54,188 nt of DNA from Flavobacteriales bacterium (lineage in GTDB: Bacteria > Bacteroidota > Bacteroidia > Flavobacteriales_D > JAHECK01): NCBI GenBank assembly GCA_024641785.1, contig JAHECK010000006.1:1-54188 (forward strand), in the 5' to 3' direction. Shown here piece after piece: positions 1-54,188 of the stretch. Positions within the stretch are counted from its first letter, which is position 1. Each line of letters starts with the position of its first letter. The notes under the pieces were generated by a model that saw only the letters and a list, made by a program, of their open reading frames with translations, searched no databases and was not told the origin of the DNA. Both the position numbers and the translations under genes were made by a program.

Positions 1-246
1 TTCATCATAGTTTCGCTCAGAAAGTAATTTATCGATACAACGCGCTATAGGCTCAATGCTCATTACCATTCCGGCTCCACCTCCAAAAGGTGCGTCGTCC
101 GTATTATGATGCTTCTTAAGACTATAATCTCTAATATTGTGGACAACAACTTCTGCGAGTCCTTTTTCTTTGGCACGCTTAATGATTGATTCAGATAAAG
201 GACCTTCTACAATCTGGGGTAAGACAGTTAAGATATCAATCCTCAT
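1..246 (-). CDS. trmD: tRNA (guanine-N1)-methyltransferase TrmD, 5' part only (runs off window start)
   Basis: Reverse-strand translation from ATG at 246-244 reads MRIDILTVLPQIVEGPLSESIIKRAKEKGLAEVVVHNIRDYSLKKHHNTDDAPFGGGAGMVMSIEPIARCIDKLL, a typical TrmD N-terminus (DDxPFGGGAGMVM motif). Not in the supplied ORF track. Confidence 0.95.
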   Translation of the reverse strand, partial: MRIDILTVLPQIVEGPLSESIIKRAKEKGLAEVVVHNIRDYSLKKHHNTDDAPFGGGAGMVMSIEPIARCIDKLLSERNYDE

Positions 247-357
247 TTTTTTTGTTACAAAAGTAAAATGATTTTAGAAGGGCTTTACTTTATTTTTAAC
301 TTTATTTCTTTTTTCGAATGGAAGTTCGTATAATGTATAAATATCAAATATTTAATT

Positions 358-1101
358 ATGAAATTTTTAAATTATTTTTTGTTTGCTTTGGTTTTAACAC
401 TAAGTTTTCAAAACAACATTAAGGCTCAACCAGATGATGAATATAACGATCTGCTGTTTTATTTAGTAGATGGCAAATACGATAAATTATTGTATAAGTC
501 TATGGATTATATTGATGATGAAGATACGCGCCGAGATGCCTTACCTTATTTATATACATCTATGTGTTATTTTCAAATGTCTCAATTGGAAGAATATGAC
601 GAAGAATTTCCAAGAGCATTTAAAGATGCAGTTAAATATTGCGTGAAATATAGAAAAAAGGATGCTTCCGGTTTTTATGTTGCTGATAATGCAGAGTACA
701 TTGATGATCTAAAAAGACAAACCTACGAAGTTGCGGATGGTTATTATCAAACTGATAAAATAGCAAAAGCAAAGTCCTTCTATAAAGATTTGGTTGGAAT
801 TGATCCAATAGATTGGGGCGCATGGTTATTAAAGGGAGTTTCAGAAGCAAAATTAAATATGGTAGCTGATTCAAAAATATCTTTTGAAACCGGAATAAAA
901 GGACTTGAATCCACCGAGAGTGTTGAGGATTATCTTCCAGGTCAAGCTCTAATTCTTAAAATGGGTATTATTAATTATGGCGAATATTTAAAATCTAAAG
1001 GGAAACTTACCGATGCAAAAGAAGTAATGACTCTTGGGTATAAATTTTTGAAAGACGATAATGAATATAAAATGGCCTATGATAGTATTATGAGATCTTA
1101 A
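358..1101 (+). CDS. Exported TPR-like hypothetical protein
   Basis: ORF with N-terminal signal peptide (MKFLNYFLFALVLTLSFQNNIKAQ) and helical repeat-like composition (KAKSFYKDLVGIDPIDWGAWLLKGVSEAKL). Confidence 0.75.
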   Translation: MKFLNYFLFALVLTLSFQNNIKAQPDDEYNDLLFYLVDGKYDKLLYKSMDYIDDEDTRRDALPYLYTSMCYFQMSQLEEYDEEFPRAFKDAVKYCVKYRKKDASGFYVADNAEYIDDLKRQTYEVADGYYQTDKIAKAKSFYKDLVGIDPIDWGAWLLKGVSEAKLNMVADSKISFETGIKGLESTESVEDYLPGQALILKMGIINYGEYLKSKGKLTDAKEVMTLGYKFLKDDNEYKMAYDSIMRS

Positions 1102-1239
1102 AATCATAGATAGGCACTCTATTTCATACAGTTTTATTTTATTCTTTTAAAATTCTAAATGAGTTTTTGATCTACTGTTTTTTACGTTAAAAAACGGATG
1201 GTCTGGCTTAACTATTTTCATCATTTTTGAAAAGAAAGA

Positions 1240-2844
1240 TTGAAAATTGGATTTAGTATTCTAAAAGTGCCCTTTATGTGGGATAATAAAAAGACAAATA
1301 CGATTGAGAATGGCAATTTAAATTTGCTCTTTTCAGATCAACATTTTAAAACTGCGATCGATCAGTCACCAACTGCAACTTCCATTTACAATATTTTAGG
1401 AAAGCTTGTTTATTTTAACCAAGCTTTTTCCTGTTTGTGGCTAATTGAAGATTCAAAGATAAAACAGTATAAAAACAATTATAATTTATTTAAGGACGCC
1501 GAGTTCTCTAATGACATTATTCAAATAAGAAAGATTTTTGAATTTGGTAAACCTTGGAAAAAATCCCCTAATAAAATAATTCGTTCAGATAGTGAAGAAG
1601 ACGATCTCTATGTAAGTTCGACTTTTTTCGCATTGGAAAAAGAGAATGGGAAAATTGAAGAAATTGTTTTAATTCAAGAAGATATCACCCCTTTGCTTAA
1701 AACGAATGCAGCATTAAGGAAGAATATTAAGGAAATAAGTATTTTAAAAGATGCACTTGATGTTTCGAATATTATTATTGAAGTAGATAGGAATGGAATG
1801 CTGCTTAGAGCGAATAATCATTTCTGCAATATTTCAGGATACTCCGAATGTGAGATAAATTCTATATCCATTTTTCAAATGAGATCAGGAAATATGCCTG
1901 ATTCAATTTATCGAGATTTAAAAAATACGATTAAAAAAGGGGGGACTTGGAAGGGTGAAATGGAAAACCGATCTAAAAAAGGGACTATATACTGGACAGA
2001 AACCACCATTGTTCCTTTAAAAAATGCTTCCGGATCAGCCCAATCTTACTTAGAGATATCTAGTAATATTACGGAGAGAAAAAAGGCCGAACTAGAAATC
2101 ATTGATCTAAATTCAAAGTTGGAACAAGAGGTCTTGAAAAGAAATGAGGATATCAGAAATGCAATCAGCGAATTAGAAGCTTTTACTTATTCTGTTTCTC
2201 ATGATTTAAGAGCTCCATTAAGGGCAATTACTGGTTTTTCGGAATTGTTAAATGAAGAGTTTGGTGAAGAATTAAATGAAGAAGCAAAAAGGTACCTGGA
2301 AATAATTCAAAGTGGAACGGACCAGATGGCTCAGCTGATTGATGATTTACTTCAATTTTCCAGGGTAAGTAGAATCGAATTGAAAAAAAAGATGTTCGAT
2401 CCAATTCCCATTATCCAAGAGATAATTAATAAAACAAAAATAAATGCAGCTTTGAATTCAGAAATTGCAGTTTCTAGTTTACCTCAGATCTATGGTGATC
2501 CAAATACCATAACACTGGTTTTTACTAATTTAATTTTAAATGCAATTAAATTTAGTAGACAAGCAGAAAAACCACAAATAACAATCGGATACAAAGAAAG
2601 CGGGGAGGAAGTGATTTGTTTTGTAAAAGATAATGGAGTTGGCTTTGATATGCGCTATTCGAATAAATTATTTAAAGTTTTTCAGCGACTTCACTCCACA
2701 CAGCAGTTCGAAGGAACTGGAGTTGGACTTGCCATCGTACACCGAATTATTGTTAAACATGGCGGAAGAGTTTGGGGTGAATCACTTCCTGGCGCTGAAA
2801 CTAGTTTCTATTTTACCCTTCCTCACAAAAAGAAAGATGTATAA
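1240..2844 (+). CDS. PAS-domain sensor histidine kinase (HisKA/HATPase_c)
   Basis: PAS segment, H-box SVSHDLRAPLRAITGFSELL, N/G boxes (NLILNAIKFS, DNGVGFDMRYSNKLF, GTGVGLAIVHRIIVKHGG). Starts at TTG 1240 or ATG 1276. Confidence 0.93.
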   Translation: MKIGFSILKVPFMWDNKKTNTIENGNLNLLFSDQHFKTAIDQSPTATSIYNILGKLVYFNQAFSCLWLIEDSKIKQYKNNYNLFKDAEFSNDIIQIRKIFEFGKPWKKSPNKIIRSDSEEDDLYVSSTFFALEKENGKIEEIVLIQEDITPLLKTNAALRKNIKEISILKDALDVSNIIIEVDRNGMLLRANNHFCNISGYSECEINSISIFQMRSGNMPDSIYRDLKNTIKKGGTWKGEMENRSKKGTIYWTETTIVPLKNASGSAQSYLEISSNITERKKAELEIIDLNSKLEQEVLKRNEDIRNAISELEAFTYSVSHDLRAPLRAITGFSELLNEEFGEELNEEAKRYLEIIQSGTDQMAQLIDDLLQFSRVSRIELKKKMFDPIPIIQEIINKTKINAALNSEIAVSSLPQIYGDPNTITLVFTNLILNAIKFSRQAEKPQITIGYKESGEEVICFVKDNGVGFDMRYSNKLFKVFQRLHSTQQFEGTGVGLAIVHRIIVKHGGRVWGESLPGAETSFYFTLPHKKKDV

Positions 2845-3274
2845 AAAAGATGAGATCATATTGATAGAGGATAATCCTGTTGATAGCGAACTGGCTATAA
2901 AAGCACTCAGAAAAGCGGGGGTGTCTGGCGTAATTAGGGTTTTAAACGATGGAGCTGAGGCATTGGATTATTTTTTTGGCATGGGAAAATATAAAGGAAG
3001 GAATAATCTGTTCATTCCAAAATTAGTTCTCTTAGATTTAAAAATTCCAAAAGTTAACGGATTGGAAGTACTCGATCTAATACGATCAAACAGATATACC
3101 AGAACCATTCCGGTGATTATTTTCTCATCTTCTTCTGTACCATCTGATATTATAGAAGCATATAAAAAGGGAGCCAATAGCTATCTTATAAAACCGATCA
3201 ATTTCAAAGAATATTGTATCACTTTAAAATTGCTAGCCGATTATTGGCTAAGTTTTAATAAAACGCCTTATTGA
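2837..3274 (+). CDS. Single-domain response regulator (CheY/Rcp1-like)
   Basis: MYKKDEIILIEDNPVDSELAIKAL...LVLLDLKIPKVNGLEVLDLIRS...IPVIIFSSS...GANSYLIKP. True start is ATG 2837, not the ORF-track start at 2633, which lies inside the upstream kinase. Confidence 0.92.
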   Translation: MYKKDEIILIEDNPVDSELAIKALRKAGVSGVIRVLNDGAEALDYFFGMGKYKGRNNLFIPKLVLLDLKIPKVNGLEVLDLIRSNRYTRTIPVIIFSSSSVPSDIIEAYKKGANSYLIKPINFKEYCITLKLLADYWLSFNKTPY

Positions 3275-4752
3275 TGATGGTCTCAGAAAATCCATTGAAA
3301 ATACTAATTCTTGAAGATTCCATCTTGGATGTGGATTTGATACGAGCTAAAATTAAGCAGAATTTTTATTTCGAAGATAGTGTGGTATATGGAAGAGAAG
3401 CGTTTATAAATGAGATCTCCCGATTTAAACCCGATATCATTCTATCTGATTATTCAATGCCTCAATTTAATGGATTAGAAGCTTTGGAAATATTACAGAA
3501 TTCAGAGTATAGTTGTCCTTTTATCATCATTACCGGGGCTTTAGATGAGGAGACTGCAGTATCATGTATTAAAGCAGGTGCAAATGATTATTTAGTTAAG
3601 GATAGATTGATTAGACTCCCTTCCGCAATTAGGCAAAGTCTTCAACAGCATAAAATCACAAACGAAAAGGAAGCGACTCAGAAGGCATTGGAAGAAAGTA
3701 TTCGCAATTTCTTATCTCTTGGTAAGGCTAGTCCTGATTACGTTCTATTAATTACACGCGATGGAAATGTGAAATATTCAAATCGCGATGAATTGTTTAG
3801 TATCAAAATTAGAAAAGGACAGAATATTTATGACAAATTAAATAATGTACTTGGAAATAATATAAAGGTCGGAATCGAAGAAGCGTTTTTAAAAGGAAAG
3901 AACAAAGCTTTTACCACTGAGATCTTCAATAAAAATAAAATCCGCTTCTTTTACCGTTGTAAGATTTCCCATGTATTTTCTAATGATGATTATTCTGAAT
4001 TCATGTTATTATTGAATGATATAACGGATGTAGAGGAAGTGAAGATTGATATGGAGATTTCTCATCTTCGTTTGACAGAGTTATTAAACAGATTGGAGTC
4101 TATTCGGGATGATGAAAAAAAGCGAATCTCATTAGAGATTCATGATCAATTAGGACAAGAGTTAACGGCTGCAAAACTGGGACTTTTTTATTTAAAAAAA
4201 CAAATTGATAAAACTCAAAAGAGTGTTGAAAATTTGAATGAACTAAAGCTTAAAATCGATAGCTTGATTGAATTATCGGGAAATACGATTCAAACGGTTA
4301 GAAGAATTGCTCATCAATTAAGACCAATTATTCTTGATGATCTCGGCCTCATTCCTGCGCTTGAAAGGATGATTAAAAATTTCAATGAGAACACGGATAT
4401 TTCCTGGCGATTGAAACTAGGTTTTACTAAAGAGGAATTTAATAAAGACTTTTCATTGTCGGTATATAGAGTTGTTCAGGAGGCAATTACGAATGTTATT
4501 CGCCATTCTAATGCAAGTTCTTGTATAATTTCTTTTAGTAGTAATGAAGATCGGTTTTTAATAAATATTTCAGATAATGGAAATGGTTTTGATCCAAAAT
4601 TGATTCGTGGTAAAGGGAAATTAGGATTGTTTGGAATTGAAGAAAGAATTAAACCTTGGAAAGGGGATATTGAAATTGAATCAGAAAAAGGAAAGGGATG
4701 TATAGTAAAGGTTTCTTTTCCAAAGAAATTAATAATAAAAACACATGATTAA
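3271..4752 (+). CDS. Receiver-PAS-histidine kinase of HisKA_3 (NarX/DesK) type
   Basis: N-terminal REC (ILILEDSILDVDLI, DIILSDYSMPQFNGLEAL); C-terminal HisKA_3 motif (RISLEIHDQLGQELTAAKLGLFYLKK) and HATPase (VVQEAITNVIRHSNAS, DNGNGFDP, GLFGIEERI). Confidence 0.92.
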   Translation: MMMVSENPLKILILEDSILDVDLIRAKIKQNFYFEDSVVYGREAFINEISRFKPDIILSDYSMPQFNGLEALEILQNSEYSCPFIIITGALDEETAVSCIKAGANDYLVKDRLIRLPSAIRQSLQQHKITNEKEATQKALEESIRNFLSLGKASPDYVLLITRDGNVKYSNRDELFSIKIRKGQNIYDKLNNVLGNNIKVGIEEAFLKGKNKAFTTEIFNKNKIRFFYRCKISHVFSNDDYSEFMLLLNDITDVEEVKIDMEISHLRLTELLNRLESIRDDEKKRISLEIHDQLGQELTAAKLGLFYLKKQIDKTQKSVENLNELKLKIDSLIELSGNTIQTVRRIAHQLRPIILDDLGLIPALERMIKNFNENTDISWRLKLGFTKEEFNKDFSLSVYRVVQEAITNVIRHSNASSCIISFSSNEDRFLINISDNGNGFDPKLIRGKGKLGLFGIEERIKPWKGDIEIESEKGKGCIVKVSFPKKLIIKTHD

Positions 4753-5383
4753 TTTGATGATATGTGATGACCATCAAATAATTAGAGATGGTTTAAGCCA
4801 GATTTTAAGTCTTTACCCTGACATTAATATAATGGAAACACTTGCTAGCGGTGAAACCTTAATAAAGGCACTTAAAAATAGACAGCCTGAAGTATTAATA
4901 TTGGATATTTCTTTACCGGGACGAAGTGGTTTGGAAGTTTTGAAGCAAGTAAAAATGATGTATCCTAACATTTCAGTTTTAATTCTAACGATGTATCCTC
5001 AAGATCAATATGCTATTCGAATGTTAAAAGCAGGGGCATCTAGCTATTTAAATAAAGATATTGCAACGGATGTATTAGTCGATGCAATTAGAACAATTTC
5101 TACGGGAAATGATTATATAAATAACGAAGTAGCCAATTTACTGGTAGGTGAGATGATGCTTGGAAACAAAGGGCTTCCAAATCAAGATCTATCAGATAGA
5201 GAGTATGAAGTTTTACTTTTAATCGGACAAGGAATATCTATTACGGCGATTTCTAATAAACTATGCCTTAGTGTGAAGACGATATCAACCTACCGCTCGC
5301 GATTAATGTCAAAACTGGAAATAGCTAATAATACAGATCTGGTAAAATATATGATCCGAAACGGAATTACTGATGCTGAATAG
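4745..5383 (+). CDS. LuxR/NarL-family response regulator
   Basis: REC (MICDDHQIIRDGLSQIL, LILDISLPGRSGLEVLK) plus LuxR HTH (LSDREYEVLLLIGQGISITAISNKLCLSVKTISTYRSRLMSKL). Confidence 0.95.
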   Translation: MINLMICDDHQIIRDGLSQILSLYPDINIMETLASGETLIKALKNRQPEVLILDISLPGRSGLEVLKQVKMMYPNISVLILTMYPQDQYAIRMLKAGASSYLNKDIATDVLVDAIRTISTGNDYINNEVANLLVGEMMLGNKGLPNQDLSDREYEVLLLIGQGISITAISNKLCLSVKTISTYRSRLMSKLEIANNTDLVKYMIRNGITDAE

Positions 5384-6611
5384 ATTTTATATAAGTTAAA
5401 AGATCTGCGACAACAAAAGTGCTTCCTCCAACAAAAATCAAGTCATTTTTTTTCGCCTTGCTAATTGCGCTCAAATAAGCATCCTTTACTGTCTTATAGC
5501 AAAGACCATTAAGATTGAATTTTAATGCCTCTTTACTCAGCTCATCAACGTCAAGACTTCTTGGTATAGATGCCTGACAAAAATAGTATCTAGCTGAAGA
5601 TGGAAATAGCTTAAGTATTTTTGAAACTTCCTTGTCATTTACCATTCCTAATACAATATGTAATTGATCGAAGTCTTCCTTTTTTAACTGGGAAAGCACT
5701 TCTAGTAATCCTTCGGAATTATGACCAGTATCACAAATTACTTTAGGTTCTTTTGATAAGATCTCCCATCTTCCTAAAAGCCCTGTATTTGCTTTAACAT
5801 GTGACAAACCCATTCGAATCGCTTCTTCTGATATATCCCATTTTAATTTTCTGATAATATCCAGCGCTACTAAAGTGGTTTTTATATTGAATCTTTGATA
5901 ATTTCCTTTTAGGTCACATTCATAATTTGATGTAGCAATATCTTCAGCGTAATAAATTTCAGCGTTATGATCATTAGCTATGGAAGAAAAGACCTTTCTC
6001 AATTCACCGGTGGCTTGTCCAATAACAACAGGTATTTCTTTTTTAATTATCCCGGCTTTTTCCTTTGCAATACTGATAAGGTCATTCCCTAAAAACTGCA
6101 TATGATCCATCCCAATATTTGTAATGATCGAAAGTTCTGGAATAATGACATTTGTTGAATCTAATCGACCACCAAGACCGGTTTCAATAATTGCAATATC
6201 TACTTTTTCTTTTCGAAAATAATAAAAAGCCATTGCTACTGTAAGTTCAAAAAAGGAAGGCTTTATAACTTTTATTTCTTCAGAGATCTTAGCTATAAAT
6301 TCAATAACATCTTTTTCAGGAATTTCAACCCCATTTATTTTAATTCGTTCTCTGAAATCAATTAAATGCGGTGAGGTATAAAGTCCTGTTTTAAATCCCG
6401 CTTCTTGAAAAACGGAAGCAAGCATATGAGAAGTAGAACCTTTACCATTGGTTCCGGCAATGTGAATACTTTTAAAAGAATGCTCGGGATGATCAATGGC
6501 TTTGAGTAATGCGATCGTGTTATTGAGATCTGCTTTGTATGCTGCTTTCCCTATGCGTTGAAACATTGGTAATTGGGAAAACATGAAATCAAGGGTTTCC
6601 TTATAATTCAT
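5367..6611 (-). CDS. folC: Bifunctional folylpolyglutamate/dihydrofolate synthase
   Basis: FKSIHIAGTNGKGSTSHMLASVFQEAGFKTGLYTSPHLIDFRERIKING, TGLGGRLDSTNVI, ITNIGMDHMQFLG. Confidence 0.95.
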   Translation of the reverse strand: MNYKETLDFMFSQLPMFQRIGKAAYKADLNNTIALLKAIDHPEHSFKSIHIAGTNGKGSTSHMLASVFQEAGFKTGLYTSPHLIDFRERIKINGVEIPEKDVIEFIAKISEEIKVIKPSFFELTVAMAFYYFRKEKVDIAIIETGLGGRLDSTNVIIPELSIITNIGMDHMQFLGNDLISIAKEKAGIIKKEIPVVIGQATGELRKVFSSIANDHNAEIYYAEDIATSNYECDLKGNYQRFNIKTTLVALDIIRKLKWDISEEAIRMGLSHVKANTGLLGRWEILSKEPKVICDTGHNSEGLLEVLSQLKKEDFDQLHIVLGMVNDKEVSKILKLFPSSARYYFCQASIPRSLDVDELSKEALKFNLNGLCYKTVKDAYLSAISKAKKNDLIFVGGSTFVVADLLTYIKSIQHQ

Positions 6612-7414
6612 TGAAGAATAAAAATGAAAGTCATTTTTCCTTTTTGCTCAGGGGCAGCACTTGGTGATGGATTAAATTTCGCCTTTAGTGCTGCTTTCTT
6701 GGCAAGATTGAATAGGTATTGAGAAGTAGTAGTAGACTCTTGTAAATTATGTGATATTCTAAGAATGTTACCTTGCCGGTCAACCCAAATATTCAAAACA
6801 ACTTTTCCTTCTTCAATGGGTTTTTCCCCCATTTTAGGACCTGAGATCATACTTCGACCACCAAGTTCAAAACTACTGCCGTTTCCTCCAAAAGTTCCTT
6901 TTCCTTCATTATTACCACTTTCAATTCCTTCATTTCCAGTTGTACCGGGCTGACCTCCTTCATTAGTAGAGCTTTCGCTTTCATTCCAAGCTCCTAACAC
7001 ATTTTTTAATTTGTCATTTATTTCCGGCTCTGGTTCCTTTTCGGCTTGTGTATTTTGAACAACAGGTTTTGCTTCTTTACTAACTTCCTTTTTAACTTCC
7101 TCTTTGGCTTTTGGAACACTGATTTCACTTTCTTCCTGAGTACTTACTTCTTCAAGTTGAGGGCTATCCATTTTTGCCTCAGATTCTGTTACATTTTCTT
7201 CTTGTGCAGACGCATTACTTAAGCTTGGCTCTATTTCACCTGAGCCCATATCATCGAAACCATAATCGGCCATAGAAATCTCAATTCCACTTTCTTCTAA
7301 AGGAGGATCAGGGTATTTTAGCCCAAAATAAAGAAATAACAAAGCTAATCCGGTGTAAATAAACAGCGTGATCAATAATGCTTTTCGTTTATCCTTTTCT
7401 TGGAAAGTATTCAT
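6608..7414 (-). CDS. TonB-like energy transducer
   Basis: Single N-terminal TM, acidic low-complexity periplasmic linker, C-terminal TonB-like VVLNIWVDRQGNILRI...AKKAALKAKFNPSP. Probable start MNTFQEKD at 7414 rather than 7447. Confidence 0.85.
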   Translation of the reverse strand: MNTFQEKDKRKALLITLFIYTGLALLFLYFGLKYPDPPLEESGIEISMADYGFDDMGSGEIEPSLSNASAQEENVTESEAKMDSPQLEEVSTQEESEISVPKAKEEVKKEVSKEAKPVVQNTQAEKEPEPEINDKLKNVLGAWNESESSTNEGGQPGTTGNEGIESGNNEGKGTFGGNGSSFELGGRSMISGPKMGEKPIEEGKVVLNIWVDRQGNILRISHNLQESTTTSQYLFNLAKKAALKAKFNPSPSAAPEQKGKMTFIFILQ

Positions 7415-7416
7415 TA

Positions 7417-7806
7417 TTAAGGTTTCGTGGCTAAAACGATCTTCCACTCATTTCTCTTGGCAATATCTAATACTTCTACAAGCGAACCACTTGGAACTTT
7501 CTTATCTACATGAAGAATGATTTTACGTTCTGTTCCTTTGATAGGAACAGATAAGATCATGGATTCCAACATTGATTTATCAATAATTTGATTGTCAACG
7601 GAATAGATTAAATCTTTATCGATCCTTACTGATATATTTTGCTTTTCTTTTGATTTATTATTGCTATTAGGTAGATCAACGGGTAATGCATAAGGGCTTA
7701 CCATAGTGGATAAGATGATAAAGAAAATAAGCAACAAGAAAACAATGTCCGTCATTGAAGACATCGAGAATTCAGTACTTATTTTATTTCTTCCTTTAAG
7801 ATCCAT
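7417..7806 (-). CDS. exbD: ExbD/TolR-family biopolymer transport protein
   Basis: MDLKGRNKISTEFSMSSMTDIVFLLLIFFIILSTMVSP...LPVDLPNS, typical ExbD. Start likely 7806 within the ORF 7417..7842. Confidence 0.9.
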   Translation of the reverse strand: MDLKGRNKISTEFSMSSMTDIVFLLLIFFIILSTMVSPYALPVDLPNSNNKSKEKQNISVRIDKDLIYSVDNQIIDKSMLESMILSVPIKGTERKIILHVDKKVPSGSLVEVLDIAKRNEWKIVLATKP

Positions 7807-7813
7807 AGTTAAA

Positions 7814-8518
7814 TTAATTTCCTGGTTCGTCAAGTAAATCAAGAAAATCGACGGAAGCTACTTCCATTTTATGTACTACTTTATCGACTTTTGAAACGAG
7901 ATAATTATAAGCGATATACGCAATAATACCGATCACCAAACCGGCAACCGTTGTTACCATAGCTTGCATAATACCTCCAGATAAGTCGCCAATTTCCACA
8001 CCATTTCCACTTATTTTCATCGCATGAAAAGTGATGATCATTCCTATAACCGTACCTAAGAAACCTATCATTGGCGCCGCGCCGGCAATTGTAGCTAAAA
8101 TAGAGAGTCCTTTTTCCATTTTAAAGACTTCAAGCTTTCCAATATTTTCGATAGAAGCGCTTATTTCCTTAATAGGTTTACCAATTTTACCAATTCCCTT
8201 TTCTAGCATGCGAGCCATTGGATTATTTTGATTTTTGCAATAGTCTTTAGCTGATTCTATCTTCCCTTCCAAAACATAGTCCTTGATCCTGGCCATAAAA
8301 TTAGCATCGATTTTATTCGCCTTTTTAATTGCAAAATAGCGCTCGAATGCAATATATATTGCAACAAAACCAAGAATTGCAAGGGGTATCATTATATACC
8401 AACCGGCATTAATGATCAGTTCCATGATGGATAACGTTTCTTCACTTTGAATTACATTATCTACCATATTTGAAGTCTCTCCTTCTGAGAGTTCGTTAAG
8501 TTGAAAGAATAGATACAT
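7814..8518 (-). CDS. exbB: MotA/TolQ/ExbB-family proton channel
   Basis: LSILATIAGAAPMIGFLGTVIGMIITFHAM...GIMQAMVTTVAGLVIGIIAYIAYNYL. Confidence 0.92.
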   Translation of the reverse strand: MYLFFQLNELSEGETSNMVDNVIQSEETLSIMELIINAGWYIMIPLAILGFVAIYIAFERYFAIKKANKIDANFMARIKDYVLEGKIESAKDYCKNQNNPMARMLEKGIGKIGKPIKEISASIENIGKLEVFKMEKGLSILATIAGAAPMIGFLGTVIGMIITFHAMKISGNGVEIGDLSGGIMQAMVTTVAGLVIGIIAYIAYNYLVSKVDKVVHKMEVASVDFLDLLDEPGN

Positions 8519-8562
8519 AGTATAGAGTTAACTTTTAAAGAAACGTAAATGTTTATATTAAA

Positions 8563-9912
8563 TTATAGAAAAAGAACAAAGTAAAATGCTCCAGCAAAAT
8601 AACCAAGTAAAGCTAATAAGCTCATCTTTTTAAGATACCAGATAAAATCTATTCTTTCTAAACCCATTGCAGCTACACCGGCAGCAGATCCAATGATCAA
8701 TGCAGATCCTCCCGTTCCGGCACAATAAGCAAGGAAGTCCCAGAAATTACCATCCTGTACAAAATGACTTAACCATTCAACGTTTTCAGGTGTTGCTGCC
8801 TGAAGCATTTCAGGTGTTGTAACTTCATACATCCCCATTGAAGCAGCTACAAGTGGAACATTATCTATAACTGCAGAAATTAGCCCTATAGCAATGTTAA
8901 TGCTATAAATATTACCAAGTGAAGCGCGTAATGTTTCTGCCAATATGTTTAGAAATCCGGCTTCTTGAAGAGCTGCTACACCCATTAAAATACCAAGGAA
9001 AAACAAAACGCTTGAAACATCTATTTTACGTAATATATGCAAAACACTGTACTGATTTTTTTCATCATCTTTTTTACGACGATTAAGTACTTCAGTTACC
9101 AGCCAGATCACTCCTAAACTTAACATCATTCCCATGAATGGAGGAAGATGAGTGATGGTTTTAAATACAGGAACGAATAAAAGACCTAAAACCCCTAAAA
9201 TAAAGATGATATTTTTCTCACTTTTTGGAATATCTACTTCATCTTCTTCAAGAACAACAGGTTTTTCAATATTTCCCTTCATCGTAAATGTTAAAATCAA
9301 AAGAGGGACTAAAATCGTAATTAAAGAAGGGATAAATAAAACTTTTATGATAGCAAATGTGCTTAATTGACCTCCAATCCATAGCATAGTAGTAGTAACA
9401 TCTCCTATCGGTGACCAAGCTCCACCGGCATTCGCTGCTATAACCACCATACCAACATAAATCAATCGGGTATCTCTATCGTCAATTAATTTTCGAAGCA
9501 AAGAGATCATTACAATTGTGGTGGTTAAATTATCTAATACAGCTGAAAAGAAGAAAGTAAGGATACATACGATCCATAATAACTTCGCCTTATTAGTAGT
9601 TTTAATTCGATCAGTGATAACAGAAAACCCGTCAAAAGAATCAACCGTTTCTACAATTGTCATTGCGCCCAGTAGAAAGAACAATATGCTCGATATGTCA
9701 TAAAGATGATGTATCAATCCACCTTGACCATCAAACCCATGCTCAATAATGTGATGAACTTGTTCCGGGTCTCCAGGGATGTTTAGAACATAAATTGCCC
9801 AAGTAAGCATTCCTAAAATAAGGGCAGATGCCCCTTTGTCAATATGCAACGGATGTTCGAGAGCTATAAATATATAGCCTAAAATAAACACCGATAATAT
9901 CATCATATCCAT
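8563..9912 (-). CDS. nhaD: NhaD-type Na+/H+ antiporter
   Basis: Polytopic membrane protein; FFFSAVLDNLTTTIVMISLLRKLI, ANAGGAWSPIGDVTTTMLWIGGQLS, SAVIDNVPLVAASMGMY are NhaD-type signatures. Confidence 0.92.
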   Translation of the reverse strand: MDMMILSVFILGYIFIALEHPLHIDKGASALILGMLTWAIYVLNIPGDPEQVHHIIEHGFDGQGGLIHHLYDISSILFFLLGAMTIVETVDSFDGFSVITDRIKTTNKAKLLWIVCILTFFFSAVLDNLTTTIVMISLLRKLIDDRDTRLIYVGMVVIAANAGGAWSPIGDVTTTMLWIGGQLSTFAIIKVLFIPSLITILVPLLILTFTMKGNIEKPVVLEEDEVDIPKSEKNIIFILGVLGLLFVPVFKTITHLPPFMGMMLSLGVIWLVTEVLNRRKKDDEKNQYSVLHILRKIDVSSVLFFLGILMGVAALQEAGFLNILAETLRASLGNIYSINIAIGLISAVIDNVPLVAASMGMYEVTTPEMLQAATPENVEWLSHFVQDGNFWDFLAYCAGTGGSALIIGSAAGVAAMGLERIDFIWYLKKMSLLALLGYFAGAFYFVLFL

Positions 9913-10027
9913 AGTAAAAATTTTGAGGCAAATTATAACTAATATGGGAGTTGTAGCAATATATTTATGTTCCTTTCTTCACAATTATAGGTTTATTACT
10001 TTATCTATTAATTAGAAGTGAAAAATC

Positions 10028-11077
10028 TTAATTAATATGAATTATTCCGGCAATATGATCCTTAGTTGCTCCAGTTACAGAAGATAAAACATTAATTCTT
10101 TCATTCATTCTTAAATAACCTAAATAGGCGAAAATGAGCGCCTCTTTAAAATCGATAATATTTTTTTCCGGAACAATAATTTCATTTTCAGAAAGTGCCT
10201 TTATTCTTTCAATTAAAAAGGAATTATGGGCACCTCCGCCGGTAATAAGTGTATTTCCACCTTTCATTGAACGACAAATTTGATGGGCCATATGTTCAAT
10301 AAGTGTTCTTAAAGTATCTTGAATAGACCTATTTGTATTTAATAAAAGAGGATAAAAAGTATCAGTATACCATTCTTTCCCAAGCGATTTTGGTCCTTTT
10401 TTTTGATAAAATTGGATTGCATTTAATTTTGTGAGTAATTGTTGGTCTATATTTCCGGATCGTGCTATTTCCCCTTCCGAATCATATTCATAAGCTAATT
10501 CCTGTACAACTTCGTTAAGTGCCATATTTAAGGGGCAAATATCAAAAGCTAAAGTCTTATTCTCTAATTCAAAACTGATATTTGCAATTCCACCAAGATT
10601 AATACGATTATTATAATTTGAAAAAAGATTTCGGTCGCCTATCGGAACTAAGGGAGCTCCCTGACCTCCAAGGGCAACATCTGCACTTCTGAAATCAGCG
10701 ATCACTTTATAAGATGTTAGTGCTGAAATATATGAAGCTTGGCCAATTTGATAAGTATACCCTTTTTTTGGCTGATGAAAAAGGGTGTGACCATGAGATG
10801 ATATCGCATCAATATTTTTTAGTTTGTAAGTATCAATGAATTGTAGGATATATTCCGAGAATAATTTGGATAGGTCGATCTCTAATTGTGCAAGTTCGTT
10901 TGCATTTATTTGATCTGCATTTCTTAGTCTTTTTTTCCAAGATTCATTATAGGGAAAGGTCTTTGAGGCTTCAATTTTAAAGGAAGAATTATCCTTATAA
11001 AAAGTACAATAAGCCAAATCTACACCATCAAGGGATGTCCCCGACATTAATCCGATTAAATGGTAGTCTTTTTTCAC
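10028..11077 (-). CDS. anmK: Anhydro-N-acetylmuramic acid kinase
   Basis: YHLIGLMSGTSLDGVDLAYC, SHGHTLFHQP, GDRNLFSNYNNRINLGGIANIS. Likely GTG start at 11077; the ORF-track start at 11284 lies in the divergent gene. Confidence 0.92.
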   Translation of the reverse strand: MKKDYHLIGLMSGTSLDGVDLAYCTFYKDNSSFKIEASKTFPYNESWKKRLRNADQINANELAQLEIDLSKLFSEYILQFIDTYKLKNIDAISSHGHTLFHQPKKGYTYQIGQASYISALTSYKVIADFRSADVALGGQGAPLVPIGDRNLFSNYNNRINLGGIANISFELENKTLAFDICPLNMALNEVVQELAYEYDSEGEIARSGNIDQQLLTKLNAIQFYQKKGPKSLGKEWYTDTFYPLLLNTNRSIQDTLRTLIEHMAHQICRSMKGGNTLITGGGAHNSFLIERIKALSENEIIVPEKNIIDFKEALIFAYLGYLRMNERINVLSSVTGATKDHIAGIIHIN

Positions 11078-11156
11078 TATTTTCCGCTTTGCTAATCGAT
11101 TAAACTGATGTAAATTTAAGCGCTTAAAATAAACATTTCCAATAGAATTATAGATT

Positions 11157-12299
11157 ATGAATTTTGAATTTAATGAAGAGCAATTAGCAGTTAGAGATGC
11201 GGCCCGCGACTTTGCTAAAAACGTACTGTTACCTGGGGTTATTGAGAGAGATGAAAAACAAATTTTTCCAAAGGAAGAGGTCAAGCAATTAGGAGAATTA
11301 GGCTTTTTGGGAATGATGGTTGATCCAAAATACGGAGGCGGTGGAATGGATACTGTTTCTTATGTTCTTGCAATGGAAGAGATTTCCAAGATCGATGCGA
11401 GTACATCTGTTGTGATGTCTGTAAATAATTCATTGGTTTGCTGGGGACTAGAGAAGTACGGAAGTGAAGAACAAAAACAGAAATATCTGGTTCCCTTAGC
11501 TAAAGGAGAAATAATAGGTGCCTTCTGTTTATCTGAACCAGAAGCTGGATCTGATGCTACTTCGCAAAAAACAACGGCAATCGATAAAGGAGATCATTAT
11601 TTGCTTAATGGGACAAAAAATTGGATTACAAATGGAAATACTGCCTCTGTATATCTCGTAATTGCCCAAACACATGCAGAAAAGAAACATAAAGGAATTA
11701 ATGCCTTAATTATTGAAAAAGGAATGGATGGATTTGTAGTCGGTCCTAAAGAAAATAAATTGGGTATACGTGGTTCAGACACACATTCTTTAATGTTTCA
11801 AGATGTTAAAGTGCCAAAGGAAAATAGAATAGGGGATGATGGATTTGGTTTTTCTTTTGCCATGAAAGTATTGAGTGGAGGTAGAATTGGAATAGCAAGT
11901 CAAGCATTAGGAATTGCATCTGGAGCTTATGAACTTGCATTAGCTTATTCAAAAGAAAGGAAAGCATTTGGGACTGAGATCAGTAATCATCAGGCAATCG
12001 CTTTTAAGCTTGCAGATATGGCAACTGAAATTGAAGCAGCTCGATTATTATGTTTAAAAGCAGCTTCTGATAAAGACAATGGAAGAGAATATGATATTTC
12101 CGGAGCGATGGCTAAAGTCTTTGCATCTGAAACTGCAATGAAAACAACTGTGGAAGCAATTCAAGTACATGGTGGATATGGTTTTGTTAAAGAATACCAT
12201 GTAGAAAGATTGATGAGAGACGCTAAGATCACTCAAATCTATGAAGGAACTTCAGAAATTCAACGGATTGTAATTTCAAGAGGATTATTAAAACAATAA
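11157..12299 (+). CDS. Acyl-CoA dehydrogenase
   Basis: MNFEFNEEQLAVRDAARDFAKNVLLPG, GAFCLSEPEAGSDA, YAKERKAFG-like YSKERKAFG, QVHGGYGFVKEYHVERLMRDAKITQIYEGTSEIQRIVI. Confidence 0.96.
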   Translation: MNFEFNEEQLAVRDAARDFAKNVLLPGVIERDEKQIFPKEEVKQLGELGFLGMMVDPKYGGGGMDTVSYVLAMEEISKIDASTSVVMSVNNSLVCWGLEKYGSEEQKQKYLVPLAKGEIIGAFCLSEPEAGSDATSQKTTAIDKGDHYLLNGTKNWITNGNTASVYLVIAQTHAEKKHKGINALIIEKGMDGFVVGPKENKLGIRGSDTHSLMFQDVKVPKENRIGDDGFGFSFAMKVLSGGRIGIASQALGIASGAYELALAYSKERKAFGTEISNHQAIAFKLADMATEIEAARLLCLKAASDKDNGREYDISGAMAKVFASETAMKTTVEAIQVHGGYGFVKEYHVERLMRDAKITQIYEGTSEIQRIVISRGLLKQ

Positions 12300-12324
12300 G
12301 AATAATATTTCAATAAATACAGAG

Positions 12325-12349
12325 AGCCGGTTTTATACCGGCTTTTTTT
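12325..12349 (+). terminator. Rho-independent terminator after acyl-CoA dehydrogenase
   Basis: AGCCGG (12325-12330) / CCGGCT (12338-12343) hairpin followed by TTTTTT. Confidence 0.8.
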
Positions 12350-13631
12350 ATAGAAGCTCAACGAGGCTTTCTAATTTTAATCCGCGTGATCCTTTGATCA
12401 ATATGGTCTTATCTTTAATTCTGTTCTTTGAAAAATAAGATTTAGCATCTGCAGTATTGGAGAAGAAGTGCATATTCTCAGGTTTAAGACATTGAGAATA
12501 GATTGGCCCCACTAAATAAACATCCATATCCTCTTTTAATAGCAGTTCAATTACTTTCTGATGTTCTTCTACTGCAGTTTCCCCAAGTTCAAGCATATCA
12601 CCTAAGATGATCACTTTATTTTTTAATTGAAGTGATCTGAAATTTTCAATTGCACTTTTTATCGAGCTTGGATTTGCATTATAAGCATCCAGAATTAGTT
12701 TGTTAGATTCGCTTTCCATCCATTGCGATCGATTATTTGAGGGAATATATTCTTCGATCGCATCCACAATATCTTTAAAATCAACATCAAAATATTGTCC
12801 GATCGAAATAGCGATCATAGCGTTATCAAGATTATAGTCGCCTATTAGTTGAGTACTTACTTTAAGCGATTCTTTATCTTTAACTTTTAAATTGAATTCA
12901 AGAAAAGGAGAGGATGAGTGAGTTATTTCAGAATAACAATTATCACTTTTACCAAATAAAATTCTTTTATTATTTACAGATTTTTCTACCAGTAGTTGAT
13001 TTTTAGAATCAACGAATGCAAGTCCATTATTTTTTTCTAAAAATCGATAGAGTGCACATTTTGTTTCAATAATTGTTTCAAAGCTTCCAAAACCTTCCAT
13101 ATGGGCGAAACCTATATTACTAATGGCTCCAAAATTTGGTTGCGAGATCTCACATAAAAAAGCAATTTCACCTGCATGATTTGCACCCATCTCAATTATT
13201 GCTATTTCAATATCTTGTCCGATGGAAAGTAAAGTTAAGGGTACTCCAATATGATTGTTATAATTACCGGGCGTTGCTTTGACTTTATATTTTTTACTTA
13301 AAACAGCATTTAATAATTCTTTGGTTGTGGTTTTCCCATTACTTCCGGTAATTCCAATAATAGGTATTTTCAATTGATCCCTATGATATTTTGCTAATTC
13401 TTGTAATGATTCAAGAACGTCTTCAACTAAAATACATCCTTCAATGAAGTGTTCTTTTTCATCGATTACAGCATAACTGCAACCACTATCTAATGCTTCT
13501 TTTGCAAATGCATTGGCATTAAATTGAGACCCTTTTAATGCAAAGAAGATACTATTCTTAAATATATTTCGGGTGTCTGTAGTTACCCCACTGGATTCTT
13601 TAAATAAAGAATATAATTCAGGAATGCTCAT
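12348..13631 (-). CDS. murF: UDP-N-acetylmuramoyl-tripeptide--D-alanyl-D-alanine ligase
   Basis: IPIIGITGSNGKTTTKELLNAVLS, EMGANHAGEIAFLCEISQPNFGAISNIGFAHMEGFGS, LDAYNANPSSIKSAIENF, LGDMLELGE. Confidence 0.95.
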   Translation of the reverse strand: MSIPELYSLFKESSGVTTDTRNIFKNSIFFALKGSQFNANAFAKEALDSGCSYAVIDEKEHFIEGCILVEDVLESLQELAKYHRDQLKIPIIGITGSNGKTTTKELLNAVLSKKYKVKATPGNYNNHIGVPLTLLSIGQDIEIAIIEMGANHAGEIAFLCEISQPNFGAISNIGFAHMEGFGSFETIIETKCALYRFLEKNNGLAFVDSKNQLLVEKSVNNKRILFGKSDNCYSEITHSSSPFLEFNLKVKDKESLKVSTQLIGDYNLDNAMIAISIGQYFDVDFKDIVDAIEEYIPSNNRSQWMESESNKLILDAYNANPSSIKSAIENFRSLQLKNKVIILGDMLELGETAVEEHQKVIELLLKEDMDVYLVGPIYSQCLKPENMHFFSNTADAKSYFSKNRIKDKTILIKGSRGLKLESLVELL

Positions 13632-13640
13632 ATGCGAAAA

Positions 13641-13674
13641 TAAAAAACCCTAAGTCAATGAACTTAGGGTTTTC
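13641..13674 (-). terminator. Hairpin terminator between gldJ and murF (minus strand; probably bidirectional-looking)
   Basis: AAACCCTAAGT...ACTTAGGGTTT inverted repeat; minus-strand reading is followed by TTTTTTATTTT. Confidence 0.75.
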
Positions 13675-13693
13675 AATATTTTTTCAATAAATT

Positions 13694-15433
13694 TTATTTT
13701 CTTTTTCCAGCACCAAAACCGGTTGGACTTCCAACTCTAGTCATTGCGCAACGGAAACCAATAGTTGCAGTCGCTTCACGCTCATCAAGGAAACGTCTTG
13801 TAGAAGGTTGAATATAAAATGCTCTATCATCCCATGCTCCACCTTTATATACTCTAGCTCTATCACTGATCAAGGTTGTTTTACCCCAATCGTACATTCT
13901 GTTTCCTTTTTCTTCATAACTAGGATCTTGATAATAAATACTTGATGCGAAATCACCATCTTCATAATCTATATTATCAGCTTCACGGTAATTTCTTCGG
14001 TCGATGTTTTCCTCAATGCTAACATTTCTCATTCTCAAGTTTCCAGGTGTTTCAGTAATGTTTTCAGAAAATCCTTTAAGTATCATTGCAGAGATCGTTA
14101 GCTCTGTGCCTTTGATCAATTCAACAGTTTCTTTAATTTTTTGATTTGCAGCTTCTCCTTTGTCTTCTTTAATTAGAATATCAGCGTCATCAACTGCAGT
14201 AGTAACATTTGCAATCAAACTCGCTTCTTCTGGAGTAGATCTGCCCTGCATAGTACGATCAAATTTCGCCATATAGTCTTTAATACCTGCAACATCATAG
14301 TCAATTTGATCTGATTTTTGTGCAATACTACCATCAGGATTCAAAACTTTAGTTTCATAAACATTTCCTCTAAACGGACGGAATTCATCAACATCTTCTG
14401 AACTTGTAGGACGATATACATCCATTACCCATTCACTAACATTACCAGCCATATTATAAAGACCAAAATCATTTGGCCAATAAGAATATACGTCATTAGT
14501 GATATCTGCACCATCATTTAAATGACCGGCAACTCCCATATAGTCTCCTCTTCCTCTAACGAAATTGGCCATTAAATCTCCATAAAATGCATTTTTATAA
14601 TTGTCATTTCTTAGGTAATTACCATTCCATGGGAATATTTTTTGACCACTGATCAACTCTTCATAAGTATTACCAATTAATGAATAAGCAGCATATTCCC
14701 ACTCAGCTTCTGTAGGTAGTCGATATCTTGGAAGTAAAACTCCATCTTCCATTCTGATATTACGTGTTTCTTTATTTGGATCCATATCAGTAACCCCATC
14801 TTCTCTTTTACCAGATTCATATTGTCCGGCTAAATAAGCATCAGTACTAAAATGATCTTCATTTATTTGGTTTGGGAACCATTCAAATAAACCTTCTCGG
14901 ATAAGAATAAGCTCATTTACACGATCCGATCTCCAGGCGCAAAAGTCATTTGCTTGCAACCAATTAACCCCTACTACAGGATAGTCCCTATAAGCAGGAT
15001 GACGTAAATAATATTCCGTCATAGGCTCATTATAAGCAAGTTTTTCTCTCCAGACAAGTGTGTCAGGCAAAGCTTTGGCATAAATTTCGGGATAATCTGC
15101 ACCATAAACTCTCATGGTCCAATAAAGGTATTCCAGCCAGTGGAAATTTGTTACTTCTGTTTCATCCATATAAAAGGAAGACACAGTTACTTTACGTGAA
15201 TTGTTAGTCCAATCGAACATAACATCGTCATAAACCTGACCCATTGTAAATGCACCACCTTCTATAAAGACAAGACCGGGTCCGGTTTCTTGATCCATAA
15301 AAGGAGTTTTTTCGAAACCACCATTTTTCTCATCATTATAAGACCAACCTGTTGAAGTTGATGTTTCGTGACTACATGAAGAAATGGAACCTATAAAGGC
15401 CACTCCTAAAATGAAATGAAGTAAATTTTTCAT
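13694..15433 (-). CDS. gldJ: Gliding motility lipoprotein GldJ (FGE-sulfatase/SUMF1 fold)
   Basis: Lipoprotein signal MKNLLHFILGVAFIGSISSCSH; SUMF1 motifs (FIEGGAFTMGQ, YPVVGVNWLQANDFCAWRS, YRLPTEAEWEYAA, NMAGNVSEWVMDVYRP, YKGGAWDDRAF, IGFRCAMTRVGSPTG); adjacent to porU/porV and murF. Start likely 15433 (or 15442), not 15457. Confidence 0.9.
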   Translation of the reverse strand: MKNLLHFILGVAFIGSISSCSHETSTSTGWSYNDEKNGGFEKTPFMDQETGPGLVFIEGGAFTMGQVYDDVMFDWTNNSRKVTVSSFYMDETEVTNFHWLEYLYWTMRVYGADYPEIYAKALPDTLVWREKLAYNEPMTEYYLRHPAYRDYPVVGVNWLQANDFCAWRSDRVNELILIREGLFEWFPNQINEDHFSTDAYLAGQYESGKREDGVTDMDPNKETRNIRMEDGVLLPRYRLPTEAEWEYAAYSLIGNTYEELISGQKIFPWNGNYLRNDNYKNAFYGDLMANFVRGRGDYMGVAGHLNDGADITNDVYSYWPNDFGLYNMAGNVSEWVMDVYRPTSSEDVDEFRPFRGNVYETKVLNPDGSIAQKSDQIDYDVAGIKDYMAKFDRTMQGRSTPEEASLIANVTTAVDDADILIKEDKGEAANQKIKETVELIKGTELTISAMILKGFSENITETPGNLRMRNVSIEENIDRRNYREADNIDYEDGDFASSIYYQDPSYEEKGNRMYDWGKTTLISDRARVYKGGAWDDRAFYIQPSTRRFLDEREATATIGFRCAMTRVGSPTGFGAGKRK

Positions 15434-15464
15434 ATTTATCATTTTTCTCTTTTGCATCTTACTG

Positions 15465-15472
15465 CAAATGTA
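15465..15472 (-). promoter_or_regulatory. Putative Bacteroidota -7 box (TAnnTTTG) upstream of gldJ
   Basis: Minus strand reads TACATTTG about 30 nt upstream of the likely start; no clear -33 element seen. Confidence 0.45.
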
Positions 15473-15486
15473 AATTTTTTATAAAA

Positions 15487-16458
15487 CTAAAAACTAGGAC
15501 AACTTATTGTACGGAACCTACGCCTTTTTGGTTTGCAATCGAAACGATAACCTACAGAAACTTCATGAGAACCCCCGGTAGCAGTAGATAATTCGCTTGT
15601 TGTTAGATCGTAGGAATAGCCAATTTTTAAACTTTCCAGCTCTAAACCTAGCAATAAAATGAATGCATCCGAGAATCGATACCATGCTCCAAACACCACG
15701 GGACCCTTTTTGGCATAGAGACCAACATTTATTTGTTGAAAATCACCTTGACGTTGATATAGAACATTTGGAGAGATTACAATATCATCTTTTCTGTTAA
15801 CAGGTCCCGCATTGATACTTGCACCGGCATGAACCGTATATTTAATAGGTAATCTACTATCGCTTAAAATGAGAGACTCATTTGGTTGTGTTAAGTGATC
15901 TGCAGCAAATCCAACAAAAAAGACATCACTATATAGTAATACCCCTGCGCTAAAATCAGCTTTATTTACATTTCCACCTCTTTGAACATCATTCGAAGTG
16001 TAAATAAATCCTCTTCGTGGATCAATCTGATCTCCAAAAGTTAATTTATCCCAATTAATTGATTTTTGAAACCAACTTGCTTCTAATGCAAAATTAATAC
16101 TTACAGATCTTGATAATGTCTGAGAATAAGAATACATCAAAGCGATTTTATTTGTCGTTAATGATCCTTTTCCTGCAACATCACTCATTATATATCCACC
16201 TACTCCACCCGAAAGTCCTCTTACATATTGATCATATGATGCATTATAAGTTACAAATGAACCAGGTATTGATGGCCATTGATTCCTATAATTAACATGA
16301 ATACTAGGACAGTAAGCTGTCCCCGCAAAGGCAGGATTTAAGTACAAAGGGTTAGCATAGAACTGCGTAAATTGCGGGTCCTGAGCTTTTATACTGGTTA
16401 TTGATAAGACAGTAAAAAGGACTAACGCTATAGACGAAAAGGTAAAATTTCTCACCAT
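15487..16458 (-). CDS. PorP/SprF family type IX secretion system membrane protein
   Basis: Signal peptide then QDPQFTQFYANPLYLNPAFAGTAYCPSIHVNYRNQWPSIPGSFVTYNASYD...GGVGGYIMSD; characteristic PorP/SprF N-terminus. Confidence 0.92.
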   Translation of the reverse strand: MVRNFTFSSIALVLFTVLSITSIKAQDPQFTQFYANPLYLNPAFAGTAYCPSIHVNYRNQWPSIPGSFVTYNASYDQYVRGLSGGVGGYIMSDVAGKGSLTTNKIALMYSYSQTLSRSVSINFALEASWFQKSINWDKLTFGDQIDPRRGFIYTSNDVQRGGNVNKADFSAGVLLYSDVFFVGFAADHLTQPNESLILSDSRLPIKYTVHAGASINAGPVNRKDDIVISPNVLYQRQGDFQQINVGLYAKKGPVVFGAWYRFSDAFILLLGLELESLKIGYSYDLTTSELSTATGGSHEVSVGYRFDCKPKRRRFRTISCPSF

Positions 16459-16604
16459 GTTTTATTCGGGCTTAATGCGACCCAATTATACAAATTATAT
16501 TTTAAAACAAGGTGCTAATATATAAAGCAATATTAAATGACAAAACTCGTTAATTTTGCATAATCATATTATAGTAAGAATTCAATTCTATTTTTTTTTA
16601 AAAA

Positions 16605-19600
16605 ATGAGGGGATATTATATTTTATTACTTTGCCTTTTCAGCACATTAGGTGCATTTAGTCAATCACTTAGCCTATCAGGGGAGGTTGATGATTATACT
16701 TCCTACCTAATAAATGAAACTGAAATTGACTTTTCAAAGAATGAGACAAAAAATTCTTATTTATATGTAAAATCTTTTGATGTAGAATATAATCTAACAA
16801 TAAAAGATGTACTTGTTAAAAATATTGAAACTGAAAAAGTTCCAATAGAAATTGCTTCAAAATTTATACAAAGTTCTTTAAGTGATCAACTCGAAGTAGA
16901 TGTTAATATCGCATTATTTAGAAAAAAACCTGTTGCTAATTTAAGTTTTGTACCTTTTATTAAAGGTAAATTGGGCGTTGAAAGAATCGTTTCTTATGAA
17001 ATTGAAGTGATAGGTATTCAGAAAGTATCAAAAAGCCAAAACAATAAAATTAATTCTGAACCTTCTGTTTTAAGTGAGGGTGAACTATATAAAATCAGGC
17101 TATCTAAAGATGGTGTTTATAAACTTAGTTATTCGTTTTTAAGTGAACTTGGAATAAATGTAAACGGGTTGAATCCAATGACTTTAAATGTATACGGACA
17201 CCCAGGTGGAATGCTTCCAATAAATAACAGCGGATATTTACCCGGGGACCCGCAAAAACTAAGCATTGAATTTATTGGAAACTCGGATCAATTTTTTGAT
17301 GAGAATGAATATTTTCTTTTTTATGCGGAAGGACCAAATTCATGGAAATATAATGCTTCGCAAAAACGATTTGAACATAGCAAGAACGATTATGATAATT
17401 ATTCTTATTTCTATATTAAAGTAAATGATATTGGCCCAAAAAGGATTAACACATTGCCTTTAGTAGATAATAGTGCACCGATTATTATAAATAGCTTTGA
17501 TGATTTTGCTTTTCATGAGGTTAATACTATTAATCTTATAAAATCTGGACGAACTTTTTTCGGAGAAGTATTCGATGCAGATACAGACCAAGATTTTGTT
17601 TTTTCTACACCGAATATTATTGAGAATGATACCATAATATTAAGAACCGCTGTTGCAGCTCATAAAAAGACCAGCGGATCATCGAGTTTTACAATTGCTC
17701 CAAGTGGCGGAACTTCACATTCATTTGCAGTTTCTGCATCAACTGGGGCTTATGAATTCGCAAGGTATAAAGTCGATAATTATTTTTATATTCCTTCATC
17801 AGTTGGCAGCAGCGTCAGCATTCAAGTAAATTATAATAAAGGAGACCCTACTAATATCGGCTATCTTGATTATCTATCCATTCAATACAGAAGATCTTTA
17901 AATTTTTCAAATTCACCCATCCTATTCAGAGAAAGTAGAAATATAGCACCATTTGCTTTTGCTAAATTTCAAATAGCTGGAAATACAAATGATATTCATG
18001 TTTGGGAAGTTAGTGATTACCAAAATGTTGGTGAGATTCAGGTTCAACCTGAAAATGGTCTCATTACTTTTATAAGAGCTCATGACGACTTACATACCTA
18101 TTTAGCGTTCAAAAATGATCAGGCAATGAGTCCTGAAATAGTGGGGAGTGAAGCAAACCAAAATTTGCATATGGTATCAAATGTAGATATGGTGATTGTT
18201 ACCTATCCGGAATTTGCATCTGCGGCGCAAGAACTAGCCTTATTCCATGAAGATGATAATATTACCTCTTACATCGTTACTCAACAAAAGTTATTTAATG
18301 AATTTTCATGTGGGAAAAAAGACCCGACGGCGATCAAGCATTTTATGAAAATGCTATATGATAATGCATCAAATGAAGCTGAGATGCCAGGATATTTACT
18401 GTTATTAGGAGATGCTTCCTACGATATCACTCCTGAAAGTTCTACAAGTTTAGTTTATACCTATGAAAGTTTTAATTCATGGGATCAGATCGATTCTTAC
18501 TTAACAGATGATTATTTTGGATTGCTTGACGATGATGAAAGTGACAGACCTCAAGATCTTGTGGATATTGGAATAGGCCGTTTTACAGTTACTACATTGC
18601 AACAAGCTTATGATATAATTAATAAGATCAAATACTATAAGAAATCACATACTGAAAGCCCGAATTCTTCAGTAAAAGACTTTAATTCAACACCTTATGG
18701 AGATTGGAGAAATCTGGTCTCTTTTGTTGCCGACGATGAGGATTCAAATACACATATGACCCATGCTGAAATATTAAGCGGAAAAGTTGAAACGAATTAC
18801 CCTGTTTTTAATATTGATAAAATATATTTTGATGCATTTCAGCAAATAAGTACACCCGGAGGAGAACGATATCCAGATGTAAATGTTAAAATTGATGAGC
18901 GTGTTCAAAAAGGAGCACTTATATTAAATTATATTGGGCATGGAGGAGAAGTTGGATGGGCTCATGAACAGGTTTTGGATGTCAATACCATTGTAAATTG
19001 GAATAATTTAAACAATATGCCATTGTTTATGACCGCTACTTGTGAGTTTTCTCGTTTCGATGATCCGGGAAGAACAAGTGCAGGAGAATATTGTTTATTA
19101 AACCCAAATGGAGGGGCGATTGCTCTTTTATCGACCTCGCGATTAGTGTTTTCCAGCTCAAATTTATTTTTAGCTAAAAATTTCTACGATTTTATATTTA
19201 ATGATATGGACAACCCTGATTATCGTCTCGGGGATATTACAATGCTGACTAAAAGAGAGAGTAGCGTTAGCAGTACGACAAACCATCGAAATTTTAGTCT
19301 TTTGGGAGATCCAGCTTTGCGTTTAGTTTATCCTCAAATGGAAGTTGAAACATCTGAAATTAATGGAATAATTAATATTGATGATTTTACTGTGATCGAT
19401 ACTTTAAATGCCTTATCAAAAGTAATTTTCAAAGGAACTGTCGATCTTCAAGGAGAGGATCCAAATGGATTTAGTGCAACATTATATCCTACGGTATATG
19501 GAAAAGAGCGTGATGTTTATACCCTTGGAAATGATGGTAATCCATTTCAATATAATATTCAGAATAGCATTTTATTTAAAGGTAAAGCTAGTGTGATCGA

Positions 19601-20423
19601 TGGAGCTTTTTCTTTTGAATTCGTTGTTCCTAAAGATATATCTTTTCAATATGGAGTTGGAAAAGTCAGTTATTATATGGTTAAAAATAATACCTATATC
19701 GATGGTTCTGGTTTTGAAAAGTCTTTTATGGTTGGAGGAGCTAATTTAGATGCTCCGGAAGATATTGTTGGACCACAGATAGAACTTTTTCTAAATGAAG
19801 AAAGTTTTGTAAATGGTAGTGTTATTAATGAGCATCCTATTCTATTAGCTAACATCTTTGATGAAAGCGGAATAAATACAGCAGGTTCCGGTATTGGTCA
19901 TGATATTACGATTGTTATTGATGGGGAAACGGATAAGACCATTGTGGTAAATGATTATTATGAAGCAGATCTTGATACATATACAGATGGATCATTAAAA
20001 TATCAATTGCAACAACTGGAAACTGGAAAACATAATCTTCAATTAAAAGCTTGGGATGTATACAATAATTCTTCTGTGAAATCAATTGATTTTGAAGTAG
20101 TAAAAGAAGTCGAATTAGCAATTACTAATGTCTTAAATTATCCAAATCCATTTACTACTCGAACGGAATTTTGGTTTGAACATAATCAGGCCTTTTCGAT
20201 CTTAGATGTACAAGTGCAGGTGTATACTATTTCCGGAAGATTGGTCAAATCAATTCATCAATCCATGCAAACAGAAGGTTATCGAAGCGAACCAATTGCA
20301 TGGGACGGCCTTGATGACTTTGGAGATCGATTGGCGAGAGGAGTTTATGTCTATAAATTAAGAGTGAGTGATAATACAGGGATGACCATCGAAGTATTCG
20401 AAAAATTGGTCATTTTAAATTAA
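16605..20423 (+). CDS. porU: Type IX secretion system sortase PorU (C25 gingipain-like peptidase)
   Basis: 1272 aa; catalytic-type segments LNYIGHGGEVGWAHE and PLFMTATCEFSRFDDPGRTSAGE; C-terminal FlgD/T9SS-like VLNYPNPFTTRTEF...LARGVYVYKLRVSD; followed by porV. Confidence 0.93.
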   Translation: MRGYYILLLCLFSTLGAFSQSLSLSGEVDDYTSYLINETEIDFSKNETKNSYLYVKSFDVEYNLTIKDVLVKNIETEKVPIEIASKFIQSSLSDQLEVDVNIALFRKKPVANLSFVPFIKGKLGVERIVSYEIEVIGIQKVSKSQNNKINSEPSVLSEGELYKIRLSKDGVYKLSYSFLSELGINVNGLNPMTLNVYGHPGGMLPINNSGYLPGDPQKLSIEFIGNSDQFFDENEYFLFYAEGPNSWKYNASQKRFEHSKNDYDNYSYFYIKVNDIGPKRINTLPLVDNSAPIIINSFDDFAFHEVNTINLIKSGRTFFGEVFDADTDQDFVFSTPNIIENDTIILRTAVAAHKKTSGSSSFTIAPSGGTSHSFAVSASTGAYEFARYKVDNYFYIPSSVGSSVSIQVNYNKGDPTNIGYLDYLSIQYRRSLNFSNSPILFRESRNIAPFAFAKFQIAGNTNDIHVWEVSDYQNVGEIQVQPENGLITFIRAHDDLHTYLAFKNDQAMSPEIVGSEANQNLHMVSNVDMVIVTYPEFASAAQELALFHEDDNITSYIVTQQKLFNEFSCGKKDPTAIKHFMKMLYDNASNEAEMPGYLLLLGDASYDITPESSTSLVYTYESFNSWDQIDSYLTDDYFGLLDDDESDRPQDLVDIGIGRFTVTTLQQAYDIINKIKYYKKSHTESPNSSVKDFNSTPYGDWRNLVSFVADDEDSNTHMTHAEILSGKVETNYPVFNIDKIYFDAFQQISTPGGERYPDVNVKIDERVQKGALILNYIGHGGEVGWAHEQVLDVNTIVNWNNLNNMPLFMTATCEFSRFDDPGRTSAGEYCLLNPNGGAIALLSTSRLVFSSSNLFLAKNFYDFIFNDMDNPDYRLGDITMLTKRESSVSSTTNHRNFSLLGDPALRLVYPQMEVETSEINGIINIDDFTVIDTLNALSKVIFKGTVDLQGEDPNGFSATLYPTVYGKERDVYTLGNDGNPFQYNIQNSILFKGKASVIDGAFSFEFVVPKDISFQYGVGKVSYYMVKNNTYIDGSGFEKSFMVGGANLDAPEDIVGPQIELFLNEESFVNGSVINEHPILLANIFDESGINTAGSGIGHDITIVIDGETDKTIVVNDYYEADLDTYTDGSLKYQLQQLETGKHNLQLKAWDVYNNSSVKSIDFEVVKEVELAITNVLNYPNPFTTRTEFWFEHNQAFSILDVQVQVYTISGRLVKSIHQSMQTEGYRSEPIAWDGLDDFGDRLARGVYVYKLRVSDNTGMTIEVFEKLVILN

Positions 20424-20490
20424 TTTCCTTTTTTCGTGCAATAAATTTAAATATGTGCGTTTAGGGGCTACGATATCGTTTAATAAAATT

Positions 20491-21774
20491 ATGAGAAAAT
20501 TATTTACAATTGTTGGGTGTTTGTTGTGTGGAAGTAGCCTGATGGCTCAATTAAATCAAGATCAAAAAGCTCAGCAAGTGCAATTGAATACAATTACAAC
20601 GGCTGTTCCATTTTTAATGATCGCGCCGGATTCAAGATCTTCAGGAATGGGTGATGCGGGTCTAGGATTATCAACAGATGCTAACGCATTGCATTGGAAT
20701 CCCTCTAAAATAGCTTTTGGTGAAGATGATTTCCAGATCTCATTATCATATGCTCCCTGGTTACGTGACTTAGTTCCGGATATGAATTTAGCCTACCTTG
20801 CTATGTATGGTAAATTGAATAAAAAACAAGCCATTGGAGGTTCTCTTCGTTATTTTTCTTTAGGAGACATCACTTTTACTGATGAAAACGGTCAAACCAT
20901 CAGAACTTTCAATCCAAATGAACTGGCATTAGATTTTACTTTTGCTCAACAATTAGCAGATCAATGGTCTGGTGGTGTAAGTGCAAGATATATTTATTCG
21001 AACCTTACGGGAGGTACTAATGTTGGTGGTGTTGATTCTAAAGCAGGTCAGTCTTTTGCTGTAGATATTTCAATGCTTTACTTCAATAATAAAGCCAAAT
21101 TAGGAAAGAAAGATCTAGATATCCGAGCAGGTTTTAATATTTCTAATATAGGTGCCAAAATGGCCTATACTGAAACTGCTGATCGGGATTTTCTTCCAAC
21201 TAATCTTAGATTAGGATCTGGTTTTACTTTGCATTTAGATGAATACAATGAATTGACTTGGGCAATCGATTTCAATAAACTTCTTGTTCCTACACCTCCT
21301 GTGTATGCTACAGATGAAAATGGCTTACCTATTAAAGATAGTGAAGGAAATTATGTGATTCAATCTGGGAAAGATCCAAATGTGGGGCCTGCCCAAGGAA
21401 TGGTGCAATCTTTTTACGATGCTCCCGGGGTGCAATTGTACGATGATCAAAATGAATTTATTGGAGTTGAAAGTGGATCCGTTTTTAAAGAGGAGATGAG
21501 TGAGATCACTATCAGCACAGGATTCGAATATTGGTATGCAAAACAATTTGCAGTGAGAGCCGGTTACTTTTATGAGGCTCCAACCAAAGGAAACAGACAG
21601 TTCATTACGCTTGGTGTAGGTGTTCGATATAATATTTTTACCCTTGATTTTTCTTATTTGATAGCAACTACCCAAAGGAATCCTTTGGCTAATACTTTAC
21701 GATTTACATTGATGTTTACTTTTGATGATATGAAGGGGAAAAGCAAGAATGTTGATCCTTCTGATGTAGATTAA
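20491..21774 (+). CDS. porV: Type IX secretion system outer membrane shuttle protein PorV
   Basis: VPFLMIAPDSRSSGMGDAGLGLSTDANALHWNPSKIAF, beta-barrel composition, directly after porU. Start likely MRKLFTIVG at 20491. Confidence 0.93.
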   Translation: MRKLFTIVGCLLCGSSLMAQLNQDQKAQQVQLNTITTAVPFLMIAPDSRSSGMGDAGLGLSTDANALHWNPSKIAFGEDDFQISLSYAPWLRDLVPDMNLAYLAMYGKLNKKQAIGGSLRYFSLGDITFTDENGQTIRTFNPNELALDFTFAQQLADQWSGGVSARYIYSNLTGGTNVGGVDSKAGQSFAVDISMLYFNNKAKLGKKDLDIRAGFNISNIGAKMAYTETADRDFLPTNLRLGSGFTLHLDEYNELTWAIDFNKLLVPTPPVYATDENGLPIKDSEGNYVIQSGKDPNVGPAQGMVQSFYDAPGVQLYDDQNEFIGVESGSVFKEEMSEITISTGFEYWYAKQFAVRAGYFYEAPTKGNRQFITLGVGVRYNIFTLDFSYLIATTQRNPLANTLRFTLMFTFDDMKGKSKNVDPSDVD

Positions 21775-21797
21775 TAAATCTACTTAAAAAGAAATTT

Positions 21798-21833
21798 AAT
21801 GTCCCATCTCGATAACAATCGGAATGGGACATT
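21798..21833 (+). terminator. Strong hairpin downstream of porV
   Basis: AATGTCCCAT (21798-21807) / ATGGGACATT (21824-21833) with additional inner CGAT/ATCG pairing and AACA loop; downstream T-tract is weak (TTGCTTTG). Confidence 0.6.
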
Positions 21834-21896
21834 TGCTTTGATTAAGTAGGTCTATATTAAATTAAGTTTTAATCTTCTTTTTTCTACTTTTACCGC

Positions 21897-22373
21897 ATGT
21901 TTAGAACAGGTTTTGGTTACGATGTCCATAAATTAGAAAAAGGCTATGACCTTTGGATAGGAGGAATAAAAATACCCTTTGAAAAAGGAGCAGTTGGTCA
22001 TTCAGATGCCGATGTTCTGCTACATGCTATTTGCGATGCATTGCTGGGATCTATAGCGCTTGGCGATATAGGGAAGCATTTCCCGGACACGGATCCAAAA
22101 TATAAGGGCATCGACAGCAAGATTCTTTTAAAGGAGGTATTTCACTTAATCACTGAAAAAGGCTATTCAATTAATAATATCGATGCTACGGTAGCGCTCC
22201 AAATACCCAAACTCAGACCATTTATTGATACGATGCGACAATCGATCGCAAGTATTTGTCATCTTGAAATAGATCAGGTAAGTGTTAAAGCAACTACTAC
22301 TGAAGAATTAGGATTTGTTGGTGAAGGAAAGGGAATTGCTGCCTATGTTAGTGTATTGGTTTATTCAAAATAA
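21897..22373 (+). CDS. ispF: 2-C-methyl-D-erythritol 2,4-cyclodiphosphate synthase
   Basis: [75 protein letters not shown]. Confidence 0.97.
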
Positions 22374-22382
22374 ATAGTTCAT

Positions 22383-23459
22383 TCATCGAACCTCATTTGT
22401 TTTTTCATAAAAGGAAACTCGGCCTTCTTTTCCTTCTGTTTTAACACCTCTATACATTCCGGGAGTATTAAACTCGAAACAATAATTTCCTTTAGAATCA
22501 ATTGCGATTATTCCACCTGTTCCTCCTAAGTCAGCTAATTGATTTTGTATCACTTCTTTTGATGCTTCGGATAAGGATAAACCTTTATATTTAATAAGGT
22601 CGGCTATATTTCTTGCAATACTCAATCGAATAAAATATTCTCCATGTCCGGTTGCAGATATAGCACAACTCGAATTATCAGCAAAGGTTCCTGCGCCAAT
22701 GATAGGAGAATCTCCAATTCTACCGTATTTTTTATTAACCATACCTCCTGTGGATGTTCCAGCCGCAAGATTCCCATTCTCATCTATGGCAACACAACCT
22801 ACCGTACCATGCTTATCATCCATTTTAGATTCAATGGATTTTATATGAGTACTATCTTCACCTAATACATTCTTTAATTGAAGCCATCGTTTTGGGGTAA
22901 TAAAATAGTCGTTTGTTTCCTGCTCCAATTGATTTTCTAACGCAAATTCTTCCGCCCCTTCTCCGGATAGGAATACATGATCACTTTTATCCATTACTAA
23001 TTGCGCGAGTAGTATCGGGTTTTTTATATGTTTGATTCCACTAACAGCTCCTGCATTCAAGTCTTTGCCCTGCATGATCGAAGCATCCATGCTTACTTGT
23101 CCGTCATGACTAAGAACAGCTCCCTTCCCAGCATTAAATAAAGGGGAATCTTCTAATATTTTAATTGCTGAAATAACTGCTTCAGTGGCTTCGCCTCCTT
23201 TTTCTAAAATCAAATAACCAGCATCCAGTGCCTCTTTCAGTTTTATTTCATAATCTAATTCTTGTTCTTCAGTTAAAAAACCGGGTTTAATCTCTCCGGC
23301 TCCTCCATGAATTAAAATGGTGATAGGAATTTTTTCGCTCATCGTGTTTTCTGAATTTTTTCGCTCTGTTTTACCATCATTACATGATAGTAAAGAGCAA
23401 GGAAGCATTAGGATTATAGCAAAATAACGAACCTGATAATGAATATTAAATTTAATCAT
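22383..23459 (-). CDS. Isoaspartyl peptidase/L-asparaginase (Ntn-hydrolase), lipoprotein-like N-terminus
   Basis: ILIHGGAGEIKPG, EDSPLFNAGKGAVLSHDGQVSMDASIM, autocleavage-type DDKHGTVGCVAIDENGNLAAGTSTGGM; N-terminal lipobox-like LPCSLLSC. Confidence 0.9.
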   Translation of the reverse strand: MIKFNIHYQVRYFAIILMLPCSLLSCNDGKTERKNSENTMSEKIPITILIHGGAGEIKPGFLTEEQELDYEIKLKEALDAGYLILEKGGEATEAVISAIKILEDSPLFNAGKGAVLSHDGQVSMDASIMQGKDLNAGAVSGIKHIKNPILLAQLVMDKSDHVFLSGEGAEEFALENQLEQETNDYFITPKRWLQLKNVLGEDSTHIKSIESKMDDKHGTVGCVAIDENGNLAAGTSTGGMVNKKYGRIGDSPIIGAGTFADNSSCAISATGHGEYFIRLSIARNIADLIKYKGLSLSEASKEVIQNQLADLGGTGGIIAIDSKGNYCFEFNTPGMYRGVKTEGKEGRVSFYEKTNEVR

Positions 23460-23483
23460 AAGAATTGTTGTGATGTAGAGAAC

Positions 23484-23511
23484 TTGCTTTCATTGTAAAA
23501 TAGTAACTTCG
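23484..23511 (+). promoter_or_regulatory. Putative Bacteroidota promoter for valS (TTG...17 nt...TAnnTTYG)
   Basis: TTG at 23484-23486, 17-nt spacer, TAACTTCG at 23504-23511, start codon at 23534. Confidence 0.5.
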
Positions 23512-23533
23512 CCAGCTTAAACGAAAGTACAAA

Positions 23534-26164
23534 ATGGGAACTGAAATAGCTTCTAAATATAATCCTTCTTCAATTGAAGATAAATGGTACGGCTACTGGA
23601 TGGATCAGGGATATTTTCATTCAGAACCGGATGAAAGAGAACCTTATACGATCGTTATTCCACCTCCAAATGTAACTGGTGTATTACACATGGGGCATAT
23701 GCTTAATAATACCATTCAGGATGTTTTGGTAAGAAAGGCACGTATGGAAGGTAAAAACGCATGTTGGGTACCGGGAACAGATCACGCCTCTATTGCAACT
23801 GAAGCAAAAGTAGTTGCGAAATTAAAACAAGAAGGAATAAGCAAATTTGATCTTTCAAGAAAAGAGTTTCTTGATCATGCTTGGGAATGGACCCATAAGC
23901 ATGGTGGAATTATATTGGAACAATTAAAGAAACTTGGAGCTTCTTGCGATTGGGATCGTACCGCTTTCACTATGGATGAGGATCGTTCTAAACAGGTGAT
24001 CTTTTCTTTTATTGATCTTTATAAAAAAGGATATATCTACCGTGGTGTTAGAATGGTAAATTGGGATCCTACTGCAAAAACAGCCGTTTCCGATGAAGAA
24101 GTAATTCGTAAAGAAGTACAAGCTGCTCTATATTATGTAAAATATAAAGTAAAGGATAGCGAGGAAACCTTAACCATCGCCACAACCCGACCGGAAACGA
24201 TTTTAGGAGATACTGCAATTTGTATTCACCCTGAAGATCCTCGCTATAAACATTTACATGGAAAAAAGGCGATAATACCATTTTCCGATCGTGAAGTTCC
24301 CATTGTTTTAGATGACTATGTTGATATAGAATTTGGAACAGGATGTTTAAAAGTAACTCCGGCACATGATCTAAATGACTATGAATTAGGGATTAAACAT
24401 AATTTGGAAACCATCGATGTTTTGAATGATGATGGTACAATGAATGAATATGGTCTTGAATTTAAAGGACAGAGCAGGGAAGAAGCTCGTAAAAATGTGA
24501 TCATTGCTTTAAAAGGAATGGGGCGTATGGAAAAGATTGATAATCTGATTCATAATGTTGGTTTTTCTGAAAGAAGCGATGCAGTGATCGAGCCTAGATT
24601 ATCCATTCAGTGGTTTCTTAAGATGGATGAACTTTCTAAACCTGCTTTAGAAAATGTGATGAATGACGAAGTTCAATTTCATCCTTCGAAATTTAAGAAC
24701 TCCTACCGTCATTGGATGGAAAATGTTCGTGATTGGTGTATTTCACGTCAATTATGGTGGGGACATCAAATTCCTGTTTTCTTTTATGGAAATGGAATTA
24801 ATGATTTTGTTGTAGGTGAAAATGCGGCTTCAGTTATTGATGAGGCTCGGCAGAAATCCGGTAATAAAGGACTTAGCATATCTGATCTTAGACAGGATGA
24901 GGATGTATTAGATACCTGGTTTTCCTCATGGTTATGGCCTATATCGGTATTTAATGGTTTAAATGACCCTAATAATAAAGATATCAATTATTATTACCCT
25001 ACAAATGATCTGGTTACAGCTCCTGAAATTATGTTTTTCTGGGTAGCAAGGATGATGATAGCAGGATATGAATACTTAGGTCAAAAACCTTTTAAGAATG
25101 TTTATTACACAGGTATAGTGCGTGATAAGCAAGGTAGAAAAATGTCAAAATCATTAGGAAATTCTCCTGATCCTATCGATTTAATAAAGGAACATGGTGC
25201 AGATGGGGTTCGTGTAGGAATGTTATTGAGTTCTCCTGCAGGAAACGATTTACTTTATGATAACTCGCTGATTGAGCAAGGAAGAAATTTTGCAAATAAA
25301 GTTTGGAATGCTTACCGTTTGGTTTCTATATGGGAAGTTGACTCGAATTTAAAAGCGAATGAATCTCAATTATTAGCAGAACAGTGGTTTGAAAATAGCT
25401 TTAATAATGCATTAGTCGATATTAATAGACTTTATTCAGAGTTCAGAATTTCGGATGCATTGATGGCAACTTATAAATTGGTATGGGATGATTTCTGTAG
25501 TTGGTACCTTGAATTAGTTAAACCGGAATATCAGAAGCCTATTTCAGCAGAGGCTAAGGAAAAAACTATTTATTTCTTTGAAAATATTCTTAAAGTATTG
25601 CATCCATTTATGCCGTTTATAAGCGAAGAAATTTGGCATGTTATTAAAGAAAGAAACAAAGAAGATGCGCTTATTGTTTCTTCATGGCCTAAAGGAGGAA
25701 ATGTGGATGAGGATTTATTGTCACAATTTGAAGTAACCCGAGAAGTGATCAGTAATATCAGAAAGATCAGGAAAGAGAAAAATATTTCTTTTAAGGATAT
25801 GATCGATCTGAAGATTAGAAAAGGGGAAGATAATGACACTCGTTTTGATGCATCGATTATTCAATTATGTAATATAAGTGAGATAGAATATACAAGTGAG
25901 AGTATTGAGAACGCTTTCAGTTTTGTTGTAAAAAATAATGAGTATTTTATTCCCTTTAGTGAGAGTATTGATATAGAAGAGGAGATTAAAAAAATAAAAG
26001 AAGAATTAAAATATACGATTGGGTTTTTAAATTCAGTGAATAAGAAGCTTGAAAATAAACGATTTGTGGATAGCGCACCTAAAAAAGTTGTAGAAATGGA
26101 ATTCAGTAAAAAAGAAGATGCTGAATCGAAGATCCGTATCTTGGAGGAAAAATTAAATAGCTAG
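23534..26164 (+). CDS. valS: Valyl-tRNA synthetase
   Basis: PPPNVTGVLHMGHMLNNTIQD (HIGH), GTDHASIATEAKV, GRKMSKSLGNSPDP (KMSKS). Confidence 0.98.
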   Translation: MGTEIASKYNPSSIEDKWYGYWMDQGYFHSEPDEREPYTIVIPPPNVTGVLHMGHMLNNTIQDVLVRKARMEGKNACWVPGTDHASIATEAKVVAKLKQEGISKFDLSRKEFLDHAWEWTHKHGGIILEQLKKLGASCDWDRTAFTMDEDRSKQVIFSFIDLYKKGYIYRGVRMVNWDPTAKTAVSDEEVIRKEVQAALYYVKYKVKDSEETLTIATTRPETILGDTAICIHPEDPRYKHLHGKKAIIPFSDREVPIVLDDYVDIEFGTGCLKVTPAHDLNDYELGIKHNLETIDVLNDDGTMNEYGLEFKGQSREEARKNVIIALKGMGRMEKIDNLIHNVGFSERSDAVIEPRLSIQWFLKMDELSKPALENVMNDEVQFHPSKFKNSYRHWMENVRDWCISRQLWWGHQIPVFFYGNGINDFVVGENAASVIDEARQKSGNKGLSISDLRQDEDVLDTWFSSWLWPISVFNGLNDPNNKDINYYYPTNDLVTAPEIMFFWVARMMIAGYEYLGQKPFKNVYYTGIVRDKQGRKMSKSLGNSPDPIDLIKEHGADGVRVGMLLSSPAGNDLLYDNSLIEQGRNFANKVWNAYRLVSIWEVDSNLKANESQLLAEQWFENSFNNALVDINRLYSEFRISDALMATYKLVWDDFCSWYLELVKPEYQKPISAEAKEKTIYFFENILKVLHPFMPFISEEIWHVIKERNKEDALIVSSWPKGGNVDEDLLSQFEVTREVISNIRKIRKEKNISFKDMIDLKIRKGEDNDTRFDASIIQLCNISEIEYTSESIENAFSFVVKNNEYFIPFSESIDIEEEIKKIKEELKYTIGFLNSVNKKLENKRFVDSAPKKVVEMEFSKKEDAESKIRILEEKLNS

Positions 26165-26189
26165 GTCAATAAGGATATTTCAAATAATA

Positions 26190-27560
26190 ATGGCAGAAAA
26201 ACCATCAATACCAAAAGGAACACGGGATTTTTTACCCGAGGAAATGATTCGTAGGAACTATATTTTCGATACGATAAAAAAACATTTCAAGCGATTTGCT
26301 TATGTGCCGATTGAAACACCTTCGATGGAAAATTTAAGTACCCTTACCGGTAAATATGGAGAAGAGGGAGATCGCCTTATTTTTAAGATATTGAACTCCG
26401 GAGATTATCTTAAGAAAGCCAATAAAGAAGCTTTAGAAAATCTTGATTCAGTAAAACTGACTTCCAGCATTTCTGAAAAAGCGCTTAGATATGACCTAAC
26501 CGTGCCTTTTGCCCGCTTTGTAGTTCAGCATCAAAATGAGATACAGTTTCCATTTAAGCGTTATCAAATTCAACCTGTATGGAGAGCTGATCGACCACAG
26601 CATGGAAGGTATCGGGAGTTTTACCAATGCGATGCCGATGTGATCGGATCGGATTCTTTGCGCTATGATATTGAAATGATCTCATTGATCGATGAAGTGT
26701 TAAGTGATTTGGATTTACGTGATTTTACAATTAAGATAAATAATCGAAAAATACTCGCCGGAATTGCGGAAGTGATGGGGATCTCGTCTCAGATCATCGA
26801 CTATACAGTAGCAATTGACAAGTTAGACAAGATCGGGGAAGATGGCGTTTTAAAAGAGCTTGAAAGTAAAAATATGCCTGAAAAAGTATTTTCAATGACT
26901 CAAGAATTGTTTGCTTTAAAAGGTATGGAAAGCATGCTTATGCTATTAAACAAATGGTTTAAAAATAGTGATCTTGGTAAAAAAGGATTAGAAGAAATAA
27001 GCTTTGTAATCGATGGAGCATCAAAGGCTGAATTAAGAAATGCAAAGGTTAGTTTAGATATTACCCTTGCTCGAGGATTGAATTATTATACAGGTTCTAT
27101 CTACGAAGTGGTGAGTAATGAAGTGAAGATGGGAAGTATAGTAGGAGGTGGGAGATATGATGACCTAACCGGAGTTTTTGGATTAAAAGATGTATCAGGA
27201 ATTGGGATTTCCTTTGGCGCGGAGCGTATTTATGATATTCTACTCGAATTGGATCGATTTCCTGAAATGAGCAAAGAAGGAGTACAACTTTTATTTGTAA
27301 ACTTTGGTGAAGTGGAAGCTCAGTATTGTGAAATACTTTTGCGCAAAGTAAGAAGAGAAGGAATCCATGCTGAGCTTTATCCTGATAACGCGAAAATGCA
27401 AAAGCAAATGAAGTATGCTCACGCTAATTCAGTTTCTTGGGTGGCCATGATTGGAGAAGATGAAATAAAAAACCAACGAATTTCTTTAAAAAATATGCTT
27501 AGCGGTGATCAGGAAGAAGTTGACCTTGATTTAATGATTCAAAAAATTCAATCTAGATAG
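26190..27560 (+). CDS. hisS: Histidyl-tRNA synthetase
   Basis: PKGTRDFLPEEM, RYDLTVPFARFV, QPVWRADRPQHGRYREFYQCDADVIG, LARGLNYYTGSIYEV. Confidence 0.97.
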   Translation: MAEKPSIPKGTRDFLPEEMIRRNYIFDTIKKHFKRFAYVPIETPSMENLSTLTGKYGEEGDRLIFKILNSGDYLKKANKEALENLDSVKLTSSISEKALRYDLTVPFARFVVQHQNEIQFPFKRYQIQPVWRADRPQHGRYREFYQCDADVIGSDSLRYDIEMISLIDEVLSDLDLRDFTIKINNRKILAGIAEVMGISSQIIDYTVAIDKLDKIGEDGVLKELESKNMPEKVFSMTQELFALKGMESMLMLLNKWFKNSDLGKKGLEEISFVIDGASKAELRNAKVSLDITLARGLNYYTGSIYEVVSNEVKMGSIVGGGRYDDLTGVFGLKDVSGIGISFGAERIYDILLELDRFPEMSKEGVQLLFVNFGEVEAQYCEILLRKVRREGIHAELYPDNAKMQKQMKYAHANSVSWVAMIGEDEIKNQRISLKNMLSGDQEEVDLDLMIQKIQSR

Positions 27561-27605
27561 TAGCAAAAAATTTGAGAGAAGGAACTTTAAATTATTTATT
27601 AAGCT

Positions 27606-28136
27606 CTATTTTTCTTTTGGTCTGAAAATTTTCATTTGTGAACGGTCCGTTTCTAAATGTGGACCACCGATCAGATCAACGCAATATGGTACAGCGGGGA
27701 AAACTACTGATAGACATTCTTCTATTGCTTTTGGTTTGCCAGGAAGATTTATTATTAAAGTGCTTTTACGCGTTCCTGCAGTTTGACGAGAGAGAATGGC
27801 AGTAGGAACAAATTTAAGGCTTTCAGCACGCATCATTTCGCCAAATCCTGGTAACATTTTATCACACACCATCTCAGTGGCCTCGGGTGTAACGTCTCTA
27901 ACAGCTGGACCTGTACCTCCTGTAGTAACGACCAAAGCGCATTTTTCCACATCCGCCATCATCCGCAGTGCTTCCGCAATTTGGTCTGCTTCGTCAGGAA
28001 TAACACGATATACAGGAGTCCATTCTGAGATCAGGTATTTATTTAACAATTCAACTACTTTCTTACCAGGAATATCTTCATAAATTCCTTGACTAGCGCG
28101 ATCGCTTACATTGATTACACCGATTTTAATTTCCAT
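27606..28136 (-). CDS. mog: Molybdopterin adenylyltransferase-like protein (MogA/MoaB family)
   Basis: IKIGVINVSDRASQGIYEDIPGKKV, ALVVTTGGTGPAVRDVTPEATEMVCDKMLPGFGEMMR, LIINLPGKPKAIEECL. Confidence 0.92.
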   Translation of the reverse strand: MEIKIGVINVSDRASQGIYEDIPGKKVVELLNKYLISEWTPVYRVIPDEADQIAEALRMMADVEKCALVVTTGGTGPAVRDVTPEATEMVCDKMLPGFGEMMRAESLKFVPTAILSRQTAGTRKSTLIINLPGKPKAIEECLSVVFPAVPYCVDLIGGPHLETDRSQMKIFRPKEK

Positions 28137-28300
28137 CCTGCAATTAACTAAATTTCATTGATTTCTACTATGATAAAGAATGATTTTGAAGGCATATTCA
28201 AATAAAATCGGATAATATTGATTGTCATTTTAATTAGCGAATTTAAAACAGATGTAAAAGGTGAATTGTACTTTAAAAAAAATAATTACCTTCATCCCTT

Positions 28301-29497
28301 ATGGAACAGACTGTTATGGTTAAAAAGGTAGAAGATTTTGTGTTTGAATTATTCAAATCATCAGATAATTCTAATTTATTATTCCATGATTACAAACACA
28401 CCTATGATGTTGTATCTGCTGCAATTGAAATAGGAAAAGGATCAGATCTTAGTGAAGATGACCTTGAGCTTCTTCAAATTGCTGCCTGGTTTCATGATAC
28501 AGGGTATTTCCAAAGTCCAAAAGGTCATGAAAAAATAAGTGCTGAAATCGCTGTTAAATTTTTGAAGAGTGAAAATTTTGATCCTAAAAAGATTGAAAAG
28601 ATAAAGGCATTAATTGAGGTCACAGAAATTGGAAAAAAACCTCAAAATCACTTAGAGGAAGTAATGTGTGATGCTGATCTGCAAAACCTTGGTACCAGCG
28701 ATTATAAAAATCGGGCTAATTTATTAAGAGATGAGGCTCTGACTATACATGGAAAGCAATTAGACGAATTGGCCTGGTTAGAATGGGAATTGAAATTTTT
28801 AAACGAGCATAAATATTATACTCGATACATGAAGTTGAATTACAATCCTATTAAGAATAATAATATTGTACAACTTAAACAAGAGATAAAGAAACTTAAG
28901 GATAAAAATGAAGAAAGTCTTTCAAAATCGAATATAGAAAGTGAAAAAGTAAATGCATATGAATCATTTTTACCAGGTATGGAATACATGTTTCGTGAAG
29001 TTTTGAGAGATCATATTAGTTTGAGTGTTATTGCGGATAATAAAGCTAATTTAATATTGAGTGTAAATGCAATTATTATTTCAATTACAATATCTGTTCT
29101 GATACAAAATTATGATGTCAATCCAACTTTAAATATTCCCACCGTCTTTTTACTACTTGTAAGTGTTTTGACTATGGTATTTGCTGCTTTATCAACAAAA
29201 CCAAGTAAAAACAATGGCAAATTCACTAAGGAGGACGTTTTAAATAAAAAAGCCAATCTATTGTTTTTCGGTAATTATCATAATACCTCCTTTGAATTAT
29301 TTGAATGGGGAATCAAAGAAATGATGAATGATAAAGATTATTTGTATCATACAATGATCAAAGATCTGCACTCAATTGGAAAAGTACTGAACAAAAAGTA
29401 CCACTTTTTAAGAATTGCCTATCTTTTATTTTTGTATGGAATTACGATCTCTGTTGTTCTATTTATGATTTTCATGGCCTATGCAAGTAGAGCCTAA
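28301..29497 (+). CDS. HD-domain phosphohydrolase fused to C-terminal Pycsar-effector-like (PycTM/DUF5706-like) transmembrane module
   Basis: HD motifs: H33 in YKHTYDV, AWFHDTGYF (H65-D66), CDADLQNLG; coiled-coil linker ~186-225; membrane module SLSVIADNKANLILSVNAIIISITISVLIQ, FLLLVSVLTMVFAALSTKP, NLLFFGNYHNTSFELF, C-terminal TM. Confidence 0.8.
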   Translation: MEQTVMVKKVEDFVFELFKSSDNSNLLFHDYKHTYDVVSAAIEIGKGSDLSEDDLELLQIAAWFHDTGYFQSPKGHEKISAEIAVKFLKSENFDPKKIEKIKALIEVTEIGKKPQNHLEEVMCDADLQNLGTSDYKNRANLLRDEALTIHGKQLDELAWLEWELKFLNEHKYYTRYMKLNYNPIKNNNIVQLKQEIKKLKDKNEESLSKSNIESEKVNAYESFLPGMEYMFREVLRDHISLSVIADNKANLILSVNAIIISITISVLIQNYDVNPTLNIPTVFLLLVSVLTMVFAALSTKPSKNNGKFTKEDVLNKKANLLFFGNYHNTSFELFEWGIKEMMNDKDYLYHTMIKDLHSIGKVLNKKYHFLRIAYLLFLYGITISVVLFMIFMAYASRA

Positions 29498-29623
29498 GCC
29501 TAATTCTATTCTTTATTGATCGAAGATTCAAAAAGTTTACTGAAAGCTACGATCAAACTAAGGAATAGGCGAACAGTCAGTTATTTATACTTATTAAAAG
29601 CACTTTTGAAATCGGCATAAATG

Positions 29624-30028
29624 CTATTCCGGGTCCTGATCAGAATTGATAAATTGAAAGATAAAAATGATCCAGCCAATGATCATTAAAGTACCACCTA
29701 AAGGAGTAATTGGGCCAAGTAGTTTCCGAAATGAAAATAGCATGTAATAGTCGGCGGCTACTAAAGAATAAATTGAAATTGAAAACAATAGAGAGCCCAA
29801 TAAAATAAACCAATAGAAAATTTTAAATTTTTTCTTTCTGAATTTATGATAATTAAGCCCGAGTATTAAGATTGTGATACCCGAATACATTTGATATCGG
29901 ACGCCGGTCTCGAAAGATGAAAGGCTTGATTCGCTGAGCACTTCTTTTAAAGCATGTGCTCCAAAGGCTCCAAGTATAATAGCGAAAAGAATAAGTAAAG
30001 CGCCGGAAATTACAACCCCTTTTTTCAT
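29624..30028 (-). CDS. DUF423-family small membrane protein (YgdD-like)
   Basis: ILFAIILGAFGAHALKEVLSESSLSSFETGVRYQMYSGITILILGL; PLGGTLMIIGWIIF. Confidence 0.9.
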   Translation of the reverse strand: MKKGVVISGALLILFAIILGAFGAHALKEVLSESSLSSFETGVRYQMYSGITILILGLNYHKFRKKKFKIFYWFILLGSLLFSISIYSLVAADYYMLFSFRKLLGPITPLGGTLMIIGWIIFIFQFINSDQDPE

Positions 30029-30063
30029 ATAATGCGACTAGTTAAAGAGTACTAAAATAAAAA

Positions 30064-30090
30064 AGTCCCGCGCTAGCGGGACTTTTTTTT
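30064..30090 (-). terminator. Rho-independent terminator ending the 33405->30089 lipoprotein operon
   Basis: AGTCCCGC (30064-30071) GCTA GCGGGACT (30076-30083) flanked by A-run and T-run; the stop codon of the 30089 gene (TTA on + strand) lies in the adjacent T/A tract. Confidence 0.85.
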
Positions 30091-30661
30091 AGTTGTTTTC
30101 CATTTTCAGCATTTCAGCATTGAAAGTTTCTTTAAACTTTTCGTAGTCGTAATCTATTTTTAAACGGTCATCTTTCGAAAGGCGATCATTTATTTTAGTT
30201 ATTAATTCTTCACCGGATAATTCAATTGCCAAATAGGTCTTGTATTTATTATCAGGAGTTTTAGTCATTTTTTCACAAATGGTTTTTGTACCACTTAATT
30301 GTTGATTAACTACTTCTCGGGTTAAACCTTCAAATCGTTCTTCAACTTCTTCTTGATTGTTTAATTCTCTTGAATTCACATAGTTATCAATAGTAGCTTT
30401 AATTGTAGTATTAATCGCTCCTGCTAATTCAGCTTTTGCATTGTTCAATGCTTTTTTCTTTGAAGTCATTTGATCTAAACTTTCTCCTATTGCGTTTGAT
30501 CTGAAGAACTCATTATTACTAAAATAATCAGGTCCGCTACAATATGTATTTACAAGAACTTCGCCATCTGGAGCGGCTTCTTTCTTTCCTTTACATGAAT
30601 AAATTCCTGCCGAAAGTATCAAGCCGGTTAATAGTAGAATAAGGGTACGTGAATTTTTCAT
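30089..30661 (-). CDS. Lipoprotein of unknown function (first of trio by coordinate)
   Basis: Lipobox LTGLILSAGIYSCKGKK; start likely MKNSRTLIL at 30661. Confidence 0.75.
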   Translation of the reverse strand: MKNSRTLILLLTGLILSAGIYSCKGKKEAAPDGEVLVNTYCSGPDYFSNNEFFRSNAIGESLDQMTSKKKALNNAKAELAGAINTTIKATIDNYVNSRELNNQEEVEERFEGLTREVVNQQLSGTKTICEKMTKTPDNKYKTYLAIELSGEELITKINDRLSKDDRLKIDYDYEKFKETFNAEMLKMENN

Positions 30662-30731
30662 TTTCTTATGTATTAGATTGTTTATTATTTTATTTTCAGA
30701 AATCATGCCAAAGTTTAGAAGGTTTACGTCT

Positions 30732-32045
30732 TTAATCTCGACAATGTTCCATTATTAATTTTTGAATCCAGTTATATTTAATTTGTTTCACTGCATTTTC
30801 AATCGCTTTATTATCGGCACTCATTCTATTTGTATGCACTCCTTTTACATCAGGCCAAATTTTTTGTTCTATCAAATTTTTCTGACTGTTATAAACATTC
30901 ATCTGTATAGTGCAACTACTCGTATAGAAATCATCTGTTTTTCCAATAGCATCTAATTTAAATATTGCTTCTAAAAATACATCTGCCATTGCCGAATCCT
31001 GACTGGTTTTCGCTCCTGCTTTGTTTATTATATCTTGAAATGCTCCTTTGTCTTTAGATGTTGTAATATAAACAGTGGGTCTATTAACCTTTATTTCTAT
31101 TGTAACAGAGTCATATTCTTTTTCAAATAGTCCGGCTATAATTGGATCTTTAATAAGATCAGATGTACTTACCCAGGCATTCATTAAAGAAGGCACTTCT
31201 TCGTAGTAATTAATTTGTAAGTTAAATTTAATGATGCCATTTTCATCCGAGATCAATTTTTGAGATGCATACGAATTATACTTCACTCGAACGGGAATAT
31301 TTTCTACCGGGATACCATTGTATTGTAGTGAAAACGTTGCTGCTTCAGTATAGCAATTTGACCATTCTAATAGAATCGTGTTTTTAGATTTTATTAATTT
31401 TAATTTTGTTAAGCGATCATCAATTTTTGAAAGAATAAAATTCCCAAGATAGATGGTTTGACTATTTCTGCTTGTTTTTAAGGGATCATTTAAATAGGGT
31501 TTTATCGCATCTAGCGCTTGTAAAAGGTATTCAAATTGGAGTTTATACTCAACTTCATTTTCACTTTGGTCTAGAAAAAATAGTGATTTGCTAATGGCTT
31601 TTTCTTTAAGTTCAGCTTGAAGTTCTTTATATTCTGATTTTGATAGGCGATAAAGCACCCAATATTCATTATTATCCACCCAGGATTCAACCGCTTCAAA
31701 GTTGCTAATATTATTTTTCACATCGATTCGGGTAGTTGCCTGATAATTTTCAATAAACGCTTGATTGCTTTCTTTTTGACTTAAAACAGATTGTGCATCG
31801 ATACTTACCTCTATCTCTGATGAAAGATCCTCCAGGGCTTTATTCTTTGCAACTTGCTGAAAATCATTTTTATGTACATTAAGATTTGCATTTCCAATCC
31901 CATAATAATAGGAAGATGAGATCGGTTTTTGCATTACCCAATCCGGTCTTGGATTATTTAAAGCCGCTTCTTGTGTTTTTTTAGTAGCACTGCAAGAAGC
32001 TATAAATAATAGGAGAGCTATAATGATGTATAATTTATTTAACAT
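30732..32045 (-). CDS. LPP20-family-like lipoprotein
   Basis: MLNKLYIIIALLLFIASCSATKK lipobox; PDWVMQKPISSSYYYGIGNANLNVHKNDFQQVAKNKALEDLSSEIEVSIDAQSVLSQKE resembles LPP20/LPP20-like N-terminal region. Confidence 0.65.
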   Translation of the reverse strand: MLNKLYIIIALLLFIASCSATKKTQEAALNNPRPDWVMQKPISSSYYYGIGNANLNVHKNDFQQVAKNKALEDLSSEIEVSIDAQSVLSQKESNQAFIENYQATTRIDVKNNISNFEAVESWVDNNEYWVLYRLSKSEYKELQAELKEKAISKSLFFLDQSENEVEYKLQFEYLLQALDAIKPYLNDPLKTSRNSQTIYLGNFILSKIDDRLTKLKLIKSKNTILLEWSNCYTEAATFSLQYNGIPVENIPVRVKYNSYASQKLISDENGIIKFNLQINYYEEVPSLMNAWVSTSDLIKDPIIAGLFEKEYDSVTIEIKVNRPTVYITTSKDKGAFQDIINKAGAKTSQDSAMADVFLEAIFKLDAIGKTDDFYTSSCTIQMNVYNSQKNLIEQKIWPDVKGVHTNRMSADNKAIENAVKQIKYNWIQKLIMEHCRD

Positions 32046-33405
32046 AGTAATAGCTAAATTTTTCTACTTCTGATTGAACTTGTTTTGCGAGATCAACAAA
32101 AGCATCATTTGTTAAAGCCTCAACACTTTTAATTTTCTGTCTACTACTTAAATATTGGTCCATTTGCCTCTTTTCATTATTGCTAGTGACTACCTTGCCA
32201 TCTTTTGAAGGGAAAAGTACTGAAGCATCTCCATCATAGCTATAATATTGTACCTGATCACTAATCTCATTTGAGAAAATCTTGGAAACCTCTATTTCGC
32301 CTGTGGTTAATGAAATAAGTTTAATTTGAACGGATACCATCACACTATTTCTCTGATTATATTCAAAATAGACTGTTCTTTTATATTGAGTTTCATAATA
32401 CTCCTCTCCGGCTTCATTCGTCTTTTTAACTTTAAAAGATTTAAATCCTTCTTTCTTTTGTCTTGAAAGTTCACCCGTTTTTTTTGTCATATCAAGCAAT
32501 GTTCCACCAAGTAACCATTTTACTCCCAATAACTTTCCTGCTTCTGATGCAGTAGATTCATTTACTGCTCCAGATAGATTTATTTTTTGTTCATTGAGTA
32601 ATTGCTCGTAATTGGTACGATCAATCACCTTTAAAAAAGGATCCTTTGTTTGACTTAATGCATCTAAATTATAAGCTTCAGCCTTTTTTTGAGCATTTTG
32701 ATATTGAGTGGCATTTTCAAAAGGAATTAAACCAACACTTACTAATCCTAATTGTAATGCTAATTCTTGTAATTCCTTTGAGTCTTTATAATCAGGATTT
32801 GTACTTATTACTTCAAGAAAGGCATTATAAGCGCTTCGATATTTATTCTCTTCTAAGAACTGAACACCTTTCCGATAGTAGGGTTCAGTATAGGCGATAT
32901 CTTTAAGCTTCTTAGTGTCCTTATAATCAGGTTCTAAGCGAACTATTTCTTTAAACATAGCTTCTGCATTATCATAATCTTCTTGATCTAAATATTGCAG
33001 ACCTTTTTCGTAGGTTTCAATTAAATAAGTCTTTTTTATTTCAACGAAATCTTCATTGTAGTGGGAAGGAATAGTTAGATTTACAGAAACTATTTCGAGG
33101 GAATTTTTATATTGTTTAGCAGCCAAAAACGCATTAATGGCTTCTTTTTTATTTCCTAGCTGACTTTCTTGAAAAAATGTTGAAAGCTTGTCATTTAAAA
33201 CTTGTCCACCAGTTCGGGTAAGTGCTTCTCTGGCTTCGATATATTCCGGTTTTTTAATTAAAGCTTGTTTGTAATAATTGGAAGCTTCGAGATTGAGTTG
33301 GGCAGCTTCCATTTTACTCCCTTTTTTATATAAAGACTTTGGGCTATTGCAAGAGATCAGAAAGAGAATGGACAGGAAAATAAAGAAGTAATTAGTTCTA
33401 TTCAT
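32035..33405 (-). CDS. TPR lipoprotein with CsgG-like C-terminal region
   Basis: Lipobox ILFLISCNSPK; TPR-like repeats (AEAMFKEIVRLEPDYKDTKKL, AYNAFLEVISTNPDYKDSKEL); VGLIPFENATQ...FLKVIDRTNYEQLLNEQ...GKLLGVKWLLGGTLLDM is CsgG/LpoB/FlgO-like. Confidence 0.65.
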   Translation of the reverse strand: MNRTNYFFIFLSILFLISCNSPKSLYKKGSKMEAAQLNLEASNYYKQALIKKPEYIEAREALTRTGGQVLNDKLSTFFQESQLGNKKEAINAFLAAKQYKNSLEIVSVNLTIPSHYNEDFVEIKKTYLIETYEKGLQYLDQEDYDNAEAMFKEIVRLEPDYKDTKKLKDIAYTEPYYRKGVQFLEENKYRSAYNAFLEVISTNPDYKDSKELQELALQLGLVSVGLIPFENATQYQNAQKKAEAYNLDALSQTKDPFLKVIDRTNYEQLLNEQKINLSGAVNESTASEAGKLLGVKWLLGGTLLDMTKKTGELSRQKKEGFKSFKVKKTNEAGEEYYETQYKRTVYFEYNQRNSVMVSVQIKLISLTTGEIEVSKIFSNEISDQVQYYSYDGDASVLFPSKDGKVVTSNNEKRQMDQYLSSRQKIKSVEALTNDAFVDLAKQVQSEVEKFSYYYVK

Positions 33406-33600
33406 AATAAATAATTATGCAGTTTAAAACTTAAAGACAATTTTTATGCCGATAGTGATTAATAAATTAATTCTAGTGTAATTTAGCGGTAAAAATGAAC
33501 CCTTGGTAATTGGAATAACTTGATTTGTTAACATGCTATATTGGAAAGTATATTATTGATTTAACAAGAGATATTCTTAAACCAAAAGAAATTTACGTAT

Positions 33601-34965
33601 ATGAAAACCATTTTAGTGTTAGGTGCTGGTAAATCAAGTGCGACGCTTATAAGCTATCTTATTGAGAATGCGGAGAAAGAAGATTGGAAAATCCTTGTAG
33701 CTGATAGGGATCTGGCTATGATAGTTGACAAAACAAATCAAAGCTCTTTTACAGAATCCTTTGCTCTTGATATGATGAATAAAGAGTTGAGGAGGCCTTT
33801 AATTGAGCGGAGTGATATTGTTATTTCAATGTTACCCGCGTCATTGCACATGCCTGTAATTAAGGATTGTATAAAGTTCAAAAAAAATATTATCACCCCT
33901 TCTTATATGACTCCGGAGATCAAGGAGCTTGATAAAGATGCTAAAAATGCGGATATATTAATTATGAATGAGTTGGGATTAGATCCTGGTATAGATCATA
34001 TGTCGGCGATGAAAATTGTGGATCGAATTCGCGATAAAGGAGGGGAGTTAACCTATTTTGAATCATTTACCGGAGGTTTAGTTGCTCCTGAAAGTGACAA
34101 TAACCCCTGGAATTATAAGTTTACCTGGAATCCGAGAAATGTTGTTATGGCCGGTCAGGGAGGAGCAGCAAAATTCATTCAAAGAGGTCTTTTTAAATAC
34201 ATTCCTTATAATCGCCTTTTTAGAAGATCTGAAGTAATCGAGATTAAAGAGTATGGGAAATTTGAAGGTATTGCAAACAGAGATTCTTTAAAGTACAGGA
34301 GTATTTATGGTCTGGATACTATTCCGACGATCTATAGGGGAACCTTAAGAAGGGTTGGATTTGGGAAAGCATGGAATTACTTAGTCCAGTTAGGGGCTAC
34401 TGAAGATGGTTATATCATGGAAGGGTCAGCAAATATGACGCACCGCGATTTCACTAATTCATTCTTAGCATACAATCCCTATGATTCGGTTGAATTAAAA
34501 TTCCGTCATTATATGAAAATAGACCAGGATGATGAGGTTTGGGATAAGTTAGTGTGGCTAGGGTTATTTGAAGATACCCCGATCGGAATAAATAAGGATG
34601 CAACTCCTGCGCAAATTCTTCAGATAATAATGGAGAAAAAAATGCAGTTAGAGCCCCATGATAAAGATATGATCGTAATGTATCATAAAATCGGATATAA
34701 AATAAAGAATAAGCATAGTGAGATCAAGTCTTGGCTTGTTTTTATTGGAAAAGACCAGAAGTACACCGCTATGAGTGATACGGTTGGTTTGCCTTTAGGC
34801 ATATTCACTAAAATGTTATTGCGAGGAGAAATTAATTTAAAAGGTGTTCGTATGCCTATTATGAAGGAAGTCTATCTGCCTGTTTTGGGCGAATTGGAAA
34901 AGCATGGAATCATTTTTAAAGAAAAAGTTGAAGAGATGAGTGAAGAAAAAGCGAAACTCCAATAA
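33601..34965 (+). CDS. Saccharopine dehydrogenase-family protein
   Basis: N-terminal Rossmann ILVLGAGKSSATLISYLIE; ITPSYMTPEIKELDKDAKNADILIMNELGLDPGIDHMSAMKIVDRI; FTWNPRNVVMAGQGGAAKFI. Confidence 0.9.
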   Translation: MKTILVLGAGKSSATLISYLIENAEKEDWKILVADRDLAMIVDKTNQSSFTESFALDMMNKELRRPLIERSDIVISMLPASLHMPVIKDCIKFKKNIITPSYMTPEIKELDKDAKNADILIMNELGLDPGIDHMSAMKIVDRIRDKGGELTYFESFTGGLVAPESDNNPWNYKFTWNPRNVVMAGQGGAAKFIQRGLFKYIPYNRLFRRSEVIEIKEYGKFEGIANRDSLKYRSIYGLDTIPTIYRGTLRRVGFGKAWNYLVQLGATEDGYIMEGSANMTHRDFTNSFLAYNPYDSVELKFRHYMKIDQDDEVWDKLVWLGLFEDTPIGINKDATPAQILQIIMEKKMQLEPHDKDMIVMYHKIGYKIKNKHSEIKSWLVFIGKDQKYTAMSDTVGLPLGIFTKMLLRGEINLKGVRMPIMKEVYLPVLGELEKHGIIFKEKVEEMSEEKAKLQ

Positions 34966-35141
34966 TACAATAACCTTGTCATTTAAAATTGGTTCGATTC
35001 TTATTGATTGTCAATGCATTATTTATTTTTTCGGCGATTAGTTGAAATTCAAAAAGTATTTTGAATAAAAGATTTTATTATTCAAGATAATATCAGATAT
35101 TTGCACGCTCAAAAAAGAGGATATAATTAAATACTTAAAAA

Positions 35142-35816
35142 ATGCCAACAAAGATCAGATTACAAAGATTTGGTAAAAAAGGAAAACCTTTTTACCACGT
35201 CGTGATTGCAGATTCGAGGGCTCCACGGGATGGAAAATATATCGAAAAAATTGGTATTTACAACCCGAACACGAACCCCGCTGTAATTGAATTAGACAAT
35301 GACAAAGCACTAAGCTGGTTACAGACCGGTGCTGTCCCAACTGAAACAGTGAACGCGATTTTAAAATATACTGGAGTAGTATATAAGAACCACTTATTAA
35401 AAGGGGTTGCTAAAGGAGCTTTTACTGAAGCTGAAGCGGAGAAGAGATATCTTGCTTGGGCAAATGAAAAAGAAGCTAAGATTCAAGCGAAACGCGATGG
35501 TCTTTCTGCTGGTGAAGCTGCTGAAGCTAAAAAGATCTTAGCTAATGAAATAGAGATCAATAAAAAGAGAGCTAAAGAAATTGCAGCTGCTCGTATTGCT
35601 GAGTCAGAAGCGAATCAAGTAGCAGAAGTAGCTGGTGCAGCGGAAGCTAAATCAGATATGGAAGCGGTTGTTGAAGAAGCTCCAGTTGTTGAAGCGGTTG
35701 TTGAAGAAGCTCCAGTTGTTGAAGCTGTAGTTGAAGAAGCTCCAGTTGTTGAAGCGTCTGCTGAAGAAGCACCTGCTGCTGAAGAATCAAAAGATTCTGA
35801 AGAGAAAAAAGATTAA
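35142..35816 (+). CDS. rpsP: 30S ribosomal protein S16 with long acidic C-terminal extension
   Basis: MPTKIRLQRFGKKGKPFYHVVIADSRAPRDGKYIEKIGIYNPNTNP; then Ala/Glu/Lys-rich tail ending in VVEEAPVVEA repeats. Confidence 0.96.
   Translation: MPTKIRLQRFGKKGKPFYHVVIADSRAPRDGKYIEKIGIYNPNTNPAVIELDNDKALSWLQTGAVPTETVNAILKYTGVVYKNHLLKGVAKGAFTEAEAEKRYLAWANEKEAKIQAKRDGLSAGEAAEAKKILANEIEINKKRAKEIAAARIAESEANQVAEVAGAAEAKSDMEAVVEEAPVVEAVVEEAPVVEAVVEEAPVVEASAEEAPAAEESKDSEEKKD
35661..35780 (+). repeat. 30-bp tandem repeat (about 4 units) in the rpsP 3' coding region
   Basis: 35661-35690 and 35691-35720 are identical (gaagcggttgttgaagaagctccagttgtt); 35721-35750 differs at two positions; 35751-35780 is degenerate. 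Confidence 0.95.
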
Positions 35817-35829
35817 TTAGATTGTCTCT

Positions 35830-36357
35830 ATGGAAAAAGAGCAATGCTATAATTTAGGATCTGTTTCAAAGGTTCAAGGAATTAATGGCAAGCTTATTTT
35901 ACGATTAGAGGTCGATTTTCCAGAAGAATACTCGAAATTGGAATCAGTTTACATTGAAAAAAATCGTAAACTGATTCCTTTTTTTATTGAAGAAATTACC
36001 ATTTTACCGAAAGGTTTTGCTCGAGTCAAATTTGAAGATGTTGACTCTGATGAAATTGCCCAAACGCTCGTTAAAGGACAATTATATTTACCAATTGAAC
36101 AATTGCCGGAATTAAAAGCGGATCAATTTTATTATCACGAAATAGTTGGTTTTAAGGTTATTGATAGTGAGATAGGAAATATTGGAATTGTTATCGAATA
36201 TCTCGAAATACCCGCCAATCCTCAATTATTAGTTGATTTCAAAGGACATGAAATTCTAGTTCCTATCAGTTCACATTTTTATAAAGGAATTGATAAAAAG
36301 AAAGAAGAAATTTATGTTACACTACCTCCCGGATTGGTAGAAGTAAATATTGGCTAA
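35830..36357 (+). CDS. rimM: 16S rRNA processing protein RimM
   Basis: YNLGSVSKVQGINGKLILRLEVDFPEEY; QFYYHEIVGFKVIDSEIGNIGIV; HEILVPI; follows rpsP. Confidence 0.93.
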   Translation: MEKEQCYNLGSVSKVQGINGKLILRLEVDFPEEYSKLESVYIEKNRKLIPFFIEEITILPKGFARVKFEDVDSDEIAQTLVKGQLYLPIEQLPELKADQFYYHEIVGFKVIDSEIGNIGIVIEYLEIPANPQLLVDFKGHEILVPISSHFYKGIDKKKEEIYVTLPPGLVEVNIG

Positions 36358-36359
36358 TT

Positions 36360-37073
36360 GTGTCCAGGCCATTTCAATTTAAAGAATTTACTATTGTTCA
36401 AGATCATGCTGCGATGAAAGTAGGCACTGATAGTGTTTTACTTGGAGCATGGGTCGATCATTTAAATCCTAAGAAAATACTGGACATTGGATGCGGAACC
36501 GCTTTATTGACTTTAATGATGGCTCAACGCTTTCCGGACGCTTTGATTTCGGGAATTGAAATCGATCCTCAAGCAATGATCGATGCCAGATATAATGTGA
36601 AGTATTCCTCTTGGAATGACCGAATCGATCTTATTGAGGGAAGTATATTTGAAACCCCTATCCCTCAACTTTTTGATCTCATCATTTCGAATCCTCCTTT
36701 TTTTTCAATTGATACTCCATCTCCGATTGGAAACAGAGCATTGGCCAGAAGTGGTTCAGGATCTTTATTAAATGAATGGATCATTGAGGCTAAAAAGAAA
36801 ATGCTCCCATCAGGACGATTTGCTATTATACTGCCATTAAATCAAAAATCTCAATTGGAAAATATAGCAAAGGAAAATAAATTATTTATTCATCGTCTTT
36901 GTCTTGTAAAGCCTAACAGAAGGAAGGATGCGCATCGATTTATGGTCGAAATGAAGTTAGTTAGCTGCGATCAATTGAAAAATGAATCCATAACGATCGA
37001 AAAAGAAATTCGTCATGAATATACTGATGAATACATCAAACTAACCAGGTCCTTTTATTTGAATATGGACTAA
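36360..37073 (+). CDS. trmN6: tRNA1(Val) (adenine(37)-N6)-methyltransferase (TrmN6/YfiC family)
   Basis: GTG start; MKVGTDSVLLGAWVD, ILDIGCGTALLTLMMAQR, DLIISNPPFF (NPPF motif), NRALARS. Confidence 0.93.
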   Translation: MSRPFQFKEFTIVQDHAAMKVGTDSVLLGAWVDHLNPKKILDIGCGTALLTLMMAQRFPDALISGIEIDPQAMIDARYNVKYSSWNDRIDLIEGSIFETPIPQLFDLIISNPPFFSIDTPSPIGNRALARSGSGSLLNEWIIEAKKKMLPSGRFAIILPLNQKSQLENIAKENKLFIHRLCLVKPNRRKDAHRFMVEMKLVSCDQLKNESITIEKEIRHEYTDEYIKLTRSFYLNMD

Positions 37074-37150
37074 AAAAGGCTTGAAGCTAGGTGCTCTATG
37101 CACGAAGTGAAAAAGGAGGTCTTTAGCACTTTTCTATAATCAACTAGATT

Positions 37151-38140
37151 CTAAAACTTAGCACAAGGAATTACTCTCCTTCGTTTTGTATTTCTGCGAT
37201 TATTTTTATTAGCCCATTCATAGGAAATGGTAATTTCATGAGATCCTCCTGTGTTTAAGCCTAATTGAGAAATAGTAATATCATAGCTGTAACCGACATT
37301 CATTCCGTTTTGACTCCATCCTACTAATATGGCAACGGCATCACGTCCAACACCGGTATTTTTATTATAAACGACAGGTAAACCACGATACCACACTCCA
37401 ATGGTTACTGCATTATGTTCATAATAGGCTCCTAGATCAAGCTGATCGAATTTCCCTTGTGCCTTATAATTAAATGCAAAAAATACATATTCTCTATTTA
37501 AGGACTTTTGACTTTGCAGTCTTAATTTATACCCCCCATGTAAAGAGAATTTCATTGGTAATGGACTTTTATCATTTAGCAATGATTGATCAGGAGTATT
37601 TATATGGGAAAATGTCATCCCTGCCCAATATTTTGGTGCATAAAGTAATATCCCAGCCCCAATATCAAAGAATTGTTTTCTTTGAAGATCAATAGGTTCG
37701 GCAGTAGAAGGATTTCCTGTATTTAACTGATCACCAAAAGTAAGTCTACTAAAATCGATCCCTCTTTGTCCATATCCAATTTCAGCAGCAGGTCTTATGA
37801 AGAGATCCCTTTTGATTTTTAATTCGTAGGCATATAGGAATTTTGCACTTGTAGTAGATAGTCCTCCAGATCCGGCACGGTCATAATATATATCTACTCC
37901 AAAACCTGACTTCATCATTGGGAAGAATTGATCATAAGATAATGAGTAAGTTTGAAATGCACCCGGAATAGAAGGCCATTCAACTCTTGATGCCATAATT
38001 GCTCGACTTTGTGTTGAAGTACCCGTAAATGCAGGGTTTAGGTACAAAGGATTCGCATAGAACTGCGTAAATTGCGGATCCTGTGCCTTCGAAATCAAGG
38101 TCATCAATAGTAAACAATATGTTAGAATATATCTTTTCAT
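37151..38140 (-). CDS. PorP/SprF family type IX secretion system membrane protein (second paralogue in window)
   Basis: KAQDPQFTQFYANPLYLNPAFTGTSTQSRAIMASRVEWPSIPGAFQTYSLSYD; C-terminal GYSYDITISQLGLNTGGSHEITISY. Confidence 0.92.
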   Translation of the reverse strand: MKRYILTYCLLLMTLISKAQDPQFTQFYANPLYLNPAFTGTSTQSRAIMASRVEWPSIPGAFQTYSLSYDQFFPMMKSGFGVDIYYDRAGSGGLSTTSAKFLYAYELKIKRDLFIRPAAEIGYGQRGIDFSRLTFGDQLNTGNPSTAEPIDLQRKQFFDIGAGILLYAPKYWAGMTFSHINTPDQSLLNDKSPLPMKFSLHGGYKLRLQSQKSLNREYVFFAFNYKAQGKFDQLDLGAYYEHNAVTIGVWYRGLPVVYNKNTGVGRDAVAILVGWSQNGMNVGYSYDITISQLGLNTGGSHEITISYEWANKNNRRNTKRRRVIPCAKF

Positions 38141-39711
38141 TATTTGTTACTTGATTTCAATTCGATTTCAAGGTTATATTCAACAATCTCTTCTTTAATA
38201 TTATCTTCTACTTCAATAATTTGAGTTTGATCACCATGATTTTTACTCTCAACTAATAATTTGTAATTTCTTCCAGGTTGTAAAACCATTAAGAATTTTC
38301 CATTTTCACTATTTGTATTATAGATTCCCTGTATTTTTAAAGTATAGAGATCAATGGCTGTAATTTTTGCTTTTACAGGTTCATTCGTTCCTACTTCTTT
38401 CGTAATACCCTTATAAATAGCTTTCCGTTCATCGTCAAAAAGAATATTGATCTTGTAGAGATCTTGCTCCCCATAACCACCTGGCATATCAGACGAATAG
38501 TATGCGGTTTTTCCATCAGGACTAATTACAAAATAGATATCATCTTTAACTGTATTGATCGGATAACCTAAGTTTTTTGGATTAGACCATAGTTCATCGT
38601 TTTCAAATTTGGTTTTAAAAATATCATAGCCACCCATTGTGTTAAGTCCATTCGATGAAAAATATAATGTGATTCCATCGGCTTGAATGAATGGAGCATC
38701 TTCATCATAAGGAGTATTGATGCTAGGTCCTAAATTTTCAGGAATACTCCACTGACCATCGGGTAATCGACGGACTCGATAAATATCTTTTCCTCCTAAA
38801 CCACCTGGTCTATTTGAAGATATATACATCAATTTTCCATCAGGACTTATTGAAGCCGAAGCTTCTTGATATGCTGAATTAATATTTTCAGTAAGCTTTA
38901 CAGGATTGGTCCATGAACCTGCATAATTCGAACTGATGTAAAGATCACCTCCATATAAATTTTCATTGGTACGATAGATAACCATTTCATTTCCGTCGCC
39001 CGTTAAACTGACAACCGCATCATGAGTAGGGGTATTAAGTGGAGGACCTACATTAAATGCTTTTTGCCATTTACCATTTACTAATTTGGATAAATAAATA
39101 TCTTCAAACAATTGTCCATAATCATCTTTTAATCCTCCGGTACTTCCGACACGTCTTGAAGTGAAATAAATTTCAGTTTGATCACCGGAAACTACAGGCA
39201 CATATTCTGAGTACTTTGTATTAATATTCTCTCCCAAATTAACGATTTCAACCTGTACGGGGTTTTTCATCATCTCTTTGGCTGTGTAAGACATTTTAAT
39301 ATATCGTTCTACTTCTCCGGTAAGGATTTCTTTATTATCAAAATCATTATAGAGTTTATAATATTTTATCGCTTCATTGAAATTGGCCTGCATATGGTAT
39401 GATCGACCTAACCAAAAGTAGGCTTCACGAACATTTCCTTTAACCGCCTTTTTAAGGAAGGGGAAAGCCATATCATTTTCACCTGTAATATTCATATAAC
39501 ACAATCCTATGGTATAATTAATTTCAGCATAGTTAGTGTCTAATGGATATAATTCCAGATAGATTGAAAGCGCAGTATAATAGTCTTCTTCATAAACAAA
39601 AGACGTAGCTTCTTCAAACGCATCTTTGTGCACCAGTTTATAGTTTTGTTGAGCAAAACTTAAGCCAGCGATTCCAGACAATAAAACGATCAATATTAAT
39701 TTACCCTTCAT
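38140..39711 (-). CDS. TPR plus PD40/WD40-like beta-propeller exported protein (PorE-like without OmpA domain)
   Basis: TPR-like N-terminus; repeated propeller motifs (SISPDGKLMYISSNRPGGLGGKDIYRV, ITLYFSSNGLNTMGGYDIFKT, VISPDGKTAYYSSDMPGGYGEQDLYKI); no peptidoglycan-binding OmpA motif at the C-terminus. Confidence 0.85.
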   Translation of the reverse strand: MKGKLILIVLLSGIAGLSFAQQNYKLVHKDAFEEATSFVYEEDYYTALSIYLELYPLDTNYAEINYTIGLCYMNITGENDMAFPFLKKAVKGNVREAYFWLGRSYHMQANFNEAIKYYKLYNDFDNKEILTGEVERYIKMSYTAKEMMKNPVQVEIVNLGENINTKYSEYVPVVSGDQTEIYFTSRRVGSTGGLKDDYGQLFEDIYLSKLVNGKWQKAFNVGPPLNTPTHDAVVSLTGDGNEMVIYRTNENLYGGDLYISSNYAGSWTNPVKLTENINSAYQEASASISPDGKLMYISSNRPGGLGGKDIYRVRRLPDGQWSIPENLGPSINTPYDEDAPFIQADGITLYFSSNGLNTMGGYDIFKTKFENDELWSNPKNLGYPINTVKDDIYFVISPDGKTAYYSSDMPGGYGEQDLYKINILFDDERKAIYKGITKEVGTNEPVKAKITAIDLYTLKIQGIYNTNSENGKFLMVLQPGRNYKLLVESKNHGDQTQIIEVEDNIKEEIVEYNLEIELKSSNK

Positions 39712-39714
39712 GCT

Positions 39715-42700
39715 TTATCTAATTAAGGTAACATCACCAGCATCATTAATTACTGTTCCTTGAACAGTTCTGGCTTTTACTTTCCATACATAGACATCTT
39801 GTTGAGATAATCTGCCTTTGTAGTAACCATCCCATCCAATATAAATGTTTGTTGATTCAAAAATTAGTTCTCCCCATCTATTAAATATCAATAACTGATA
39901 TTCTTCAATCCCTGCGGAGAATACGGGATGGAATACATCATTCAGATTTTCACCTGGATTTTGAGGATCATAATATCCACCATTGGATCCATTTGGATCA
40001 GGGGTAAAGGCATTTGGAAAATCAACATTCCCGCTAGCCTCAGCAAATACTATATTCTCAGAATAGAATGTGCTCGGACAGTTATACTCATTATTTGCTA
40101 TTAATGTTACTGTTTGCCAACCGGTAGTAGTATAAAAATGGATCGGATTTTCTTCAATTGAAGTTAAACCATCTCCAAAATCCCATTGATAATTAGTTGC
40201 ATTTTGTGAAAGGTTAAAAAAGGTAACAGGATCATTAGGAATATACACCGTTGTAGTTGAAGGGGTGAAGTAGGCAAAAGCTTGCGGATAAACTGTAATT
40301 GAATCGATGTGTTGTTCAGTATCTTGCCCACCTTCCCCTATTGCTGTTAAAGAAACAACATAGTTTCCAGCATTATAATAGGTATAGGTTGGGTTTTCTA
40401 AATTTGATTGGCCACCATCTCCAAAATCCCAAACATAAGAACTTGCGTAAAGGGATAGATTAGTAAATTGAACGACCATTGGAGTACATCCTTCATCACT
40501 TCCAATAAAATTAGCGATAGGAACAGGTGCTGCAATTTGAATTATTTGTTCAGCAATTGAGCTACATGATCCATTGTTTAAAGTGAGTGTGATCGTATAA
40601 ATCCCCCATGTAGCATAAGTATGCTCTGAAATTAAAGGATCATTGGATGTTTCACCATCTCCAAAAGTCCATGAGTAGTTTACATCTCCGGAATTTGATA
40701 GATCAAAAAGATCAATCGTAGCACTTGGATAGGTTTGACTTACCGGTGTAGCTGTAAAGATGGCTTCAGGAACCTGAAGCACGTAGATATCCTGATACAA
40801 GGTATCGGCACAGCCTTCATATCCTCGCGCTATATATACTAAGGAATAGATGCTGTCGCCCTGGACAAAGTTATTATAAGTATGTGTCGGTTCGGCGATA
40901 TTATCAAAGAATCCATCACCATATTCCCAGAAATAGTATAATGCTCCTATAGTATTGTTTTCCACATTTATAGTTAATGGATTACAAGCGATGGTATCAA
41001 AATTCACATCCAATACCATTTCAGGTAATACGCTAAGTATTTGTGAATACTGGGCTACACATCCACTAGCCGAAGTTGCGATCATATTGATCGTTCGATT
41101 GATTGGCACAGGTGTGGTATTCGTATAAACAACTGAGTGGAATTCCTGATCATTTGTAGATGTTTGTCCATCCCCATAATCCCAAAAATAGAGTGAAGCT
41201 CCTTGTGTGGTATTATGAATTAATGCTTCCACGGGATAACAATTTATTATAGTATCGATCTCGAAAAAGGCAATAGGCTGAGCTAATATCGTTATATCTT
41301 TAAATGCGGTATCAACACAATTTGCTGATGAAGCAATTAGCTGCACTGAAAATATTGAATCGTTTAAACTATTATTTACATAATTATGGATAGGATTAAT
41401 AGAAATAGATTGAAGTCCATCTCCAAAGTTCCATAAGTAATTATTAGCGCCGGTTGAATTATTTACATATTGAATTTGAGCAGGCGAACACGCACTGTCA
41501 GGTGAAGTAAATGCTGCCGTAACTTGAGGGAATACCTGAATATTTTGTAAGCTGGTATCTCTACAACCGAAATTAGTTTCAACGAAAAGTTGGGTTTGAA
41601 ATGTTAGAGGTATTCCTCCCACATTATAAAATAAATGAGTATGAATAGAATCACCTGTGTTGTTAATAGGTGTGTTATCTCCATAATTCCATTGATAAAA
41701 TGTTCCACCTATTGATTGATTTTCAAAATCTACGGGCAAAGGTGAACATCCTGTAGTATTACCCATCACAAATTGTGACAATGGTTTTGGATGAATAGTT
41801 ATATCATGATAAGCTGTATCTCTACATCCAAATGGGGAAATTGCATATAAAATAGAGGTAAATGTAGTATCATCCACCCAAGAGTTATTGCTATAAATAT
41901 GTTGAGCATTTTGTGAAACTACAGTGTTTGATCCGTCTCCAAACTCCCATTCGTATTGATCTGCACCAATACTTTGATTTAAAAATACCGCATTCAATGG
42001 AGCACATCCATCATCCGGAGCTGTAAATTGCGCAACTACCTCGGGGAATACTTCAATAGTTTGAGCAATAGTATCTGTACATCCTTTGTCGGTTATTGAA
42101 ATTAATTGTGCTAAGTATTGCTGCGAAGTAGGAAGGAAGTTATTATAGACATGATTAATAAGTGAATTATTGGTTGTGTCATTATTCGTTCCATCCCCCC
42201 ATTTCCAAATATGTGTAATACCACCTGTCGAGAGGTTTTCAAATTCCACATCAAGTGGCGCACATCCTAAAGCAGGAATAGCATTCATAGCACTTGTAGG
42301 ATTTGGATGCACGATCACACCAGTAGAAGCCGTATCCGAACAACCAAAAGCATTGGTCGCAATTAAGACAGCAGTAAATGGCATTGAATTCGTTGTAAAA
42401 TTATAATAAGTGTGAGTAGGTGCCTGTTGATTTGATGTGTTGCCATCACCAAATTCCCAATACCATGCTACAGCACCATCATTAGCTGACTGAGGAAAAT
42501 TAACTGATAAAGGACTACATCCTGAATCAGGATTTGATACGATACTAAGCACTAATTGAGGATTTACTGATAAAGTATGAGTAACCGTGTCAGAACATCC
42601 ATTAGCGGAAAACGCAATCAACTGCACATTATAATTTTGGATAAATAAACTCGTATTTATAAAAACGTGAGATGGGTTAATTAAAGTCGAAATAGGTGAA

Positions 42701-44787
42701 CCATCATCAAAATCCCATTCATATGAAATCCCATTTATGGAATTATTAGTGAATTGAACCGACGCCGGAGCACAATTTGGTACAGGAGTATTTGTGAATT
42801 CAGCTAGTGATCCTGGATAAACAGTTACACTGCTGTTGGCTGTGTCTTTACAACCAACCGGTGAAGTAGCGATCAGTTGAACCAGATAAGTGGAGTCATT
42901 CGCTCCAATATTTATATAGCTATGTGTTGGATCTTGCATACCAGATATAAATCCATCACCAAATTCCCAAACATAATTATTTGCACCAATAGTATTGTTT
43001 GTAAAAGAAACATTTAAGGTTGTACAACCCGAATCCGGGCTGGCTACAAAGCTCACAAGAGGTTTTGGCTCTACTGTAATCGGGGTTAAGATGGTGGAGC
43101 TACAATTTGAAGTTTGAACCGTTAAGGTTACGGTAAAAGAACCTGCATTGATATATAGATGCGATGGGTTTTGTAAATTGGATGTATTTCCATCTCCAAA
43201 ATCCCAACTCCATGAAATGATCGGATCGACTACAGGAAAACTTGAAAGATCGAGGAAATCGGTCACTGCATCTTCACAAACCGTTGAAACTAAGAAATTA
43301 GCAACGGGAGATTGCCATACATTAACAACCTGATTAGAAATATCCGTACAGCCATTAGAAGAAGCAACTGTAAGTGTAACATTATAGAATCCCGGGGAAC
43401 TGTAAAACTGAGCAGGTGGTACTTGAAGGTTTGATGTATTACCGTTTCCAAAATCCCAGTTCCATGAAATTGCTCCACCGCTTGAATTATCGGTAAATGT
43501 TACCGTCATTGAATCACATTCATTATTATTAGATAATAAAAAATCTGACGTAGGAGTTGGCTGGACATGAATATTGACCGATGCAGTATCTGTACATCCG
43601 GATCCTGCAGCGGAAACACTTCCAACAAATTGAACATTATAATCTCCCGAATTTGTATAGCTATAATTTTGAACACCTGCACCCAGGCCTAACCATCCTG
43701 TTCCGTCGTCAAAATTCCATGAAAAACTATTAGGTGTATTTGCTATTATTGAACCAATAAAGGTAGCGACCTCATTTTCACAGACCGTATCCGGGAAAAC
43801 AGTAAGACCAACTTCAGGTGTTACCGTAATGAAAACCGTTTGATATGCTGTGTCTAATCCACAATAGGAACTATCGATCAACATAACAGTGTAAGCTCCC
43901 GGACCAGGAAAACCAAGTTGTCTGGGAGCGGTTGGAGGCCATGGAGTCCAATCAATAATAGAATCATATCCTAATCCCCAATAATCTCCAAAATTCCAAT
44001 ATTCATATCGTTGAGCTGAATTATCAGGTTGACAATTCATATCCGTTGTATTAAAGAATGTAAAAATGGTATCAGGGTAACAGAGAACCAGATCCGAAGG
44101 AGTAATATGGGCCGTATCTACATCCCAAGTATTAATAGTACCAAATGTACTGGTGGTAACCCCACAATAGTTGTCTGCCGTTAATGAGACCGTAATACCA
44201 CAACCTGAATTATTTGGAAGATAGGTATGGGTGACCATTTGCCCGACATTGGTATTATCGTACACTACAGGGGGCGAACCATCTCCAAAGTCCCATGTGA
44301 AAACAGTAGTCTCTGAAACAGGTTTACCTGAAGTTTGATTTGAATTATTTATAAATGAAAAATCTCCGGGAACACATACACTTAAATCGACTCCGAAAGG
44401 AATACCGATCTCGGAAGTTGTTTTTTCTTCCATTACCACTACACCAGTAATTTGACAACCGGGGAATAATCCGGGATCAGGAGTAAAGATGAGAATAAAT
44501 GTATCAACTGCAGCTAAATAAAGATGGTTTACTGAAAGGTCGGCAGGTCCAAATCCGGTACCTACCTGTAAGGGTGAACCATCACCCCAATCAACAGTGT
44601 AATTTCCAACGATCATGTTGGTTTGGAGAGTCAGAAAATAGTTTGCACCACCACATGAAACCCAATACGGAGCATCTGTAAAAACTAAGCTTCCATTTAG
44701 AAGTTCAGGGCATTGGGCATTCGTTTCTTTTAGCGAAAAGAAATTGAATGTCAATACTAAACTTAATAATAAGAAAACGTGTTTCAA
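39715..44787 (-). CDS. Giant PKD-repeat surface protein with T9SS type-B C-terminal sorting domain
   Basis: 1690 aa; signal peptide; roughly 18 PKD cores (WDFGDGNTSNLQNPSHLY etc.); C-terminus FPNAFTPDPNGSNGGYYDPQNPGENLNDVFHPVFSAGIEEYQLLIFNRWGELIFESTNIYIGWDGYYKGRLSQQDVYVWKVKA. Confidence 0.93.
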   Translation of the reverse strand: MKHVFLLLSLVLTFNFFSLKETNAQCPELLNGSLVFTDAPYWVSCGGANYFLTLQTNMIVGNYTVDWGDGSPLQVGTGFGPADLSVNHLYLAAVDTFILIFTPDPGLFPGCQITGVVVMEEKTTSEIGIPFGVDLSVCVPGDFSFINNSNQTSGKPVSETTVFTWDFGDGSPPVVYDNTNVGQMVTHTYLPNNSGCGITVSLTADNYCGVTTSTFGTINTWDVDTAHITPSDLVLCYPDTIFTFFNTTDMNCQPDNSAQRYEYWNFGDYWGLGYDSIIDWTPWPPTAPRQLGFPGPGAYTVMLIDSSYCGLDTAYQTVFITVTPEVGLTVFPDTVCENEVATFIGSIIANTPNSFSWNFDDGTGWLGLGAGVQNYSYTNSGDYNVQFVGSVSAAGSGCTDTASVNIHVQPTPTSDFLLSNNNECDSMTVTFTDNSSGGAISWNWDFGNGNTSNLQVPPAQFYSSPGFYNVTLTVASSNGCTDISNQVVNVWQSPVANFLVSTVCEDAVTDFLDLSSFPVVDPIISWSWDFGDGNTSNLQNPSHLYINAGSFTVTLTVQTSNCSSTILTPITVEPKPLVSFVASPDSGCTTLNVSFTNNTIGANNYVWEFGDGFISGMQDPTHSYINIGANDSTYLVQLIATSPVGCKDTANSSVTVYPGSLAEFTNTPVPNCAPASVQFTNNSINGISYEWDFDDGSPISTLINPSHVFINTSLFIQNYNVQLIAFSANGCSDTVTHTLSVNPQLVLSIVSNPDSGCSPLSVNFPQSANDGAVAWYWEFGDGNTSNQQAPTHTYYNFTTNSMPFTAVLIATNAFGCSDTASTGVIVHPNPTSAMNAIPALGCAPLDVEFENLSTGGITHIWKWGDGTNNDTTNNSLINHVYNNFLPTSQQYLAQLISITDKGCTDTIAQTIEVFPEVVAQFTAPDDGCAPLNAVFLNQSIGADQYEWEFGDGSNTVVSQNAQHIYSNNSWVDDTTFTSILYAISPFGCRDTAYHDITIHPKPLSQFVMGNTTGCSPLPVDFENQSIGGTFYQWNYGDNTPINNTGDSIHTHLFYNVGGIPLTFQTQLFVETNFGCRDTSLQNIQVFPQVTAAFTSPDSACSPAQIQYVNNSTGANNYLWNFGDGLQSISINPIHNYVNNSLNDSIFSVQLIASSANCVDTAFKDITILAQPIAFFEIDTIINCYPVEALIHNTTQGASLYFWDYGDGQTSTNDQEFHSVVYTNTTPVPINRTINMIATSASGCVAQYSQILSVLPEMVLDVNFDTIACNPLTINVENNTIGALYYFWEYGDGFFDNIAEPTHTYNNFVQGDSIYSLVYIARGYEGCADTLYQDIYVLQVPEAIFTATPVSQTYPSATIDLFDLSNSGDVNYSWTFGDGETSNDPLISEHTYATWGIYTITLTLNNGSCSSIAEQIIQIAAPVPIANFIGSDEGCTPMVVQFTNLSLYASSYVWDFGDGGQSNLENPTYTYYNAGNYVVSLTAIGEGGQDTEQHIDSITVYPQAFAYFTPSTTTVYIPNDPVTFFNLSQNATNYQWDFGDGLTSIEENPIHFYTTTGWQTVTLIANNEYNCPSTFYSENIVFAEASGNVDFPNAFTPDPNGSNGGYYDPQNPGENLNDVFHPVFSAGIEEYQLLIFNRWGELIFESTNIYIGWDGYYKGRLSQQDVYVWKVKARTVQGTVINDAGDVTLIR

Positions 44788-44920
44788 ATTAAAGGCTTTA
44801 TAGGTTTAAATACATTTTTACGGCCTAGCAAACGAAAAAGATACGTTCAGGTTCAAATATGTTTAAAATTAGAAGGGGTTTAAGATCTTAGTGAATTATT
44901 TATCACCATCTTAGTATTGA

Positions 44921-46057
44921 TTACTTTAAAAGAATTTCTTTAAGAGCCAGAATCAATCGGTCAATTTCATTAGAATTATTGAGATGACTTATTGAAATTC
45001 GAATAGCAGGCCAATCATCTCTCGATCCAATCGCTCTTAAAACATGTGAAAAGGCGGTGGAACCGGAGGAACAAGCGCTACCGGCAGATACAGCAATTCC
45101 TTTTATATCTAATGCAAAAGGAAGCATATCGCTACTTTTAGACGGAGGAAATGAAACATTTAGAATGGTATATAAGCTATTTTCTCCCTGAATACCATTG
45201 AATTTTATAAGCGGGAAATGTTCTAAAAGTTTAATTTTAAGCTCTTCTCTTAAAGCCAAAACAGTTGCTTTTCGATCCTCAAGATCTTTATAAGCAAGTT
45301 CTGCCGCAAGTGTCATTCCAACAATAGCACTTACATTTTCAGTACCGGCTCGCAGTTCTCTTTCCTGAGGACCACCTTTAATTTGAGATAAAGATTTAGT
45401 CCCTTTTTTTATATATAAAAATCCTATTCCTTTTGGGCCATGAAATTTATGTGCGCTCACAGATAAGAAGTGGATATTTGAAAGCTGACTTAAATCGATG
45501 GGATAATGAGCAAAAGTCTGAACTGCGTCTGTATGGAAATAACAATTGTATTTTGAAACAAGTGCATTTATTTTTTGAATTGGATGAAGCGTTCCTATTT
45601 CATTATTGGCATGCATTAAACTAACCAGCGAATTAGGGTTTTCAGCTAAAAGCCTTTCCAGATGATCCAGATCTACAATTCCATTTTTATCAATATCGAC
45701 ATATAAAACAGGTATTTGCTCCTGATAGGATCTAGCGGTATTTAAAACCGCTTTATGTTCCGTTTTGGCTGTGATTATTGCATTGACTTTTAAGGAATTT
45801 ACTGCGATATAAAAAGCGAGATTATTAGCTTCAGAACCACCAGATGTAAATGTGATCTCGGATGCTTTGCACTTAAGCATATCGGCAATTTTTTTACGGC
45901 TAAATTCAATTGCCGATTTTGTTTCTCTTCCAAACGAATGTGTTGATGAAGGATTACCAAAAGCGATCCTCATGTAGGGAATCATTTCGTACATCACCTC
46001 TTCCAGCATAGGGGTACTGGCCGCGTTATCAAAATATATTTTTTCCTTTATATCCAT
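44921..46057 (-). CDS. Cysteine desulfurase family protein (NifS/IscS-like)
   Basis: IYFDNAASTPMLEEV, FGNPSSTHSFGRETK, TSGGSEANNLAFY, HTDAVQTFAHYPIDL, SVSAHKFHGPKGIGFLYIKKG, SAGSACSSGS. Confidence 0.95.
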   Translation of the reverse strand: MDIKEKIYFDNAASTPMLEEVMYEMIPYMRIAFGNPSSTHSFGRETKSAIEFSRKKIADMLKCKASEITFTSGGSEANNLAFYIAVNSLKVNAIITAKTEHKAVLNTARSYQEQIPVLYVDIDKNGIVDLDHLERLLAENPNSLVSLMHANNEIGTLHPIQKINALVSKYNCYFHTDAVQTFAHYPIDLSQLSNIHFLSVSAHKFHGPKGIGFLYIKKGTKSLSQIKGGPQERELRAGTENVSAIVGMTLAAELAYKDLEDRKATVLALREELKIKLLEHFPLIKFNGIQGENSLYTILNVSFPPSKSSDMLPFALDIKGIAVSAGSACSSGSTAFSHVLRAIGSRDDWPAIRISISHLNNSNEIDRLILALKEILLK

Positions 46058-47430
46058 GATTCAATTAAACGAATCGTTGTATTTGCCAATTCATTTGCAT
46101 CCTTTTCATTATTCGCTTCAGAATAAATCCTAATAATGGGTTCGGTATTCGATTTCCGCAAATGAACCCATCCTTCTTTGAAGTCAACTTTCACTCCATC
46201 GATGCTATTTACTTCTTCATTTTGATGATGTGAAGCAAATTTATCTAATAGTAAATCTACGTTTATTTCAGGAGTAAGCTGAATCTTATTTTTAGAAATA
46301 TGGTAGGCCGGATACGATTGTTTTAAAGCCGTCATTTTCATTTTTTTCTCGGCTAAAAGACTTAAAAATAAAGCTATTCCAGCAAGAGCATCTCTTCCAT
46401 AGTGCAATGCCGGCACAATAATTCCCCCATTTCCTTCACCTCCAATAATCGCTTTTACTTCTTTCATTTTACTTACCACATTTACTTCTCCAACGGCTGA
46501 AGCAAAATATTCTACATTATGTTTTGTTGCAATATCTCTTAATGCTCTGGTGGAAGAAAGATTTGAAACCACATTTCCCTTTTGTTTCCCGAGTACATAA
46601 TCTGCGACGGCAACCAAAGTATATTCTTCTCCAAACATGCTTCCATCTTCACAAATAAGCGCAAGCCGATCAACATCAGGGTCAACAACAATCCCAAGAT
46701 CTGCTTTTAGTTCTTTCGTTCTGGTTGATATCTCCGTTAAATTTTCGGGTAAGGGCTCTGGATTATGAGGGAAATGGCCATTAGGTTCACAATATATTTT
46801 ATGAATTTTATTAACTCCAAGTGCACTTAATAATTTTGGAATAAAAATCCCACCTGTGCTATTTACAGCATCGATGGTAACAGAAAAATTTGCCTCTTTT
46901 ATCGCTTGTATATTGACCCATGGAAGGGAAAGTACTTTTTCGATATGATAATGACCATCGTCTGGTATACTGGAAATTTCGCCAAGTGAGTCGACATTTA
47001 CATATTCGAAATCATCCATTTCAGCAAATTTTAGAATTTTCTCTCCTTCTTCTGCTGAGAGGAATTCCCCTTTATTATTTAATAATTTTAAGGCATTCCA
47101 TTCTTTTGGATTGTGACTTGCGGTTAAAATAATCCCGCCATTTGCTTTTAGATAGGGGACAGTCATTTCAACCCCCGGCGTAGTGGATAGACCTAAATCG
47201 ATGACGTCAATGCCACATGCTACTAATGACTGTGAAACTATCGAGGAAACAAACTCCCCTGAAATCCGCGCATCACGTCCTACAATTACTTTTAAAGATC
47301 CTTTTTCATTGGTTCTCAGCCATTTTGCATAGGCTGAAGCAAATTTAACTAAGTCTAATGGGGTTAAATTATCGCCTGTTTTTCCGCCAATGGTTCCGCG
47401 TATTCCGGAGATGGATTTTATTAAAGTCAT
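46048..47430 (-). CDS. glmM: Phosphoglucosamine mutase-type phosphohexomutase
   Basis: SGIRGTIGGKTGDNLTP, ILTASHNPKEWNALK (active-site Ser loop), DPDVDRLALICEDG, GEGNGGIIVPALHYGRDALAG. Start likely MTLIKS at 47430 because the ORF-track ATG (47445) lies inside the apparent -7 box. Confidence 0.9.
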   Translation of the reverse strand: MTLIKSISGIRGTIGGKTGDNLTPLDLVKFASAYAKWLRTNEKGSLKVIVGRDARISGEFVSSIVSQSLVACGIDVIDLGLSTTPGVEMTVPYLKANGGIILTASHNPKEWNALKLLNNKGEFLSAEEGEKILKFAEMDDFEYVNVDSLGEISSIPDDGHYHIEKVLSLPWVNIQAIKEANFSVTIDAVNSTGGIFIPKLLSALGVNKIHKIYCEPNGHFPHNPEPLPENLTEISTRTKELKADLGIVVDPDVDRLALICEDGSMFGEEYTLVAVADYVLGKQKGNVVSNLSSTRALRDIATKHNVEYFASAVGEVNVVSKMKEVKAIIGGEGNGGIIVPALHYGRDALAGIALFLSLLAEKKMKMTALKQSYPAYHISKNKIQLTPEINVDLLLDKFASHHQNEEVNSIDGVKVDFKEGWVHLRKSNTEPIIRIYSEANNEKDANELANTTIRLIESWI

Positions 47431-47442
47431 TTGTTTTTTTTG

Positions 47443-47450
47443 CAAAGATA
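47443..47450 (-). promoter_or_regulatory. Putative -7 box (TATCTTTG) for glmM
   Basis: Minus strand TATCTTTG matches TAnnTTTG, 13 nt before the likely ATG at 47430; no convincing -33. Confidence 0.45.
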
Positions 47451-47530
47451 AAAACGAATTATAGGCATCATCTATTATTTTATTCTTTATTAACCAAAGT
47501 AATTGTGAATAAATGCCGTTTATTAATAGA

Positions 47531-47557
47531 TTGGATTAGGTAGGTTTAATATATTTG
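47531..47557 (+). promoter_or_regulatory. Putative Bacteroidota promoter for the TPR-comA-DUF368-aroE operon
   Basis: TTG at 47531 and TATATTTG at 47550-47557, start codon at 47579. Confidence 0.5.
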
Positions 47558-47578
47558 CAGACGAATAATCTATAGCGA

Positions 47579-48994
47579 ATGGAAGACCATTTTGATTCAG
47601 ATGAAAGGGAATTCGAAGAAGAGTTAGCTATCACACTTAGTAGATTTAACGAAATGAAAGCATCTAAAAAGGATTACTTTTTTGATGTGAGTGATTTCGA
47701 AAGCCTATTTGATCATTTTTTAGAATTAGGTGAAATAACCCAAGCTTCTGAAGTTTTGGATCTCTCTGTGAAACAGCATCCTTTTGCCACTTCAATGGCT
47801 GTTAGAAAAGCGCAACTTTGTATTGTTAGAGGACAATTGAATGATGCGTTAAGCATCTTGAACAAAGCAGAGAAGATCGAGCCATTTAATATTGATCTAC
47901 TAATGATCAAGGCCAGCGTCTTTAGTCAAATGCATCAGCATGAGAAAGCGATCATGTATTATACTAAGGCGCTTGAAAATGATGGAGGAAATGAAGTTGA
48001 TATCATGCTTGAAATGGCAATGGAATATCAGGAATTATTTCAATTCGAAAAATCCATTTTGATGTTGGCTAATTTATTGGATCATGATCCTGAAAATGAA
48101 ATCGCTTTGCATGAAATCGCGCATTGTTATGAGCGATTAGAAGAAGTAAAAGATGGAATCGAGTTTTTTAATACATTTATTGATGAACATCCTTTTTCAG
48201 CGACGGCGTGGTTTAATTTAGGTGATCTATATGCACGTTCTGATATGTCAGAAAAAGCCATTGAAGCATACGATTTTGCTATTTCAATTAAAGAAGATTT
48301 TGCACATGCTTATTTTAATAAAGCATCTGTTTATGCTAATGATGAAGATTATAAAAGCGCCTTGGAATTCTTTATCGAATGTTCACATTATGAAGGGGAT
48401 AATCCATTGACCTTCTGTTTTATAGGTGAATGTTACGAGAAGTTGGAAGAGTATAGAATGGCCCTTGAGTATTATGATAAAGTGCTTGAAATAGATGAGA
48501 ATTGGGCAGATGCATGGATGGGAAAAGCAGCTGTTTTTTCCTTACTGAAAGAGGATAAAAAAGCATTACCAAACATAAAAAGAGCTCTCAAGCTTATTCC
48601 GGAAAGCACGGAATACCTTTTATATTATGCAAAGCTTAATGCCCGATTAAATAAAGGAGAAGAAGTGATCCACAGCTATGAAAAGCTATTAGAGATCGAT
48701 CCTGAAAGCATTGAAATTTGGTTAGATTATTCGCAGTATTTTGATGATCTTGGTGAAATTGAGAATGCGATTGAGATCATGATGGAGGGCTTGTCATTTC
48801 AAGGAGAAAAGGCAGAGTATAATTACCGAATGGCTGCTTATCTTCTTAAAGCCGGTAAGGAGCCGGAAGCCCTTATCTTTTTAGGTGAAGCATTGCTCGA
48901 AGATTATGATTCACATCAATTACTCTTCGATTATTATAAAGAAGCAATAAATATTATTAATGTCAATCAATTAATACAGATCTTTAAATCATGA
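47579..48994 (+). CDS. Tetratricopeptide repeat protein
   Basis: Many TPRs, e.g. ATAWFNLGDLYARSDMSEKAIEAYDFAISIKEDFAHAYFNKASVYANDEDYKSALEFF. Confidence 0.95.
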   Translation: MEDHFDSDEREFEEELAITLSRFNEMKASKKDYFFDVSDFESLFDHFLELGEITQASEVLDLSVKQHPFATSMAVRKAQLCIVRGQLNDALSILNKAEKIEPFNIDLLMIKASVFSQMHQHEKAIMYYTKALENDGGNEVDIMLEMAMEYQELFQFEKSILMLANLLDHDPENEIALHEIAHCYERLEEVKDGIEFFNTFIDEHPFSATAWFNLGDLYARSDMSEKAIEAYDFAISIKEDFAHAYFNKASVYANDEDYKSALEFFIECSHYEGDNPLTFCFIGECYEKLEEYRMALEYYDKVLEIDENWADAWMGKAAVFSLLKEDKKALPNIKRALKLIPESTEYLLYYAKLNARLNKGEEVIHSYEKLLEIDPESIEIWLDYSQYFDDLGEIENAIEIMMEGLSFQGEKAEYNYRMAAYLLKAGKEPEALIFLGEALLEDYDSHQLLFDYYKEAINIINVNQLIQIFKS

Positions 48995-49782
48995 TGCAAA
49001 ATTTCGAACTACCATTTATCCCCGATCGTCCTGTAAAGCCTAGAAACACAGGAATTACAATGGTTATGGATAAAGGATTAAGTCTGCGGGAAGCGGAAAA
49101 CTTCATTGAGTCAGGAGCTCATTTAGTAGATATAATGAAATTGGGATTTGGAACTTCTTATGTCACTCCTTTTCTTAAAGAAAAAATAAAGCTTTATCAC
49201 GATGCAGGCCTAAAGGTTTATTTTGGAGGTACCTTATTTGAGTCTTTTATTGTAAGAGGAATGTATGATGATTTCAAACGCTTATTAGATAAATTTGATT
49301 TGCAAACAGTGGAAGTTTCTGATGGTTCGATCAGTTTGCCAACAGATGATAAGTTGAATTACATCCGTGATTTAGCAAAGAATTTCACTGTTCTAAGTGA
49401 AGTTGGTTCTAAGGAAGCAGGGATCATTATCAGTCCGGGTAAATGGATCAAAATGATGAATGCTGAGCTTGAAGCCGGATCATGGAAAGTGATCGCTGAA
49501 GCGCGTGAAAGTGGAAATGTAGGAATCTACAGAGCGAATGGTACTGCTCATACCTTATTGGTAAATAAGATCTTAAATAAAGTTGATAAAGATAGTATCC
49601 TTTGGGAAGCACCTATAAAAGGTCAGCAAGTATGGTTTATTAAAATTCTTGGTAGTAATGTTAATCTTGGAAATATTGCACCTCACGAATTGATACCCCT
49701 TGAAACCCTTCGATTAGGTCTAAGAGGAGATACCTTTTTTGATTTTCTTCCTGAGTCTAATGTTGAAGCATTCAAACTTTAA
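48991..49782 (+). CDS. Phosphosulfolactate synthase (ComA)-like protein
   Basis: GITMVMDKGLSLREAENFIESGAHLVDIMKLGFGTSYV, LKVYFGGTLFE, VEVSDGSISLP, VLSEVGSKEAG: (PSL) synthase family pattern. Confidence 0.85.
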   Translation: MMQNFELPFIPDRPVKPRNTGITMVMDKGLSLREAENFIESGAHLVDIMKLGFGTSYVTPFLKEKIKLYHDAGLKVYFGGTLFESFIVRGMYDDFKRLLDKFDLQTVEVSDGSISLPTDDKLNYIRDLAKNFTVLSEVGSKEAGIIISPGKWIKMMNAELEAGSWKVIAEARESGNVGIYRANGTAHTLLVNKILNKVDKDSILWEAPIKGQQVWFIKILGSNVNLGNIAPHELIPLETLRLGLRGDTFFDFLPESNVEAFKL

Positions 49783-49790
49783 GCGCTCTT

Positions 49791-50813
49791 ATGGAGAGGA
49801 AGCTTAAGGATTATGTAGTCATTTCTTTAAAGGGTATAGCAATGGGTGCAGCAGATGTTGTGCCCGGCGTTTCCGGAGGTACTATCGCTCTTATTGCAGG
49901 TATTTATAAGGAACTGATCGATACCTTTACGAGGATCAATTTCGGACTGATCACGATCATTCGAAAAGAAGGTTTTGTAAAAGCATTTTATGCTGCAAAT
50001 GGCCCCTTTTTAGTCGCTTTATTATCAGGAATCATTTTTAGCATTCTCTCCTTAGCAAAGCTCTTTCATTTTTTATTGGAAACAGAACCGGTATTGGTAT
50101 GGTCTTTCTTTTTCGGATTGATCATCGCTTCGGTTTGGCTAGTTGGAAAACGAGTAAACAGCTGGAAACTGAATAATGTCATTGCATTAATTATAGGAGC
50201 TGTCATTTCCTATGGAATTACTATTCTTTCTCCTGCTAGCGGACCGGACACACTCATTTTTCTTTTTATTTCAGGAATGTTAGCCTTTGTTGCTATGATT
50301 CTTCCGGGTATTTCAGGGAGTTTTATTCTTTTATTATTGGGAGCATATCAACTTGTTCTTGGTAAAGTGAGTTCTCTTATTGATTCTGTAAGGCATTTCG
50401 ATATGGATCTTTTGTTTTCTAATTTGTTGTCTTTAGGTGTTTTTGTCGTTGGGGGAGTGATTGGACTCTTAAGTTTTTCGCGAGTATTGAAGTGGATGTT
50501 TGAGAAGCATGAAGCGAGAACTTTAGCTTTACTTAGTGGTTTCCTTATCGGATCATTGAATAAAGTCTGGCCATGGAAACAGACCACAGAAGTATTCATA
50601 AAACATCAGGGAGAAGTAAATGAATCTGTTATTGCCCTGGCTCAAAATAATGTTCTGCCAAACGACTCTTATCGAGTAATCTCTGATGCAGATGCTTTAT
50701 TAGGAATGACCGTAAAAGACCCTCAATTGGGATTGGCTATTATTTTTGGGATTACAGGTTTCCTTATTATCTTTTTATTGGAACGTTTTTCAGCAAAGTA
50801 CACTGCTGAATGA
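49791..50813 (+). CDS. DUF368-family polytopic membrane protein
   Basis: LKGIAMGAADVVPGVSGGTIALIAGIYKELI; AFVAMILPGISGSFILLLLGAY. Confidence 0.92.
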   Translation: MERKLKDYVVISLKGIAMGAADVVPGVSGGTIALIAGIYKELIDTFTRINFGLITIIRKEGFVKAFYAANGPFLVALLSGIIFSILSLAKLFHFLLETEPVLVWSFFFGLIIASVWLVGKRVNSWKLNNVIALIIGAVISYGITILSPASGPDTLIFLFISGMLAFVAMILPGISGSFILLLLGAYQLVLGKVSSLIDSVRHFDMDLLFSNLLSLGVFVVGGVIGLLSFSRVLKWMFEKHEARTLALLSGFLIGSLNKVWPWKQTTEVFIKHQGEVNESVIALAQNNVLPNDSYRVISDADALLGMTVKDPQLGLAIIFGITGFLIIFLLERFSAKYTAE

Positions 50814-51541
50814 AGGTTTATGGTCTCATCGGTAAATCATTAAAGCATTCTTTTTCGAAAGAATATTTCACAAAGAAATTTGATCAAAACCATATCGTAG
50901 CGAGCTATCAAAATTTTGAGTTTGATCGTATCGAGGAAGTGAGACAAAGTCTTGAGAAAGTGAAAGAACTTAGCGGTTTAAATGTAACCATCCCTTACAA
51001 GCAAGTTATTATTCCGTTTTTAGATGAAATGGACGATGCAGCTAAGACCATTGGAGCTGTAAATACCATAACGATTCGAAATGGAAATTGGAAAGGCTAT
51101 AACAGCGATTATTATGGCTTTATGACTTCGCTGAAACCCTTTCTGGAAAACAAGCATGATCGAGCACTTTTGTTAGGATCCGGTGGAGCTTCATTGGCTA
51201 TTCAATATGCCTTAAAATTAATGAAGATTCCATTTCATGTGGTTTCTCGAGAAGAAGGCAAGGGTGATTTATACTATGAGGCCTTAAATGAGCATGTGAT
51301 CAAGGCGTGTAAATTAATAATTAATACTACTCCGTTGGGTACCTTCCCAAATGTAGAGGAATATCCACCTATTCCTTATGAATTTATTGGCCAGGATCAT
51401 TTCTTATATGATCTAGTATATAATCCTCAGAAAACTAAGTTTTTAAGCTTCGGAGAGGAACAGGGGGCCATGACTATGAATGGACTTGATATGTTACGAC
51501 ATCAGGCAGAAGGTTCATGGAAGATCTGGAACGATCATTAA
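50810..51541 (+). CDS. aroE: Shikimate dehydrogenase
   Basis: YGLIGKSLKHSFSKEYFTKKF, LSGLNVTIPYKQVIIPFLDEMDDAAKTIGAVNTI, LLLGSGGASLAIQYAL, INTTPLGTFPN. Confidence 0.95.
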   Translation: MKVYGLIGKSLKHSFSKEYFTKKFDQNHIVASYQNFEFDRIEEVRQSLEKVKELSGLNVTIPYKQVIIPFLDEMDDAAKTIGAVNTITIRNGNWKGYNSDYYGFMTSLKPFLENKHDRALLLGSGGASLAIQYALKLMKIPFHVVSREEGKGDLYYEALNEHVIKACKLIINTTPLGTFPNVEEYPPIPYEFIGQDHFLYDLVYNPQKTKFLSFGEEQGAMTMNGLDMLRHQAEGSWKIWNDH

Positions 51542-51638
51542 ATCTATATTAAAATGGCCAGATTAGCTTGATTCATTCATCATTTATTGCATTTAATTTG
51601 GTTATTTTGCCAAGAGCTATTTGAATTATTTAATTTCT

Positions 51639-52649
51639 ATGAAGCAGGTTTATAATGTGATTATTTTAGTTTTTGTCTTAGTGATGAGTTCATGTTCAGA
51701 AGTCGCCGAAGTAAAAGAAACTAAGATAGACTATACCATTAATATCATTAAAAAGCTAGACCTGGCCATTCCATCGGGTTCGGGAATCACAGGTTATAAA
51801 GGTGGTTTTTTAACTGTAGGGGATGATACTCCATGGCTTTATTATCTGGATAGTGCCGGCACGCTTACCGATTCATTGCGATTATCTTATGTTGAAGGTT
51901 ATGTTCCAGGAGTAAGAATGGCATCTTCATTTAAACCCGATTTTGAATGTATTACTCGATTGAATGAGGAAATTGTTTTGATCATGGGTTCAGGATCCTA
52001 TAATTCAGGAAGAGATACCGCCTATTTGGTAAATGGAGCAGAACACCGAATTCTGGCCAAAAAGTCATTAGCCCCTTTATTTGCGTCTTTTGCTAAACTT
52101 GCAAGTATAGATGATGTTCATAAGATCAATATTGAAGGGATCGCAGTTGCCAATCATGATATTTACTTTTTTAATAGGGGAGATCTAAGTGGAAAAAGCA
52201 TTATTTTTAAAAGTGATCTTTATGAGTTCATCACTTATTTCACTTCGGGTAGTAGTATTCAGGTAAGTGCTTCTTATTCGCTTACTCCTTATAATAAAGA
52301 ATATGGTGAATCTACTTATTCAGCATGTATTTATGTCCCAAAAACGAATGTTTTTATTTACTCATCCACTTTAGAAGAAGGGAGTAGGATGGATTCGTCT
52401 GGGCTTATTATTGATGGAGATATAAAAGGATCCTTTTTAGGAAGGATCAGAATGAATGAATTAACGGATAGTATCACAATGGCGCATCCGATTACGGAGA
52501 ATGGAGTGTTGGCGCCGGTTAAGATCGAAGGAATTTGGCTCTATCAGGCGATTTCTGATTCGATCCTTCAGTTTATTGGTGTAAGTGATCCGGATAATGG
52601 AAGTACTGAGACCTTTATTATCGAGGTAAAAATAGACCGCTTAAATTAA
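51639..52649 (+). CDS. Lipoprotein of unknown function (DUF6929-like)
   Basis: Lipobox VLVMSSCSEV; GSGITGYKGGFLTVGDDTPWLYYLDSAG; start likely 51639 (MKQVYNV). Confidence 0.7.
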   Translation: MKQVYNVIILVFVLVMSSCSEVAEVKETKIDYTINIIKKLDLAIPSGSGITGYKGGFLTVGDDTPWLYYLDSAGTLTDSLRLSYVEGYVPGVRMASSFKPDFECITRLNEEIVLIMGSGSYNSGRDTAYLVNGAEHRILAKKSLAPLFASFAKLASIDDVHKINIEGIAVANHDIYFFNRGDLSGKSIIFKSDLYEFITYFTSGSSIQVSASYSLTPYNKEYGESTYSACIYVPKTNVFIYSSTLEEGSRMDSSGLIIDGDIKGSFLGRIRMNELTDSITMAHPITENGVLAPVKIEGIWLYQAISDSILQFIGVSDPDNGSTETFIIEVKIDRLN

Positions 52650-52654
52650 AGCAT

Positions 52655-54040
52655 ATGCAGATCGATCAAACGAAGACCATCAGTGCACTGGCAACTCCTT
52701 CAGGAATTGGTGCCATTGCGATGATCCGCTTATCGGGTCCGGATGCCATCGGGATCTGTCAACAGATCTTTAGTCGGGATCTAAGCAAAGTAGAAAGTCA
52801 CCGTGCTGTTTTTGGTAAGATCATGGATGGGAAAGAGATCGTTGATGAGGTTGTAGCGGTGGTTTATCGAAATCCCCATTCCTTTACCGGCGAAGACGTT
52901 GTCGAGATCACTTGTCATGCATCGCCCTATATTCAGCAAGAGATCCTTCGTTTATTATCCGATAAGGGTGCGGTATTGGCACGGGAGGGTGAATTTTCGA
53001 TGCGGGCTTATTTGAATGGAAAAATGGACTTATCGCAGGCCGAGGCCATTGCTGATATTATCGCTTCGGAAAGTGCGGCTGCGCATCGTATGGCCATGCA
53101 TCAAATGCGAGGAGGCTATTCGCAGAAAATTAATTCATTGAGGGAAGAGTTGATCAATTTTGCTTCATTAATTGAACTGGAATTGGATTTTGCAGAAGAG
53201 GATGTTGAGTTTGCAGATCGAAGTCAATTGCTTGAATTATTGGATCGGGTATTGAAAATGATACAAGAGCTGGCAGGATCTTTCCGAATTGGAAATGTGA
53301 TAAAGAATGGCGTTCCGGTGGCTATTGTTGGAGAGCCTAATGTAGGGAAATCTACTTTATTGAATGCCCTATTAAACGAAGAACGGGCCATCGTTTCTGA
53401 CATTGCCGGAACAACGAGGGATACGATTGAAGACACAGTTGTTATTGAAGGAATTCAGTTTCGATTTATCGATACGGCAGGAATTAGGGTGACGAGCGAT
53501 GCCATTGAATCGATGGGAATTGAGCGTGCTTTTTCTAAGATCAAGGATGCTTCGATTATTCTTTGCATGGTAAATTTATCGAAGGATGATAAAGCGGCTA
53601 TTGAAGATGAGGTAAGTAATATCTCTGACCGACTGGATGTAGGACAGCGACTTATTATCGTAGCCAATAAAGCGGATTTGGCGAATAAGGAAGACCTTCA
53701 TAAGTTGGATGATTTTAAAAATCGATTTACCCTATTAAAATTATCGGCTAAAGAGGGGAGTGGCATGGAGGAATTAAAGCAAGATCTTTTGGCCTATGTA
53801 AAAGAAGATCCGGCGGCATCGCAGCAAGTAATTGTTTCGAATGCACGGCATTATGAAGCCTTAAAAAAGGCGGAGGGATCTTTATTAGCAGTAAAAGAAG
53901 GCTTAGAAAATGGCATTTCCGGCGATCTTGTCGCTATGGATATCCGACAGGGAATATATTTTCTGGGAGAGATCACCGGTCAGATCAGTACAGATGATCT
54001 CTTGGGAAATATTTTTTCTAAGTTTTGTATCGGAAAGTAA
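52655..54040 (+). CDS. mnmE: tRNA uridine-5-carboxymethylaminomethyl modification GTPase
   Basis: IGAIAMIRLSGPDA, MRAYLNGKMDLSQAEAIADII, GEPNVGKSTLLNALL, DIAGTTRDT, NKAD, C-terminal FCIGK. Confidence 0.98.
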   Translation: MQIDQTKTISALATPSGIGAIAMIRLSGPDAIGICQQIFSRDLSKVESHRAVFGKIMDGKEIVDEVVAVVYRNPHSFTGEDVVEITCHASPYIQQEILRLLSDKGAVLAREGEFSMRAYLNGKMDLSQAEAIADIIASESAAAHRMAMHQMRGGYSQKINSLREELINFASLIELELDFAEEDVEFADRSQLLELLDRVLKMIQELAGSFRIGNVIKNGVPVAIVGEPNVGKSTLLNALLNEERAIVSDIAGTTRDTIEDTVVIEGIQFRFIDTAGIRVTSDAIESMGIERAFSKIKDASIILCMVNLSKDDKAAIEDEVSNISDRLDVGQRLIIVANKADLANKEDLHKLDDFKNRFTLLKLSAKEGSGMEELKQDLLAYVKEDPAASQQVIVSNARHYEALKKAEGSLLAVKEGLENGISGDLVAMDIRQGIYFLGEITGQISTDDLLGNIFSKFCIGK

Positions 54041-54188
54041 GATGACAACTATTTAATACTATCTGAAAGCATCTATAAGCTAATCGTAGTAAGGTTTACA
54101 AGTCATTTTCATTTAGTATCTTTTCATTGCATTTAATAGCCATTATCGTTTGAGGTTTTTTGGAGGTTGGCATTTACCTCCAATATTT

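Follow-up and report, generated by a model that had tools for sequence, protein, structure and literature searches.

The window, a stretch of 54,188 nucleotides from a Flavobacteriales genome, carries on its forward strand an open reading frame with an ATG start (28301..29497) that encodes a protein of 398 amino acids with full-length homologues at 36-48% identity. Both flanking genes lie on the opposite strand, namely a mog-like MoCF_biosynth gene on the left (PF00994, 27606..28136) and a DUF423 gene on the right (PF04241, 29624..30028). These neighbours, and the absence of any cyclase-like reading frame from the 54-kb window, are as given in the preliminary description, which was based on the letters alone and regarded the gene as an orphan fusion of an HD phosphohydrolase to a membrane module of the PycTM type.

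The Pfam search of both halves that had been proposed there was run, and each half was matched. The HD family PF01966 matches residues 31-126 (E 5.1e-9) within an N-terminal domain of residues 1-180 (28301..28840, forward strand), and the PycTM family PF18967 matches residues 273-380 (E 9.4e-30; 103.6 bits at a cut-off of 27.2 bits) within a C-terminal membrane module of residues 223-398 (28967..29494, forward strand). The PycTM model of PADLOC also matches the protein (E 5.6e-16), as do, more weakly, the PADLOC 2TM 'Effector' models (E 5e-11 to 1e-3), and the membrane module covers the Pfam and PADLOC PycTM models almost end to end. An NCBIfam search gave HD matches that were all sub-threshold. 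The protein contains the FFGN and KANxxxSxNA motifs as well as the conserved catalytic residues. In an AlphaFold2 model built from 58 homologues (mean pLDDT 90.8), residues 1-180 are predicted to form an all-helical HD domain (pLDDT mostly 88-98), followed by a charged coiled-coil helix at 182-212 and a flexible linker at 213-222 with pLDDT below 50 (together 28844..28966, forward strand), and by long or membrane helices at 225-270, 275-299 and 345-397. Hydropathy gives three hydrophobic segments (248-271, 273-302 and 368-398). The coiled-coil linker and the layout of paired transmembrane segments plus a last one, both read initially from the letters, thus reappear in the model and in the hydropathy profile. 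HD and PycTM are fused in one 398-residue protein, and the matches to both are far beyond chance.

Active site, fold and membrane module

Eight residues of the HD domain (H29, H33, H65, D66, E77, D124, D126 and E145) are invariant in an alignment of 85 fusions. They include the first metal or catalytic histidines H29-x3-H33 (28385..28399, forward strand), which are invariant in 85/85 fusions, 13/13 solo HD proteins and 17/18 cyclase-fused HD proteins; the HD dyad H65-D66 (28493..28498, forward strand); and the downstream aspartates of D124-A125-D126, which are candidate metal ligands (28670..28678, forward strand). The catalytic residues as a whole are also kept in the 13 stand-alone and 17 of the 18 cyclase-fused members of the subfamily, the one exception being a truncated row. 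The motifs originally named for the HD assignment (H33, H65-D66 and CDAD with D124 and D126) are among the invariant positions. Because all catalytic residues are invariant in the 85 fusions, the alignment indicates that the HD domain of the fusions is under selection as an enzyme.

The H...HD...D pattern of metal ligands known from YpgQ/YedJ-like HD phosphohydrolases is present in the window protein, and the AlphaFold2 model, Foldseek and profile matches together confirm a predicted fold of this kind. A profile of the family's HD domains matched the solved structures 3b57 (6.7e-9), 3dto (1.2e-8), 2pq7 (4.8e-8) and YedJ 3gw7 (1.3e-6), with mammalian class I phosphodiesterases remaining below significance in the same search (E ~0.09-0.3); a phmmer search of PDB chains with the single fusion protein gave no match. 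Foldseek placed the HD domain nearest to 2pq7 (E 3e-4), then to lp_2664 and YpgQ 5dqv (E 6.5e-3, probability 1.00), and among viral models the confident matches of the fusion model were to HD domains only. YpgQ, of the structural neighbours the one studied best, is a (d)NTP pyrophosphohydrolase that acts on NTPs and dNTPs (PMC8177086), and BDPDE1, a plant YpgQ-like HD enzyme modelled on the template 3dto, hydrolyses cAMP and cGMP (PMC8431786). The fold therefore admits both cyclic and acyclic substrates and, since YpgQ is a pyrophosphohydrolase, is not in itself proof of phosphodiesterase activity. The window protein shares the fold and the ligand pattern with the YpgQ/YedJ-like hydrolases, including the plant enzymes AtCN-PDE1 and BDPDE1 (PMC8431786), but its HD domain is fused to a membrane module and shows an identity of only ~15-21% to its structural neighbours in structural alignments. 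The plant-derived phosphodiesterase motif of PMC8431786 has no literal match in the window protein, the R after HxxxH being missing. A stand-alone HD paralogue of 30% identity is encoded on another contig (C57) of the source genome.

Strong conservation in the membrane part of the fusions extends to many positions outside the membrane (NLLFFGN, DxxYLY, LGKVLxKKY). Foldseek returned no convincing solved structure for this module, and no nucleotide-binding domain is recognisable in the PycTM part.

Distribution and genomic neighbourhood

A scan of GTDB representatives yielded at least 527 encoded relatives, the best 80 of which are all full-length fusions with 36-48% identity from Flavobacteriaceae, Weeksellaceae, Saprospiraceae, families of Cytophagales, Chitinophaga and Ignavibacteria. 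In an even sample of the phylum, 99 of 392 Bacteroidota genomes have a PycTM match in a reading frame of fusion length. One family, which is probably Flavobacteriaceae judging from the named matches, has a PycTM match in 128 of 150 genomes, nearly all of different genera, and a matching frame of 384-490 aa in 120 of 150. The sequence alone had hidden how common the fusion is in Bacteroidota. Within the window's own order it was found in 5 of 100 genomes, and it is absent from a genome of the same genus, so that the universal synteny across the order considered in the preliminary description does not hold; the suggestion of a chromosomal housekeeping-type gene instead of a defence cassette agrees with a wide distribution and near-core status in another family. 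There was no fusion match in 50,697 phage genomes, and two plasmid records matched, one of them an 859-kb replicon of Persicobacter. HD-PycTM is apparently a widely conserved and so far unstudied protein of Bacteroidota: the open-access literature searched, outside which most subscription journals lie, contained no paper pairing PycTM with an HD domain and none on DUF5706.

In a tree of the membrane modules, which is unrooted and has support values from a quick search, nearly all fusions fall into one group with sub-groups of Saprospiraceae, Flavobacteriaceae and Cytophagales, and the window protein sits among the fusions of Flavobacteriales MAGs. The cyclase-adjacent PycTMs form a distant clade apart from the fusions; that the fusion is a housekeeping ancestor of the defence effector, as suggested in the preliminary description, is one possible reading of this unrooted tree. 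A few TM-only proteins inside the fusion group (among which L199, itself a fusion, does not count) look like products of later HD loss. Separately, a clade of TM-only PycTM relatives of 203-227 aa (L192 and L211-L218, at ~4.2-5.5 kb) has neither a cyclase nor an HD gene nearby and often adjoins the same pair of genes encoding ~247 and ~537 aa.

The same-genus genome (G001, 91% complete) has mog and DUF423 side by side (contig C71; L229, 3249-4246), separated by ~54-66 bp depending on the start codon. Starting at mog, the two genomes are collinear over that gene and the nine that follow (window 27606-38140), apart from the fusion gene, which alone is missing from G001. Beyond mog in the opposite direction they differ in gene order, with hisS/valS in the window. 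Given this precise empty site, the fusion gene was either gained in the window lineage or lost in G001. Its opposite strand and slightly lower GC content (27-31% versus 31-40% around it) suggest, without proving it, a gain at the mog/DUF423 site. The nearest fusion relatives (L042-L044 and L064) have the gene in other neighbourhoods. The L064 locus, which holds the nearest fusion by identity, also encodes distant relatives (27-30% identity) of a 1,690-aa reading frame of the window (39715-44787). Elsewhere in the window (30089-33405), genes for CsgG-like and LPP20-like lipoproteins adjoin a small lipoprotein-like gene (30089-30706).

Across the 85 fusion loci, a gene for an Omp85-metallophosphoesterase of ~1,230 aa adjoins the fusion in 52 (e.g. 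L096:3251-6910 and L032:4339-8031), and a polyphosphate kinase gene lies beside it in 18. We considered the Omp85-metallophosphoesterase as a functional partner but set it aside, as it is probably exported, given its outer-membrane Omp85 domain, and has no gene at the window locus.

Class III cyclases and known systems

A query search of 100 relatives from the window's order found 114 other good copies of the HD subfamily. For 74 of them a PF00211 class III cyclase match is found on the same strand at a distance of at most 250 nt, in long open frames in which the HD copy forms the C-terminal domain of the cyclase, and for five others such a match is found at up to 3 kb. Seen from the cyclases, 79 of the 147 PF00211 matches in these genomes have an HD domain of this subfamily within 3 kb. 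Frames that read through both domains encode, for example, proteins of 1,289 aa (propeller-cyclase-HD) and 527 aa (cyclase-HD). Class III cyclases that end in an HD domain are common in the order (e.g. L035:1918-5787 and L036:1872-3455), some of them with a two-component propeller sensor. Lysine and aspartate at the base-specifying positions of class III cyclases are typical of adenylate cyclases and point to ATP as the substrate. Both residues are present in the cyclase domains of the HD-linked proteins, and the cyclase-HD proteins of the order are likely cyclase-phosphodiesterase enzymes.

The fusion itself also occurs next to cyclases. In one locus (L118) a cyclase gene overlaps the HD-PycTM gene by 4 bp, and another (L032) has a tight collinear run of polyphosphate kinase, cyclase, a short SdiA-regulated-neighbour-like protein, the Omp85-metallophosphoesterase and HD-PycTM. 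Elsewhere the parts are separate: L195 has neighbouring genes for cyclase-TPR, PycTM and HD, three in all, and L198 has distinct genes for HD and PycTM that overlap. A cyclase was present in the flanks covered for 9 of 84 fusion loci, compared with 0.57 expected from genome averages, where the nine include two pairs of close relatives and leave out a MalT-like regulator in L069, and the expectation ignores relatedness; if six cases are counted as independent, the Poisson tail remains at 3e-5. The HD subfamily and HD-PycTM are thus recurrently coupled to class III cyclases, and the proposed tie of the HD domain to nucleotide second messengers draws support from members in frame with such cyclases and from cyclase operons outside the window.

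PycTM proteins are effectors of the Pycsar anti-phage system, which was reportedly presented by Tal and colleagues in 2021. Such effectors are also described in PMC11224242 and PMC12489823. Of the parts of a Pycsar system, the window protein provides the effector domain (PycTM, the alternative being PycTIR), and an adjacent pyrimidine cyclase (PycC) is lacking. Its membrane module is homologous to PycTM (Pfam E 9e-30; PADLOC E 6e-16), but a canonical PycTM is small, stands alone and has a pyrimidine cyclase beside it, and here a catalytic HD domain is fused to the module with no cyclase nearby. The genome-wide search for PycC-like cyclases suggested in the preliminary description did find two strong class III cyclases on other contigs (C85 and C36), the nearest in the source genome, but both carry the adenylate-type K and D residues. 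A setting among defence genes is customary for Pycsar without strictly defining it, and ten flanking proteins gave no PADLOC match to such genes. With no PycC partner, no PADLOC match in the ten flanks and no phage match, membership in Pycsar and a function in defence were not upheld: by these criteria the window locus is not a Pycsar locus, and the protein is probably a chromosomal signalling or housekeeping protein of Bacteroidota.

A set of operons (L201, L205 and L207-L209, at around 3-7 kb of each locus) encodes a response regulator, a response regulator-cyclase and a PycTM of ~190 aa, a Pycsar-like layout that is apparently under two-component control. The PycTMs of these operons are very distant from the fusions in the tree. 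With PF18967, such cyclase-adjacent PycTMs of Bacteroidota reach 58-67 bits and most HD fusions 100-135 bits; because the fusions score higher, the Pfam name 'Pycsar effector protein' appears to have been extended to a family that, within Bacteroidota, would consist mainly of non-Pycsar proteins. Counts of Pycsar systems made from PycTM alone would be inflated, since most of the Bacteroidota matches to PF18967 in this analysis are fusions to HD that lack a cyclase partner and show no sign of defence.

Two other comparisons are relevant. The synthases of Panoptes and CBASS are mCpol and CD-NTase. The 2TM effectors of these systems (PMC12657218, PMC12657230), whose PADLOC models also match the window protein, are small membrane effectors ruled by nucleotides; they are not known to carry an HD domain, and the window flanks have no match to a defence synthase. 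The Marchantia enzyme CAPE combines a class III adenylyl cyclase with a cAMP phosphodiesterase domain and requires two histidines four residues apart (PMC5159850), the same spacing as that of H29 and H33. CAPE establishes a class III cyclase and a phosphodiesterase in one chain as an enzyme design, and HD proteins related to the window protein in its order likewise unite a class III cyclase and an HD hydrolase, though with a different domain order. According to Pfam, the window protein has no class III cyclase in its chain; the partner of its HD domain is a receptor-like membrane module.

Candidate messengers and possible mechanism

Among the 99 fusion genomes of the phylum sample, 37 have no PF00211 match. 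We rejected a universal co-occurrence of the fusion with class III cyclases, as the association over the 392 genomes is weak (62 with and 37 without a match among fusion genomes versus 150 and 143 among the others; odds ratio 1.6, p 0.06, uncorrected for relatedness). PF00211 is also without a match in nine single-contig genomes whose fusions are full-length (38-43% identity), and since complete fusion genomes without a class III cyclase exist, the messenger does not always come from such an enzyme. Three other universal ligands were rejected from the same nine genomes: c-di-AMP, as DAC is absent from seven; c-di-GMP, as GGDEF is found in none; and CD-NTase products, as SMODS is found in only two. 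Six of the nine (G154, G267, G303, G366, G411 and G422) have no match to any of the four synthase families, and the ligand or substrate there must therefore be acyclic or the product of some other enzyme.

We tentatively propose that HD-PycTM is a membrane protein of nucleotide signalling which hydrolyses the ligand that it senses, or a related one, and so limits its own response. The cytoplasmic, metal-dependent HD domain of YpgQ/YedJ-like type would act at the membrane's inner face by hydrolysing a nucleotide second messenger. The PycTM-type module, joined to it by the coiled coil, would sense that nucleotide or a related one and change the state of the membrane. The enzyme would then limit or end the response, giving a self-terminating switch, a plausible form of which had been suggested in the preliminary description. 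We infer the hydrolytic activity, the identity of the ligand, its sensing by the membrane module and the self-limitation from the architecture and genomic context, and put the probability of this reading at roughly 0.42, because of the six fusion genomes without the four synthase families. A wider version, in which HD-PycTM is a phylum-wide receptor-plus-hydrolase whose messenger is made in many genomes by something other than a known cyclase, we regard as doubtful.

The main competing explanation is a house-cleaning enzyme tethered to the membrane, with an HD domain that would cleave acyclic nucleotides such as (d)NTPs or (p)ppGpp and a PycTM part that would be a mere anchor or oligomerisation module without gating. 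The position of the HD domain beside YpgQ and 2pq7 in Foldseek and the activity of YpgQ on NTPs and dNTPs (PMC8177086) fit this explanation, as do the retention of the fusion in single-contig genomes without class III cyclase, DAC, GGDEF and SMODS, and the core-gene neighbours in many taxa (Omp85-metallophosphoesterase and polyphosphate kinase). The same HD subfamily is, however, repeatedly fused to or found beside class III cyclases, and the membrane part is conserved beyond the needs of a mere anchor, so that we hold house-cleaning to be rather unlikely, if still worth more weight than the other rivals. A link to immunity would be kept if the protein were an orphan Pycsar-type effector, in which a distant cyclase makes cCMP or cUMP on infection and PycTM then opens the membrane, with the HD domain silencing the system in healthy cells. 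The PycTM similarity, the two class III cyclases elsewhere in the genome, the presence or absence of the gene within one genus and its low prevalence in the order are in keeping with such an effector; against it stand the adenylate-type residues of both cyclases, flanks without PycC or PADLOC genes, the near-core status in another family, where the cyclase-adjacent PycTMs form a separate, very distant clade, and the search of phages and plasmids (zero phage and two plasmid matches), which together make it improbable.

HD nucleotide hydrolases are known to serve as effectors elsewhere, SAMHD1-like dNTPases being an example. By this reverse logic, PycTM would sense a nucleotide and switch on the HD domain, and depletion of cellular nucleotides would be the effect. 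The invariant active site would suit such a role, but the solo and cyclase-fused HD proteins share that active site, which points to a messenger and not bulk dNTPs as the substrate, and the flanks offer no defence context; we give this explanation slightly less credit even than the orphan effector. Finally, the assembly of the source genome is fragmented, with 6% estimated contamination, and two genes might have been joined by error. The conservation of the fusion in other genomes, with 85 full-length examples that include single-contig genomes and isolates, refutes such an artefact and leaves it a negligible chance.

If the HD domain of the proposed signal protein does degrade the ligand of the membrane module, the fusion would amount to a nucleotide-gated membrane effector with its off-switch built in, and would offer a way to learn which roles such effectors have beyond immunity. 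Should the messenger synthase in many genomes be other than a known cyclase, the fusions would belong to an undescribed nucleotide signalling pathway of Bacteroidota in which PycTM-type effectors appear in a non-immune form. The fusion gene is carried by Flavobacterium, which is genetically tractable, and since some single-contig fusion genomes show no known cyclic-nucleotide synthase, a new messenger is directly testable.
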